DNA of 64,000 nt from Desulfovibrio sp. A2 (lineage in GTDB: Bacteria > Desulfobacterota > Desulfovibrionia > Desulfovibrionales > Desulfovibrionaceae): assembly GCF_000226255.1 (NCBI RefSeq), contig NZ_AGFG01000034.1, positions 1-64,000 on the forward strand. Direction: 5' to 3'. The first letter of the stretch is position 1. Each line of letters starts with the position of its first letter. Below are positions 1 to 64,000 of this stretch, piece by piece. Position numbers and translations under genes: made by a program. The notes beneath the pieces are model-generated. The model was not told where the DNA came from, made no database searches, and was given only the letters and a program-made list of their open reading frames with translations.

Positions 1-1
1 C

Positions 2-811
2 CTGAACGGCACGGCCAACTACATCCTGTCCGAGATGACCAGCAACGGCCTGGACTTCGCCACCGCCCTCGCGCAGGCGCAGGAGTTGGGCTACGCCGAG
101 GCCGATCCCACGCTGGACATCGAAGGGCACGACACCGCCCACAAGCTGGTGCTGCTCATCCGCCTGGCCTACGGGCTGGACTACCCTTACGCCGAACTGC
201 CCGTGCAGGGCATTGCGGGCATCGACCGCATGGACATCGAGTTCGCGCGCGAACTGGGCTTTCGCATCAAGCTGCTGGCCCAGGTGCGCGACATCGACGG
301 CAGGCTGGAGGCCGGGGTGTTCCCCACCCTGGTCAAGCACACCTTCCTCATCGCCCGGGTGGGCGGCGCGTACAACGCCATCCGCCTGGAAGGCAACGCC
401 GTGGGTCCCGTGTTCCTGCATGGGCTTGGCGCGGGCAGCCTGCCCACCGCCAGCGCCGTGCTGGCCGACCTGATGACCGTGGCGCGCGGCGCGGCCCCGC
501 ACAACACCGGCTTTCAGCGCCAGGTGCCCCCCCGCGCCAACATCCTGCCCCCTGCCGACGCCGAAAGCAGCTACTACGTGCGCGCCATGGTGCCGGACAA
601 CCCCGGCGTGCTGCGCGACCTGGCCGGGGCCATGGCCGACCATTCCATCAGCATCGCCCAGGCCATCCAGAAAGGGCAGCACCCCCAGGGCGTGCCCCTG
701 GTGTTCATGACCCACGCCGCCAAGGCCAGCGCCATCCAGGGCGCCATCGCCCAGGTGCGGGCCGCCGGGTTGTTGCTGGCGCCGCCGGTCTGTTATCGCG
801 TGTTGCAGTAA
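2..811 (+). CDS. hom: Homoserine dehydrogenase, C-terminal part (5' end outside window)
   Basis: Reduces aspartate semialdehyde to homoserine with NAD(P)H, in the threonine/methionine branch of the aspartate pathway. The reading frame is open from the first bases, which encode LNGTANYILSEM, the substrate-binding segment after the nucleotide-binding domain. ELGYAEADPTLDIEGHD is typical of the catalytic domain. The last ~80 residues form an ACT domain (YYVRAMVPDNPGVLRDLAGA), the usual site of threonine feedback control. About 269 residues are present; the Rossmann domain is missing because the window begins inside the gene. The proposed homoserine kinase lies downstream on the same strand after a 551-bp spacer. 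Confidence 0.95.
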   Translation: MNGTANYILSEMTSNGLDFATALAQAQELGYAEADPTLDIEGHDTAHKLVLLIRLAYGLDYPYAELPVQGIAGIDRMDIEFARELGFRIKLLAQVRDIDGRLEAGVFPTLVKHTFLIARVGGAYNAIRLEGNAVGPVFLHGLGAGSLPTASAVLADLMTVARGAAPHNTGFQRQVPPRANILPPADAESSYYVRAMVPDNPGVLRDLAGAMADHSISIAQAIQKGQHPQGVPLVFMTHAAKASAIQGAIAQVRAAGLLLAPPVCYRVLQ

Positions 812-842
812 GGATTGAAGAGGCAGGAAAAGGGATAAATTC

Positions 843-884
843 GCGGGGAAGGGGAACCTTTCGGAAGAGGTTCCCCTTCCCCGC
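843..884 (+). terminator. Terminator-like hairpin after hom
   Basis: A perfect 17-bp stem (843-859 with 868-884) around an 8-nt loop lies 31 bp after the hom stop codon. No U-run follows directly, although CTTTTTG occurs about 18 nt later. It fits a 3'-end stabiliser or a weak terminator. Confidence 0.6.
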
Positions 885-1039
885 ACCCCATCCCCTCCAG
901 AACTTTTTGATTGGGGGAATGCTGGTGCCGCGAGGCGACAGCCCTGCTTGCCCCCTTACCTCGCCCGATACGCCCTACAAATTCCATGGCCGTTCTCTCG
1001 TCGCATTTCATCCATGAAACTGCCTTTCTTCCTTATACT

Positions 1040-1061
1040 CCGCGCCGGTCTTCCGGCGCGG
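1040..1061 (+). repeat. R3 hairpin repeat, copy 1
   Basis: CCGCGCCGG-TCTT-CCGGCGCGG, a perfect 9-bp stem with a TCTT loop, followed by ATGGCTGGTGCGGAC. A second copy lies at 34815-34836, with one stem pair changed from C-G to T-G and a similar downstream tail. Confidence 0.6.
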
Positions 1062-1144
1062 ATGGCTGGTGCGGACACGGTGCCAGAAATTACGAGTTTT
1101 TCGCCGGGCAAGGCGGGTTGCCATTTTTGAGCGGAGATCGGCAG

Positions 1145-1177
1145 CCGTTAGGCGAGCGCAACGCGCGAGTCTTACGG
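1145..1177 (+). repeat. R2 hairpin repeat, copy 1
   Basis: A 15-nt arm, AAC loop and 15-nt arm: CCGTTAGGCGAGCGC / GCGCGAGTCTTACGG. The same hairpin recurs at 1258-1290 and, inverted, at 19987-20019. Both copies in this spacer are followed by a similar GGATGGCGAAAGCAACGC-like tail. Confidence 0.65.
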
Positions 1178-1257
1178 ATGGCGAAAGCAACGCTGTACTT
1201 TGGTACGTGAGCATCAAAAATGGCAAACCAACGCCGACCGGCGGAAAAAGGCATCAG

Positions 1258-1290
1258 CCGTTAGGTGAGCGCAACGCGCGAACCTTACGG
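1258..1290 (+). repeat. R2 hairpin repeat, copy 2
   Basis: CCGTTAGGTGAGCGC / GCGCGAACCTTACGG with an AAC loop. Relative to copy 1, the mid-stem changes on both arms so that pairing is kept (GGT with ACC here, GGC with GTC in copy 1). Conserved T-T and tandem G-A mismatches lie at the same stem positions. Confidence 0.65.
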
Positions 1291-1362
1291 ATGACGACCG
1301 CAACGCGCGGATTTTGCAAGCAACGTGACCGCGCTACCCCAAGCGCCACCACCGCCACCGCC

Positions 1363-2640
1363 ATGCACACGCCCTGCATCATCTGCATCCTCGACGGCAT
1401 GGCCGACCTGCCCGCCCGCGACGGACAGCCCACCCCGCTGGCCGCCGCCCGCACGCCTACCCTCGACCGCCTCGCCGCCACCGGCACCGCCGGTCTCTGC
1501 CAGGTCATCCCCCCCGGCGCGGAAGCCGGTTCCGACGCGGGCATCCCCGCCCTGCTCGGCTACGACCCGCTGCGTCACCCCGCCGCGCGCGGCCCCCTGG
1601 AAGCCCTGGCCGCCGGGCTGCCCCTTGGCCCCCACGACACGGCATGGCGCTGCAACGTGGTGGCGCTGGACGCCCACGGCCGCATGGCCGACCCCGCCGC
1701 CACCCTGAAGGCCGCCATGGAGCAGGCCGTGGACAGCATCGTGCGCGCCGCCTTTCCGGCACCAGCCCACGGCACGGCCCACGGCGGGGGGTTCCGCTTC
1801 ACGGTGGTGGAACGGAACGACGGCCACGCCGCCGCCCCGTCTCCTCCCGCCGCACCCACGTCGTTCACGCGCGCCTCCTTCACGCCCGCCGGGCCGCAGG
1901 ACGTCATCGGCCAATCCCCCGCCCACGCCCTGCGCGATCTGGCCCGCCACCACCCGGGTCTGCACGCGCGCATCACGACGGCCAACGCCCAACTTTCCCG
2001 GCTCGCGCAGCCCACCGCCCCGCACGGCCTGGCCCTGTGGCCGTGGGGCTGCGGTCACCGGCCCGATTTGCCGTCATTTTCCGCCCGGCACGCCGCTGCC
2101 GCCTCTTCGGCGGTGCCCCATACGCCCCTGACCGCCGCCATGGTCGCGGCCGTGCCGCTGGCGCGCGGGCTGGCCCTGGCCGCCGGGCTCACCGCGCCGG
2201 AAATCCCCGGGGCCACCGGCGGCGCGGACACCGACCTTGCCGCCAAGGCTACCGCCGCCCTCGCCCTGCTGGCCGACCACGCCGTGGTCTTCATCCACGT
2301 GGAAGGCCCGGACATGTGCGCCCACGCCCGCGACGCCCGCGCCAAATCCGCCCTGCTGGCCCGCATCGACGCGGAACTCGTCGCCCTGCTGCGCGCGGCC
2401 CGGCCCGACGCCGTGCTCTGCGTCACCTGCGACCACGTCACCCACTGCGGCGACGGCCGCCACCACCCCCATGCCGTGCCCTTTCTGCTGCACGGGCCGG
2501 GCGTCTTCCCGCATCCCGGCACCCTCGCCGTCGCCCGCTTCGACGAAGCCGCCTGTGCGGCCACAGGCCTGCGCATTCCCTCCGGCCCCGCCTTACTGGA
2601 CCTGATCCTGCGGAAGGCCACGCACCGCCCAGACATGTAG
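1363..2640 (+). CDS. ApgM-like phosphotransferase, probable homoserine kinase
   Basis: 425 residues of the alkaline-phosphatase-like, archaeal-type cofactor-independent phosphoglycerate mutase (ApgM) family. Visible motifs are the N-terminal metal site ILDGMAD, the GSDAG segment with the catalytic serine (near residue 54), LLGYDP, RGPLEALAAGLPL, WRCNVVAL, and the C-terminal metal site CDHVTHCGDGRHHPHAVP. It lies just downstream of hom. A subfamily of ApgM-like proteins next to hom in organisms without thrB has been proposed to be homoserine kinase, so I infer that it phosphorylates homoserine rather than acting in glycolysis. ATG 1363 is chosen because homology begins at once (MHTPCIICILDGMAD); the frame is open further upstream but runs through repeats. 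A perfect hairpin follows the stop. Confidence 0.8.
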   Translation: MHTPCIICILDGMADLPARDGQPTPLAAARTPTLDRLAATGTAGLCQVIPPGAEAGSDAGIPALLGYDPLRHPAARGPLEALAAGLPLGPHDTAWRCNVVALDAHGRMADPAATLKAAMEQAVDSIVRAAFPAPAHGTAHGGGFRFTVVERNDGHAAAPSPPAAPTSFTRASFTPAGPQDVIGQSPAHALRDLARHHPGLHARITTANAQLSRLAQPTAPHGLALWPWGCGHRPDLPSFSARHAAAASSAVPHTPLTAAMVAAVPLARGLALAAGLTAPEIPGATGGADTDLAAKATAALALLADHAVVFIHVEGPDMCAHARDARAKSALLARIDAELVALLRAARPDAVLCVTCDHVTHCGDGRHHPHAVPFLLHGPGVFPHPGTLAVARFDEAACAATGLRIPSGPALLDLILRKATHRPDM

Positions 2641-2691
2641 CCCCCGTTCCCCACCGCCGCACGCCTTCCACCAGATTTCCACGTGGCACGC

Positions 2692-2722
2692 AAAAGGGGC
2701 GTCCCAGCGGGACGCCCCTTTG
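2692..2722 (+). terminator. Intrinsic terminator after the ApgM-like gene
   Basis: A perfect 13-bp stem, AAAGGGGCGTCCC (2693-2705) with GGGACGCCCCTTT (2709-2721), around an AGC loop. The 3' arm ends in TTT and the 5' arm starts with AAAA, so it may work in both directions. Confidence 0.75.
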
Positions 2723-2792
2723 CCATGCCTTCGATATCTGTCCGTTGCGCGCATGCCCGCTTCACGGTAGGCCCCAAAAAAAGGAGGCTCAC

Positions 2793-3071
2793 ATGCGCGA
2801 CACGCACTCCCAGTTCCGTTCCGCCCCGTGCGCACCCGCCGCACCGCGCACCCTGGTCGCCAGAGCAATCGCGGGCGCCCTGCTGGGGCTGCTGCTGGCC
2901 GTGGGGGCCATGGCCGCGCAGGGCGCGGTCTACCACGGCAACGTGCAATCGCACATTTTCCACCAGCCGGGCTGCACCTACTACACCTGCAAGGCCTGCA
3001 CGGCTGTGTTCACCACGCGGCAGGCCGCCATCGAGGCGGGATTCCGTCCGTGCAAGGTGTGCCGACCGTAG
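2793..3071 (+). CDS. Small exported protein with an Ada-like four-cysteine domain
   Basis: 92 residues starting after a strong ribosome site (AAGGAGG at 2781). Residues ~20-47 form a hydrophobic signal peptide ending in AMAAQGA. The mature part reads VYHGNVQSHIFHQPGCTYY, then CKAC and CKVCRP with an AIEAGFRPC turn. That pattern (H..GC.yY.ckaC, then a..aGfrpCkvC) matches the metal-binding domain of Ada and of related small exported proteins. A periplasmic zinc- or other metal-binding role is plausible but not shown. It is convergent with the metal-transport operon, 31 bp away, which may be chance. Confidence 0.7.
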   Translation: MRDTHSQFRSAPCAPAAPRTLVARAIAGALLGLLLAVGAMAAQGAVYHGNVQSHIFHQPGCTYYTCKACTAVFTTRQAAIEAGFRPCKVCRP

Positions 3072-3102
3072 CAACGGCTACCGACCGACGGCGGTAAAGG
3101 CT

Positions 3103-3540
3103 CTAGGCCATGATGCGCTTGCGGTACGCGTACAGATGATAGGCGTTGAAGGCCAGAAACAGCCCGCCCGCCACGATGTGCGCCCGCTCGCGCCCGGCCA
3201 GCCCGAACAGCACCAGCGCCGCCAGCGATCCGGCCATGCCCCGCTTGGAAATGCGCATGGCCTCGGCCTTGGTCAGGCGGCGGCAGCAGCACGCCTTCTT
3301 CGGGGCCGCCTGCTCCTGCGCGACAAAGGCGTCGAGCATCTTCGCCGCCTCCAGCAACTGTTCCTGGGTCACGGCGTCCGGATCGTATTCCACCAGCAGG
3401 CCGCCGGTGCGCGGGTTGGCCGTGGCGGAAAGCACGCCCGGTGTTTCGCGCAGGGTGCCTTCGATGGCGGCCGCCGCGTCCGGGTTGCGCAGCGCGTCGC
3501 ACCGGATGCGCACCCTGCCGTCGATGAAGCTGCTGATCAT
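3103..3540 (-). CDS. HMA-like domain protein with C-terminal membrane segments
   Basis: 145 residues. Residues 1-75 form an HMA-type ferredoxin-like fold (DGRVRIRCDALRNPDAAAAI, TPGVLSATANPRTGGLLVEYDPD) without the CxxC of metallochaperones. Then come a cluster KKACCCRR and a hydrophobic region (GMAGSLAALVLFGLAG, AHIVAGGLFLAFNAYHLYAYRK) with probably two membrane helices. It is the last gene of the minus-strand operon, 51 bp after the P-type ATPase, whose N-terminus carries the same kind of cysteine-free HMA domain. The CCC motif just before the membrane could be the metal ligand. A membrane partner of the pump is the simplest inference. Confidence 0.75.
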   Translation of the reverse strand: MISSFIDGRVRIRCDALRNPDAAAAIEGTLRETPGVLSATANPRTGGLLVEYDPDAVTQEQLLEAAKMLDAFVAQEQAAPKKACCCRRLTKAEAMRISKRGMAGSLAALVLFGLAGRERAHIVAGGLFLAFNAYHLYAYRKRIMA

Positions 3541-3591
3541 TATCCACCTCTCCTTGCCGCGCCGGGCGCGGCCCTGCTGCGGATGCGTCCG

Positions 3592-6399
3592 TTATGCCGC
3601 GCCGGAATTCCGGGGCTTGCGGGCAGCCTTGCCCGTGGCCTTGGCCCCGCCTTTGGCGGACTTGGATTCTGTGGACTGTACGGCTATGGCGGGCTTGACC
3701 GACTTGATGGGCTTGGCGGGCTTGACCGCAGCCGGAGCCGCAGCCTTGTCCGATCTGGTGGGCCTGGCCGGTTTGTCCGCCTTGGCCGGAGCCGTTGCCG
3801 AGGCCTTGTCCGGCGTGGCAGCGTCCGGTTGCCCGGCGGCCTTGCCCTTGCCTGCCATGGCCCCCACGGCCTGCACCGCGCCCTGCACGGTGGCCTTCAG
3901 CGCGGCCCCGATGGCGGCCCCCGCCCCGGCTACTCCCGCCGCAACCCGTGCGGCGGGCGAAACCACGACGACAGCCGGGCCAGCGACAGGCTCTCCGGTA
4001 ACGCCAACGGGCAGCGCCATCATGCCCGGCCTGCGCTCCGCCCCGCGCCGTCCTTCCGGCGCGCCGTTGCCCAGCATGGGCCGCATGGCGTTCAGCGCCA
4101 CGCCCACGGTGGTCAGGTTGTGCAGCAGGGCCAGCATGCCCGGCTGTGCCCGGCCCACCAGGCCCAGGGCCATGAACGCCGTGTTCAGCCCCATGATGGA
4201 GCTGAAATTGACGTGGATGCGCCGCAGGGTGGCCTTGGCCAGCCGCCGCGCCACCAGCAGTTCGGCAAGGTCGTTGCCGGAAAGCACCACGTCGGCCACC
4301 TCGCGGGCAAGGTCCGCCCCGTCGCGCAGGGATACGCCCACGTCGGCGGCGGAAAGGGCGGGCGAATCGTTGATGCCGTCGCCCACCATGACCACCTTGC
4401 CGCCCTCGGACTGCAACTGCCGCACGATGTCGGCCTTGTCCGCGGGCAGCACCTGGGCGCGCCATTCGTCCACGCCCACGGCGGACGCCACCGCCGCCGC
4501 CGTCACCGGCCCGTCACCGGTCAGCATGATGATGCGCTTCACGCCCTGCTCGCGCAGGCCGCGCACCACGTCGGCGGCCTCCGGCCGCAACGGGTCCTCT
4601 ATGCACAGGATGCCCGCCAGCTTGCCGCCGATGGCCAGATGCAGGATGGAGTAGCCCTTGGCGGCCCACTGGTTGATCACGGGCAGGAATTCGTCCAGCG
4701 GCACGCCCTCGTCCTCGTGGACGAAGTGGCGGCTGCCCACCAGCACCCGTTCGCCGCGCAGGCGTGAGGCGATGCCGTGGGCCACCACGTATTCCACCTC
4801 GGCGTGCTCTTCCTGATGGTCCAGCGCTTCCTGCTCGGCCTTGCGCACCACGGCGCGGGCCACGGGGTGGGGAAAATGCTCTTCCAGGCATGCGGCCAGG
4901 CGCAGCACGTCGTCACGGCCATGCCCGTTCAGCGAGATGACCTCGGCCACGCGGGGCCGCGCCTCGGTGAGGGTGCCCGTCTTGTCGAAGACCACGGTAT
5001 CCGCGCCAGCCAGCCCCTCGATGAACCGGCCGCCCTTGATGAGCACGCCGTGGTGCGCCCCTTCGCGCATGCCCGTCAGGATGGCCAGCGGCGTGGCCAG
5101 ACGGATGGCGCAGGAATAGTCCACCAGCAGCACCGACGCGGCCCGGGCCACGTCGCGGGTGACGGCCCACACCCCGCCCGCCAGCAAAAAGCTGTACGGC
5201 ACGATGGCGTCGGCCAGGCGCTCGGCCTTGCCCTGCACGTTGGCCTTCAGGGCCTCGGAACGTTCGATGAAGCCCACGATCTGGTTGATGCGCGTCTCCG
5301 ACCCCACGCCGGTGGGCCGGATGTCCAGCCGCCCTTCCTCCACCACGGTGCCCGCGTAGACGGACGCACCGGCCCGCCGGGCCACGGCCAGCGGCTCGCC
5401 GGTCATGGAGGTCTGGTTGACCATGGCCTCGCCCTCGGCCACCACGCCGTCCACCGGGATGGACGAACCGGCGCGCACCACCACCAGGTCGCCTTCGGCC
5501 AGGGCTGAAAGGGGCACCTGCACCTCTGCCTCGCCGCGCTTCACCCACACGGTGTCCACGTCCACGGCAAGGCTTTCGGCCAGACTTTCGCGCGACTTCT
5601 TGCGGGTCCATTCCTCCAGGAACTCGCCCACGGCGAACAGCGCGGTGATCAGCCCCACGGAGCGGAAGTCGCCCCGCACCAGCGAGATGCCCAGCGCCGC
5701 CGCGTCCAGCACGTCCACGTTGAGACGGCCCGAGGCCAGCGAACGCCCCCCCTTGAGCAGGAAGGGCAGCGCGCGAAAGAAGGCGGACACCATGCGCACG
5801 ATGCGCGGCAGGAAGGGACGCAGGATCAGGTAGCGGACCAGCCCGCCCGCGCCGGGCGCGGCGCTGGCCATGGCAAGCCCGCCCAGACCTGCGACGCCCG
5901 CAGCCCCGGCGGCTCCGTCCATCGCAACGGCTCCCATGCCGTGCAGCCCGGCAACGGCGGGAGCCCCCGGCGGCAGGTGCGCACCCATGGGGCCGCGCGC
6001 CTGGCGGACTGCCCCGGCCGCAGCCCCGGTATCGGACGCCGCGCCGCGCATGCGGCGTTTGCCGGAGGATCGCGCGGCAGAGGCTGCCTCGCGGCCGCCT
6101 TCCTGCGCCCCGCCCCCCCGGCCGGATTGGGTCGGCTGGCCCGCCCTGGCGCGCGCGCGCCGCGCCGGGCCGCCACCGGCCACGAAGCCATCCACCACGG
6201 TCAGCACCTCGCCCCGCGCCGCGGGGCTTGCGTAGCGCACCAGCACGCTGCCGGTGCTGACGGTGGCGTGCGCCTCGGCCACGCCGGCCACGGCCACGAT
6301 GCGGGCCACGAGGTCGTGCGCCCGGTCCTGGGAAAGCGAACCGGGGGCGCAGCGCAAGCGCAGGCGCCCCGGCAGTTCGTGAGCTATGCGATAGTCCAT
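3592..6399 (-). CDS. P1B-type heavy-metal-translocating ATPase (CtpC-like)
   Basis: 935 residues, an ATP-driven cation pump of the inner membrane. Order: a cysteine-free HMA domain (HELPGRLRLRC, residues ~8-75), an Ala/Gly/Arg-rich linker to ~170, membrane segments, the actuator domain with SMTGEP, the transport motif S429-C430-A431 in DYSCAIRLATP, phosphorylation site D472 in DKTGT, HP in EHFPHPVARA, GDGINDSPAL, and final helices near HNLTTVGVALNAMRP. The usual Cys-Pro-Cys is replaced by S-C-A. The last ~110 residues are a low-complexity Ala/Lys/Pro tail resembling histone H1, very unusual for this family. The gene sits between a PacL-like protein upstream and an HMA-like protein downstream. 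The metal is uncertain; Mn, Zn or Fe is suggested by CtpC-like context only. Confidence 0.88.
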   Translation of the reverse strand: MDYRIAHELPGRLRLRCAPGSLSQDRAHDLVARIVAVAGVAEAHATVSTGSVLVRYASPAARGEVLTVVDGFVAGGGPARRARARAGQPTQSGRGGGAQEGGREAASAARSSGKRRMRGAASDTGAAAGAVRQARGPMGAHLPPGAPAVAGLHGMGAVAMDGAAGAAGVAGLGGLAMASAAPGAGGLVRYLILRPFLPRIVRMVSAFFRALPFLLKGGRSLASGRLNVDVLDAAALGISLVRGDFRSVGLITALFAVGEFLEEWTRKKSRESLAESLAVDVDTVWVKRGEAEVQVPLSALAEGDLVVVRAGSSIPVDGVVAEGEAMVNQTSMTGEPLAVARRAGASVYAGTVVEEGRLDIRPTGVGSETRINQIVGFIERSEALKANVQGKAERLADAIVPYSFLLAGGVWAVTRDVARAASVLLVDYSCAIRLATPLAILTGMREGAHHGVLIKGGRFIEGLAGADTVVFDKTGTLTEARPRVAEVISLNGHGRDDVLRLAACLEEHFPHPVARAVVRKAEQEALDHQEEHAEVEYVVAHGIASRLRGERVLVGSRHFVHEDEGVPLDEFLPVINQWAAKGYSILHLAIGGKLAGILCIEDPLRPEAADVVRGLREQGVKRIIMLTGDGPVTAAAVASAVGVDEWRAQVLPADKADIVRQLQSEGGKVVMVGDGINDSPALSAADVGVSLRDGADLAREVADVVLSGNDLAELLVARRLAKATLRRIHVNFSSIMGLNTAFMALGLVGRAQPGMLALLHNLTTVGVALNAMRPMLGNGAPEGRRGAERRPGMMALPVGVTGEPVAGPAVVVVSPAARVAAGVAGAGAAIGAALKATVQGAVQAVGAMAGKGKAAGQPDAATPDKASATAPAKADKPARPTRSDKAAAPAAVKPAKPIKSVKPAIAVQSTESKSAKGGAKATGKAARKPRNSGAA

Positions 6400-6428
6400 G
6401 CGCCTCGTCCGTTGCGAAGTTGGTCCGG

Positions 6429-6707
6429 TTAAGCCTTGGCCGCTTCAGCAGCTTCGGGGGCGGAGGCTTCGGCGGCGTCCTTGCGCTGCTTGTGCACGTG
6501 TTCCGCCTCGGCCACGATGTCTTCCATGTGCTCGCGCACGGTTTCCGCGTAGGCGGACGCCTTGTCCTTCAGGTCGAAGCCGTGGCTCAGCAGGTCGGCC
6601 ATGGCCGGGCGGATGTCGAACTTGCCGCGACCCAGCATCACCGCGCCCAGCGCGCCCAGCGCCACGCCGCCCACGAAATACAGCCCGTACTTGTAATTCT
6701 CGTTCAT
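6429..6707 (-). CDS. One-helix membrane protein, PacL1/DUF1490-like partner of the ATPase
   Basis: 92 residues with one N-terminal membrane helix (YGLYFVGGVALGALGAVML, residues ~7-25), then a charged, Ala/Glu-rich helical stretch (AYAETVREHMEDIVAEAEHV). Start at 6707 is set by CAAGGAGT 8 bp upstream; the longer ORF to 6920 has no support. Size, topology and position directly upstream of the P1B ATPase match mycobacterial PacL1 (DUF1490), a metal-binding scaffold for the ATPase CtpC. The PacL C-terminal Asp/His metal motif is absent; only the pair EHVHKQRK is seen, so metal binding is uncertain. Confidence 0.65.
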   Translation of the reverse strand: MNENYKYGLYFVGGVALGALGAVMLGRGKFDIRPAMADLLSHGFDLKDKASAYAETVREHMEDIVAEAEHVHKQRKDAAEASAPEAAEAAKA

Positions 6708-6998
6708 TCCCGACTCCTTGTGATGAGTGCGCCGTTGCGCGTCCGCTCGTATCCGGCCATCCCCGGCCGTGCCCGGCAGCCACACCCGCCAGCCCTGTGC
6801 CGTGCGGAAGGGCCACCCTAAATGATATCGAAATTCACTGTCAACACACCTTCTCCGACCCAGCCCCGGACGGGCCTGCGACATGAAACGGAGGGCAAGG
6901 GATGCCCCCAACGCTACCACCCGTAACCGGACCGTGACAATCTCTTTTCATTTTTGTGCATGATTATCACGCTCAACCTCTACCCTCCGGTTCCTTTG
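6708..6998. other. Promoter region of the metal operon
   Basis: About 290 bp without a gene. The distal end is locally AT-rich around a Fur-like palindrome at 6955-6969. I see no clear -35/-10 pair, nor any other feature. Confidence 0.4.
6955..6969. promoter_or_regulatory. Possible Fur-family operator
   Basis: TGTGCATGATTATCA matches the 7-1-7 Fur-type palindrome TGATAATnATTATCA at 11 of 14 positions, with a perfect right half. It lies about 250 bp upstream of the metal ATPase operon start, in a short AT-rich island. If real it would link the pump to iron, manganese or peroxide status. Confidence 0.35.
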
Positions 6999-7001
6999 CA
7001 C

Positions 7002-7039
7002 AAAAAAACACACGCCCTCCAGCGAAGCCGGAGGGCGTG
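7002..7039 (-). terminator. Terminator of the 30-codon membrane peptide gene
   Basis: A perfect 10-bp stem, CACGCCCTCC (7011-7020) with GGAGGGCGTG (7030-7039). On the minus strand it is followed by a T-run (complement of AAAAAAA at 7002-7008). It lies about 120 bp after the stop codon of the small gene at 7162. Confidence 0.8.
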
Positions 7040-7161
7040 GGCAAGTGGCATCGGCGGGGCGAATCGCGCCGGTCGGTCATTCGGGCTGGCCGGTGGGCCG
7101 GGTCGATGCGGACGGTTGCCGGTTAGGGGGTGCCGCCAAAGCGGGACGCCTTGGTGACTCC

Positions 7162-7254
7162 CTAGTGCTTCACGAGCTTGGAGTACATGAAGTACCCGAT
7201 CAGGCCCAGCACGATGACGCCAACGACAATGGAACCGATATCCGCGAAACTCAT
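7162..7254 (-). CDS. 30-residue single-helix membrane peptide
   Basis: MSFADIGSIVVGVIVLGLIG begins a 30-residue protein ending YFMYSKLVKH. It starts after a near-perfect ribosome site (GAGGAGGCACC before ATG 7254) and ends in two stop-proximal basic residues. Residues ~6-24 form one membrane helix; the positive tail suggests the C-terminus lies in the cytoplasm. A strong terminator follows, so the gene is probably a real independent unit. I do not recognise a family. Confidence 0.65.
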   Translation of the reverse strand: MSFADIGSIVVGVIVLGLIGYFMYSKLVKH

Positions 7255-7992
7255 GGTGCCTCCTCGGGCCTTGCCCGTCAGGATCGGCAGGCGGCTTCCG
7301 TCGTCCACCGGGTTTTGCCCGTCACCGGGACGGGCGTTGCTGGACGCCGCCGGAGTGGCGCGCCCATGGAAGGGGATTCGACATGACGCGAAAAGGCCCC
7401 GCCACGCACACGGGCGCGAGACGGAGCGGAAAACGGCCCGGATCGCCACGCGGCACGCAGGGCGGGCGCGGAGCTGGCCGGAAGGGACGGAAGGGACGGA
7501 AGGGACGGATAGGGACGGATAGGGCTGGGGAATCTTTCTGCTGCCGAAACAGGAGGACCGCCGAGGCTGGCGCGAACGCGCCGGGAAAGACGGCCGCGCC
7601 ATGCCTACACAGGGGGTGGCGCAGGGGGCGGGAATAAACACCTGAAGCAGGACACGGCTTGGACGCATCGCCTGGCCTCCCGCGCCGGACGCGGCGCAGA
7701 ACGGAGATTTCGGCAGGCATCGGCCGTCTGGCGCTCGTTGAGCGTCCGGTCGGTGCAAGGTCATGTTCCGCCCGGGGCCCCGTGAAGTCAAGGCGAAACC
7801 GGGCGGATGGGAAAAAAAGAACATAGACTGACGTAAAAATGCCGTAGCATCACCACCTGACGCCGCATGCACGGCAGCCCATGACCGCAAGCACCCGCCT
7901 GCGCCACGCCAGGCATTCGAGAACCGCCCGCTGCGCCACGCACTCCGGAAACGCCCGGCTCGGGGGGCTCGGGGTCAACGTGCCGCCTGTCC
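7255..7992. other. 738-bp spacer without recognised gene
   Basis: ORFs here are shadows with no motif or ribosome site. It contains a G-rich tandem repeat at 7479-7527. On the minus strand a weak TTGACT-N17-GAACAT pair occurs near 7770-7795, but no gene follows closely. Nothing else recognised. Confidence 0.5.
7479..7527 (+). repeat. Short G-rich tandem repeat
   Basis: About three units of GGAAGGGAC followed by GGATAGGGAC-type units. Comparable 9-10-nt G-rich repeats occur at the ends of several genes in the window. Confidence 0.7.
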
Positions 7993-9594
7993 TTACCCGT
8001 CCGCCACGACGAAGCCGCCGGACAGTTCCGGTGCTGCGTCTCCCCCGTCGGGCTCGGCCTCGCTCGCCTCGAACTGCACGGTGAAGCAGGCCCCGCCCGC
8101 GTCGCCCGCGCCAGAGGCGACATCCAGCCGCCCCCCCAGTTGCGCCACCAGGCTGCCCACCAGCTGCATGCCCAGCGTGCCGCCCCCCGTGGGCTCGAAC
8201 CCTTGCGGCAACCCCGCGCCGTCGTCGGCCACGCGCAGTTCCACCTGTCGCCCGTCGCGCCGGGCGCTGACCGAAATGCGCCCCGCGTCGCGACCGGGAA
8301 AGGCGTGCTTGATGGCGTTGGTGACCAGTTCGTTGAGGATGAGCCCGCAGGGGATGGCCGCCGATACCGGCAGGAACAGCGGCGACAGGTCCAGCGCCAG
8401 TTCCACCTCCACATCCACCGAGGACAGCACCAGCTTGCGCGCCAGCCGTTCCACGTAATCGGTAAAGTCCACCCGGGCCAGATCGTTGGCGCGGTAGAGT
8501 TCTTCGTGCACCAACGCCATGGAGGCCACGCGGTTGCGGCTTTCGATGAACCGCTCGCGGTCGGCCGCGCCGCCCGCGTAGGCCGCCTGCAGGTTCAGCA
8601 GGCTGACGATGAGTTGCAGGTTGTTCTTTACCCGGTGGTGCACCTCGCGCAGCAGGATTTCCTTCTCGCGCAGCGATGCGCGGATGTCCTCCTCTGCCTG
8701 GCGGCGCGCGGTGACGTCTTCCGCCACCCCGGCCACGCGGTACACGTTGCCGTCACCGTCGCGCACGGGAAAGGCGCGGACGTGCACCCAGCGCACCCCG
8801 CCATCCGGCCGCAGGATGCGGAACTCCGCATCCACGGGCGTGGCCGACGTGGCGATGCCCGCCATGGCGGCGGCCACGTCTTCCCTGTCGTCGGAGTGCA
8901 CGGTGTGCAGACGCGTGGCCCCGCCCTGCATGGCGGCAGCCACGGGCCGCCCCCACACCGTTTCGTAGGCCGGGGAAAGGTAGAGCAGCCTGTCCGTGGC
9001 CAGATCGCGCACCCAGAACACCTCGCTGGTGTTCTCCATCAACTGGCGGAAGCGCTCCTCGCTTTCGGCCAGGGCCCGCTCGAATTCCCCCCGCTCGGCG
9101 ATCTCGCGGCGCAGCCGCCGGTTGGCCTCTTCCAGGTCCTCGGTGCGGCGGCGCACCAAGCCCTCCAGGGTTTCGCGGCGGCGGCCCTGCTCGCGCAGCA
9201 GTTCCGCCCGCAGCAGGCAGCGCACCAGCCCCCGTTCGAGCACGGCCATGTCCTCGATGGGCTTGATGACGAAATCCCACGCCCCCAGGCGCAGGGCGCG
9301 CGCCAGTTCGCGCACCTCCGTGGTGCCCGACACCACGATGACCGGCACCGTGGGGTTCTGCGCGGCGATGCGGGGCAGCACCTCGGCCCCGCCCGTGTCG
9401 GGCATGCGCCAGTCCAGCAGCACCGCGTCGGCGCCACGCTCGTCGAACAGGGCCAGCGCGTCGGCCCCGCCGGCCGCCTCGCGCACGGCGTAGCCCGCAT
9501 CACGCAGGTAGCCGGAGACGGCGGCGCGGGCCACCGGGTCGTCGTCCACCACGAGGATGGTGGAAATTCGTTCTGCGGGTTGGCGGGGGGCCAT
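7993..9594 (-). CDS. Response-regulator/PAS/histidine kinase hybrid (HisKA_2 type)
   Basis: 533 residues, soluble. Residues ~11-130 form a receiver domain (VVDDDP, phospho-acceptor D61 in LLDWRMPD, K in FVIKPIED). A coiled coil follows ([20 protein letters not shown]), then a PAS domain ([16 protein letters not shown] to [12 protein letters not shown]). The kinase core is of the HisKA_2 type ([13 protein letters not shown], with H as phospho-site) with an HATPase domain ([31 protein letters not shown]). The start is set by TAGGAG, 6 bp before ATG 9594, whose first bases are the mltA stop codon, so the two genes are tightly co-translated. No output DNA-binding domain is present; it probably relays phosphate to another regulator. 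Confidence 0.88.
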
Positions 9595-9602
9595 GCGTTC
9601 TC

Positions 9603-10961
9603 CTACCGGTTGCGCGGCAACAGCAGCCACGCCGGGCCGGGGGCGTCCAGATGCCCCGCCACGGCGGCCGCGCGCTCGCCCGCGCCGCAGAACAGGTCGA
9701 TGCGGTAGCCCTTGATGGCCCCGCCGGTGTCCTGCGCAAGGCCCAGGCCGGTCACCGCGCCGCCGCCCGCCGTTTGCGGCACCGGAGCGGAAAAGGCCAC
9801 CAGCGCGCCGGAGGGCAGCACGGAACGGTCGGTGGCCAGGCTCACCCACGGGGTCAGCGGCCTGCCCATGCAGCCCAGCGGCCCCATGCCGCCTTCCGCC
9901 AGCCTGAAAAAGACGTAGCTGGGGTTGGTGTTCATGAGGGCCTGCGCCTCGCCGGGGTGGCTTTCCAGCCATTGCCGGATGGCGGGCATGTTCACCCCGT
10001 CGGGCGGCAACTCCCCGCGTTCCTTCAGGATGCGCCCGATGGACACGTAGGGCCGCCCGTTCTGCGCGGCGTACAGCACGCGGGCCTCGCCGCCGTCGGT
10101 GAAGCTGAGCCTGCCGGAACCCTGCACCTGCAGGATGTACACGTCCACCGGGTCGGCCGCCCAGGCCAGTTCCAGCCCCTTACCGCGCAGCGCGCCGCCG
10201 GTGTCGATTTCCGCGCGGTCGTAGTAGGGCCGCAGCACGCGGCCCTTGGGTCCGTTCACCACCCGGTAGGTCATGCGCTGCTTGCCCGCCCCGGATGCTG
10301 CCAGTTCCGTGACGTGCATGTCCACGGGCGTGCGGTAGATGGGGTGGTTGTAGCCGGGCGCGGGGCGGCGGCTGGCGCGCAGCACCGGCTCGTAGTAGCC
10401 GGTCCAGGCGGTGTCCACGCGCAGCCAGCGAAACCGCTCGGCCAGCAGGCCGGGGTTGGCGTCCAGCGCGGGCAGCAGTTCGGACAGCTGCCGCAGGGCG
10501 GCCGTGAATTCCGCGTTGGTCACGCGCGCCCCCGGCCGGTCCAGCGCCACGCCGTCGGCCGGGCGGGTGGCCATGTACGACAGGCTCTGGGCCAGCGCGG
10601 GAGCGAGGTCGTTCCACGAGGACAGCCCCTGGCTGCGCGGGTCCATGGCCGCGATGGCGGCGCGGATCTCGTCGGGCGAAACCTCCGTGTACGCGGGCAG
10701 GGGCGGCAACGACAGGGCCGGGCGCGCCGGGGCCGGAGCCTGGACGACGGGGGGGGCTTCCGGCGCGGGAGCCGGAACCTCCGGCGCGCGCGACGCGCAG
10801 CCGGACAGATACAGCGAAAGCGCCAGCACACCGGCGGCGCGCAGGGAGAAGGGGTGGCGAAACGCCGGGACCGTGCCGCCAACGCGGGCGGCTTTGGCTT
10901 TCGGGGCGAAATGGCGTACGAATCGACACGCCGCGTCAGGCGGCAGGAGGTTGCGAAACAT
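9603..10961 (-). CDS. mltA: Membrane-bound lytic murein transglycosylase A (MltA) lipoprotein
   Basis: 452 residues. It cleaves peptidoglycan glycan strands, forming 1,6-anhydromuramic acid ends. A lipobox LYLSGC follows a hydrophobic stretch (residues ~45-58), so it is a lipoprotein. The MltA domain includes [13 protein letters not shown] and YRTPVDMHV; the C-terminal 3D domain has [18 protein letters not shown] with the catalytic Asp. The start at 10961 shares the hexamer CATATG with the divergent thioesterase start, giving a long n-region of ~40 residues, so a later start is possible. The next gene begins 8 bp after its stop. Confidence 0.88.
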
Positions 10962-11372
10962 ATGGACGGCTTTCCCGTGCCGGAAATCTGGTTGGCCCAC
11001 CGCGTGTCCTACGGTGAAACGGACATGATGGGCGTTGTGTACTATGCCGAATACCTGCACTTCTTCGAGCGGGCCCGCAGCGAGTTCATCCGCTCGCGGG
11101 GCATGGGCTACGCCACGGTGGAGGAACGCGGCATCATCCTGCCGGTACGCGAGGCACGCTGCCGCTACCGCAGCCCGGCGAAGTTCGATGACCTGCTGCA
11201 GATACGCGCGGGCATCAGCGAATGGGGCCGCGCCTCGCTGACCTTCGTGTACGAGATTCGGGACGAGGGACGCAACAGGTTGCTGGCCGACGGCATGACC
11301 CAGCACGCCTGCATCAACCGCGACGGCAAGCCGGTGCCGGTGCCGGACTGGCTGCGCGACCTGCTGCAATAG
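10962..11372 (+). CDS. YbgC/FadM-type acyl-CoA thioesterase
   Basis: 136 residues with a single hot-dog fold. The signature YGETDMMGVVYYAEYLHFFE contains the catalytic Asp of the 4-hydroxybenzoyl-CoA thioesterase-like YbgC family. A good ribosome site (CAGGAGG at 10943-10949) precedes ATG 10962. It probably hydrolyses short acyl-CoA or acyl-ACP. It diverges directly from mltA, with start codons touching. Length is normal for the family. Confidence 0.88.
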   Translation: MDGFPVPEIWLAHRVSYGETDMMGVVYYAEYLHFFERARSEFIRSRGMGYATVEERGIILPVREARCRYRSPAKFDDLLQIRAGISEWGRASLTFVYEIRDEGRNRLLADGMTQHACINRDGKPVPVPDWLRDLLQ

Positions 11373-11505
11373 CAGCCGTACCCCCTTTTGCGGGCGGCCC
11401 GCCCCGAATTGGGCGAAGGGCGTTGGCGACCATTCGGACACACTTCACGAAGCGGATGTGTTTGCTCGCTTGACTGCCCAGTGGACCGGGGGTAGGGCAA
11501 GGCCC

Positions 11506-12327
11506 ATGTTCCTCGACGTCCACACCCACGCCTTCCATCCCAAGATCGCGTCCAAGGTCCTGCAACAGCTGGAAGCACACTACGGCATCTCGCCCGTGGG
11601 CGAAGGCGTGGTGGAAGACCTGCTGCCCCGCGCCAGACGCGCCGGGCTGGACGGCGTGGTGGTGCACTGCGCCGCCACCGCGGCCGCGCAGGTGGTGCCC
11701 GCCAACGCCTTTGCCGTGGAATTGCAGCGCCACCACCCCGAGGTGGTGGCCTTTGGCACGGTGCACCCCGAATACGCGGACTGGGAACATCAGCTCGACC
11801 GGCTGCGCGCCGCGGGCATCCGGGGGCTGAAGCTGCACCCGGAATTCCAGGGCTTCCGGCTGGACGACCCGCGCCTTTTGCCCATCATCGAGGCGGCGCA
11901 GGACGACTTCGTGTTCATGTGCCACATCGGCGACAAGCTGCCCCCGGCGGAAAACGCCTCGTGCCCGTACAAGCTGGCCGCCCTGCTGGACGCCTTTCCG
12001 CGCGCCCGGTTCATCGCCGCGCACCTTGGCGGCTACCTGCACTGGCAGTACGCGCTGGAGGTGCTGGTGGGCCGCGAGGTGTGGATGGACACCTCCAGCA
12101 GCCTCTCGTTCATCGACGACGCCACCCTGCGCGCCATCTTCAACGGGCACGACCGCGAGCACATCCTGTTCGGCAGCGACTATCCGCTGTTCGACCCCGC
12201 CGACGAATGCCACCGCCTGCAACGGCGGCTGGACCTTTCCGACGGCGAGGTGGAGGTGCTGCTGTCCAGCGCGGCCACCCTGCTGGGCCTGAACGGACAG
12301 CAGAAGGCCGCCACGCCCCCAGCATGA
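11506..12327 (+). CDS. Metal-dependent hydrolase, amidohydrolase-2 family
   Basis: 273 residues with TIM-barrel metal-site motifs: DVHTHAFH at the N-terminus, GLKLHPEF, MCHIGD, FIAAHLGGYL and FGSDYPLFDP. These match the amidohydrolase_2 (COG2159-like) group of hydrolases and decarboxylases. The substrate cannot be told from sequence. ATG 11506 begins directly with MFLDVHTHAF; the ORF extends upstream without support. It is convergent with the WcbI-like gene. Confidence 0.8.
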   Translation: MFLDVHTHAFHPKIASKVLQQLEAHYGISPVGEGVVEDLLPRARRAGLDGVVVHCAATAAAQVVPANAFAVELQRHHPEVVAFGTVHPEYADWEHQLDRLRAAGIRGLKLHPEFQGFRLDDPRLLPIIEAAQDDFVFMCHIGDKLPPAENASCPYKLAALLDAFPRARFIAAHLGGYLHWQYALEVLVGREVWMDTSSSLSFIDDATLRAIFNGHDREHILFGSDYPLFDPADECHRLQRRLDLSDGEVEVLLSSAATLLGLNGQQKAATPPA

Positions 12328-12385
12328 CCACGGGCACGGCGGCCGCTACGGTTCCGCAACTGGGAGCGCCCTGCCGCCCCGCCGC

Positions 12386-13252
12386 TCACACCAGCTGCAA
12401 GTATCCTATGAAGTTGTCGATGCCGCGCATCCGGCAGTCCACGTAGCGGCGCGCGTAGTCCTCGAAGGTCATGCGCCGCCCGTAGATGTTGTATGCGGCG
12501 TCCGGCCCGCCGAATGCCAGCCCGTGGTGGGCGGCCACCTGCGGGTGGATGGGCAGTTCGAATTCCGGGTACGGATCGGCAAAGCCGTCGCGCACCGCCG
12601 GGGGCAACGGATCCATGCCCAGCGCCGCCAGCACGCCTTCCGCCACGTGCAGCACCAGCCGCCGGTTGGGGTGGTTGATGGTGGCGAACAGCCGCTCTTT
12701 CGTCCACAGCGCTTCCACCACGTCCACCGTGGGGGCCACCACGGCGGGGATGCTGCCAGGCACCGTGCCCCCTCCCGCCCCGCGCTCCTTGTCCCGCTCC
12801 ACGTCCAGCGATGCGCGCAACATGGCGTCCAGGTCGTACTTGGCCGCGATGTCGCCGTGCAGGTAAACGTGCAGGATTTCCGCCATGCTCAGCCCCATGG
12901 ACACCAGCCGGTCCAGAAAGGCATCGCCGAAATCCATGGGGCTCTTGTTGGTCCAGAACGGCCAATAGCCCGTGAACAGCATGTTGGGCAGGCGCAGCAC
13001 CCTCGCGGCCGGATTGACCATGGCCAGCAGCCTGTCCGAGGCGTGGTCGTCCCACTTCTCGCCCAGGTGCTGGTACAGGAACAGGCCGCAGCCGGAAAGC
13101 TCGGCCGGGGCGATGCGCTCGCGCAGGTAGTTGGTGTACCGGCGGATTTCGTAGCGCTCGGCAAACTGCGGCGCGGCGGCCAGCAGGGCCGCCAGCGGGT
13201 CGCCCTGGCAGTTGGCGTGGATGAGGCAAAGGCTGCGGTGCGATGTGGTCAT
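12386..13252 (-). CDS. WcbI-like polysaccharide biosynthesis protein
   Basis: About 288 residues. The N-terminal CLIHANCQGDPLAALL matches the NCQG-type motif of the WcbI family, putative acetyltransferases or esterases of capsule loci. Other visible segments are FLYQHLGEKW, PNMLFTGYWPFW and DAFLDRLVSMGLS. No glycosyltransferases are adjacent, so it is an isolated surface-polysaccharide gene. Neither the chosen start (13252) nor the upstream one (13300) has a clear ribosome site, so the start is uncertain. Confidence 0.65.
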   Translation of the reverse strand: MTTSHRSLCLIHANCQGDPLAALLAAAPQFAERYEIRRYTNYLRERIAPAELSGCGLFLYQHLGEKWDDHASDRLLAMVNPAARVLRLPNMLFTGYWPFWTNKSPMDFGDAFLDRLVSMGLSMAEILHVYLHGDIAAKYDLDAMLRASLDVERDKERGAGGGTVPGSIPAVVAPTVDVVEALWTKERLFATINHPNRRLVLHVAEGVLAALGMDPLPPAVRDGFADPYPEFELPIHPQVAAHHGLAFGGPDAAYNIYGRRMTFEDYARRYVDCRMRGIDNFIGYLQLV

Positions 13253-13530
13253 GAGAGTATGGGGGAAGGTACGGCTGCGGTTGCGGCGAAAACGCGTCAT
13301 GAAAAATGTCGGGCCAGATGCCTGGCGAAATGCCCGCGCGGACGGCTGACGGCCGACGGGCCGGACCCGCCGCGCGCGTGCCTTTCGCCATCTTTTTCGG
13401 CGGACGCGCCCGTTTCTTTACATCCCCACCCGATTGTGGAACACTATCTTGTGGGCATGCGTCCAACGCCATGCACCAAGTGCCGGAGGCCCCGTGCCCG
13501 GCTTGTACACCCAACCCCCCCGTACAGACA

Positions 13531-14946
13531 ATGCTCATCGCCGTCCGCGCGCGACGCGTCATACCCCTCGCAGGTGAGGGTCCGTCACGAGACCCGCGCG
13601 ACCTGTTTTCGCCGCCCCGCGTTCTCGACGACCACGTCGTTGTGATCCGGGGCATTTTTTCGGGCGAGGCGGGGCAGGCGGCACTGGCGGACGGCCCGTG
13701 CGCGCCCCCACCAGATGCGGACAGCGCGACCCGTGTGCTTTCCGGGCTGCGCGGCGGCGTCATCGAAGCCGTGGAGCCCGTGGACGCCTTCCGCCGCCGC
13801 GCGGGCGTGCCCCTGACGGACCTTGGCGAGGTCACCCTGGCGCCCGGCGTGGTCAACTGCCACGCGCATCTCGAACTTTCGCACCTGGCCGGGCGCACCG
13901 TGCTGGGAGGCGGCTTTGTCCCGTGGGTGAAAAGCCTGCTGCCGCTGGCCGGGGCCGACACGCCTCCGGACGTCCGCGCCGCCGCCCTTGCCGACGCCGC
14001 GCGCCAGCTTGCGGCCTGCCACACCGCCCACGTGGGCGACATCACCGCCGTGGCCCCCGCCGCCGTGCGCCGGGCCATGCGGGGCGCGTCCATCGGTTGT
14101 TCGCACTTCGCCGAGGTGTTCGGCTACCGGTTCGTCACGCCGGGCGGTGAACCGGCAGCCCCGGCCGACACCGCCGCCCTGTGGCCCAGGGCCATGGCGG
14201 AACTGGCGGCGGACATGGCAACGGACAATCTCGCGGACGCGCCAGCACCCGCTTCCGCCCCGTCCCCCGCCCCCGGCGCGCCCTTCCCGGTCCACCCGGA
14301 CGCAGCCCTGGCCGGGCATGCCCTGTATTCCACCCATCCGGTGGCCCTGGCCGCCGCCCGCCGCTGGTGCGAACGCAACCACCGGGTCTTTTCCCTGCAT
14401 CTGGCCGAACACCCGGACGAGGTGGAATTCCTGACCACCGGGCGCGGCGCGCTGGCCGACCTGCTGGCCGTGCGCGTTCTGCCGCCGGGTTTTTCCGCGC
14501 CGGGCATGCGCCCCGTGCCCTACGCCGCCGAACTCGGCCTGCTGGACGAGGGCACCCTGGCCGTACACTGCGTGCAACTGGACGCAGCGGACATCCGTCT
14601 GCTGGCCGATTCCGGCACGCACGTCTGCCTATGCCCCCGCTCCAACGCGGCCATCAACGTGGGCACGGCCCCGGCCCGCGCCCTGGCCGAGGCGGGCGCG
14701 CTGCTGTGCCTGGGCACCGACAGCCTGGCCTCGAACCACGACCTGGACCTGTGGAACGAGGCCCGCGCCCTGCGCGACCTGCCCGCCGGGCACGACCTGC
14801 CGCCCGCCGCGCTGCTGCGCCTGCTGACCGTGGGCGGCGCAGCCGCCCTTGGCCGGGGCGACATCGGTTCCATGGCCCCCGGCCGCCGCGCGCGGCTGGC
14901 CCTGCTGCCCGAAGATTTTTCCCAAGCACTGGGGACAACCCCGTAA
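13531..14946 (+). CDS. Amidohydrolase (cytosine/aminofutalosine deaminase-like), upstream of pyrBC
   Basis: About 471 residues from ATG 13531. COG0402-type deaminase/hydrolase motifs are visible: the metal site [29 protein letters not shown] and [19 protein letters not shown]. The HLELSHL pattern resembles 6-aminodeoxyfutalosine deaminases of the futalosine menaquinone pathway; S-adenosylhomocysteine/methylthioadenosine-type deaminases are the alternative. It ends 14 bp before pyrB and is probably co-transcribed with pyrBC. The start lacks a clear ribosome site; ATG 13471 is also in frame. Residues ~55-75 and 230-250 are proline/alanine-rich insertions. Confidence 0.75.
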
Positions 14947-14960
14947 CCCCCCACACCCAC

Positions 14961-15938
14961 ATGCAGCACGCACAACGCCCCACGTGGCCCCACAAGGACC
15001 TGCTGGACGTCACCCAGCTGACGCGGGCAGAGCTGTTCCACCTGCTGGACACGGCGGCCCAGTTCCACGACATCAACCGCCGCCCAGTGAAGAAGGTGCC
15101 CACCCTGAAGGGCAAGAGCGTGGTGCTGTTCTTCGCCGAGCCGAGCACCCGCACCAAGACCTCGTTCGACGTGGCGGGCAAGCGGCTTTCCGCCGACACC
15201 TTCTCGCTGGCCAAGAGCGGGTCCAGCCTGTCCAAGGGCGAAAGCCTGAAGGACACCGCCCTCACCCTGCAGGCCATGACGCCGGACATCATCGTCATCC
15301 GCCATTCGTCCAGCGGCGCGGCGCAGTTTCTGGCCGAACGGCTGGACTGCTCGGTGGTCAACGCGGGCGACGGCTGGCACGCCCACCCCACGCAGGCCCT
15401 GCTGGACTGCTATTCGTTGCGCCAAGTCTGGGGCGACACCTTCGAAGGGCGCACCCTGCTCATTTTGGGCGACATCGCCCACAGCCGGGTGGCCCGCTCC
15501 AACGTGCACCTGCTTGCGTCGCTGGGGGTAAAGGTGCGGCTGTGCGCGCCGCGCACCCTGCTGCCCGCCGGGGTGCACAACTGGCCGGTGACCATCTTCA
15601 ACCGGCTGGACGACGCCGTGCAAGGCGCGGACGCGGTGATGTGCCTGCGCCTGCAACTGGAACGCCAGCAGGCGGGCCTGCTGCCCGACCTGCGGGAATA
15701 CGCGCAGCGTTTCTGCCTGTCGCCCCGGCATCTGGCCATGGCCGCGCCGGGCGCGCGGGTGCTGCACCCCGGCCCCATGAACCGGGGCCTGGAAATCTCG
15801 TCCGTGCTGGCCGACGCGCCCGAAAGCCTGATTCTGGACCAGGTGGCCGCTGGCGTGGCCACGCGCATGGCAATCCTTTTCCTGCTCGCCACCCGCACCG
15901 GCGTGGAGCAGACAGCCGACACCGGAGGCCGCGCATGA
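14961..15938 (+). CDS. pyrB: Aspartate carbamoyltransferase, catalytic subunit
   Basis: 325 residues. It joins carbamoyl phosphate and aspartate in the first committed step of pyrimidine synthesis. The carbamoyl-phosphate loop [42 protein letters not shown] and the lysine loop [16 protein letters not shown] are all present. Length is normal. The stop overlaps the pyrC start (ATGA at 15935), indicating translational coupling. No regulatory pyrI is adjacent. There is no strong ribosome site before ATG 14961. Confidence 0.95.
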
Positions 15939-17215
15939 CCGCCACCACTTCCCCTTCCCTGTTCCTTCGCAATGCCCGCCTGCTGGGGCGCATGGTGGAC
16001 GTTGCCGTGGCCGACGGGCGCATTGTGTCTGTCATGGACGCCGGTTCCGGTGCCGCGCCCGCCGGGGCGGAGAGCATCGACGCGCGCGGCATGGTGCTGT
16101 TCCCTGCCTTCATCGACGCGCACACCCACATGCGCGAGCCGGGCTTCGAGTACAAGGAAGACATCGCCAGCGGGCTTGCGGCAGCCGCCCACGGCGGGTT
16201 CGGGGCCGTGCTGTGCATGGCCAACACCCGGCCGGTCAACGACGACGCCTCCATCACCCGCGACATGATCGACACCGCCCGCCGCCACTGGCCGCACGGC
16301 CCGCGCCTGCACCCCATCGGCGCTGCCACGGTGGGGCTGAGGGGCACCGAGCTTGCCCCGCTGGCCGAACTGGCCGAGGCGGGCTGCGTGGCCTTTTCCA
16401 ACGACGGCGCACCCGTGCCGGACACCGAGATGTTCCGCCGCTGCGTGGAATACGCCGCCGACCAGGGAAAGGTGGTCATCGACCACTGCGAGGACCCGTA
16501 CCTTGCCAAGGGCGCGCACATGAACGAGGGCGAAACCAGCGGCCGTATCGGGGTGAAGGGCCAGCCCGACATCGGCGAGGCGCTGCACGTGGCGCGCGAC
16601 ATCCTGCTGGCCGACTACCTGAAGCTGCCCATTCACCTCGCGCACATCTCGTGCCGCCGCTCGGTGGAGCTGATCGCCTGGGCCAAGCAGCGCGGCGTGC
16701 CGGTAACGGCGGAAACCTGCCCCCACTACCTGCTGCTGACCGACAAGGAACTGCTGGGGTACGACACCAAGGCCAAGGTGAACCCGCCCCTGCGCACCGA
16801 CGACGACGTGGCCGCCCTGCGCGCGGCGGTTAAGTCCGGCGTCATCGACATCCTGGCCACCGACCATGCCCCGCACGCGGCGCATGAGAAGGAAACCCCG
16901 CTGGACGAGGCCCCCAACGGCATCACCGGCCTGGACACCGCCGTGGCCCTGACCTGGGGGCTGGTGCGCGAAGGCGTGCTGACGGAGGCCGACCTGATGC
17001 GCCTGTGGGCGACGGAACCTGGGAAAATCTTCGGGCTGCCCGTGAACGGATTTGGCGTGGGCGACCCGGCGGATTTCTTTCTGCTGGACCCGGAAGAGAA
17101 GTGGGTGGTGGCGCGCGAGACCATGCACTCGAAGAGCCTGAACACGCCGTTTTTGGGGAAGGAATTGGTGGGGAAGGTCAAGGCGTTGTGGCTTGGCGGG
17201 GTGAAGGTGGTGTAG
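15935..17215 (+). CDS. pyrC: Dihydroorotase, class I
   Basis: 426 residues. It cyclises carbamoyl aspartate to dihydroorotate. Metal-site motifs: [17 protein letters not shown] (HxH), [27 protein letters not shown] and [17 protein letters not shown] binds substrate. CCGGAGG lies 8-10 bp before the start, and the ATGA overlap with pyrB couples translation. Class I enzymes often associate with aspartate carbamoyltransferase, which fits the gene pairing. A repeat-filled spacer begins about 55 bp after the stop. Confidence 0.95.
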
Positions 17216-17269
17216 GGGCTGGGTAAGCCGTGTCCGGCGGGGAGAAATAGTGTCGCGCCCCACTGAGAA

Positions 17270-17490
17270 GGCTTCTACGTATACAGTCCTGCCCTGTTGA
17301 TCCCCCTCGATTTCGCTATGTCTCCGACGGACAGGGGGCCGCTTAGCGGCGGCCCCCTGTACCCCCGCGCTCCGGGGGGCGCTGCCCCCCTGGTCCCCCC
17401 AGCGTTTCCTGCACCGCATTCTCACCGGGCAGCTTCCCTCCGGCGAAAGACGCCTTCGGGCGATCTGCCCGGCGGAATGCGTATGTGCGC
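17270..17490 (+). repeat. R1 composite intergenic repeat, locus A forward
   Basis: Starts GGCTTCTACG, then CGATTTCGCTATGTCTCCG, a hairpin near GGGGGCCGCTTAGCGGCGGCC, CCCCGCGCTCCGGGGGG, CACCGCATTC, CAGCTTCCCTCCGGCG, CGCCTTCGGGCGATCTG and GGAATGCGTATGTGCGCC. The same ordered blocks occur at 19850-20130 and 57336-57560, and inverted at 17794-18020 and 58001-58226. Confidence 0.8.
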
Positions 17491-17660
17491 CAAACTCCCG
17501 TTGCCCCCATCCTACCTGGGCGTCCCTACCCATGCCCCCGTTGCGACGCATGTGCCGCCGTCAAAGCCCGGCGTCACACGCTTTTACGCACTTCACGTTT
17601 CCTTTGAACCGGCCCAAATACACACGCGACTCATAGCCTAATCGCGCCACCGGGAGATTG

Positions 17661-17745
17661 GTGCGCATTGGCGGCACCGGCGGCAGATCCCCCGGAGGCG
17701 CCCCTGCGCCGACGGGAAGCTGCCGCCGTAGGGACGCCGCGCAGG
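17661..17745 (-). repeat. R1 tail-block repeat, partial
   Basis: Reverse-oriented tail block: GTGCGCATTGGCGG, GGCGGCAGAT, GGGAAGCTGCCGCCG, GGGACGCCGCGCA. The same block appears forward at 20180-20262 and within 57483-57560. Confidence 0.65.
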
Positions 17746-17793
17746 AGACGTGTTGCAAGGGCACCCTCGTTACGCCGCAACGACGAAAGATTG

Positions 17794-18020
17794 GCGCACA
17801 TACGCATTCCCGTCGCCAGATCGCCCGGAGGCGCGCCAGCGCCGCAGGGAAGCTGGCGGCGAAAGGAATGCGGTGCAGGATACGTTGGGGGTCCAGGGGT
17901 GGCGAAGCCCCCCTGGAACGCGGGGGTGCAGGGGGTGTTCGTTACAACACCCCCTGCCCGCCGGAGGCATAACGAAATCGGGGGCAATCAACAGGGCAGT
18001 ACCGCCTTCGTAGAAGCCGC
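17794..18020 (-). repeat. R1 composite intergenic repeat, locus A reverse
   Basis: Reverse complement of the R1 order: GCGCACATACGCATTCC, GGGAAGCTGGCGGCG, GGAATGCGGTGCAGG, GGGGTCCAGGGG, CCCTGGAACGCGGGGGTGCA, CCGCCGGAGGCATAACGAAA, ACAGGGCAGT and CTTCGTAGAAGCC. Together with 17270-17490 it forms an inverted pair about 300 bp apart. Confidence 0.8.
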
Positions 18021-18042
18021 ATCCGTCAGGGCACAACCCTCT

Positions 18043-18096
18043 CCCACCCCTCCCCCCGATAGCCCCCACCCCTCCCCCCGATAGCCCCCACCCCCC
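18043..18096 (+). repeat. C-rich tandem repeat
   Basis: Units of CCACCCCTCCCCCCGATAGC, about two and a half copies. No function seen. Confidence 0.75.
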
Positions 18097-18371
18097 TCCC
18101 CCTTGCATCCCCGCCCACTTTTGTGCATTTTGGCACAATCAGGCGAGCATGCTTCCCGTGCACACCCGCCCAATGGCTCCGCAGCCGAATCGGCGACGGC
18201 ATAGGCCAACCATGCCCGCCCCGGCGCGCCCCACCATCCGGGGGCTACACATCCGGCGACGCCACGTCGGCCGCTGGCCGCACCGCGCCTTGACTTTTCG
18301 GGCCGCGCCTGTGATGCACGGGTGGCACCGCGCCGGAGGGCGCGCTTTCCATCACTTTCAGGAGGACAGGG

Positions 18372-19697
18372 ATGAGCCAACCTTTCAAGGACGCCATAGC
18401 CATCTGCAAGGCCATCCTTCGCAACGGCTACGACGCCTACGTGGTCAACGCGCAGTTGCAGAAGGAACTGCTGGACGGCCGCGAAACCGAAATCGACATC
18501 GCCTGCGAGCCCGACTACGAAGAGCTCGGCAAGCTCTTCCCCAGCCTTGAGCGCTCCAACGAAGAAGGCGTGGTCGCCACGCTGCGCGAAGGCGGCGCGC
18601 TGATCCGCTTCTACCACACCGATACCGAGGAATCCTCGCACCCGGAACACACCCTTGCCCGCATCACCCCGCGCATGCTGCGCGTGCTGGAAGAGCAGGG
18701 CAAGATGCCGCCCGCCCTGGCCTGCCCGTACATCGCCCACACCGGCGACGTGTACGAAGGCTTCGAGGATTTCTCGAAGGGCAAGGTGGAACTGCGGGGC
18801 ATTCCGGACGAAACCCTGCGCCGCAACTACCTTTTGGTCATCCGGGCCATGCGCTTCGCGGCCAACTTCGACCTGCCCATAGAGCCCAACTCGTGGATGG
18901 CCATCATCCGCGCCGCCAGCCGCGTGCTGGACTACGTGCGCATCTCGGACATCATGGACGAGTGGCGCAAGGTGGAAGCCGAGTGCATGTGGAAGTTCGT
19001 GCGGCTGCTGTTTGATTCGCAGGTGCTGCACGGCCTGCTGCCCGAAGTGGCGGCCCTGTCCCGCGTGCGCCAGCAACGCAACGACGAGGGCGCGGAAGAA
19101 ACCGTGCTCGACCACACCATCGAGTGCGTGCGCCACTACCCCGAGGGCGAATACAACTACGACTGGCTGGGCACCTTCGCCATGCTGTTCCACGACGTGG
19201 GCAAGCTGTACACGGCGGAATACTTCGACGGTAAGTGGAACTTCTACCAGCACCACCGCGTGGGCGCGAAGGTTACGCGCAAGCTGCTGCGCCGCCTGCA
19301 CTTCTCGCCGGAAGACGTGGAGCAGGTGTGCCATCTGGTGCGCCACCACATGCGCTTCCACTTCATGCTCACCGACCGGGGCATCCGCCGCTTCAAGTCG
19401 CTGGACGAATACCCCCGGCTCATCGAGATGGCCCGCGCCGACCTGGAAGCGCGCGGCGGCAGCTACACCTACTTCAATCACAACATGAAGTACCTGGAGC
19501 GCGCCGAAACGCCGGAACAGATGCTGGAGCCGCTGCTGAACGGCAACGAGATCATGGAGTTCACCTGCCTGCATCCCGGCCCCCAGGTGGGCATGCTGCG
19601 CGATGCGCTGCTGAAGGCGCAGGTGGCGGGCGAAGTGACCAGCGTGCCCGAGGCCGTGGACTACGTGCGCACTTACAAGGCGAAGAATTTCGGCTAA
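18372..19697 (+). CDS. HD-domain protein of the tRNA nucleotidyltransferase family with degenerate NTase site
   Basis: 441 residues after a strong ribosome site (AGGAGG). The layout is that of bacterial CCA-adding/poly(A) polymerases: N-terminal nucleotidyltransferase-like domain, RNA-binding helices (ETLRRNYLLVIRAMRFAANFD) and a C-terminal HD domain with H274-D275 in LFHDVGKLYTAEYF and VRHHMRFH. But the catalytic GGxVRD motif is replaced by N26-A-Q-L-Q-K31, and the DxD metal pair reads E40-I-D42. I infer the protein cannot add CCA and may have kept only the HD phosphohydrolase. A terminator follows. In other annotations such genes are often called poly(A) polymerase, which may be wrong. Confidence 0.8.
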   Translation: MSQPFKDAIAICKAILRNGYDAYVVNAQLQKELLDGRETEIDIACEPDYEELGKLFPSLERSNEEGVVATLREGGALIRFYHTDTEESSHPEHTLARITPRMLRVLEEQGKMPPALACPYIAHTGDVYEGFEDFSKGKVELRGIPDETLRRNYLLVIRAMRFAANFDLPIEPNSWMAIIRAASRVLDYVRISDIMDEWRKVEAECMWKFVRLLFDSQVLHGLLPEVAALSRVRQQRNDEGAEETVLDHTIECVRHYPEGEYNYDWLGTFAMLFHDVGKLYTAEYFDGKWNFYQHHRVGAKVTRKLLRRLHFSPEDVEQVCHLVRHHMRFHFMLTDRGIRRFKSLDEYPRLIEMARADLEARGGSYTYFNHNMKYLERAETPEQMLEPLLNGNEIMEFTCLHPGPQVGMLRDALLKAQVAGEVTSVPEAVDYVRTYKAKNFG

Positions 19698-19729
19698 CGC
19701 CGGAAGTTGATTCATTCCTTGCGAGGCGC

Positions 19730-19765
19730 GGGGGGAGGGACGCAGGTTCCTTCCCCCGTTTTTTT
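19730..19765 (+). terminator. Intrinsic terminator after the HD-domain gene
   Basis: GGGGGGAGGGA and TTCCTTCCCCC form a GC stem across a GCAGG-type loop, followed by G and seven T residues. It lies 33 bp after the stop codon. Confidence 0.8.
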
Positions 19766-19849
19766 GTTGGGGGGAGGAAGGGAGAGGGGCCGGGGGAGGG
19801 GGAAGAAGAGGGGGAGGGGGAGAAAGAGGAGTTGCGCCCTGTTGGGTGC

Positions 19850-20130
19850 GGCTTCTACGAAGACAGTCGTGCGCTGTTGTGAACGCTCGATTTCGTTATG
19901 TCTCCGACGGGCAAGGGGCCATTGAGCGATGGCCCCTTGCATCCCCGCGCTCCAGGGGGGCTGCGCCTCAGCTCTGCTATCTTCATCCGTAAGACTCGCG
20001 CTTCGCGCTCGTCTAACGGCTGGAGTCCTGGACCCCCAACGCATCTTGCACCGCATTCCTTCCGCCGCCAGCTTCCCTGCGGCGCTGGCGCGCCTCGGGC
20101 GATCTGGCGACGGGAATGCGATGTGCGCGC
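19850..20130 (+). repeat. R1 composite repeat, locus B, interrupted by R2
   Basis: Starts CGGCTTCTACGAAGACAG and runs through CGATTTCGTTATGTCTCCG, the hairpin GGGGCCATTGAGCGATGGCC, CCCCGCGCTCCAGGGGGG, then, after a 57-bp insert, CCTGGACCCCCAACGCATC, CACCGCATTCC and GGCGACGGGAATGCG. The uninterrupted form at 57336 reads straight through from GGGGGGCTTCGCCTC to CCCTGGACCCCC. Confidence 0.8.
19970..20026 (-). repeat. R2 hairpin repeat nested in R1, copy 3
   Basis: A 57-bp insert carrying CCGTAAGACTCGCGC (19987-20001), a TTC loop and GCGCTCGTCTAACGG (20005-20019). Read on the minus strand it aligns to the R2 copies at 1145 and 1258. It splits the CTCCCCTGG block of the surrounding R1 element, so R2 appears to have moved into an existing R1. 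Confidence 0.75.
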
Positions 20131-20179
20131 GGCTCTCGTTACAGTGGTGAAGGTCTGGGGCGTGCGTGTATCAACAATT

Positions 20180-20262
20180 GTCTTGCGCGGCGTCCCTTCG
20201 GCGGCAGCTTCCCTCCGGCGCAGGGCGCCTTCGGGCTATCTGCCGCCGGTGACGCCAATGCG
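20180..20262 (+). repeat. R1 tail-block repeat, partial
   Basis: GCGCGGCGTCCCTTCGGCGG, CAGCTTCCCTCCGGCGCAGG, GCGCCTTCGGGCTATCTG, CCGCCGGTGACGCCAATGCG. Near-identical to 57483-57557 and to the reverse of 17661-17745. Confidence 0.7.
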
Positions 20263-20498
20263 CGCGGTGCTCCCGGAGTGCGGACGCAGGTCCGGGTCGT
20301 GCCTTGCCCGAAAGATTGGTCTGCGGTGCACCCGCGACGCCGGAGCTTCCGCCGTCGCAAGGCCTCCGGCGGCGATTTCCGGCTGCGGGCGCAATCCGCG
20401 CGGAAGGCCGTCGTTAGCTGGGGCGGGAATAAAGCAAGACGCAGCTGAACGGCTGGATATTCACACGCTCCAACCGCCCCCGGATGAAGGACAGCGCC

Positions 20499-21407
20499 CT
20501 ACCGCCAACCGGTAAGCGCCCGCGCCACCTCGCGGCCATCGGAGCGGCGGGTGAGGATGTGCACGAAGCGGGCGGTGCCCGGCGCTGGCGCATCGGCGGG
20601 CGCGGGCAGGCACTGCGCCTCCACCGTGTCGCCGTACACCGTCTCGGCCCGGAAGTGCATGTCCAGCCACACCGGGCGGGACGATTCCTGCACTTCGGCG
20701 GGCACGCCTTCCAGCGCCCAGTCCAGGTAGCGCACGTTGTTCACGTGCCGGTTGCGGTCCATGTCGGCCCGGCGCACCGCGAAGGATACGGAAGAGAGCG
20801 GCGTTGCGCCGTCTTCGGGGGCGGGTGGCCGCCGGTCGCCCAGCAACCCGCCATCCAGCGCCAGCGGGGGATTTTCCGGCAGCAGGGCCGCCACCGTGGG
20901 CGGTATGCGCTCCGGCCGCCGGGTGTTCAGGTTGATGACCACCCAGAACGACACCCCACGCGCCACCACCGCGCCGTCCCCACCCAGCATCAGGTAGTCG
21001 CGCCGAAATTGCAGCCGCTCCACCCCGCACGGCCAGGTGCGCACCGTCACGGTCTCCCCTTCCGCCGGGGCGCGCTCCACCTGCACCACCAGCCGGGCCA
21101 GCACCCAGGCCAGCCCCTGCTCGTGCAGCGCGGCCAGTGACAGCCCCAGCCTGTCCGCATGCACCCCGGCCGCTTCCTGCAAATAGTCGCAGATGATCTG
21201 GGGCGAGACGGTGCCCTCCGGCCCCACCTCGTACCCGCGCACCCGAAAGGTTTCGTGATGCACGCGCAGGTCGGCGGGTGTGGACGCATCCGATGAACCG
21301 AAGATCGTCGCGGCGTCAGGCGCGGCATGCGAGTCGGGAGCGGCGGCAACGTCAGGTGCGGCTGATGCGGCGGCGGGGCCTGCGGGAAAATCGTGGCGGC
21401 GGGTCAT
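20499..21407 (-). CDS. Acyl-ACP thioesterase (FatA/FatB-like)
   Basis: 302 residues with two hot-dog domains. Domain 1: RVRGYEVGPEGTVSPQIICD, LQEAAGVHADRLGLS, RLVVQVERAPAEGETVTVRT. Domain 2: FAVRRADMDRNRHVNNVRYL, with the catalytic D/N/H pattern of acyl-ACP thioesterases. It releases free fatty acids from ACP in the cytosol. Start 21407 is fixed by AAGGAG 7-8 bp upstream. Residues ~1-40 are an Ala-rich low-complexity leader outside the domain. It diverges from marR. Confidence 0.85.
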   Translation of the reverse strand: MTRRHDFPAGPAAASAAPDVAAAPDSHAAPDAATIFGSSDASTPADLRVHHETFRVRGYEVGPEGTVSPQIICDYLQEAAGVHADRLGLSLAALHEQGLAWVLARLVVQVERAPAEGETVTVRTWPCGVERLQFRRDYLMLGGDGAVVARGVSFWVVINLNTRRPERIPPTVAALLPENPPLALDGGLLGDRRPPAPEDGATPLSSVSFAVRRADMDRNRHVNNVRYLDWALEGVPAEVQESSRPVWLDMHFRAETVYGDTVEAQCLPAPADAPAPGTARFVHILTRRSDGREVARALTGWR

Positions 21408-21557
21408 GGGCGGCTCCTTGTCCTGTTGGCCGGGTGTCCGTGCGGCATCGGCGGTACGGGCGGGACGGATGGTGTGCGCGGTGCACCGCCACGGCATAGC
21501 GCCGTGAAGGAACGGCGTCCACTGCCGATCGCGCGGGTGATGCTGTCATGCGCCTGC

Positions 21558-21582
21558 GGGACATGCCAGCCCGGCATGTCCC
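21558..21582. repeat. Perfect 10-bp inverted repeat
   Basis: GGGACATGCC and GGCATGTCCC around a 5-nt AGCCC loop. It could be a regulator site or a hairpin in the 5' leader of the thioesterase. No U-run. Confidence 0.55.
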
Positions 21583-21781
21583 CTCGTCCGTAAGTTCCTC
21601 TCCCTGCCCATCGCGCCGCCACGGGGCGCTTTGCCCCTTCCCGCGCCATCGGCTCTCGCACTGAAACCACCCTTCCCACCATGGACGGCACGGGCCGCCA
21701 TGCCTCGTCATGCGCGGCGTAGGCAACCCCGCGCAACCGCGCCACATTGGGGGACGCCGGGCGCTTTCCCCCTCTCCCGGC

Positions 21782-21810
21782 TTGACACCCGCCCGCAGTG
21801 CGCCTATTTG
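21782..21810 (+). promoter_or_regulatory. Sigma-70 promoter of marR-MFS
   Basis: A perfect -35 TTGACA (21782-21787), a 17-bp spacer and TATTTG (21805-21810) as -10. The -10 overlaps the left arm of the operator palindrome, the layout expected for autorepression. Confidence 0.65.
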
Positions 21811-21840
21811 TTGCCGCTTCAACAGTTGCAACGGCAACAA
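21808..21840. promoter_or_regulatory. Probable MarR operator
   Basis: TTGTTGCCG (21808-21816) is the exact inverted repeat of CGGCAACAA (21832-21840), with an inner GTTGCAAC palindrome at 21825-21832. It covers the -10 and start region 14 bp before the marR ATG. Confidence 0.65.
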
Positions 21841-21853
21841 TTGGGCGATTTTC

Positions 21854-22306
21854 ATGGAACAGAGACTCACATCCTTTGCCTACCGCGTCGGCCAGTTGCG
21901 CCGCCTGGTCGTGCTGCTGGCCATTGAACGCATCACCCCGCTGGGGCCGGTGGGCAAGGGGCAGATACCCTTCCTGGCCGAACTCTTTCAGGGGGGCGAC
22001 GGCGTCTCGCAGGAAGAGCTGGCCGAGAAGCTGCACTTCGACAAGGGCTCGGCCGCCCGCTCGCTGGCCAAACTGGAGGCCGCCGGGCTGGTGGCCCGCA
22101 CCGTGAACCCGCGCAACCGCCGCCAGATGGTCATCACCCTGACCCCGGACGCCGAAAAACTGCGCGAACCCTTTCTGGTCGCGCTGCGCGAACTGACCGA
22201 AACCATGGTGCGCGGCTTTTCCGCCGAAGAACGCGAACAGGCCCTCGGCATCCTCGACCGCATGATCTCCAACGTGCTCGCCGCACTCGGCAGGGAGGCG
22301 AAATGA
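21854..22306 (+). CDS. MarR-family transcriptional regulator
   Basis: 150 residues. The winged helix-turn-helix is visible as GVSQEELAEKLHFDKGSAAR, SLAKLEAAGLVART and NRRQMVITLTPDA. It is probably the repressor of the MFS exporter whose start overlaps its stop (ATGA at 22303). A palindrome over its own promoter suggests autoregulation lifted by a drug or small phenolic ligand. ATG 21854 begins the conserved part; upstream in-frame ATGs would run through the promoter. Confidence 0.88.
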   Translation: MEQRLTSFAYRVGQLRRLVVLLAIERITPLGPVGKGQIPFLAELFQGGDGVSQEELAEKLHFDKGSAARSLAKLEAAGLVARTVNPRNRRQMVITLTPDAEKLREPFLVALRELTETMVRGFSAEEREQALGILDRMISNVLAALGREAK

Positions 22307-23775
22307 GCCCCGCCTCCTTCCCCTTCCGCACGCCGGGCCACGGCGGCGACGCCGCTCCGGCCCGGCAGGCCGTGTCGCGCGGGGCGGTGCTGTTCGTGGT
22401 CAGCACGTCCATGATCCTCATGCCGCTGATGATGTCGGCCGTGGGCGTCTCGCTGCCCGCCATCGGGCGCGACCTTGACGCCACGGCCATGCAGGTGGGG
22501 CTGGTGGAGACCACCTACGTCATGGCCCTGTCGGTGTTCCTGCTGATCATGGGCCGGCTTGGCGACATCTTCGGGCGGCGCAGGCTGTTCCTGACGGGCC
22601 TTGTGCTGTTCACCACCATCACCGCCGTGCTCTCGCTGTCGCAGTCCATCCGCATGGTCATCGGCCTGCGCTTTCTGCAGGGCATGGGCGCGGCCATGAT
22701 CGTGGCCAACAGCTTCGCCATCATGCTCGAAGTGTTTCCGCGCGAGGAACACGGCCGGGCCATCGGCATCGTTTCGGCGGCGGCCTATGCGGGCATCTCG
22801 TGCGGGCCGCTGATCGGGGGCTTTCTGACCACCCACTTCGGGTGGCGCTGGGTGTTCCTGATGGTGCTGCCCTTCGGCATTTCCGCGCTGCTGCTGGTGT
22901 TCACCAGGCTGCGCGGCGAATGGCGATCCGCCAGGGGCGAACCCTTCGACCTGCGCGGCAGCCTGGTCTACGGCGGCGCCATCGTGCTGCTTACCCTGGG
23001 GTCATCGCATCTGGACGCGGGCGCGCTGGCCTGGGGCGCGCTGGCCGCCGGTCTGGCCTGCGGCGGGCTGTTCCTGTGGCTGGAATCGCGTACCCCCTTT
23101 CCGCTGCTGGAAGTGACGCTGCTGTCGCGCAACCGGCTGTTCACGCTCAGTTGCCTGTCCGCGCTCATCAATTATGCCTCCACCTTCGGGGTGCTGTTCT
23201 TTCTCGGCCTGTACCTGCAGTACGTGCGCGGGCTTACCCCCAGCGACGCGGGCCTGCTGATGATCATCCAGCCGGTGATCCAGATGGTGCTTTCGCCCAT
23301 CGGCGGGCGGCTGGCCGACCGCTTTCCGGCCGAGCGGGTGGCCACCGTGGGCATGGTGCTGTGCGCCGTGGGCCTTGGCGTGGCCGCGTTCATCGGGCAG
23401 GACACCTCCACCGCGCTCACCGTGGTGGTGCTGGTGCTGCTGGGCGTGGGCTACGGCCTGTTCGCCTCGCCCAACGCCAGCGCCATCGTTGGCAGCGTGG
23501 AGCCCCGCCACCTGGGCGTGGCATCCGGCATGACCAGCACCATGCGCACCTTGGGCATGATGGCCTCGATGATCGTGGTGACCATCGTGTTTTCCGTGTT
23601 CATGGGCGGGCAGCCGGTGTCGGCGGCCACCCTGCCGGGCTTTCTGGCGTCCATGCGCACGGCGCTGTGGACCTTCTGCGCGCTGTGCGCGGTGGGGGTG
23701 CTGCTGTCCCTGGGGCGCATGCAGGACAAGGGCCGGACGCCGGGCTCCCCGGCACTGGCCGACCCCAACCCCTGA
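22303..23775 (+). CDS. MFS multidrug exporter (DHA2, EmrB/QacA type)
   Basis: 490 residues with about 14 hydrophobic segments. MFS signatures include GRLGDIFGRRRLFLTG between helices 2 and 3 and the motif-C-like AYAGISCGPLIGGFLTTHFG. It probably exports drugs or toxic metabolites across the inner membrane using the proton gradient. Translation is coupled to marR by the ATGA overlap. No membrane-fusion partner (EmrA) is adjacent, so it may act alone. Confidence 0.88.
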   Translation: MSPASFPFRTPGHGGDAAPARQAVSRGAVLFVVSTSMILMPLMMSAVGVSLPAIGRDLDATAMQVGLVETTYVMALSVFLLIMGRLGDIFGRRRLFLTGLVLFTTITAVLSLSQSIRMVIGLRFLQGMGAAMIVANSFAIMLEVFPREEHGRAIGIVSAAAYAGISCGPLIGGFLTTHFGWRWVFLMVLPFGISALLLVFTRLRGEWRSARGEPFDLRGSLVYGGAIVLLTLGSSHLDAGALAWGALAAGLACGGLFLWLESRTPFPLLEVTLLSRNRLFTLSCLSALINYASTFGVLFFLGLYLQYVRGLTPSDAGLLMIIQPVIQMVLSPIGGRLADRFPAERVATVGMVLCAVGLGVAAFIGQDTSTALTVVVLVLLGVGYGLFASPNASAIVGSVEPRHLGVASGMTSTMRTLGMMASMIVVTIVFSVFMGGQPVSAATLPGFLASMRTALWTFCALCAVGVLLSLGRMQDKGRTPGSPALADPNP

Positions 23776-24011
23776 CGCACGCCACGCGCGCGTGCATGCC
23801 CGCGTGGGCTGCGGAACATCCTGAATTGGCAGCGCTGGCGGAACGGGCGGACAGGCGGGGGCTTCCCCTCGCGGCCGTTCCGCTGTATTGCCTGCGGGCC
23901 GCGCACCCGAATCCCGCGTACCCGCGCCCCATGCACTGGACGAACCCGCCGCGCGGGCTTACCCATACCGTCATGCCGCCCGTGCGGCCCACCCCTTGCC
24001 CCCCATCACGC

Positions 24012-25148
24012 ATGATCGACATACTGAACCTGACCTACGACGAACTGGAAGCGTGGATGACCGACGAACTCGGCGAACCGCGCTTTCGCGCCCGTCAGGT
24101 GTGGCAGTGGCTGTGGCAGAAGAACGCCCGGTCCTTCGACGCCATGACCAACGTATCCAAGGCCACCCGCGCCCGGCTGGCCGAGGCGGCCCGCATAACC
24201 TGGCCCGAGGTCCGCACCGTGAAGACCAGCAGCGACGGCACGGTGAAGTTCCTGCTGGCCCTCTCCGACGGCGCTCTGGTGGAAACGGTGCTGATTCCCA
24301 GCGAATCGCGCGAGGGCAAGGTGCGCATGACCCAGTGCCTGTCCTGCCAGGTGGGCTGCGCCATGGGCTGCACCTTTTGCAGCACCGGCAGCATGGGTTT
24401 TGAACGCAACATGACCATGGCCGAGATTCTCGGGCAGGTGCTGGTGGCGCGCGAACACCTGGGCGACGACCGGCCGGACCACCCCATCGTGCGCAACCTG
24501 GTGTTCATGGGCATGGGCGAGCCGCTGCTGAACCTGAACGAGGTCATGCGCTCCCTGCGCACCCTCAACGACGAGTTCGGGCTGTGCTTCTCGCCCCGGC
24601 GCATCACCGTGTCCACCTGCGGCATCGAAAAGGGCCTGCGCGAACTTGGCGAAAGCGGCCTTGCCTTCCTGGCCGTGTCGCTGCACGCGCCCAATCAGGA
24701 ACTGCGGGCCCGCATCATGCCCCGCGCGGCGCGCTGGACCCTGGACGACCTGATGGCCGCGCTGGAATCGTACCCGTTGAAGACGCGCGAACGCATCACC
24801 TTCGAATACCTGCTGCTGGGCGGGGTGAACGATTCCATCGAGCATGCCCGCGAACTGGTGCGTCTGGTCTCGCGGACCAAGGCCAAGCTGAACCTCATCG
24901 TGTACAACCCGGCCGAGGGCCTGCCCTACGAGGCGCCCAGCCAGGCGCGCATCCTGGCCTTCGAGCAGTACCTGTGGTCCAAGAACGTCACGGCCATCAT
25001 CCGCAAGAGCAAGGGCCAGGACATCAAGGCCGCCTGCGGCCAGTTGAAGGCCTCGGAACTGGCGGACCTGGCGGGCCTGGCCGGGCAGGAGGAAGGGACC
25101 GACGGCCATGGCGGACCTGGCGGGCCTGGCGAGGCTGACGAGACATAG
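24012..25148 (+). CDS. rlmN: 23S rRNA (A2503-C2) / tRNA methyltransferase RlmN
   Basis: 378 residues, a radical SAM enzyme that methylates C2 of A2503 in 23S rRNA and A37 in some tRNAs. The cluster motif is CAMGCTFC, and GMGEPLLN binds SAM. The methyl-carrying cysteine is the C in DIKAACGQL near the C-terminus; its resolving partner lies in the STCGI segment. ATG 24012 starts the conserved N-terminus MIDILNLTYDELEAW. The last ~25 residues are a Gly-rich repeat tail (GTDGHGGPGGPGEADET) outside the family core. A perfect hairpin lies 70 bp downstream. Confidence 0.93.
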   Translation: MIDILNLTYDELEAWMTDELGEPRFRARQVWQWLWQKNARSFDAMTNVSKATRARLAEAARITWPEVRTVKTSSDGTVKFLLALSDGALVETVLIPSESREGKVRMTQCLSCQVGCAMGCTFCSTGSMGFERNMTMAEILGQVLVAREHLGDDRPDHPIVRNLVFMGMGEPLLNLNEVMRSLRTLNDEFGLCFSPRRITVSTCGIEKGLRELGESGLAFLAVSLHAPNQELRARIMPRAARWTLDDLMAALESYPLKTRERITFEYLLLGGVNDSIEHARELVRLVSRTKAKLNLIVYNPAEGLPYEAPSQARILAFEQYLWSKNVTAIIRKSKGQDIKAACGQLKASELADLAGLAGQEEGTDGHGGPGGPGEADET

Positions 25149-25218
25149 GGATGCCCCGAACCGGCAGCCCGGAGGACCAGCGGGGCTCCGGACCGCCGCC
25201 GCGCATGGTGCCACGACG

Positions 25219-25252
25219 CGACAAAGCCCGGCCGAAAGGCCGGGCTTTGTCG
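25219..25252 (+). terminator. Terminator hairpin after rlmN
   Basis: A perfect 15-bp stem, CGACAAAGCCCGGCC with GGCCGGGCTTTGTCG, around a GAAA tetraloop. The U-tail is weak (TTTGTCGTT). It may serve both rlmN and the convergent minus-strand gene ending at 25347. Confidence 0.7.
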
Positions 25253-25346
25253 TTGCCCGAAAGCGTGAACCAACCGGGATGAGCCGACCACGGGGCACCC
25301 CGCCGGGGCAGCAGACGGCCCGAGGCGGAACCTCGCGACGCCGCGC

Positions 25347-26219
25347 CTAGTGCGCCGCCGCGTCCTCCTCCTGACCCACGTTTTCCAGAAGGCGGGCCAG
25401 CAAGCCGCGCTGCCGGTCGTCCTGCCGCACGAAGCCGCCGCCCACGAACACCACGTCGCCCTCGCGCCGCAGCGATTCCACGCGCAACGCGAACAGGGTC
25501 CAGCCCCTGCCGTCCGCCATGGGCATGGCCAGTTCGCACAGGGCGGACTCCGTGCCCTCCAGCCACGGACAAAGGACCCCGCCGTCGCCGGAAAGCTGCG
25601 CCCCATACAACGACAGGCGGTGCACCCGTACCGGCTGGGGCATCACCTGCCGTCCCATCGGACGCAGGTGGGCCGTGTGCGACACCGCCACCCCCGCATC
25701 GGGGGGTGGGGCCTCGCACACGCAGGGGGCCATCATTTCCGCGTCGGGCGGCAGACCGCAGACAAAACGAGCCTCTTCGGCGGTGTTCCACGCCTCCACG
25801 GCCAGCGGCGCGGAAAGCACGCCCGGCCCGGCCCGGCCGCAGCGGCGGCAGCCCACCAGATACAGCACGCCGTCGTGCAGCAGCCAGACGTCGCGGCTGC
25901 CGCAGGGACAGCAGCGGGTCTTGCCCGTGCCCTCGGGAGCGGGGGCTCCCCCTGTGCGAACATCGCGGCCGCCGCGCAGTGCGAGCGGATCTGCCGCGTC
26001 AGCCAAATCGGGCAACCCGCGCGGCGCGGAGCCGTGCGCGGCCTCCTGCGCCAGCGGCAGTGCCGCCCGCACCAGCCGGTCCTCCCGCCGCCGGTCGTCC
26101 TGCCGCCGGTCGCCCTGGCGGCGATCCTGGCGGCGGCTTTCCGTATCGTCCGCTTGCGAACCGGGATCGCCGTCCGCCGCTGCGGCGGGCGTCCCCCCCG
26201 TTATCCGTTCCGTGCCCAT
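25347..26219 (-). CDS. Lar-like zinc ribbon joined to a PilZ-like domain
   Basis: 290 residues. Residues 1-50 are charged with QDRR/GDRR repeats. Residues ~103-145 read CCPCGSRDVW, then GCRRCGRAG and EAWN, the four-cysteine pattern of Lar/restriction-alleviation zinc ribbons (C103-x2-C106, C124-x2-C127, AWN). Residues ~195-285 (QPVRVHRLSLYGAQLSG to GGGFVRQDDRQRGLLARLL) have the beta pattern of PilZ c-di-GMP domains, but the RxxxR motif is not clear. Start 26219 is set by GGAGG. Function unknown; a metal-binding PilZ-like effector is an inference. Confidence 0.6.
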   Translation of the reverse strand: MGTERITGGTPAAAADGDPGSQADDTESRRQDRRQGDRRQDDRRREDRLVRAALPLAQEAAHGSAPRGLPDLADAADPLALRGGRDVRTGGAPAPEGTGKTRCCPCGSRDVWLLHDGVLYLVGCRRCGRAGPGVLSAPLAVEAWNTAEEARFVCGLPPDAEMMAPCVCEAPPPDAGVAVSHTAHLRPMGRQVMPQPVRVHRLSLYGAQLSGDGGVLCPWLEGTESALCELAMPMADGRGWTLFALRVESLRREGDVVFVGGGFVRQDDRQRGLLARLLENVGQEEDAAAH

Positions 26220-26335
26220 GCAGACCTCCACCCACCGGTCCCGCCGGTGATCGGCGGCGCGCATCCCCCCGCGCCGTTGCCGCCCGCATCCGCACCGTGC
26301 CCCTTCGCCCGCGCGGACGAAGGGCCTGCTCCGCG

Positions 26336-27604
26336 TCACAACGACGCGCGAAACACCCGTTCCACCCGTTCCGCCGCCAGTTGCAGCGGACGGGGGTATT
26401 CCTTGGCCAACTGCACCAGGCGCGGAATGTCGCCCTTGGTGACGCCCCAGTGGGAGAGCCCGGCGGGCGCGCCCCAGTGCGTGAACAGCGCGCGCAGCAG
26501 CAACGCGCAACGCTCCGGCGCATCCCGGTCGCCAGCGGGCAGGGCCGACGGGTTGCCGTCCTCGCCCGGTTCGGCCAGGGCCTCGGCCACCGTGCCTTCC
26601 AGCGCCGCCGCCAGCCTGCGCATGGCCGGGGCCTTGTCCTGCGCCACCTCTTCCATCCAGCGCGGGTAGATGACGGCCAGGGCCAGCCCGTGCGGCACGT
26701 GCGGATGCAGCCCGCTGACGGCGTGCTCCAGCGCGTGCGATTCCCACGACCCGGCTCCCAGACCCACCCCGGTCAGGCCGGACAACCCCACGCCCGACGC
26801 CCAGGCCAGCGCCCCGCGGGCCGCCGCGTCATGGACATCGGCACGCAGGCGCGCGGCGGCGCGCACGATGGTGCGCAGCAGGGCCTCGTTCTGGGCCAGC
26901 ACCGCCTCTTCCGCAAAAAAGGGAAACTCCGTGTCCTTGCGCCTGACGCCAGCCGAGGCGGACGCGGCGGGCGTGCCCACCACCGAAAATTCCAGCACGT
27001 GGCTCATGGCGTCGGCCGCGCCGTTCACCGTCAGGCGCCAGGGCAGCCCCTGCTGGAACGACACGTCCACGAACGCGACCACCGGAGGGGGGCAGCGCAT
27101 GCCCCACTTGTGGCCCGACGCGCCACGGGTGATCACGGCATTGCCGTTCATTTCCGAACCGGTGCCCGACAGGATGGACACCGCGAACACCGGCAGCGAG
27201 CGGGTGACCGGCGTGCGCTCTGCAAAGGGGCTCCACGGGTCGCGCCCTTCGGCCAGCAGGGGCGCAAGGGCGCCCGCCGCCTTGGTGGCGTCGATGACGC
27301 TGCCGCCGCCCATGGCGATCAGGCCGATGCCGCCCTCCGTCCCGGTTCCCGCCGCCGCGGCGATACGCAGCACGGTGCCCAGGTCCGGGTTGGCGGCAAC
27401 GCCCCATACCTCGGTGCGGCGCACGCCCGCCGCATCCAGCGAGGCCACGCCCTGGTCGTACGCGCCCACGCGCCGCGCCGCCTCGCCCCCGCCCACCAGC
27501 ACCACGCGGTCAAGGCCCGCCGCGCGCACCCGCGCGCCGAGCCCGGCCAGAACGCCGGGGCCGAAGCGCACCTCCACCGGGTTGTGATAGACGAAATCCT
27601 TCAT
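26336..27604 (-). CDS. Iron-dependent alcohol dehydrogenase (BDH/YqhD-like)
   Basis: 422 residues of the group III alcohol dehydrogenases. NAD(P)-binding motif GGGSVIDATKAAG; metal ligands in NGAADAMSHVLEF (D and H), ESHALEHAVSG and HPHVPHG. FVYHNPVEVRFGPG at the N-terminus is typical of the butanol-dehydrogenase/YqhD branch that reduces aldehydes. GAGGAA precedes ATG 27604. Length is somewhat above the usual ~385 because of an Ala-rich insert near residues 335-350. It is probably a separate unit from the PilZ-like gene 116 bp downstream. Confidence 0.9.
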   Translation of the reverse strand: MKDFVYHNPVEVRFGPGVLAGLGARVRAAGLDRVVLVGGGEAARRVGAYDQGVASLDAAGVRRTEVWGVAANPDLGTVLRIAAAAGTGTEGGIGLIAMGGGSVIDATKAAGALAPLLAEGRDPWSPFAERTPVTRSLPVFAVSILSGTGSEMNGNAVITRGASGHKWGMRCPPPVVAFVDVSFQQGLPWRLTVNGAADAMSHVLEFSVVGTPAASASAGVRRKDTEFPFFAEEAVLAQNEALLRTIVRAAARLRADVHDAAARGALAWASGVGLSGLTGVGLGAGSWESHALEHAVSGLHPHVPHGLALAVIYPRWMEEVAQDKAPAMRRLAAALEGTVAEALAEPGEDGNPSALPAGDRDAPERCALLLRALFTHWGAPAGLSHWGVTKGDIPRLVQLAKEYPRPLQLAAERVERVFRASL

Positions 27605-27945
27605 GGCTGTTCCTCGTGGCGCCATGGGCGCGACACGCCCCGATCCTTGCCGCCGCCTTCCCGCCCCTTCGCGAAGCGCCGCCGACCGGGCCGGGACACC
27701 GGAAAGGGAACGAAAGGGAAAACGCGGCGACAAGCGGGCCGTGCCACCTGCATAGCGCAGTAGTTTGTCGGAATGACGTCGGGCGCGAAGCACTGCGGTT
27801 CTAAGCGCCCGTGGCGCATCGCACGGGCAATGCACGCGGTCGTGACGCGGGGCCATGCCGCCACGGGGCCGATTTGCGAACCCGGCCGGGGCCTGATCGC
27901 GTCGGGCCAAAGGGGCACAGCCCTTGAACTGGCCCGGCGGGCGAA
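27605..27945. other. 341-bp spacer, nothing recognised
   Basis: Between umuC (ending at 27946) and the alcohol dehydrogenase start, both on the minus strand. No gene, strong hairpin or promoter was recognised. Confidence 0.5.
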
Positions 27946-29451
27946 TCACTTGCACAGCGCCTCGGCCAGTTCCTTCCACGCCGTGGTGCGGCGCGGCGAA
28001 CGGCGCCGCTGGCGCATGTGCCAGAGGGCCTTGTCGTCCAGGCCTTCTGCCGCGTGGCGCAGCTTGCCGCGCCCATGCCGGGCGTTGATCCGGTCGGCCA
28101 CGGCCATCAGCCGTTCACGCGCGGCGTCGCGCCCCGCCGTGCCGTCGGCCAGGGCCAGCAGGCTGCCCTGGCGGGTGTCGGCCCGTTCCAGGCCGTACAG
28201 CATAACCCCGGCCTTGGCGTAGGGATACCCCGGACGGAAGACGCGGTCGAGCCCTTCGTGGGCCAGCCGGATGAACGTCGTGGTGTCGGCCGTGGGCACC
28301 GGCAGGGACAGGGACACCCCATCGTCGCAGCGCAGGGCGGCTTCCTCGTCGTGGCGGGCGGTGCGCACGTGCACGGCCAGCCCCCCGGCCACCAGCCCGG
28401 CCCGGCGCAGCTTGGCCCCGGCCAGGGCGGCATGGGTGGCCAGCGCCTCGCGCAGCATGGCCACCTCGGTGATGCGCCCGGCGAACGAGCGCGAGGACAC
28501 CACCGTGTGGCGCGGCGCGGGCGGCTCGCCCTGTTCCGCCGCCCCGATGCACGGCAGCCCGCGCAGTTCCAGCACGGTGCGCAGCCCGGTGACGCTCATG
28601 CGCCGCCGCACCCAGTCGTCGCCCGCGTCGCGCAGGGCGCGGGCCGTGGTGATGCCCGCGCCGCGCAGCATGGCCGCCAGCCGCCGCCCCACACCCCACA
28701 CCGCATCCACCGGCACCTTGCCCAGAAAGTCGTCCAGCCCCATGCCCAGCACCTCGCGGCAACTGGCAAGGTCGAACACGCCTTCGCAACGCGGGGTGCG
28801 CTTGGCCACCCGCCCGGCGAGCTTGGCCAGGGTACGCGTGGGGGCGATGCCCACGGAAATGGGAATGCCGGTCCAGCGGGTCACCCGTTCGCGCAGGGCA
28901 CGGCCCACGCCGACGGGGTCGGCCGCCAACGGTCCGCGCAGGGGCAGGAAGGCCTCGTCGATGGAATACACCTCCACTTCCGGTGCAAGGGTGCCCAGGG
29001 TGCGCATGACCCGGTTGGAGAGGTCGCCGTACAGGGCGTAGTTGGACGAGAAGACGTGCACGCCCAGCCGGGCCAGTTCGCGCCGCACCTTGAAGGCCGG
29101 CGCGCCCATTTCCACCCCCAGGGCCTTGGCCTCGTCCGAACGGGAGATGATGCACCCGTCGTTGTTGGACAAGACCACTATGGGTTTGCCGCGCAGGTCC
29201 GGCCGGAACAGCCGTTCGCACGAGGCATAGAAGTTGTTGCAGTCCACCAGCGCCCACAGCGGCCCGGCGGACTGGGGGGAACAGCCGCAGGGGTGGGGAC
29301 CGGGGCCGGGCGCGGGGCCAAACGCGCCCATCCCCGCATGGGAGCGATGCGTGGAGCGCCGGGAGGGCAGGATGAAAGGAGGAACGGCGGATATGGCGGA
29401 CATGGCGGATAGCCGGGGCTCTGGGCCGGGCGGTACGGCACCTTGCTGCAT
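27946..29451 (-). CDS. umuC: DNA polymerase V catalytic subunit UmuC (Y-family)
   Basis: About 501 residues from 29451, or 461 from ATG 29331. Translesion polymerase core: LVDCNNFYASCERLF with the first metal Asp, SNNDGCIISRSDEAK, VYSIDEAFL with the catalytic D-E pair, then little-finger motifs ending in GKLRHAAEG. It works with UmuD' at damaged DNA. ATG 29451 has AGGAA at the right distance, but it adds ~65 Pro/Gly-rich residues absent from typical UmuC, so 29331 or another start remains possible. It is 137 bp after umuD. Confidence 0.88.
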   Translation of the reverse strand: MQQGAVPPGPEPRLSAMSAISAVPPFILPSRRSTHRSHAGMGAFGPAPGPGPHPCGCSPQSAGPLWALVDCNNFYASCERLFRPDLRGKPIVVLSNNDGCIISRSDEAKALGVEMGAPAFKVRRELARLGVHVFSSNYALYGDLSNRVMRTLGTLAPEVEVYSIDEAFLPLRGPLAADPVGVGRALRERVTRWTGIPISVGIAPTRTLAKLAGRVAKRTPRCEGVFDLASCREVLGMGLDDFLGKVPVDAVWGVGRRLAAMLRGAGITTARALRDAGDDWVRRRMSVTGLRTVLELRGLPCIGAAEQGEPPAPRHTVVSSRSFAGRITEVAMLREALATHAALAGAKLRRAGLVAGGLAVHVRTARHDEEAALRCDDGVSLSLPVPTADTTTFIRLAHEGLDRVFRPGYPYAKAGVMLYGLERADTRQGSLLALADGTAGRDAARERLMAVADRINARHGRGKLRHAAEGLDDKALWHMRQRRRSPRRTTAWKELAEALCK

Positions 29452-29588
29452 GGTTCCTGAAATTCCGCGCGATGCCAGGACAATCCCGTCCCGCGCATCG
29501 GCAACCTTCCGGCAGGGCACCGTGCCGGGGCGCCCTTCCCCGCGTCAGGGGCTGGGCCGCCCAAGGACACAGACCATGGAAGGATGCC

Positions 29589-30074
29589 CTACAGCGCGTG
29601 CACCACGTAGGTCACCACGCCCCAGACATGCACGTCGTCCCGGCCGGTGACGTCCAGGGGGGCGTAGTCCGGGTTTTCCGGCAGCAGCACCACCCTGCCC
29701 CCGCGCAGGTGCAGGCGCTTTACGGTAAGCTCCCCATCCACGGCCACGATGGCCACCTTGTTGTGCACCGGCTCCACGGCCCGGTCCACCACCAGCAGAT
29801 CGCCGTCGTGGATGCCCGCGCCGATCATGGACTGCCCCTGCGCCCGCAGGAAGAAGGTGGCCTCCGGATGGCGGACCAGGTGTTCCGCGATGTCCAGCGG
29901 CCGGTCCAGATAGTCGTCGGCGGGCGAAGGAAACCCCGCCGCCACCCGCGTCAGCAACAGCGGACAGGCGACCGGGCCGGACGCCCCGGAGAGGGCCGGG
30001 CGGCGCGCGCCGGGCGGGACGGATGGGATGGGCGGGCCTGACGGAACGGGCGGGATGGACGAAACGGCGGGCAT
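29589..30074 (-). CDS. umuD: UmuD-like self-cleaving protein
   Basis: 161 residues, S24 peptidase fold. RecA-assisted self-cleavage is expected at A46-G47 (RVAAGFPSPADDYLDRPLDI); the catalytic pair is S82 in QGQSMIGAGI and K119 in GELTVKRL. UmuD' then joins UmuC. AGGAGG directly before ATG 30074 fixes the start. The first ~30 residues are a Pro/Ser repeat (VSSIPPVPSGPPIPSVPP) in place of the usual short N-terminus. I find no canonical CTGT-N8-ACAG LexA box upstream, but the Desulfovibrio box may differ. Confidence 0.88.
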   Translation of the reverse strand: MPAVSSIPPVPSGPPIPSVPPGARRPALSGASGPVACPLLLTRVAAGFPSPADDYLDRPLDIAEHLVRHPEATFFLRAQGQSMIGAGIHDGDLLVVDRAVEPVHNKVAIVAVDGELTVKRLHLRGGRVVLLPENPDYAPLDVTGRDDVHVWGVVTYVVHAL

Positions 30075-30451
30075 GGAACCTCCTGCGGCCGGGCACGCGG
30101 CGCGGCCCGTTTGCGGATATGCGGGGACCCGGCTACCATAGGCCGCGTCCGCGAGTGCGGCAACGAGGCCACGCGTCTCGGGACGGTTCTTTCGCCCAGT
30201 GAACGCACCGGCAGGGCGCACCCCAAGCCGCCCGACCAACGCTGACGCTCCACTGCCCGGATGCACCGCATCCGAAGCCCCTCGATGCCGCCGCATCCGG
30301 CACACCCGTCTTGCCGGGTCGGGGATATCCGCATCGAGGCCTTGCCCGTTCCGGGGGCCTGCCGCCCGCATGTCCGGGCTATTCCGGGGCGCTCCGGGCA
30401 TGCCCGAAAAAATCAAGAAAAACCTTAACTCGCGACGGTCGTTATAGTTTC
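30075..30451. other. 377-bp divergent spacer between umuD and the EcfT gene
   Basis: No gene. Near the right end is a short AT-rich stretch with TATAGT (30443-30448) only a few bases before ATG 30452. If it is a -10 box the transcript would be almost leaderless, since no ribosome site is seen. A GGATGCACCGCATCC palindrome lies near 30260. No cobalamin riboswitch was recognised. Confidence 0.4.
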
Positions 30452-31336
30452 ATGCAGGATCATTCCTCCGCCCCCACAACCGCCTCCTCGCCCGAACCGG
30501 CCGACCTGGCCGCCCCACCAGGGGGCGCGCGCTTGAGTGCGCCACCGGGAGCCCCCCCCGAGCTGCCCGCCGCCAGCCCGCCGGACCCGCGCCTGCACCT
30601 GCTGCTGGCCGGTTGTTACGGCGTGCTGATATGGCGGTTGCCGCCCAGCGGGCTGGCCGTGGTGGCGGCGGGGCTGGCCGCGCTGTTCATGGCGACCCCG
30701 CTGCGCCGCAGGCTGCGGCCGGGCATGCTGCGCGGCCACGCCTGGTTCGTGCTGGCGTGGATGGCCCTGCGCTTCGCGCTGGCCTGTCTGGGGCCGATGG
30801 AGGGCGCGCCCGCAACACCCGGCGGAGACGGCGGCGTCTTCGGCAACCTGCAGTTCGCGTGGCCGGACGGCCCGCTGCTGGCGCATGCGGCGCGGGAATC
30901 CGCGCTGCTGGGGCTGCGGCTGGCCCTGCTCATCGGCATCGGCCTCGCGCTGGCGCTGGCCGCATCGCCCCGCGCGCTGGGGCTGGCGCTGGTGTGGCTG
31001 CTGCGCCCGGTGCTGGGCGCGCGGGCGTGGCAACCGGCGCTGGGCGTGGCCCTGATGATCCACTTCCTGCCCATGGCGCAGGGCACCTTCGCGCAGGCAT
31101 CCCGCGCGGCCGACCTGCGCGGCCCGCTGCCCCTGCGGCGGCGCGCCGTGCTGCTGCCCGCCGCCGTACTGCGCATCCTGGGCCAGCGCACCTGGACCCA
31201 GACCGTGGCCGTGGCCGCGCGGGGGCTGGACCGCCCCGAGGCATGGCGACCGGACTTTCCGTTCCGGCCCGGACAATGGGCCATGGCCTTGCTGCTGGTG
31301 GGGCTGGGCGTGGGCATGACCTTTCTGCCGGGGTGA
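30452..31336 (+). CDS. ECF transporter T-component (EcfT/CbiQ-like)
   Basis: 294 residues with 5-6 hydrophobic segments and the two coupling-helix motifs of EcfT proteins, RAADLRG and VAARGLDRP, which contact the ATPases. The first ~45 residues are Pro/Ala-rich and disordered-looking. T-components power uptake of vitamins or Ni/Co with an A-type ATPase and an S-component; neither lies next to it here, so partners must be elsewhere. No ribosome site is seen before ATG 30452. Confidence 0.8.
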   Translation: MQDHSSAPTTASSPEPADLAAPPGGARLSAPPGAPPELPAASPPDPRLHLLLAGCYGVLIWRLPPSGLAVVAAGLAALFMATPLRRRLRPGMLRGHAWFVLAWMALRFALACLGPMEGAPATPGGDGGVFGNLQFAWPDGPLLAHAARESALLGLRLALLIGIGLALALAASPRALGLALVWLLRPVLGARAWQPALGVALMIHFLPMAQGTFAQASRAADLRGPLPLRRRAVLLPAAVLRILGQRTWTQTVAVAARGLDRPEAWRPDFPFRPGQWAMALLLVGLGVGMTFLPG

Positions 31337-31539
31337 GGGGCGCGGACATCGGCAAGCCACCGGCAAGCGCCGCGCGTCCCTGCCCGTCCGGGACCGCCAT
31401 GCGTCTCTCATCCCGTCTCCCCTCCGCCCTTGCCCCCGCACCCGCCGGTGGCTATAAGGGCCGGGCGCGCCGCCGCATCCAAGCGCCGCCCGCGCCCCTT
31501 GCGCCATCCGGCGTCCACCCTCCCGCCCGCAGGCCCGCC

Positions 31540-31956
31540 ATGTCCGACACCGGCAAGCTCACCCACGCCATCGTGGAGTTTTATGAAAAGCTCTCCTCGT
31601 GGGAGCACGACGTGGTGCGCGAACAGGGGCTTACCCTGCCCCAGACGCACACGCTAGAAATCCTGGGCATTCACGGCGCGCTGCCCATGAAGGAACTGGC
31701 CGCGCGCATGGGCGTGACCACCGGCACCCTCACCGTGCTGGTGGACCGGCTGGAGGACAAGCAACTTGTGGTGCGCCGCCCCCACGAGCACGACCGGCGT
31801 TCCATTCTCGTGGCCCTGACCGAACGCGGCCGCACGCAGTACGAAGAACACGACCGCCTGCACCGCCGCCTGACCGACGACCTGACCGCAGACCTTACCC
31901 CCGAGCAGAAGACGGCCCTGCTGCACTGCCTGGAAACCATGAACGCCTCCTTCTAG
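31540..31956 (+). CDS. MarR-family regulator upstream of mntP
   Basis: 138 residues with a winged-helix core: LTLPQTHTLEILGIHGALPM, KELAARMGVTTGTLTVLVDR, LEDKQLVVRRPHEHDRRSIL. It is 19 bp upstream of mntP and probably in one transcript with it, so a role in the manganese or metal response is inferred. His/Glu-rich stretches (PHEHDRR, YEEHDRLHRR) could bind metal but are also common in MarR proteins. Ribosome site weak. Confidence 0.8.
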   Translation: MSDTGKLTHAIVEFYEKLSSWEHDVVREQGLTLPQTHTLEILGIHGALPMKELAARMGVTTGTLTVLVDRLEDKQLVVRRPHEHDRRSILVALTERGRTQYEEHDRLHRRLTDDLTADLTPEQKTALLHCLETMNASF

Positions 31957-31975
31957 GCCTGCCGCCGGACACCAC

Positions 31976-32551
31976 ATGACCACCATCGAACTTCTGGCCC
32001 TTGCCGTGGCCCTGGCCATGGACGCCTTTGCCGTGTCCGTGGCCACCGGGGTGCAACTGCGCTGCGTTTCGCCGCGCCAGACCTTTCGCCTGTCCTTCCA
32101 CTTCGGCCTGTTTCAGGCGCTGATGCCCGTGGCCGGGTGGGCGCTAGGCCTTACCGTGCGCGAGTACATAGAGGCGTGGGACCACTGGCTGGCCTTCGGG
32201 CTGCTGGTCTTCATCGGCGTGCGCATGATGCGCGAAGCCCTGGAGGGCGACGACGAGGACGCCGACTGCCGGTGCGACCCCACGCGCGGCATGACCCTGC
32301 TGGTGCTGTCGGTGGCCACCAGCATCGACGCGCTGGCCGTGGGCCTTTCGCTGTCCATCCTCGGACTTTCCATCTGGACGCCCGCCGTGGTCATCGGGGT
32401 GGTGTGCGCGTGCTTCACCGCCGGGGGCCTGCACCTGGGCCGGGTGCTGGCCAACGCCAGCCGCATGGGCCACCGCGCCGCGCTGGCGGGCGGGGTGGTG
32501 CTCGTCGGCATCGGGGTGCGCATCCTGCACGACCACGGGGTGTTCGGGTAG
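31976..32551 (+). CDS. mntP: Manganese efflux pump MntP
   Basis: 191 residues with six predicted helices in two repeats, each with a conserved Asp: LAMDAFAVSVATG in helix 1 and SVATSIDALAVGLSLS in the second half. It exports Mn2+ across the inner membrane. The loop EGDDEDADCRCD is acidic and has two cysteines. No yybP-ykoY riboswitch was recognised upstream; control by the adjacent MarR protein is the likely alternative. Confidence 0.93.
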   Translation: MTTIELLALAVALAMDAFAVSVATGVQLRCVSPRQTFRLSFHFGLFQALMPVAGWALGLTVREYIEAWDHWLAFGLLVFIGVRMMREALEGDDEDADCRCDPTRGMTLLVLSVATSIDALAVGLSLSILGLSIWTPAVVIGVVCACFTAGGLHLGRVLANASRMGHRAALAGGVVLVGIGVRILHDHGVFG

Positions 32552-33059
32552 TCTGAGGGCAGCCGCCCCGCGTGCATGGCCGGTCGGGAGCCGGTCGGGA
32601 GCCGGTCGCGCGCCCGCCTTTGCACCGCCTTTCCCCAGCCTTTCCGGCCTGTGGCGTTGCGCGCACGCTTCGCCCGCTTGCGTTCGCCCGTCTTCCCGCG
32701 CCATCCCCGCGCCATCCCCGCGCCCGCTCGCTCCCCATCCTTTCCAACCCCGGGCCGCCTCGCGGGTTGTGCCTTTCCGCCCGACCGGATATAGAATGCC
32801 ATGAACCGGGATTTCCGGCGGCTACCCTGCGCCGCCGCCCCCGACGCCGCCACGCAGCACCGGGCCGCAACACGCGCCCCGCAACTGCGACGCGCGGCAG
32901 TGTACAGCGGCCCACTCCATGCGGTCCCCCGCATGCGGTCGGGGCTCGTGTCACGCGTACCCGCCGGACGGACCGCCAGCGCGCCCGGCCCGCACAGGGT
33001 ACGCGCATGGCGCCGCCCGCCGCACGGCCAACCGCAACCCAAACCCCGGAGGCATCGCC
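32552..33059. other. 508-bp spacer with short direct repeats
   Basis: It contains GGTCGGGAGCC repeated in tandem (32580-32605) and CGCCATCCCCG repeated (32700-32725). No gene recognised; the ribosome site of the GAF gene is at its end. Confidence 0.5.
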
Positions 33060-33623
33060 ATGGGCGAACGCGAACACACCTATTACCGCACTCTCTACGA
33101 CCTGGTCCGGGTCATCAACTCCAGCCTTGAACCGACCACCGTGCTCGACACCATCGCCAAACAGGTGGCCGGGGCCTTGAACGCCAAGGCCTGCACCCTG
33201 CGGCTCATCGACCGGCGCGGCACCACCCTGCTGGCCAGCGCCGCGTGGGGCCTGAGCAAGGGCTACCTGCGCAAGGGGCCCATCGAAATCGCCAAAAGCG
33301 GCCTTGACCGCGAGGTGCTGGCGGGCAACGTGGTGCACATCCAGGACGTGGCCACCGACCCCCGCTTCCAGTATCCGGAAGCCGCCCGCGCCGAAGGGCT
33401 GGTGTCCATCCTGGTGCTGCCCCTCTTGGTGGAAGGCAAGGCCATCGGTTCCTTGCGCGTCTACTCCGACACGCGGCGGGACTTCACCGAGGAAGAAGTG
33501 GAGTTCGCCGGGGCCATCGCCAACCTCAGCGCCATCGCCATCGAGAACGCGCGCATGCATCAGGCGCTGAAGACCGACTACGAGTTGCTCACCGCGTACA
33601 ACAACACCATCCACGAACTGTAG
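33060..33623 (+). CDS. GAF-domain sensor protein
   Basis: 187 residues, essentially one GAF domain: [80 protein letters not shown]. No output domain is attached. It begins after CCGGAGG and ends 11 bp before gap, so the two are probably co-transcribed. It may bind a small molecule and act on a partner protein. Confidence 0.82.
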
Positions 33624-33634
33624 GAGAACCCCCG

Positions 33635-34651
<1,017 letters not shown>

Positions 34652-34814
34652 CCACGCACCGTCTTTTCGCCTCCGGCGTCGTCAGATGTCGCCTTTTGCT
34701 CCGGTCACGTACCAAAGAGTACGCTCCCTCCGCAAAAGACTCATCTTCCTTGCCGGAAAACGAAAATACGGCGCGCGGCGGAAACAAGTCCGCCCGCCCC
34801 GTTACCTTTACGCT

Positions 34815-34836
34815 CCGCGCTGGTCTTCCGGCGCGG
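34815..34836 (+). repeat. R3 hairpin repeat, copy 2
   Basis: CCGCGCTGG-TCTT-CCGGCGCGG followed by ACGGCTGATGCGGGC. Matches 1040-1061 with one stem change that keeps a T-G wobble. Confidence 0.6.
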
Positions 34837-34901
34837 ACGGCTGATGCGGGCGCGTGGCCCTGCGCATCACCGACACGCCTGTCCCCTTTCCCTCTCAAAC
34901 A

Positions 34902-34938
34902 AGACATCCCCCGGACAGCAACCGTCCGGGGGATGTCT
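34902..34938. terminator. Bidirectional terminator between gap and the AT-rich gene
   Basis: A perfect 15-bp stem, AGACATCCCCCGGAC with GTCCGGGGGATGTCT, around a 7-nt loop. On the minus strand it is followed by TGTTTGAG, so it probably ends the convergent AT-rich gene as well as gap. Confidence 0.7.
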
Positions 34939-34988
34939 CATCTCAAAACTGCCAATCTCGAAAGCAATCAGCAACAGGCATTAGATAC

Positions 34989-35846
34989 TCACACCATTTT
35001 ATACAATTTCTCCGCCGCATCTTTTGCAATCCTATGCCAGACCTCAATGCGAAAAATCATCCCGGGATCACATTGCACAGCAGTCCAAGATTTTTCAAAA
35101 ACGCCGATATAACGCTCAATAAACATATAAACAAACATCGTCGCAAACCAAGCAGATGGCCTACAGTTCAGCATCTGCCCCTGCATATCCGGCGTATTTG
35201 CAACCTTACAAATAGCAAATGCCCCGGAATGGGCAAAATCACACATCAACGAATACGTACTATACATCGATTTCAAGCCTGCACGTTTGAATAAATCACT
35301 CCAATATGGCTTTCCAAGCCCCTTACCTTTTTTCAATTCTTCAACGGAATCATTTATGCTGCCCTCATCCACACCCATCGCACGTTTAATCTTCCTAAAT
35401 TGCTCAATAAGAGCATCGCGTTCTTTAATATTCTGAGCAATTATCTCTTTCCCGGCATCGCTCACCACAGCCAGCTTGTTTTCAAATGCCCAAGAGGCAA
35501 TACGCCACTTCAAATAGTTTTCTTCTGACACACCACTCTCATTATATATCCACCTAAAAATCAAATATTTTTCCATAATTTCTCGACACGCCAGCATGGC
35601 GCACGAAATTCCGTGAAACCTCACTCCCCATCCATGCCCTGAAAAATCAAAAGGCGTTTCCCACACGCTACTCAAGGACATCGCACAAAGCCACATGGAC
35701 CTTGCGAAGTACTCCGCATAGTGCAATATCTCATCAACTTCTTCACCTTGATTAGCCTGTATGACCAGATACAAATCATCAATGGCGCGGCGTAGGTCCT
35801 CATTCAACGTCGAAAGTTCGCATCCAAGCGGCTCATCTGCGCACAT
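34989..35846 (-). CDS. AT-rich, probably acquired gene; DUF5677-like hypothetical protein
   Basis: 285 residues from ATG 35846, which follows CAGGGGG; an in-frame GTG at 35873 is the alternative. Base and codon use are strikingly AT-rich compared with all neighbours, the clearest sign of transfer in the window. The protein is helical and soluble-looking, with SMWLCAMSLSSVW, ISCAMLACREIMEKYLIFRW, WSDLFKRAGLKSMYSTYSLM and CDFAHSGA. The Y.tYs.lcdfaHsG motif resembles DUF5677-type proteins; function unknown. A lone cargo gene, possibly defence- or stress-related, is speculative. It lies between gap and tlyA on the minus strand, 32 bp after the tlyA stop. Confidence 0.7.
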   Translation of the reverse strand: MCADEPLGCELSTLNEDLRRAIDDLYLVIQANQGEEVDEILHYAEYFARSMWLCAMSLSSVWETPFDFSGHGWGVRFHGISCAMLACREIMEKYLIFRWIYNESGVSEENYLKWRIASWAFENKLAVVSDAGKEIIAQNIKERDALIEQFRKIKRAMGVDEGSINDSVEELKKGKGLGKPYWSDLFKRAGLKSMYSTYSLMCDFAHSGAFAICKVANTPDMQGQMLNCRPSAWFATMFVYMFIERYIGVFEKSWTAVQCDPGMIFRIEVWHRIAKDAAEKLYKMV

Positions 35847-35878
35847 ATCGCCCCCTGACTTAAGCAACCTCACGAAAC

Positions 35879-36832
35879 CTACCGCCGCTGGAACGCCGCC
35901 AGATACTCCTGGTTACCCTTGGGACCGGTAATGGCGGAGGGCACCACGCCCTCCAGGTCCAACCCCAGCGCATCGCGGCAGTACGCCACCACCTTGTCCA
36001 CGGCAGCCTGCCGCAGGGCCGGGTCGCGCACCACGCCCTTCTCGGTCTGCCCCGGTCCCACCTCGAACTGCGGCTTCACCAGCGCCACCACCCGCCCGCC
36101 CGGCTTCAGCCATTGCAGGCACGGCGCAAGCACCAACGTCAGCGAGATGAACGACACGTCCGCCACCACCAGGTCCACCGGCTCCGGAATCAGCTCCGGC
36201 GGCGCGGTGCGCAGGTTGGTATGCTCGTGCGAAACCACGCGCGCATCGGCCCGCAGCCGCTCGTGCAACTGGTTGTGCCCCACGTCCACGGCGTACACCC
36301 GCGCCGCCCCATGCTGGAGCAGGCAGTCCGTGAACCCTCCTGTGGACGCCCCGGCGTCCAGACACACGAGGCCGGTCACATCCAGCGTGAAATACTCGAT
36401 GGCGGTCAGCAGCTTGTACGCCCCGCGCGAGACGAACCGCTCGCGCCCGTATAACTCGAAGCGCGTCGTCACCGGGTACTTGTGACCCGGCTTGTCCACC
36501 TTCACGGCCCGCTCGGGCGTCTTCGCCAGATCCGGCACGCCCGTGCCAGCAGCGTCCTCATCCCCGTCACCCTCCGGCAGCACCACCACCTGCCCGGCCA
36601 TGATCAGCCGCTTGGCCTGCTCGCGGCTTTCGGCCAGACCGGCCTCGAAGACCAACTGGTCGGCGCGCTCCTTCTTCGGAGGGCGGGCGGGCCGGGGACG
36701 CGGGGACGCGCCATCGCCATCGGCGGCTTCCGGTCTGGCCGTGGCGGCGGCTTTCCGCTGGTCCGGGGTACCGGGGATGCCGGGGACACTGGGGGTACCG
36801 GGGGCGCCGGGGGTACGGGGGGTACGGGACAT
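35879..36832 (-). CDS. tlyA: TlyA-family rRNA 2'-O-methyltransferase
   Basis: 317 residues. S4 RNA-binding domain near residues 55-100 (RADQLVFEAGLAESREQAKR), then a Rossmann methyltransferase with LDAGASTGGFTDCLL and the catalytic tetrad in SRGAYKLL (K), VADVSFISL (D), VKPQFE (K) and GPKGNQEYL (E). It methylates ribose of rRNA cytidines. Residues 1-25 are a collagen-like Pro/Gly/Thr repeat (RTPGAPGTPSVPGIPGTP) encoded by 9-nt tandem repeats, which is unusual. The ribosome site is weak, so translation may begin after the repeat, but no later Met precedes the S4 domain. Confidence 0.9.
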   Translation of the reverse strand: MSRTPRTPGAPGTPSVPGIPGTPDQRKAAATARPEAADGDGASPRPRPARPPKKERADQLVFEAGLAESREQAKRLIMAGQVVVLPEGDGDEDAAGTGVPDLAKTPERAVKVDKPGHKYPVTTRFELYGRERFVSRGAYKLLTAIEYFTLDVTGLVCLDAGASTGGFTDCLLQHGAARVYAVDVGHNQLHERLRADARVVSHEHTNLRTAPPELIPEPVDLVVADVSFISLTLVLAPCLQWLKPGGRVVALVKPQFEVGPGQTEKGVVRDPALRQAAVDKVVAYCRDALGLDLEGVVPSAITGPKGNQEYLAAFQRR

Positions 36833-37143
36833 GAAACACTCGTCATGGCGCGGCGCGGCCGCGCGTGAAAAATTCCGGGACAATGGGGACAACGCAGGGC
36901 ACGGCGCGGAGGCATCGACAGAATCCACCCCGCCGCGAACGCCAAGCTCCGCCTTGACAGGGACACGCCCCCGGCATACCTGTTGCCTGCGCCTGCCCGC
37001 CCTGCCCCGACGCACGGGGCGCGGCGATGGGCAGACTACACGAGGCCCCGACGGCCCGCAACGCCGTTGCATCGGGGGCCTTGCCAAAACGGGAAGATGG
37101 GCGTATCAACTTGCGTTCCGATTTTCCCCACGAGGAGTCCAAG
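36833..37143. other. 311-bp divergent spacer between tlyA and rpmE
   Basis: A hairpin GGCCCCGA (37044-37051) with TCGGGGGCC (37072-37080), enclosing GACGGCCCGCAACGCCGT, lies ~60 bp before rpmE and could be a leader structure. Nothing else recognised. Confidence 0.45.
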
Positions 37144-37359
37144 ATGAAGGAAAACATCCATCCCACCACGTTCAAGGCCAAGATGACCTGCGCGTGCGGT
37201 TACGAAGCCGAAGCCCTGTCCACCAAGGGCGAAGTCGTGAACGTGGAAATCTGCTCGCAGTGCCACCCGTTCTACACCGGCAAGCAGCGCTTCGTTGACA
37301 CCGCCGGCCGCATCGACCGCTTCCGCAAGAAGTACGCCAAGTTCGGCGAAGGCAAGTAG
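37144..37359 (+). CDS. rpmE: 50S ribosomal protein L31 (zinc-binding form)
   Basis: 71 residues. [20 protein letters not shown] and [14 protein letters not shown] carry the cysteines of the zinc-containing L31 type. GAGGAG precedes the start. It heads the conserved rpmE-DUF1385-prfA-prmC cluster. A hairpin 48 bp after the stop may partly terminate transcription. Confidence 0.96.
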
Positions 37360-37407
37360 CCTGCCTTCCTCGGGCGGTGCGCGCAAGCGTGCCGACGTCG
37401 ATTTTTC

Positions 37408-37436
37408 CTCCCCGGAGGGGTTCGCCCTCCGGGGAG
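37408..37436 (+). terminator. Hairpin between rpmE and the DUF1385 gene
   Basis: A perfect 12-bp stem, CTCCCCGGAGGG with CCCTCCGGGGAG, around GTTCG. No U-run follows on the plus strand, so it may attenuate or protect the rpmE message rather than stop it. Confidence 0.5.
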
Positions 37437-37471
37437 AAATCTTCATTGCCATCAGCCGCAAGGGGTTCAGC

Positions 37472-38509
37472 ATGGGCGCAATGGGCAGGACATGGGCCAC
37501 CGGCGTGACCGGCGCGCTCCGCGCGGCGCTTTCCCTCGCGGCCGACGCGCCCTGCACCATCGGCGGCCAGGCCGTCATGGAAGGCGTGATGATGCGCAAC
37601 GGCGAGCGCCTGGCCCTTGCGGTGCGCCTGCCCGACGGCGAAATACTGGCCGAAAGCCGCCCGTGGTACACCCTGTCGTCCGCGGACTGGCTGAAGCGTC
37701 CCTTCGTGCGCGGCTTTCCCACCCTGGTGGAAACCCTGGTCAACGGCATCAAGGCCCTGAACCGCTCGGCCGAACACGCCGCCCAGGGCGAAACCGGCGA
37801 GGAACTGAAGCCGTGGCACCTGGCCCTGACTCTTGCGGTGTCGGTGGCCCTGGCCCTTGGCCTGTTCGTGGTGCTGCCGCACATGTTCTCGCTGGGCATG
37901 AAGTGGCTGGGCCTTGGCGGCGACGTGGAGGGACTTTCGTTCCACGCCTGGGACGGGCTGTTCAAGTTCGCCATCTTCATCGGCTACATCCTGTGCATCT
38001 CGTTCCTGCCGGACATCCGCCGGGTGTTCCAGTACCACGGGGCGGAGCACAAGGTGATCCGGGCCTTCGAGGCGCGCGGCGACGTGACGCCCGAAACCGC
38101 CGCCATCCACAGCCGCCTGCACCCGCGTTGCGGCACCACCTTCCTGCTGTTCGTGCTGTCCATCTCCATCATCTTGCACGCGGTGCTTGTGCCGTTGCTG
38201 CTGCTGGTGTGGACCCCAGACGGCGCGGTGACCAAGCACGCCGGGACGGTGCTGTTCAAATTTCTGCTGATGGTGCCCATCAGCGCACTTGCCTACGAGG
38301 CCATCCGCTACGCCGCACGTCTTGGCGATGGCCTGCTGGGCGCGGCCCTGCGCGCCCCCGGCATGCTGCTGCAGATGCTGACCACCCATGAACCCGACCG
38401 GGACCAGCTTGAGGTCGCCATAGTGGCCCTGCGCGAAGCCCTGGGTGACGCCGCCCCCGCCACGGTGCGCGCGCCCGCCTACCGCCATCAGGCCCCCGCC
38501 ACGGAGTGA
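37472..38509 (+). CDS. DUF1385 membrane protein
   Basis: 345 residues. CTIGGQAVMEGVMMRNGERL near the N-terminus is the DUF1385 signature; a VFQYHGAEHKVIRAFE segment and HPRCGTTFLLFVL are also family hallmarks. Four to five membrane helices lie between residues ~115 and 285. Family function is not established; it is commonly found between rpmE and prfA, as here, 4 bp before prfA. ATG 37472 has AAGGGG upstream; ATG 37481 is the alternative. Confidence 0.9.
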   Translation: MGAMGRTWATGVTGALRAALSLAADAPCTIGGQAVMEGVMMRNGERLALAVRLPDGEILAESRPWYTLSSADWLKRPFVRGFPTLVETLVNGIKALNRSAEHAAQGETGEELKPWHLALTLAVSVALALGLFVVLPHMFSLGMKWLGLGGDVEGLSFHAWDGLFKFAIFIGYILCISFLPDIRRVFQYHGAEHKVIRAFEARGDVTPETAAIHSRLHPRCGTTFLLFVLSISIILHAVLVPLLLLVWTPDGAVTKHAGTVLFKFLLMVPISALAYEAIRYAARLGDGLLGAALRAPGMLLQMLTTHEPDRDQLEVAIVALREALGDAAPATVRAPAYRHQAPATE

Positions 38510-38512
38510 CGG

Positions 38513-39586
<1,074 letters not shown>

Positions 39587-39621
39587 CCTGCCCAGAGACA
39601 CGAGAAATAGTACCCATGAAG

Positions 39622-39649
39622 ACGGCCCGTCGCGCAAGCGGCGGGCCGT
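39622..39649 (+). terminator. Hairpin between prfA and prmC
   Basis: ACGGCCCGTCGC with GCGGCGGGCCGT, loop GCAA, one T-G pair, followed by TT. It may reduce read-through into prmC. Confidence 0.55.
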
Positions 39650-39795
39650 TTCGCGTGGGGCGGGGTGGGGTGGCCCGCGCCATCCGGCCTTCTGCCCCTG
39701 CCCCGCGACGATTCTCCCCACACACCCGCCCATGCGCCTGCCGGAAACCACCCGCCGCTTGCGGAGCGCTTCCGGCTGCGCTACTGCTCGCCCCC

Positions 39796-40896
39796 ATGAA
39801 CGACCATCGCCACGAAACGTCGCCCGACGCGCCAGACACGCCGGAAAAGGTTGCCGCTGACGGCACGGCATCCGCCCTCGCCGTGCTGGCCCCGGCCGCT
39901 GCGCAGGGGTTGCGCGAAGTTGCGCGCGCGGCCGCCGCGTACCTCGCGGCCTGTCCGTCGCCCTCGGTGCGCGACGATGCGCCGCGCCTGACGGCGGAAC
40001 TGTTCGTGGCGCGGGCGCTGGGCCTGCCGCGCGCGGACCTGCTGCTGCGGCTGGCCCTGCACCCGGCCGCGCCGATACCGCAGGATGCGCTGGCACACGT
40101 CGCCGCCCTGCTGACCCGCCGCGCCGCCGGAGAGCCCACGGCGCACATCCTGGGTGAACGCGAATTCTACGGCCGCGACTTTCTGGTCACCCCGGCCACG
40201 CTCATCCCCCGCCCGGAAACGGAACTGCTGGTGGAAACCGCCCTGGCGCTGGTCCCGCGCGGGGCGCGCTTTGCCGACTGCGGCACCGGCACCGGGTGCA
40301 TCGCCGTCACCCTGTGCGCGGAGCGGCCGGACCTTTCCGGCATCGCCTGCGACATCTCGCCCGCCGCGCTGGCCGTGGCCGCGCGCAACATCGTCACCCA
40401 TCTCGGCGGGGCGATGGAGCCTGACGGGGCGCGCCCCGGCCAGTTCGCCCCGGCCGCCGCACGCATGGCGGCCTTCTCCCGCTGCCAACCCGTTCAGGCC
40501 GATTTCACCCTTCCCCTGCTCCGTGACGGCGCGCTGGATCTGCTGGTGTCCAACCCGCCCTACGTCAGCGAGGCGGAACACGCGGGGCTCACCCCCGAAG
40601 TGCGCGACCGAGAGCCGCGCACCGCCCTGGTGCCCTGCGCGGGCGCGGGGCTGGACGAAGCCGCCACGGCGCGAGGCCGGGCGGACGGCCTGGGCCATGC
40701 ACGGGTGCTGGTGGCCGAGGCGGGGCGCGCGTTGCGCCCCGACGGGATGTTCCTGATGGAATTCGGCTGCGCGCAGGGACAGGCCGTGGCCGACCTGTTC
40801 GCCCCGCACGCCTGGTTGTGGGCCGACGTGGACATCCGACGCGACCTTGCGGGGCTTGACCGCTTCGTGGTGGCCCGGCGCGCCCGAACCGCGTGA
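39796..40896 (+). CDS. prmC: Release factor glutamine methyltransferase PrmC
   Basis: 366 residues. It methylates the glutamine of the GGQ motif in RF1/RF2. LIPRPETELLVETAL, the SAM site CGTGTGCIAVTLC and NPPYV are all visible. It is longer than the usual ~280 because of an Ala-rich N-terminal extension (residues 1-50) and an insert near residues 200-235. ATG 39796 was chosen as the first in-frame Met; no strong ribosome site. Confidence 0.92.
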   Translation: MNDHRHETSPDAPDTPEKVAADGTASALAVLAPAAAQGLREVARAAAAYLAACPSPSVRDDAPRLTAELFVARALGLPRADLLLRLALHPAAPIPQDALAHVAALLTRRAAGEPTAHILGEREFYGRDFLVTPATLIPRPETELLVETALALVPRGARFADCGTGTGCIAVTLCAERPDLSGIACDISPAALAVAARNIVTHLGGAMEPDGARPGQFAPAAARMAAFSRCQPVQADFTLPLLRDGALDLLVSNPPYVSEAEHAGLTPEVRDREPRTALVPCAGAGLDEAATARGRADGLGHARVLVAEAGRALRPDGMFLMEFGCAQGQAVADLFAPHAWLWADVDIRRDLAGLDRFVVARRARTA

Positions 40897-40943
40897 CGCG
40901 TCGTTGCGCGACATGGGGGGCGTGACGCGAATGTCACCCCAAT

Positions 40944-40986
40944 GTGTGGTTTTCGCACCACGCCCGCGGGTGCGCAAAAGCCACAC
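40944..40986 (+). terminator. Large imperfect inverted repeat after prmC
   Basis: GTGTGGTTTTCGCACC (40944-40959) pairs with GGTGCGCAAAAGCCACAC (40969-40986), with two small bulges. It lies 47 bp after the prmC stop. It could end the prmC transcript or be a regulator site upstream of lpxC. Confidence 0.5.
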
Positions 40987-41068
40987 AGGTGCGTGAAACA
41001 CACACTCGCGCGTTTTCCATGAACACAAAACAATCGCGATTCAAGACAGATACAGAAGTCTAGAGTTT

Positions 41069-41084
41069 GGCACGGTTCATGCTC
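41069..41084 (+). promoter_or_regulatory. Sigma-54-like promoter before lpxC
   Basis: TGGCACGGTTCATGCT matches the -24/-12 consensus TGGCACG-N4-TTGCW at all but one position, with correct 12-bp GG-GC spacing. The predicted start (~41095) leaves only ~9 nt before ATG 41104, including the GGAGGGG ribosome site, so either the leader is extremely short or the match is chance. Confidence 0.45.
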
Positions 41085-41103
41085 TAACGACAGCGGAGGG
41101 GTT

Positions 41104-42048
41104 ATGAACCAGACCACCATCAAGAAAAACATCGAATGCTCGGGCGTCGGCCTGCACGGCGGCAAGATGGTCCACCTGACCATGCGTCCCGCCCCCGAAG
41201 ACACCGGCATCGTGTTCGATATCCATACCGCCCAGGGCGTGCGCCGCGTGGCCCCCGAACCCAAGGCCGTGGTCGCCACCGGTCTTGCCACCACCCTTGG
41301 CGCGTCCGGCAACGGGCATGACGCCTCGGTGGCCACCGTTGAGCACCTGCTTGCCGCCATCCGCGGCCTTGAGATCGACAACATGATCATCGAGGTCGAG
41401 GGCGGCGAAGTGCCCATCATGGACGGCAGCGCCGCCTCGTTCGTCATGCTGCTGCGCAACGCGGGCATCCGCACCCAGTCGCGCGCCCGCCGCGTGCTGC
41501 GCATCGCCAAGCCCATCAGCCACGAGAGCGACGGCAAGTCCATCCGCGCCCTGCCCTACGACGGCTTTCGCGTGGACTACACCATCGACTTCGCTCATCC
41601 GCTCATCGGCGTGCAGCACATGAGCCTGGAAGTGACGCCGCGCACCTTCTCCGAAGTGGCCAAGGCGCGCACCTTCGGCTTTCTGCGCGAGGTGGAGTAC
41701 ATGCACAGCAAGGGCCTAGCCCTTGGCGGCTCGCTGGACAACGCCGTGGTGCTCGACGACTACGCCGTGCTGAACGACGACGGCCTGCGCTTTCCCGATG
41801 AATTCGTGCGCCACAAGATCCTGGACTTCATCGGCGACATGGCCATGCTGGGCACCCCGCTGCAGGGCCACTTCATCGTGCACTGCTCGGGTCACGCCCT
41901 GAACAACGCCTTTCTGCGCGTGCTGACCGAAAACGCCGACATCTACCTGCAGGAAGTGACGCTGGACGCCGCCGAACAGCCCGCTCGCCGTCCCGCCGTC
42001 GCCCCGGCCCATGCGCCCGCGCATGTGGGCCACCCGGCCACGGCCTAG
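41104..42048 (+). CDS. lpxC: UDP-3-O-acyl-N-acetylglucosamine deacetylase
   Basis: 314 residues, a zinc hydrolase that makes the first committed step of lipid A synthesis. N-terminal IKKNIECSGVGLHGGKMVHL; zinc ligands in VEHLLAAIRGLEI (H) and HKILDFIGDMAML (H and D); catalytic His in HCSGHALNN. GGAGGGG precedes the start. The last ~25 residues are an Ala/Pro/His-rich tail. It confirms a Gram-negative outer membrane. A perfect terminator follows. Confidence 0.96.
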   Translation: MNQTTIKKNIECSGVGLHGGKMVHLTMRPAPEDTGIVFDIHTAQGVRRVAPEPKAVVATGLATTLGASGNGHDASVATVEHLLAAIRGLEIDNMIIEVEGGEVPIMDGSAASFVMLLRNAGIRTQSRARRVLRIAKPISHESDGKSIRALPYDGFRVDYTIDFAHPLIGVQHMSLEVTPRTFSEVAKARTFGFLREVEYMHSKGLALGGSLDNAVVLDDYAVLNDDGLRFPDEFVRHKILDFIGDMAMLGTPLQGHFIVHCSGHALNNAFLRVLTENADIYLQEVTLDAAEQPARRPAVAPAHAPAHVGHPATA

Positions 42049-42079
42049 CCGCACCCGCAACCCCATCCATTGCCTTTCC

Positions 42080-42104
42080 GGGCCGCCTTCGGGCGGCCCT
42101 TTTC
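42080..42104 (+). terminator. Intrinsic terminator of lpxC
   Basis: GGGCCGCC-TTCG-GGCGGCCC followed by TTTTC, 31 bp after the stop. Confidence 0.88.
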
Positions 42105-42812
42105 ATTGCGCGACGGGACCGAGCGACGGACCCGCGAAAGGGTGAACAGCCCTGTCAAGAGAAGAGCACCCGCCCGGCGCGCCGATGTCGCCGAGCCCCC
42201 CCCCCCCACCACACGCGCCGGGTGCGAACGCGGTGCATAATATAATGATCGGGCGAAACCGCGAGACCGGTGGCGTGCGCCGGGGCCAAGGCCCGCGCAG
42301 ACCACCCCGGAACACGGCTGGACTCCGTGCGGACGCAGCGGGGGCCCCCCTGCCGCGCAGGGCGGGATGCGCGCTGACGGGCAACGCTGTGCGACCGGTG
42401 CGCGCACGGACTTGCCCCAACCTCACCATTGCCCTCCGCCGCCTCGACACCGCCCCCAGTGCACTGCCAGCGGGCGGACCAGCCCGGCCTGCCCCCTCTG
42501 TTGCCCTTACGGCAGTTCCATCCGCCGGGCGCATCCTGCGGCCCCATCCGGCTGAACCTTCGGAACCGTCGCAGAGCTGCCGCCAGAGCCGCCGTCAGGA
42601 CAGCCGCCACCCATGACGACCCGGCGCTCCCCTTGCCCGTACCCTTTTTCGCCCGTGCGCCCCGCATCATCCGGCCCATCCACGTCATAAAAATCCCGCC
42701 GCAAATCCGCGCCGGACGCCAATCCGTAACGCAACGCGCAAAAAAAGACGCTTTCACCCCCTTTCCCCCCTTGCCTTTTCCGAAGGGAGCGGGTAGAAGC
42801 GCTTTCTCGTTG
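42105..42812. other. 700-bp spacer before the tRNA cluster
   Basis: No gene is convincing; ORFs lack motifs and ribosome sites. An isolated ATAATATAATGAT stretch (42237-42249) stands out in very GC-rich DNA and contains a TATAAT box on the plus strand, but no good -35. A C-run (42197-42207) precedes it. The promoter of the tRNA cluster must lie in or near this spacer, but I cannot fix it. Confidence 0.45.
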
Positions 42813-42888
42813 GCTGGCGTAGCTCAACTGGCAGAGCAGCTGATTTGTAATCAGCCGGTTGCGGGTTCGAGTCCCATCGCCAGCTCCA
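42813..42888 (+). tRNA. tRNA-Thr (anticodon TGT)
   Basis: A 76-nt cloverleaf with acceptor GCTGGCG/CGCCAGC, anticodon loop TTTGTAA (TGT, reading ACA) and T-arm GGTTCGAGTCC. The CCA end is encoded. First of four tRNAs before tuf. Confidence 0.95.
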
Positions 42889-42892
42889 CAGT

Positions 42893-42978
42893 GGAGGGGT
42901 TCCCGAGTGGCCAAAGGGAACAGACTGTAAATCTGTCGTCGTAAGACTTCGGTGGTTCAAATCCACCCCCCTCCACCA
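42893..42978 (+). tRNA. tRNA-Tyr (anticodon GTA)
   Basis: 86 nt with a long variable arm; acceptor GGAGGGG/CCCCTCC, anticodon loop CTGTAAA (GTA), T-arm GGTTCAAATCC, encoded CCA. It lies 4 bp after tRNA-Thr. Confidence 0.95.
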
Positions 42979-43063
42979 CTTGACAAGCTATCTTGGCTGT
43001 AGGAGACAGGAAGGCCTGTCGGAGAACTACGGCTTCCTGGAAGTACGGCTTAATGCTGGACGT

Positions 43064-43140
43064 GCGGGAATAGCTCAAGTGGCTAGAGCATCAGCCTTCC
43101 AAGCTGAGGGTTGCGAGTTCGAGTCTCGTTTCCCGCTCCA
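43064..43140 (+). tRNA. tRNA-Gly (anticodon TCC)
   Basis: 77 nt; acceptor GCGGGAA/TTCCCGC, anticodon loop CTTCCAA (TCC, reading GGA), T-arm AGTTCGAGTCT, encoded CCA. An 85-nt spacer separates it from tRNA-Tyr. Confidence 0.95.
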
Positions 43141-43173
43141 TCCTAGCCCGGGTTCTCCTCAAGCAAGCAATCG

Positions 43174-43249
<76 letters not shown>

Positions 43250-43302
43250 TTTCCGCGCCTAACGATTAACGCAAGAAGAAAACCACGCCAGGGAGAACAC
43301 CT

Positions 43303-44496
43303 ATGGGTAAGGAAAAATTTGAACGCAAGAAGCCGCATGTCAACATCGGCACCATCGGCCACATTGACCACGGCAAGACCACTCTGACCGCCGCCATCAC
43401 CAAGGTGGCCGGTCTGCGCGGCAACGGCAAGTTCGTGGCGTTCGACGAAATCGACAAGGCTCCCGAAGAAAAGGAACGTGGCATCACCATCGCCACCGCC
43501 CACGTCGAATACGAAACCGCCACCCGCCACTACGCCCACGTGGACTGCCCCGGCCACGCCGACTACATCAAGAACATGATCACCGGCGCCGCCCAGATGG
43601 ACGGCGGTATCCTGGTGGTCGCCGCCACCGACGGTCCCATGCCCCAGACCCGTGAGCACATCCTGCTCGCCCGTCAGGTCGGCGTGCCCTACCTGGTGGT
43701 GTTCCTGAACAAGTGCGACATGGTGGACGACGAAGAACTGCTCGAACTCGTCGAGCTCGAAGTTCGCGAACTGCTGTCCCTGTACGGCTTCCCGGGCGAC
43801 GACATTCCGGTGATCCGCGGTTCGGCCCTGAAGGCCCTTGAAACCGACGATCCCAACTCCGCCGAAGCCGCTCCGGTCGTGGCCCTGCTCGACGCCTGCG
43901 ACAGCTACATCCCCGAACCGCAGCGCGACATCGACAAGCCCTTCCTGATGCCCATCGAAGACGTGTTCTCCATCTCCGGCCGCGGCACCGTGGTGACCGG
44001 TCGTGTGGAACGCGGCATCATCAAGGTCGGCGAAGAAGTCGAAATCGTCGGCATCAAGGACACCGTCAAGTCGACCTGCACCGGCGTTGAAATGTTCCGC
44101 AAGCTGCTCGACCAGGGCCAGGCTGGCGACAACATCGGCGCCCTGCTGCGCGGCATCAAGCGTGAAGACGTGGAACGCGGCCAGGTTCTCGCCGCTCCCA
44201 AGTCCATCAAGCCGCACCGCAAGTTCAAGGCCGAAGTGTACGTTCTGTCCAAGGAAGAAGGCGGCCGTCACACTCCGTTCTTCTCGGGCTACCGTCCGCA
44301 GTTCTACTTCCGCACCACCGACATCACGGGCATCATCGCGCTGGCTGACGGCGTCGAAATGGTCATGCCCGGCGACAACTCCACCTTCACCGTGGAACTG
44401 ATCGCCCCCATCGCCATGGAACAGGGCCTGCGCTTCGCCATCCGCGAAGGCGGCCGCACCGTTGGCGCGGGTGTTGTCTCCGAAATCCTGGAGTAA
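43303..44496 (+). CDS. tuf: Elongation factor Tu
   Basis: 397 residues, a GTPase that brings aminoacyl-tRNA to the ribosome. G-motifs [26 protein letters not shown] and SALKALE are present, and [14 protein letters not shown] is the switch I region. Start [16 protein letters not shown]. Four tRNA genes precede it and may be processed from the same transcript; rpmG follows by 3 bp. Confidence 0.98.
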
Positions 44497-44499
44497 GCG

Positions 44500-44649
44500 A
44501 TGCGCGTCAATCTCCTGCTCGCCTGCACCGAGTGCAAGCGACGCAATTACGCGACCGTCAAGAACAAGAAGAATACTACCGGTCGTATCGAACTGAAGAA
44601 GTATTGTCCCTGGGACAAGAAACACACGGTTCATCGCGAAACCAAGTAG
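44500..44649 (+). CDS. rpmG: 50S ribosomal protein L33
   Basis: 49 residues: [20 protein letters not shown], then [17 protein letters not shown] and [12 protein letters not shown]. One CxxC and a later single Cys remain. It starts 3 bp after the tuf stop and is followed by trnW, as in most bacteria. Confidence 0.96.
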
Positions 44650-44663
44650 TATCCTCATAGTGC

Positions 44664-44740
44664 AGGGCAGTAGCTCTAACGGCTAGAGCGCCGGTCTCCA
44701 AAACCGGATGTTGGGGGTTCGAATCCCTCCTGCCCTGCCA
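44664..44740 (+). tRNA. tRNA-Trp (anticodon CCA)
   Basis: 77 nt; acceptor AGGGCAG/CTGCCCT, anticodon loop CTCCAAA (CCA), T-arm GGTTCGAATCC, encoded CCA end. It lies between rpmG and secE, its usual place. Confidence 0.96.
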
Positions 44741-44896
44741 TCTCCTTTCTTCGCGGGACAGTGCACGGCAACGTGCCAAGGCGCCCCAAGGCACCTTTCC
44801 GCCCGGCTCGGCGAACCGCTTGGTTCGCCCGCCGGGCGGGCCGGTCCCCCCCAAAAGTTGACAAGTCGGCAAGTCGAAATGGCTCCAGAGGCGACC

Positions 44897-45148
44897 ATGG
44901 CGAAAAAGCAGCAGAACGCGCCCGAGGCGACCCCGACCGATTCCGGCAACGGCATCGGCGACAAGATCACCCAGCTCAGGGATTACTTCGAGGAAGCCAA
45001 GGGCGAACTGCGCAAGGTCACCTGGCCCACGCGCAAGGAAACCACGGCAACGGGCATCGCCGTGCTCGTTCTCGTTTTCGTCATGTCCCTGTTCCTCGGT
45101 GTCGTGGACCTTGGGCTGACCAAGCTCGTCGAATACATCCTCTCGTGA
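44897..45148 (+). CDS. secE: Preprotein translocase subunit SecE
   Basis: 83 residues with a single C-terminal membrane helix (ATGIAVLVLVFVMSLFLGVV) and the conserved amphipathic segment EEAKGELRKVTWPTRKET. It clamps SecY in the Sec translocon. ATG 44897 has GAGG 6 bp upstream; ATG 44879 is an in-frame alternative adding six residues. It is 11 bp before nusG. Confidence 0.94.
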   Translation: MAKKQQNAPEATPTDSGNGIGDKITQLRDYFEEAKGELRKVTWPTRKETTATGIAVLVLVFVMSLFLGVVDLGLTKLVEYILS

Positions 45149-45159
45149 CGGACACCCCA

Positions 45160-45714
45160 ATGACCGAATCGATTCCCACAACCACCAAGGGCCGCTGGTT
45201 CATCGTCCACACGTACTCGGGCTTCGAGCAGCGTGTGGAGCAGACCATTCGCGAGATGATCCGCACCGGCCAGGCGCAGGGGCTCATCGAAGAGGTCGTG
45301 GTGCCCACCGAGAAGGTCATCGAGCTCGTCAAGGGCGAGAAGCGGACCTCCACGCGGAAGTTCTACCCCGGGTACGTCATGGTCAAGATGACCATGACCG
45401 ATTTCTCGTGGCACCTCGTCCAGTCCATTCCCAAGGTTACCGGTTTCGTCGGCGGCAAGAACCGTCCGACCCCCATGCGTGACAGCGAAGCCGAACGCAT
45501 CCTGACCATGATGGAATCGCGGCAGGAGCAGCCCCGGCCGAAGTTCAACTTCGAGCGCGGGGACGAGGTTCGCGTCATAGACGGGCCTTTCGGCGGCTTC
45601 AACGGCGTCGTCGAGGACGTCAACTACGACAAGGGCAAACTCAGGGTGTCGGTCTCCATCTTCGGCAGACAGACCCCGGTCGAGCTGGACTTCGTCCAGG
45701 TTTCCAAGGGCTAG
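45160..45714 (+). CDS. nusG: Transcription termination/antitermination factor NusG
   Basis: 184 residues. NGN domain GRWFIVHTYSGFEQRVEQTI and FYPGYVMVKM; C-terminal KOW domain FERGDEVRVIDGPFGGFNG. It links RNA polymerase to Rho or to the ribosome. Its position after secE and before rplK is standard. Confidence 0.96.
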   Translation: MTESIPTTTKGRWFIVHTYSGFEQRVEQTIREMIRTGQAQGLIEEVVVPTEKVIELVKGEKRTSTRKFYPGYVMVKMTMTDFSWHLVQSIPKVTGFVGGKNRPTPMRDSEAERILTMMESRQEQPRPKFNFERGDEVRVIDGPFGGFNGVVEDVNYDKGKLRVSVSIFGRQTPVELDFVQVSKG

Positions 45715-45778
45715 CCCCCTTTCGATGATTTTGCGCGGTAACCATCGCGGCCCGCGCCGCCCATAGAGGGACAGAACA

Positions 45779-46201
45779 ATGGCTAAGAAAGAAGTTGCCA
45801 AGATCAAGCTGCAGATTCCGGCCGGGGCGGCCAACCCCTCCCCGCCGGTGGGTCCCGCGCTCGGCCAGCACGGGCTGAACATCATGGAATTCTGCAAGAC
45901 TTTCAACGCGAAGACCATGGAGCAGAAGGGCATGATCACCCCCGTGGTGATCACCGTCTACTCCGACCGTTCCTTCACGTTCATCACCAAGACCCCGCCC
46001 GCTTCCGTGCTGCTGCTGAAGGCCGCCAAGCTCGAAAAGGGCTCTGGCGAACCGAACCGCAACAAGGTCGGCTCGGTGAGCATGGCGCAGGTTGAAGAGA
46101 TCGCGAAGCTGAAGCTGCCCGACCTCACCGCCAAGGATCTCGATGCGGCCACCCGCTCCGTTCTGGGCACCGCCCGGAGCATGGGCATCGAAATCAAGTA
46201 G
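45779..46201 (+). CDS. rplK: 50S ribosomal protein L11
   Basis: 140 residues. [20 protein letters not shown] and [17 protein letters not shown] at the N-terminus, [15 protein letters not shown] and ARSMGIEIK at the C-terminus. It forms the GTPase-associated centre with L10-L12. Confidence 0.98.
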
Positions 46202-46345
46202 CGTTTCGGATCAGTTGCACTGCCGTCCGCCGACATGTTCGGCCTTCCCGGCCAAGCCGGGGCGCATCCCTTCGGAGACTCTCCGGGGAGCGTGACCAAG
46301 GCGGCAGGAGATTGCGAACGTCAGCAAAAGGAAAAGGTGGGTACA

Positions 46346-47053
46346 ATGCCCAAGCACGGCAAGAAATATCGTTCGGCGACGGAAGGACGCGACATCGCCG
46401 AGCGTTTCGCTCTGGAAGACGCGGTGGCCAAGTCGCTGTCGGCCTCCTTCGCAAAGTTCGATGAAACCGTCGACGTGGCCATCTGCCTCGGCGTCGATCC
46501 CAAGTACTCCGACCAGATGGTGCGCGGCGCCGTCACCCTGCCCCATGGCCTCGGCAAGACCGTGCGCGTGGCGGTGTTCTGCAAGGGTGACAAGGAAGCC
46601 GAAGCCAAGGCCGCCGGCGCCGACTTTGCCGGCGCCGAAGAACTGGTCGCCAAGATCAAGGAAGGCTGGCTGGACTTCGACAAGGCCATCGCCACCCCCG
46701 ACGTCATGGCCCTGGTCGGCCAGATCGGCCGCGTGCTCGGCCCCCGCGGCCTGATGCCCAACGCCAAGACCGGCACCGTTACCTTCGACGTGGCCACCGC
46801 CGTCAAGGAAACCAAGGCTGGCCGCGTCGAGTTCAAGGTCGACAAGGCTGGCGTGCTGCACGCCCCGCTCGGCAAGGTGTCCTTCGGTCCCGAAAAGATC
46901 CTGGACAACCTGAAGTCGCTGCTTGAAACCGTGAACCGCCTGAAGCCCGCCACGGCCAAGGGCGCCTACATGAAGGCCATGGCGGTTTCCACCACCATGG
47001 GCCCCGGTTTCAAGGTCGACCCCAGCACGATCAAGAAGTTCCTCGAAGGCTAG
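46346..47053 (+). CDS. rplA: 50S ribosomal protein L1
   Basis: 235 residues. [54 protein letters not shown]. In most bacteria L1 represses the rplK-rplA message; the 144-bp rplK-rplA gap has GC-rich pairing potential but no site I can name. AAGGTGG precedes ATG 46346. Confidence 0.97.
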
Positions 47054-47072
47054 ACCGCCTTCGCGTGATATT

Positions 47073-47100
47073 TGGCCCGGCTGCTTGCAGCCGGGCCTTT
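47073..47100 (+). terminator. Attenuator hairpin after rplA
   Basis: GGCCCGGCTGC-TT-GCAGCCGGGCC followed by TTT, 20 bp after the rplA stop and ahead of the rplJ leader. It probably sets the ratio of L11-L1 to L10-L12 transcripts. Confidence 0.65.
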
Positions 47101-47239
47101 ACCGGCAACAGGCCCGGAAATACGAGTCGAAGAAAGCAGGCTGCACGGGTTCTTCGCCCTTGCGTTAAGTCCTGCCGAGACCACAGTGTCTTTGGCTCGG
47201 CATTTCCACCCAGACACACCCGAACCTGAGGAGAGTCAC
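47101..47239 (+). promoter_or_regulatory. L10 leader region (autoregulatory)
   Basis: The ~140-nt leader of rplJ contains several pairable blocks (GAAGAAAGCAGGCTGCACGG, GGTTCTTCGCCC, CCGAGACCACAG / TCTTTGGCTCGG). In bacteria the L10-(L12)4 complex binds such a kink-turn leader to repress rplJL. Assigned from position and structure potential, not from a model match. Confidence 0.5.
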
Positions 47240-47761
47240 GTGAACAGGTCCGAGAAGGCAGCCATCATCGAGCAATTGAAGGCTCGTGCTGAAGGCGCTT
47301 CCATCGCGGTCGTGACCGACTTCAAGGGTATGTCGGTGGAAGAGCTGACCCGTCTCAGAGTGAAGCTTCGTGAAAACGGCGCGGAATACCACGTCGTGAA
47401 GAACACCCTGGCACGGATCGCCTTTACCGACGGAGCGCACGACGTCATCAAAGACGCGTTCAAAGAGAACTGCGCCGTCGCCCTTGGGTTCGCAGATCCC
47501 GTCGCGGTGGCGAAGGCACTCACCGACTTCGCCAAGACGAGCAAACTCTTCGCGGTGCGCCATGGCAGCCTTGAAGGCAAGTTCCTCACCGAGGGACAGG
47601 TCGCCGACCTCGCCAAGCTGCCCAGCAAGCCCGAACTGATCGCTCGCGCTCTTGGCACGATGAATGCCGTGCCCACCAACTTCGTTTCGCTGTTCGCCAA
47701 CATCATCCGTGGCCTGCTCTACGCCCTGAAGGGCATTGAAGAGAAGAAGGCCGCGGCCTAG
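47240..47761 (+). CDS. rplJ: 50S ribosomal protein L10
   Basis: 173 residues with a GTG start at 47240 after [54 protein letters not shown] are typical. It anchors the L12 stalk. The non-ATG start fits tight translational control through its leader. Confidence 0.97.
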
Positions 47762-47812
47762 GCGACCCCGAACCCAACACCTTACGCCAAAGACACCCGA
47801 AAGGAGCAAATC

Positions 47813-48196
47813 ATGTCCAGCATCACCAAGGAACAGGTCGTCGAATTCATCGCCAACATGACCGTCCTCGAACTCTCCGAGTTCATCAAGGAACTTGAAG
47901 AGAAGTTCGGCGTGTCCGCCGCCGCCCCGGCCATGGCCATGGTGGCCGCCGGTCCTGCCGAAGCCGCCCCGGCCGAGGAAGAAAAGACCGAATTCGACGT
48001 CATCCTGAAGGGCGCCGGCGCCAACAAGATCGGCGTCATCAAGGTTGTCCGCGCCCTGACCGGCCTTGGCCTGAAGGAAGCGAAGGACAAGGTTGACGGC
48101 ACCCCCTCCGCCATCAAGGAAGCCGTCTCCAAGGAAGAAGCCGAAGAAGCCAAGAAGCAGCTGGTGGAAGCCGGCGCCGAAGTCGAAGTCAAGTAG
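47813..48196 (+). CDS. rplL: 50S ribosomal protein L7/L12
   Basis: 127 residues. N-terminal dimer domain [20 protein letters not shown], an Ala-rich hinge ([19 protein letters not shown]), and C-terminal domain [20 protein letters not shown] and [12 protein letters not shown]. It recruits translation GTPases. AAGGAG precedes the start. Confidence 0.98.
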
Positions 48197-48231
48197 ACTC
48201 GGTTCGCTTCGCCGCACAGGCGATCGGAACA

Positions 48232-48262
48232 GCGCGGGCGAGCCAATCGCCCGCGCTTCTTC
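48232..48262 (+). terminator. Terminator/attenuator after rplL
   Basis: GCGCGGGCGA-GCCAA-TCGCCCGCGC, a perfect 10-bp stem, followed by TTCTTCTG. Partial termination here would lower rpoBC relative to L12, as in other bacteria. Confidence 0.8.
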
Positions 48263-48415
48263 TGCTTTGTCGCCCTGTACGGCCACGGTGGCATTTCGGG
48301 TGGCGGCCATGCCCAACGGCTACGGCGGACACGCTCCGGCGGATGCGGGTGGACACGGCGTCACGGGACGGGACGAGGCGGACAGGAAGCGGGACATGTG
48401 ACAAGTCGCACGGAC

Positions 48416-48444
48416 TTGCAAAAATTTCCCGAACCGACTATAGT
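48416..48444 (+). promoter_or_regulatory. Sigma-70 promoter of rpoBC
   Basis: TTGCAA (48416-48421), a 17-bp spacer, TATAGT (48439-48444) in a locally AT-rich stretch. The start is predicted near 48451. It would let rpoBC be expressed apart from the ribosomal protein genes. Confidence 0.65.
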
Positions 48445-48821
48445 TGCAATTTGGTCGAACTCACTTCGCACCAACCCAGCTCCTGACCCGGGCGGTACGT
48501 TGTACGCTGCACCCCTCTTTCTTTCCCCCCGAACCGACAGCCTTTCCGGTGGGCGCGTCGCTCTTGTCGCGCGTCCGTCATGCCTCATGCGCGGCACGGC
48601 GTTGAAGGGACACCCCCTTCACGCGGCCGCCTTTCGTTGTCGCTTCGCCCTGGCAGCCTCGCGCCGCGCGCCTGCTGCCCCCGAAACGCGGAACCCTGAT
48701 TGCGCCGCCGGTTCCGCTGCCTTGCGTGCCGTGCACGCGTCCGCTTCATCCGACCCGCACGGGTCGTTCGGCCTCTCGCGCTGAGAGCCCCGCCGGAAAA
48801 CCGTCTTTCTGAGGTGAAACC

Positions 48822-52940
<4,119 letters not shown>

Positions 52941-53061
52941 GAATATGCATTCAAGCCCGGCGGACGGAAGTCCGCCGGGCACATGCGGCGCCGCCCGGTA
53001 CGCGCGCGCACGCCGGGGCACGCAAAGGCCCGCAAACCACCTTTTCGGGTAGGGACACGAT

Positions 53062-57219
<4,158 letters not shown>

Positions 57220-57249
57220 GAAGGGCTTGCGCCAACAAGAAGAGAAGAC

Positions 57250-57283
57250 AGGGCCTCCGCTTTCGGGCGGGGGCCCTTTTTTT
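57250..57283 (+). terminator. Intrinsic terminator of rpoC
   Basis: AGGGCCTCCGC with GGGCGGGGGCCCT across a TTTC loop, then seven T residues, 30 bp after the stop. Confidence 0.88.
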
Positions 57284-57335
57284 ATCCGGCGGTGGCGGAG
57301 GGGGAAGGGAGAAGGGGGGTGGCATGGTTGCACCC

Positions 57336-57560
57336 GGCTTCTACGAATACACACCAGTCCTGTTGATTACGCTCGATTTCGTTATGCCTCCGGCGGGCAA
57401 GGGGCCATTGAGCGATGGCCCCTTGCATCCCCGCGCTCCAGGGGGGCTTCGCCTCCCCTGGACCCCCGACGTATCATGCGCGGCGTCCCTCCGGCAGCAG
57501 CTTCCCTTCGGCGCCAAGGCGCCTTCGGGTGATCTGCCGCCGGTGACGCCAATGCGCACA
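57336..57560 (+). repeat. R1 composite repeat, locus C forward
   Basis: GGCTTCTACGAATACA, CCTGTTGATTACGCTCGATT, TCGTTATGCCTCCGGCGGGC, hairpin GGGGCCATTGAGCGATGGCC, CCCCGCGCTCCAGGGGGGCT, TCGCCTCCCCTGGACCCCCG, then tail block GCGCGGCGTCCCTCCGGCAG to GACGCCAATGCGCAC. This is the cleanest uninterrupted copy. Confidence 0.82.
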
Positions 57561-57609
57561 TGACTCCCGCAGACATGGCTATGCTTGGGTGCCCTGACCG
57601 TCTGCTTTC

Positions 57610-57702
57610 CTGCGCCGCGTTCCTTCCACCGCCAACTACCCTGCGGCGCTGGCGCGCCTCGGGTGATTTGGCGGTGGGACCGCGCATGCGCACGTGGCTC
57701 CC
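57610..57702 (+). repeat. R1 tail-block repeat, partial
   Basis: TGCGCCGCGTTCCTTCCACC, GCCAACTACCCTGCGGCG, CTGGCGCGCCTCGGGTGATT, then GGCGGTGGGACCGCG and ATGCGCACGTGGCTCCC. Matches the tail of the 19850 module. Confidence 0.6.
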
Positions 57703-58000
57703 GGTGGCGTGGAAAGCCAGGGGCCTTTACTCATGCCTCGTTGCGACGCATGTGCCGCCGTCAAAGCCCGGCGCACAAAACATAGGCGACGAGCAAACAT
57801 GGTATCGTGGGGTTGCCTGCTCGCTTCCATGAAGACGCACCCTCTTCGTCTACGCACAGAAAACCTCCGTGCGGCGATACGCATCCGCAGCCGGAGATCG
57901 CCGCCGAGGCTTTGCGAGGCGGAAGCACCGGCGTTGCGGATGCGCGCCGCAACTAATGCAAAGGTACGGGCACCCGAGTGAGATGGAGGCGGCGAGAGAT

Positions 58001-58226
58001 GCGGGCACATACGCATTCAGACGGGCAGATCGCCCGAGGCGCGTTAGCGCCGCAGGGAAGCTGCCCGGCGTAAGAATGCGGTGCATGACGACACGGGGTT
58101 CCAAGGGGCGGAGCCCCTTGGAACGCGGGGGTGCAGGGGGTGTTCGTTACAACACCCCCTGCCCGCCGGAGGCATAACGAAATCGAGCGGCATCAATCGC
58201 GCACGACTGACTTCGTAGAGGCCGGA
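58001..58226 (-). repeat. R1 composite repeat, locus C reverse
   Basis: GCGGGCACATACGCATTC, GGGCAGATCGCCCGAGGCGC, GCCGCAGGGAAGCTGCCCGG, GAATGCGGTGCATGACG, CTTGGAACGCGGGGGTGCAG, CCGCCGGAGGCATAACGAAA and CTTCGTAGAGGCCGG. It forms an inverted pair with 57336-57560 and closely matches 17794-18020. Confidence 0.8.
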
Positions 58227-58250
58227 TGCAACAAGGCACGACGCCTCTCT

Positions 58251-58320
58251 TGCCTCCCGCCGGAGGCATGCCGAAATCGGCCGGGTTCAACAGGGCGAGA
58301 CTGTCTTCGTAAAAGCCGTG
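58251..58320 (-). repeat. R1 head unit, solo
   Basis: CCGCCGGAGGCATGCCGAAA, TTCAACAGGGCGAGACTG and TCTTCGTAAAAGCCGTG: only the head block, without tail. Confidence 0.65.
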
Positions 58321-58346
58321 CCTGTCAGGTACATTCCCTCTTATTC

Positions 58347-58410
58347 CTCGCCGAAGGCATACCGATATCGAGCATGGACATGGTGGCTGGCGTGTCTTCG
58401 TAGAGGCCGT
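58347..58410 (-). repeat. R1 head unit, solo, diverged
   Basis: CTCGCCGAAGGCATACCGAT, ATCGAGCATGGACATG and TGTCTTCGTAGAGGCCGTG. A further trace (CTCGCCGCCAAAGGCATCCC) follows at 58433. Confidence 0.55.
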
Positions 58411-58557
58411 GATCAAAAGACACCGCGCCTTCTCGCCGCCAAAGGCATCCCTGTCCAGCGCCAGCACCAGCCCTAACCCCCGTCACCTTCTTGCCATCAT
58501 TGCCCGGCTGTGCGAAAACGTGGTGCCTTGAGCGGGCATCCAAGACAAGGACATCGA

Positions 58558-59226
58558 ATGCCGCCGCACTTCCTCGCCAGCGTTTTCCGCAACCAGCCGC
58601 GCCGGTCCGCATCGGCCCGGCCTTTTGGCGCACGCGCCCTGTCCGCCGTCAACGGCCTCGCCTCCCCCCTCACCCTGCTCATCCTGCTCGCCCTGTTCCT
58701 GCTGCCGCAGGCCACGCCCGCGCAGGCCGCCGCGCCGCGCCAGTTCGTGCTCGACACCTTCGCCATCGAAACCCGCGAAGACACCCTGGTGCTGCGCCTG
58801 GGCGTTGGCGTGGACGACCCCGACGGCCTGCGCGACCTTCTGAAGGACGGCGCGGAAGTGGAACTGCGCGGCACCGCCACGCTCACCCGTCGCCGGGGCG
58901 TGCTGCCCGACGTGACCCTGGCCGAAAAGGTCTTCGCCTGCGTGCTGCGGCACGACACCCTGACCCGCGAATTCGAACTGCGCCTTGAAGGCCGCGAGGC
59001 TCCTTGGCGCGACAAGAACCTCACCCGGCTGCTGGAAGGCACCTGGAAGCGCTTGGTGCTGCCGCTGTCCCCCATCACCGCATTGGAAAAAGGCGAGCCG
59101 CACCGCGTCTCGCTGGCCCTGTCGCTGCGCCACACCGACGTGCCGCCCTGGCTTTCGCGCACGCTGTTCTTCTGGTCCTGGGAAGTCGTGCCCGACGCGA
59201 CCTTCACGCAGGACTTCACCTACTGA
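58558..59226 (+). CDS. DUF4390 exported protein
   Basis: 222 residues. A signal peptide or membrane anchor lies at residues ~30-58 (LTLLILLALFLLPQATPAQA). The exported part begins APRQFVLDTFAIETREDTLV and includes LRHDTLTREFELRLEGREAP, PHRVSLALSLRHTDVPPWLS and FFWSWEVVP, the pattern of the DUF4390 family. This family is commonly coupled to NtrY-like kinases, as here: the kinase ATG lies 11 bp downstream. AAGGA before ATG 58558. Probably part of the periplasmic side of the same signalling unit. Confidence 0.8.
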   Translation: MPPHFLASVFRNQPRRSASARPFGARALSAVNGLASPLTLLILLALFLLPQATPAQAAAPRQFVLDTFAIETREDTLVLRLGVGVDDPDGLRDLLKDGAEVELRGTATLTRRRGVLPDVTLAEKVFACVLRHDTLTREFELRLEGREAPWRDKNLTRLLEGTWKRLVLPLSPITALEKGEPHRVSLALSLRHTDVPPWLSRTLFFWSWEVVPDATFTQDFTY

Positions 59227-59237
59227 CCGGCCCCGCC

Positions 59238-61660
59238 ATGCCCCGCCGCACCGTGACGCCCGAACAGCCCTCCGGCCTCCCGCCGGATGGACGCGGCTCC
59301 GTCGGCGCTGCGTCCGGTCCGCCGCACGGCGCGTCCGACGCGTCCGGCGGCCATCCTTCCGCCCCTTCCCACGGTTCCCCCGCCGGCCCGGCCTCCCCCC
59401 CCCGCCGGGGCACGACGGGCCGGACTCCCCGCAGGTCATCCGGGTAAACCCCACCGACACCCGCGAGCGCAAGCGCCGCCAGCGCGAAATCTACGTGGCG
59501 GCGGGCGTGCTGGTGGGCATGCTGGTGGCCACCTGGGTTGAATTAAACCTGTTTGGGGTCGATTCCTACATCTTCCTCGTCCTGCTGAACATCAACTTCA
59601 TCCTGTTGCTGGTGGTGCTGTTCATCGTGCTGCGCAACGGGGTGAAGCTGATCCTCGAACGCCGCCGCAGGGTGTTCGGATCGCACCTGCGCACCCGGCT
59701 GGTGCTGGCCTTCATGGCCCTGTCGCTGATCCCCACGGTGATCATGTTCCTGGCCTCCAACCGGGTTGTGGGCACCTCGGTGGACTACTGGTTCAACAAC
59801 CAGGTGGAAGTCTCGCTGGACAGTGCCCTGGACGTGGGGCGCAGCTTCTACACCGCCGCGGCAGACCGCCTGCGCGCGCGCGGCGAATCCATGGTGTCGG
59901 AAATCACCGACCGCCACCTGACCTGGGGCGGCCAGACCATGGATGCCCTGCTGGAGCGCAAGCGCAAGGAATACGGGTTGTCGCTGACCGGCATCGTCAC
60001 GCCCGGCCGGGTGGAGCAGAACTGGCACGCCCCGGCGGACTTCGCCCCCACCTGGAAGGAGGCCCGGCGCAAGATCGCCTGGGACCAGGCGGCCGCGCAG
60101 CGCTACGTGTCCCTGCTGTGGAAGGGCGAAAGCGCCGACTACGTCATCGGCGTGCTGGCCATCGACGGCGGCCGCGCCGGGTACCTGGTGCTGGCGGAAT
60201 CCATCGGCGAAGGGGTGATGCTGAAGCTCGAGCGCATCGCCCAGGGCTTCGACGACTACAAGAAGCTGAAAACGCTGAAGCGCCCGCTGAAGGTCTCGTT
60301 CCTGTTCATTCTCGCGGTGCTCAGCCTGCTGATCATCCTCGGCTCCATCTGGTACGGCTTCCGGCTGTCCAAGGAACTCACCGCGCCCATCCTGGCCCTG
60401 GCCGAGGGCACGGAACGCATCGCGCGCGGCGACCTTGCCTTCCGGCTGGAGGATGCGGCCACCGACGAACTGGGACTGCTGGTGCGCTCGTTCAATCGCA
60501 TGGCCGAAGACCTTTCCGTCAGCCGCACCCGCCTGACGGACGTCAACGACATGCTGGCCCTGCAGAACGTGGAGATGGGCGAACGCAGCCGGTACATCGC
60601 CACCGTGCTCGACAACATCGCGGCGGGGGTGGTTTCGTTCGGGCCGGACGACAGGGTGGCCACCATCAATGCCGCCGCCTGCGCCATGTTCGGGGTGGAG
60701 CCGGGCTCCATCGTGGGGCGCGACCCCCGGGAATATCTCTCGCCCGAAGACGCGACCATAAATCGTCAGATGCTGGACGAGGTGCGCGCCCGGCCCGGCC
60801 GCCGCTGGCAGCGCCAGATAGACTACGGCCAGGGCGACCATGCCCTGAAGCTGCTGCTCACCGCCGTCAGCCTGACCACGCCGGAAGGCGAATACAGGGG
60901 CACGGTGGCCGTGTTCGAGGACATCACGGAACTCGAGCGCATGCAGCGCATGGCCGCGTGGCGCGAGGTGGCGCGGCGCATCGCCCACGAGATCAAGAAC
61001 CCGCTCACCCCCATCAAGCTCTCGGCGCAGCGGCTGGAACGCAAGTTCGCGGGCTCGGTGGACGACCCGGTGTTCGGCCAGTGCACCGACCTCATCGTGC
61101 GCCAGGTGGAGCACCTGCAGCAGATGGTGGAGGAATTCTCGGCCTTCGCCAAGCTGCCGGAGGTCACCCCCCGGCCCGGCGACCTTACCCCGTTGCTGGA
61201 GGAACTGACCGCCCTGTTCCGCAACAGCCACAGCAACATCGCGTGGACGCTGGACATCCCCGCGCCGCTGCCGGTGTTGCCCATGGACCACGAGGCGCTG
61301 CACCGGGCCTTCCTGAACATCCTGACCAACGCGGCGGAAGTGCTGCAAGGGCGGGACAACGGCGTTGTGACCATCACCGCCGTGCACAACACCGCCCTGA
61401 ACCTGGTGCGGGTGGACGTGGCCGACAACGGCCCCGGCCTCACGGCCGAGGAACGCTCGCGCCTGTTCGAGCCCTACTTCTCGCGCAAGAAGGGCGGCAC
61501 CGGCCTTGGCCTGACCATCGTGAAATCGGTGGTGTCGGACCATCGCGGCTACGTGCGCGCCCACGCCGTACCGGTCACGCCCGGCGTGACCGACACAACG
61601 GGCACGACTGGCGCGACTGGCGGCGGCACCGTTGTCACCGTCGAGCTTCCTGTGGCATAA
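59238..61660 (+). CDS. NtrY-like membrane histidine kinase, frame broken at a C9 tract
   Basis: About 807 residues if one base is added. ATG 59238 is the only plausible start, 11 bp after DUF4390, but its frame ends at 59447. The kinase frame (from EIYVAAGVLVGMLVATWVEL) is open upstream without any ATG/GTG/TTG before ~59492. The frames join if the run of nine C at 59395-59403 has ten. Domains: helices at the N-terminus and near residue 370, a variable periplasmic region, HAMP (GTERIARGDLAFRLEDAATD), PAS, HisKA with ARRIAHEIKNPLTPIKLSAQ (phospho-His) and HATPase (NILTNAAEVL, DNGPGL, GGTGLGLTIVKS). The C-terminus has a Thr/Gly repeat. No NtrX lies adjacent. Phase variation, sequencing error or translational frameshifting are all possible. 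Confidence 0.85.
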
Positions 61661-61797
61661 GGGAACGTATACCGGTGCTCCATGCGCCGCGCTGGGTGCG
61701 CGGCGCACGGGCGCCCCGCCCTTTTCGCGGCCACGCGGCATGCGCCCCCCTCTTGCAGGGGCACGGCCGCCGCCCGCCACACCACGGGGGTTTTCGC

Positions 61798-62766
61798 ATG
61801 CACGTCGTCGTTCTTGGCGGAACGGGCTTCATCGGTTCGGCCCTCGCCCGCGCGTTGCTGGCGCGGGGCGACGCTGTCACCGTGCCTTCGCGCGCGCCGC
61901 GCGCATCCGGCGCGGGGGCCGCGTCGGGCGTCCAGGGAGCCGGGCCTTCCGTTACGCCCGCCGTCTGGAACGGCCGCGACCCGGAACCGCTGACCCACCT
62001 GCTGCACGGCGCGCACGCCGTGGTCAACCTGCTGGGCGAAAACATCGCGGGCGGCCGCTGGACCGCGCAGCGCAAGGCGCGCATCGTGGACAGCCGCGTG
62101 GCGGCCGGACAGGCCGTGGCCGCGGCCCTCGGCTCGCTGCAGGCCTCCGGCGCGGGGCGTCCGGCGGTGCTGGTGCAGGCGTCGGCGGTGGGGTATTATG
62201 GTGGTTGGCCAGACATGGCCACGGCCCCGAAATGCGGCGAAGCAGACCCGCCGGGCTCCGGCTTTCTGGCGGAAACCTGCGCGCGGTGGGAGGCTGCGTC
62301 CGCTCCAGCCCAGGCCATGGGCGTGCGGCGCTGCGTGATCCGCAGCGGGGTGGTGCTGGGCGCGGGCGGCGCGCTGGCGCGCATGCTGCCCATCTTTCGC
62401 GCGTGGCTGGGCGGTCCGCTGGGCAGCGGCAGGCAGCCCTTTCCGTGGATCCACCTGGCGGACGAGGTGGGGGCCATCCTGCACCTGCTGGATACACCGT
62501 CCTGTTCCGGGCCCTACAACCTGGCCGCGCCGCAGGCCGTGGCCAACGCCGGGTTCTCGGCGGAGTTGAACCGCGCCGTGGGCCGCCCGTCCTGGCTGCC
62601 CGCCCTGCCCGCGCCCGGCTTCGCCCTGCGGCTGGCCCTGGGCGAGATGGCGGACGAAGCCCTGCTGGCCGGACAGATTCCCCCGCCGGACCGGCTGGCC
62701 GATTCCGGCTACGTCTTCCGGTTTCCCGCGCTGCGCGAGGCCCTGGCGGACCTGATGCGGCGCTGA
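61798..62766 (+). CDS. TIGR01777-type NAD-dependent epimerase/SDR protein
   Basis: 322 residues. N-terminal Rossmann motif VVLGGTGFIGSALARALLAR; VVNLLGENIAGGRWT; QASAVGYYGGW with the active-site Tyr area; FPWIHLADEVGAILHLLD; C-terminal EMADEALLAGQIPPPDRLAD. These are hallmarks of the YfcH/SulA-like TIGR01777 family; its exact reaction is unknown. It lies between the kinase and a response regulator. A G-run (CACGGGGG) serves as a weak ribosome site. Confidence 0.88.
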   Translation: MHVVVLGGTGFIGSALARALLARGDAVTVPSRAPRASGAGAASGVQGAGPSVTPAVWNGRDPEPLTHLLHGAHAVVNLLGENIAGGRWTAQRKARIVDSRVAAGQAVAAALGSLQASGAGRPAVLVQASAVGYYGGWPDMATAPKCGEADPPGSGFLAETCARWEAASAPAQAMGVRRCVIRSGVVLGAGGALARMLPIFRAWLGGPLGSGRQPFPWIHLADEVGAILHLLDTPSCSGPYNLAAPQAVANAGFSAELNRAVGRPSWLPALPAPGFALRLALGEMADEALLAGQIPPPDRLADSGYVFRFPALREALADLMRR

Positions 62767-62872
62767 CCACCCCGCCGGACGGCAGCCCGACGACATCCAA
62801 ACGGCAATCCGCGCCCGCCGGAAGCGCACCGGCGGAACAGGCACGACATATTCACGAAGCTCCGGAGCGGGC

Positions 62873-64000
62873 ATGGCATATTGCAAGATACTGCTGGTCG
62901 AGGACGAGGCCGTTTCGGCGCTGGACATGCGCCGTCGGCTGCGTTCGCTCGGCTACGGAGAACCGGTGCTGGCCACCGGCGGCGACGAGGCCGTGGAAAA
63001 GGCCCTGGCCGAACGGCCCGACCTCGTGCTGATGGACATCGTGCTCGGCGAAGGCACGGACGGCATCGACGCCGCCGGGCGCATCCTGGCCCGCCACCCC
63101 GTGCCGGTGATCTACATGACCGCCCATGAAGACCCGGAAATCCTCCAGCGCGCCAAGATCACCGAACCCTTCGGCTACCTGCTGAAACCCTTCGAGGACC
63201 GCGACCTGCGCACGTCCATCGAGATGGCGCTGTACAAGCACCAGATGGACCACGAAACCCGGCGCAAGGAACGCTGGTTCGCCACCACCCTGCGCTCCAT
63301 CGCCGACGCGGTGCTCACCGTGGACCGCCACGGCCGCATCACCTACATCAACGCCAGCGCGGAGGCCATGACCGGGGCGGACCACCATGCCTGCATCGAC
63401 CGCCATTTCGTCGACCACGTGGACATCCGCCCCGACGGCAACGGCCACCGCCTGCACGACCCCAACGAGCTGCTGGCCCAGCCGCCCGCCCCTGCCGCGG
63501 CGCATGCCCCGGCCCCCGCGCCGCCTCCCGTGCCTGCGCCCCCGGCCTTCATGGCCCCCTCGGCCGTGAGCGAGGCCTTCGTGCACGGGCCGGACGGCCG
63601 GGCGCACCCCATCGAGATGAGCGCCTCGCCCCTGGCGGACCCGGACGGCCGCCGCGTGGGCACGGTGCTGGTGTTCCGCGACATCACCGAGCGCCGCCAG
63701 TCGGAAGAAGCCCTGCGCAACAGCGTCGAAGATCTGCGCCGCACCCTGCGCCAGACCGTTTCCGCCCTGGCCACCGCCTCGGAAAAGCGCGATCCGTACA
63801 CGGCGGGGCACCAGGCCCGCGTGGCGGAACTGGCCCACGCCATGGCCGTGCGGGTGGGCCTTTCCGGCGACAGGCTGGAGGGGCTGCGCGTGGCGGGCAT
63901 GCTGCACGACATCGGCAAAATCCACATTCCGGCGGAAATACTGGCCAAGCCCACCCGCCTCAGCGACCTGGAAATGGGCATCATGCGCACCCACAGCCAG
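62873..64000 (+). CDS. REC-PAS-HD-GYP response regulator (3' end outside window)
   Basis: 376 codons are present. Receiver domain at residues 1-125 (LLVEDEAVSALDM, phospho-acceptor D55 in LVLMDIVLGEG, IYMTAHE, YLLKPFED), a PAS domain (IADAVLTVDRHGRITYINAS to LVFRDITERRQSEE) split by a Pro/Ala-rich insert near residues 203-222, then the start of an HD-GYP domain (SEKRDPYTAGHQARVAELAH, MLHDIGKIHIPAEILAKPTR). HD-GYP domains hydrolyse c-di-GMP; the GYP loop itself lies just past the window. Start ATG 62873 has GGAGCGG upstream. It may be a target of the NtrY-like kinase two genes upstream. Confidence 0.92.
   Translation, partial: MAYCKILLVEDEAVSALDMRRRLRSLGYGEPVLATGGDEAVEKALAERPDLVLMDIVLGEGTDGIDAAGRILARHPVPVIYMTAHEDPEILQRAKITEPFGYLLKPFEDRDLRTSIEMALYKHQMDHETRRKERWFATTLRSIADAVLTVDRHGRITYINASAEAMTGADHHACIDRHFVDHVDIRPDGNGHRLHDPNELLAQPPAPAAAHAPAPAPPPVPAPPAFMAPSAVSEAFVHGPDGRAHPIEMSASPLADPDGRRVGTVLVFRDITERRQSEEALRNSVEDLRRTLRQTVSALATASEKRDPYTAGHQARVAELAHAMAVRVGLSGDRLEGLRVAGMLHDIGKIHIPAEILAKPTRLSDLEMGIMRTHSQ

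What the first reader, a model, noticed from the sequence alone, without database searches (positions are those of the whole stretch)
17270..18020. Inverted pair of a composite intergenic repeat (R1) after pyrC
Two ~225-bp modules in opposite orientation (17270-17490 and 17794-18020) share the same ordered blocks, from a GGCTTCTACG head to a GGAATGCG tail, with internal hairpins. The modules have no coding sense. The same arrangement recurs 40 kb away after rpoC (57336-58226), and a forward copy lies after the HD-domain gene (19850). All forward copies sit just downstream of the 3' end of a plus-strand operon. This looks like a genome-wide family of structured elements, possibly mobile, regulatory or RNA-encoding.
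Basis: seen in the sequence. Interest (0 to 1): 0.72.

Follow-up and report, generated by a model that had tools for sequence, protein, structure and literature searches.

The report
Shuffled, flipping mosaic repeats between genes
These sulfate-reducer genomes carry well over a dozen long, mirror-image clusters of hairpins between genes; the places are old, but the parts are swapped between places, flipped and used as break points for rearrangement, an unusually elaborate kin of known bacterial interspersed repeats with no known engine or function.

Summary
The module matches 40 places in this genome and recurs in 7 of 7 congeners. Plan: outer A units (about 93 bp, sometimes tandem), hairpins B and C, one or more E hairpins, then central H1/H2 hairpins, often mirrored in a second arm. 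In five genomes, 90 clusters form 19 spacer groups; 18 occur in two or more. They favour gene 3' ends: 26 of 64 convergent, against 8 of 164 control spacers. E stems covary while the loop AGATCnCC/GGAAGCT stays nearly fixed, also in two further genera. Curated Rfam scores find nothing.

Addresses last, contents do not: flanking genes are 93-95% identical, modules at the same gene end 81%, other spacers 78%. Blocks assort almost independently, 13 of 42 pairs align better inverted, and gene ends have swapped partners through elements. No Y1/RAYT transposase exists in 6 of 8 genomes.

Best reading: a BIME/BOX-like non-autonomous repeat population whose copies recombine with one another; E is a folded recognition site. 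Agent, host role and DNA-versus-RNA action are unresolved.

The parts
17270..17486 (+). Left arm after pyrC: A (about 17270-17331), B hairpin (about 17332-17359), C hairpin (about 17371-17394), E hairpin (17410-17488)
   Evidence: nhmmer full-length hit; E by covariance model R1, 91.2 bits on the minus strand; A/B/C limits read from sequence and the alignment
17540..17589 (+). H1 central hairpin (GTTGCGACGC...CTTTTACGC) of the pyrC element
   Evidence: read; recurs after E in many arms; consensus fold of 38 copies
17663..17743 (-). Extra E hairpin in the right half (model strand +)
   Evidence: R1 80.9 bits; nhmmer 17761-17666
17798..18018 (-). Right, mirrored arm of the pyrC element (E at 17796-17877)
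   Evidence: nhmmer; R1 96.2 bits
19850..20123 (+). Single arm after the HD-domain gene, with an inserted repeat-bearing stretch inside the C hairpin
   Evidence: nhmmer; alignment; sequence; R1 20047-20126
19984..20022 (+). Small REP-like palindrome lying inside the C hairpin of that arm
   Evidence: the repeat finder D6/I15; pattern scan, 19998-20019 exact
20171..20263 (+). Second E hairpin of the 19850 element
   Evidence: nhmmer; R1 93 bits
20322..20399 (+). H2 hairpin, a relative of E
   Evidence: R1 35.6 bits on the minus (model) strand; alignment with E
57251..57283 (+). Terminator-like hairpin with T run after rpoC, lying before the element
   Evidence: read from sequence
57336..57554 (+). 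Left arm after rpoC (E at 57477-57557)
   Evidence: nhmmer; R1 89.4 bits
57605..57691 (+). Extra E hairpin, left half
   Evidence: nhmmer; R1 81.4 bits
57873..57949 (-). H2 central hairpin (model strand +)
   Evidence: R1 27 bits; alignment of H2 copies with E
58007..58223 (-). Right, mirrored arm after rpoC (E at 58005-58085)
   Evidence: nhmmer; R1 87.7 bits
58251..58408 (-). Two further A units in tandem (58251-58317 and 58330-58408)
   Evidence: nhmmer

Best explanation
A family of non-autonomous, composite palindromic repeats (BIME/BOX-like in kind) occupies about 16-19 intergenic clusters per genome, with a bias to gene 3' ends. SHOWN by comparison: mosaic, often two-armed anatomy; covarying hairpins with a nearly fixed internal loop; shared addresses; fast turnover and near-independent assortment of blocks between addresses; orientation differences of interiors; and gene ends that have exchanged partners through elements. 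INFERRED: copies recombine with one another (short-tract conversion, crossing over, or hairpin-templated strand switching), arms of one element exchange and flip the interior, and the E hairpin is kept because some cell factor recognises it as folded single-stranded DNA or RNA. Siting at 3' ends reflects tolerance there or a modest role as a transcription-unit boundary.
For: Copies and anatomy. Covariation: 84 full modules chosen without a motif; 8 of 22 predicted pairs with both-side changes in a 60-sequence set. Loop: each of its fixed columns 94.7-100% in 170 E copies, and both loop halves in 15 of 15 model hits taken from other genera. Addresses: 18 of 19 spacer groups in two or more of 5 genomes. 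Turnover: same gene end 81.4% (80 pairs) against 77.8% (2562 pairs), flanking genes 93-95%. Internal control: at three sites (12, 16, 17) E is 93-98% identical, as vertical descent predicts. Block correlations -0.01 to 0.21. Inversion: 13 of 42 pairs, 8 of 27 with margin above 150. Rearrangement: TrkA-EamA and X-Y joined in G004, but TrkA-X and EamA-Y in the single-contig G007. Misassembly unlikely from exact-match lengths between sites. Gain or loss at Frd-Fum.
Against: No mobilising enzyme was found, though only Y1_Tnp was sought. Inversion rests on alignment scores of quasi-palindromes; G000 (83 contigs) takes part in 6 of the 8 strong cases, and among G004, G005 and G007 only rpoC G004-G005 is strongly inverted. 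The blocks fall into few allele classes, so drift within structural limits could mimic part of the shuffling. Exact arm matches within one element reach 118 bases in G005, so a misassembly there is not excluded.
Confidence: 0.6

Rival explanations
1. Structured RNA: the hairpins work in transcripts, read from the centre outwards (module-reverse strand), as 3'-UTR stabilisers, terminators or separate ncRNAs.
For: Compensatory changes. G-U on the module-reverse strand exceeds A-C in hairpin B (distinct 22 against 6) and weakly in the E inner stem (29 against 17, p 0.10). In the second genus three loci lie after 23S-5S rRNA with the module-reverse strand on the rRNA strand.
Against: No such excess in H1 or H2; pooled 70 against 46, p 0.03, uncorrected for relatedness. 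A terminator-like hairpin precedes the element at rpoC. No Rfam match at curated scores.
Confidence: 0.25
2. DNA-level boundary element bound by gyrase, a nucleoid protein or IHF at the ends of transcription units, as E. coli BIMEs are reported to be.
For: Convergent spacers enriched, divergent depleted; sites after rpoC and, in the second genus, rRNA operons; both wobble types are rare in the stems.
Against: Many neighbours are ordinary housekeeping genes; no binding data; fast block turnover is odd for a fixed binding platform.
Confidence: 0.25
3. Decaying relic of an extinct MITE-like transposon, shaped by neutral drift and palindrome instability.
For: Terminal-inverted-repeat-like arms, compact deletion derivatives (L159, L165, L166), an empty site, no Y1 enzyme in 6 of 8 genomes.
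Against: The internal loop is nearly fixed in 170 E copies and in 15 of 15 hits of other genera while stems change in compensated pairs; neutral decay or quasipalindrome correction would not keep that.
Confidence: 0.15

Closest known systems
REP/BIME elements (RAYT-associated)
   Same: Extragenic imperfect palindromes in composite elements with opposite orientations; complementary mutations kept (passages of PMC2817692)
   Different: E hairpins of about 80 nt in 33-40 copies, not >100 short REPs; arms of about 220 bp, clusters often about 1 kb; no Y1/RAYT gene in 6 of 8 genomes; block shuffling, flipping and partner exchange between shared addresses
Pneumococcal BOX elements
   Same: Interspersed repeats with extensive secondary structure, slow new insertion, nearly restricted to close relatives (abstract of PMC3049150); modular plan with a repeated inner unit (recalled)
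   Different: Mirrored two-arm plan, different hairpins, GC-rich; homology between the two was not tested
REPINs
   Same: Interacting sequence population inside a genome (start of the abstract of PMC8049555 in a search listing)
   Different: No RAYT in 6 of 8 genomes; exchange of separate blocks
MITEs / foldback elements
   Same: Inverted terminal arms, no coding content, non-autonomous
   Different: No cognate transposase identified, and no target duplication seen by eye at the one empty site examined

Membership tests
REP/BIME | Extragenic imperfect palindromes in composite elements with opposite orientations | tested here: met
REP/BIME | Usually more than 100 short (20-40 bp) copies per genome | tested here: not met
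   33-40 E hairpins of about 80 nt in each of 4 genus genomes; feature from PMC2817692 and the start of the abstract of PMC3733652 in a listing
REP/BIME | Cognate RAYT (Y1_Tnp) gene | tested here: not met
   PF01797 over cut-off in 2 of 8 genus genomes, each a partial match, one with a stop inside; none in own, G002, G003, G005, G006, G007
REP/BIME | GTAG or CGTC tag at one end of the palindrome | tested here: inconclusive
   No such tag is evident at the ends of E in the alignment; GTAG occurs inside the A core; not scanned systematically
MITE | Terminal inverted repeats | tested here: met
   one-armed copies lack them
MITE | Target-site duplication | tested here: inconclusive
   At Frd-Fum the element stands in place of a local hairpin; no duplication seen in that alignment; other sites not examined
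MITE | Ends shared with an autonomous transposon | not tested
   Only PF01797 was sought
Known RNA family (Rfam) | Match at curated score | tested here: not met
   window: only 5 tRNAs; rpoC element: three hits, all below their gathering scores
Structured RNA | Transcription of the folded strand | not testable with these tools
   no RNA-seq held; wobble test mixed
BOX element | Sequence homology to BOX modules | not tested
   compared on description only
Phage/plasmid element | Present on phages or plasmids | tested here: not met
   the pyrC element has no match in either collection; 32 viral-contig hits to a g51-type E pattern have 1-6 of 8 flanking pairs, so no clear stem; the own-genus type of E was not scanned there

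The most novel reading that the evidence does not exclude
The elements form a genome-wide exchange system independent of RAYTs: an unidentified protein recognises the folded E motif (AGATCnCC/GGAAGCT internal loop) and copies, swaps or crosses over hairpin blocks between chromosomal addresses, so that gene ends across the chromosome share a reshuffled set of structured segments and the chromosome itself rearranges at them.
Probability: 0.12. Interest if true: 0.85.

Novelty: new variant of a known kind. Interest (0 to 1): 0.55.

Why it matters
It adds a large, highly structured repeat family in a widely studied bacterial group, and a good comparative case (lasting addresses, moving content, a built-in vertical control, partner exchange between gene ends) for asking how repeat populations are homogenised where no RAYT is found. 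A nearly fixed loop with covarying stems is a concrete target for finding the factor that reads it. It also matters practically: at least five contig ends of this draft genome lie in these elements.

Tried and rejected
RAYT/IS200 origin: PF01797 in only 2 of 8 genomes, as partial matches. Phage or plasmid carriage of the pyrC element: no match. Known RNA: nothing at curated scores. A strict 'after the operon' rule: not borne out. RNA strand by wobble asymmetry: positive for B, weak for E, absent in H1/H2, so not used as proof; the one background control shows the opposite substitution bias, but in block A and linker, which have limits of their own. Misassembly as cause of shuffling: unlikely, longest exact match between sites 71-81 bases in four genomes. 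Arm-to-arm homogenisation: not seen, arms of one site in one genome are 78.8% alike against 78.0% for other sites. Single-arm sites evolving vertically in general: rejected, only 12, 16 and 17 do.

Selections and weaknesses. Full-module comparisons use 84 of 273 hits, partial or over-long ones left out. The stem count parsed 161 of 170 E sequences, outer stem 95. The 60 sequences of alignment A1 were drawn at random from 120 distinct ones that fitted a motif pattern which itself fixed part of the loop, and most members of A2 were also picked with a pattern; loop conservation is therefore quoted from the unselected sets. Spacer typing used 64 of 90 clusters (19 at contig edges, 7 with doubtful neighbours). 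Site groups merge some neighbouring spacers; redid grouping, identity and correlations by gene end, with nearly the same values. Three of the 42 pairs (group 1) compare elements whose partner genes differ. In one search one pyrC pair (G001) was given unflipped and is not used. Gene calls come from my own codon-usage script; it missed pyrC in G000, which I set by hand.

Full report
OBSERVATION. The two modules after pyrC, the pair after rpoC and the copy after the HD-domain gene are real and match in order and orientation. The gene names hold. The window lies in contig C51 of an 83-contig, 4.15 Mb genome; the module matches 40 places there. That the genus is Nitratidesulfovibrio is a guess from memory and was not tested.

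ANATOMY. A complete element reads, from outside inward: zero to several A units, mostly 89-95 bp apart; then A-B-C-E; often a further E about 133 bp on; then often a central hairpin H1 or H2; and the mirror image on the other side. Some elements have one arm only. Compact derivatives exist: at pyrC in G007 the arms meet at the C hairpin (L159), at rpoC in G003 little more than A units is left (L165), and at rpoC in G006 only an A core remains (L166). H2 is related to E: the E covariance model finds two H2 hairpins in the window, at 35.6 and 27 bits, and they align with E through the internal loop AGATCnCC facing GGAAGCT.

STRUCTURE IS CONSTRAINED. Over 84 full modules chosen without a motif, stems of E and B change in compensated pairs. 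In a 60-sequence E alignment 8 of 22 predicted pairs show changes on both sides with the pair kept; that set was picked with a motif pattern. Without such a pattern, the fixed loop columns are 94.7-100% conserved in 170 E copies, and 15 of 15 covariance-model hits that I took from genera g51 and g38 carry both loop halves. Quasipalindrome correction could make compensated stems but would erase the internal mismatches, so I infer selection on the fold. Whether the folded molecule is DNA or RNA is open: G-U pairs on the module-reverse strand exceed A-C pairs in B (distinct events 22 against 6) and weakly in the E inner stem (29 against 17), but not in H1 or H2; pooled 70 against 46, p 0.03, without correction for relatedness.

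RANGE. By blastn the module is in all 7 congeners searched and in 0 of 22 genomes of other genera. The A core occurs 24-43 times in each of 6 genus genomes drawn; 12 of 113 other genomes of the family have 1-3 matches. In the g51 copies read, E, GC-rich hairpins and a tandem array of units of about 75-95 bp follow in the same order. In G058, 4 model hits in three loci lie after 23S-5S rRNA, on the rRNA strand (only those three of the seven G058 loci fetched by place were given to the RNA search; nine G007 loci given with them had no rRNA). The pyrC element has no match in phage or plasmid records.

ADDRESSES. I fetched the clusters that blastn found in five genomes and joined them by the gene end that faces the element: 90 clusters, some of them halves cut by contig ends, in 19 groups, 18 of them in two or more genomes and 8 in all five (an earlier grouping by protein gave 22, 20 and 8). 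One cluster (L236) has no partner. Neighbours include pyrC, rpoC, dnaB, asnS, smpB and ptsI, ffh, typA, hisA, a fumarate reductase subunit and fumarate hydratase. Of 64 clusters between confident genes 26 are convergent, 36 tandem and 2 divergent; of 164 control spacers in the same loci 8, 120 and 36 (Fisher p 2e-10 for convergent and 3e-4 for divergent; orthologous spacers are counted repeatedly on both sides, so the p values are too small). Median distance is 93.5 bp to gene 3' ends and 216.5 bp to 5' ends.

CONTENT MOVES. Flanking genes are 93-95% identical in nucleotides between the genomes. Modules beside the same gene end average 81.4% (80 pairs), against 77.8% for other spacers in other genomes (2562 pairs), and identities of blocks A, B and E are almost uncorrelated (A-B 0.21, A-E 0.05, B-E -0.01; two searches gave the same picture with coarser groups). 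For E alone the best match in another genome lies at the same site in 186 of 510 comparisons (other sites offer more candidates). Three sites (12, 16, 17) are an internal control: there E is 93-98% identical between genomes, as vertical descent predicts. So most sites seem to have exchanged content. Exact matches between sites are 71-81 bases at most in four genomes, too short to make misassembly likely; in G007 the single pair above 100 bases shares an IS.

INTERIORS FLIP. Two-armed elements of the same site were aligned directly and inverted relative to flanking genes: 29 of 42 genome pairs fit better directly and 13 inverted; with a margin above 150 points, 19 and 8. At rpoC, G000 and G004 agree, G005 and G007 agree, three of the four cross pairs are inverted and G004-G007 is undecided; a 447-nt stretch of G000 matches G007 inverted at 87%. 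G000, a draft, takes part in 6 of the 8 strong cases, so long reads are needed.

PARTNERS CHANGE. Six gene ends face different partners in different genomes across an element. In G004 the trkA-like 3' end is joined to an EamA-transporter 3' end and two other gene ends (X, Y) to each other, in elements about 13 kb apart; in the single-contig G007 the joins are trkA-X and EamA-Y, also about 13 kb apart. That is what an inversion between two elements would leave. In G001 the pyrC end faces trkA (a draft of 80 contigs). This is the most direct sign that copies recombine with one another. The names TrkA-like and EamA-like rest on family matches below their cut-offs and, for EamA, on recall.

GAIN OR LOSS. 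Between fumarate reductase and fumarate hydratase, G001, G004, G005, G006 and G007 carry a one-armed element; G000, G002 and G003 carry instead a conserved GC hairpin that looks like a terminator (read by eye). The simplest history is gain by replacement, though loss is possible.

MECHANISM. PF01797 is over its cut-off in 2 of 8 genus genomes, each a partial match, one with a stop inside; the own genome has none. I therefore think exchange runs through recombination or hairpin-templated strand switching between dispersed copies, and flipping through the two arms. The nearly fixed E loop points to a reader of the folded motif. A host role at transcript ends is plausible but unproven; at rpoC a terminator-like hairpin already precedes the element.

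COMPARISON. The nearest kinds are REP/BIME elements (passages of PMC2817692), pneumococcal BOX elements (abstract of PMC3049150) and REPINs (search listing). It works like them as a dispersed, structured, non-autonomous mosaic, but fails the copy-number and RAYT features of REP/BIME. I found no prior description in these searches, of which I saw listings only: 'Desulfovibrio vulgaris' with intergenic, repeat elements and palindromic, 0 papers; 'Desulfovibrio' with 'repetitive extragenic palindromic', 3 papers, unrelated by title, of which the top 15 of 300, 15 of 16 and 12 of 14 were listed. A term search of PMC3733652 finds no Desulfovibrio, and one of PMC11124144, an ncRNA survey of Oleidesulfovibrio alaskensis G20, finds no 'repeat' or 'palindrom'. 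The library is open-access only.

Noticed in passing
L176 about 3890-5170 and L183 about 3140-4430 (G007): The same IS (rve integrase core and HTH_Tnp_1 ORFs; IS3-like is my recollection) sits at the same module position (about 91-95, beside the B hairpin) in two different elements, with an exact shared block of 659 bases: the repeats are targets for an IS.
   Followed up: partly
window 19984-20022; 1142-1193 and 1255-1306: A separate small REP-like palindrome (CATCCGTAAGAC...GTCTAACGGCTG), once inside an element and as diverged copies 113 bp apart near the start of the window.
   Followed up: partly
L277, L278, L279 (G058, genus g51): Related composite repeats with tandem units lie directly after 23S-5S rRNA genes, same strand.
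   Followed up: partly
L269 690-1750, L270 177-1510, L268 408-1362 (G058): A second repeated unit, about 355 bp apart in L269 and L270, precedes the E part in genus g51; its nature is unknown.
   Followed up: no
G000 contigs C18, C20, C51, C52, C53: At least five contig ends of this draft genome lie in or at these elements.
   Followed up: no
window 1033-1084 and 34808-34859: Another 52-nt repeat pair, 83% identical, not part of the element as described.
   Followed up: no
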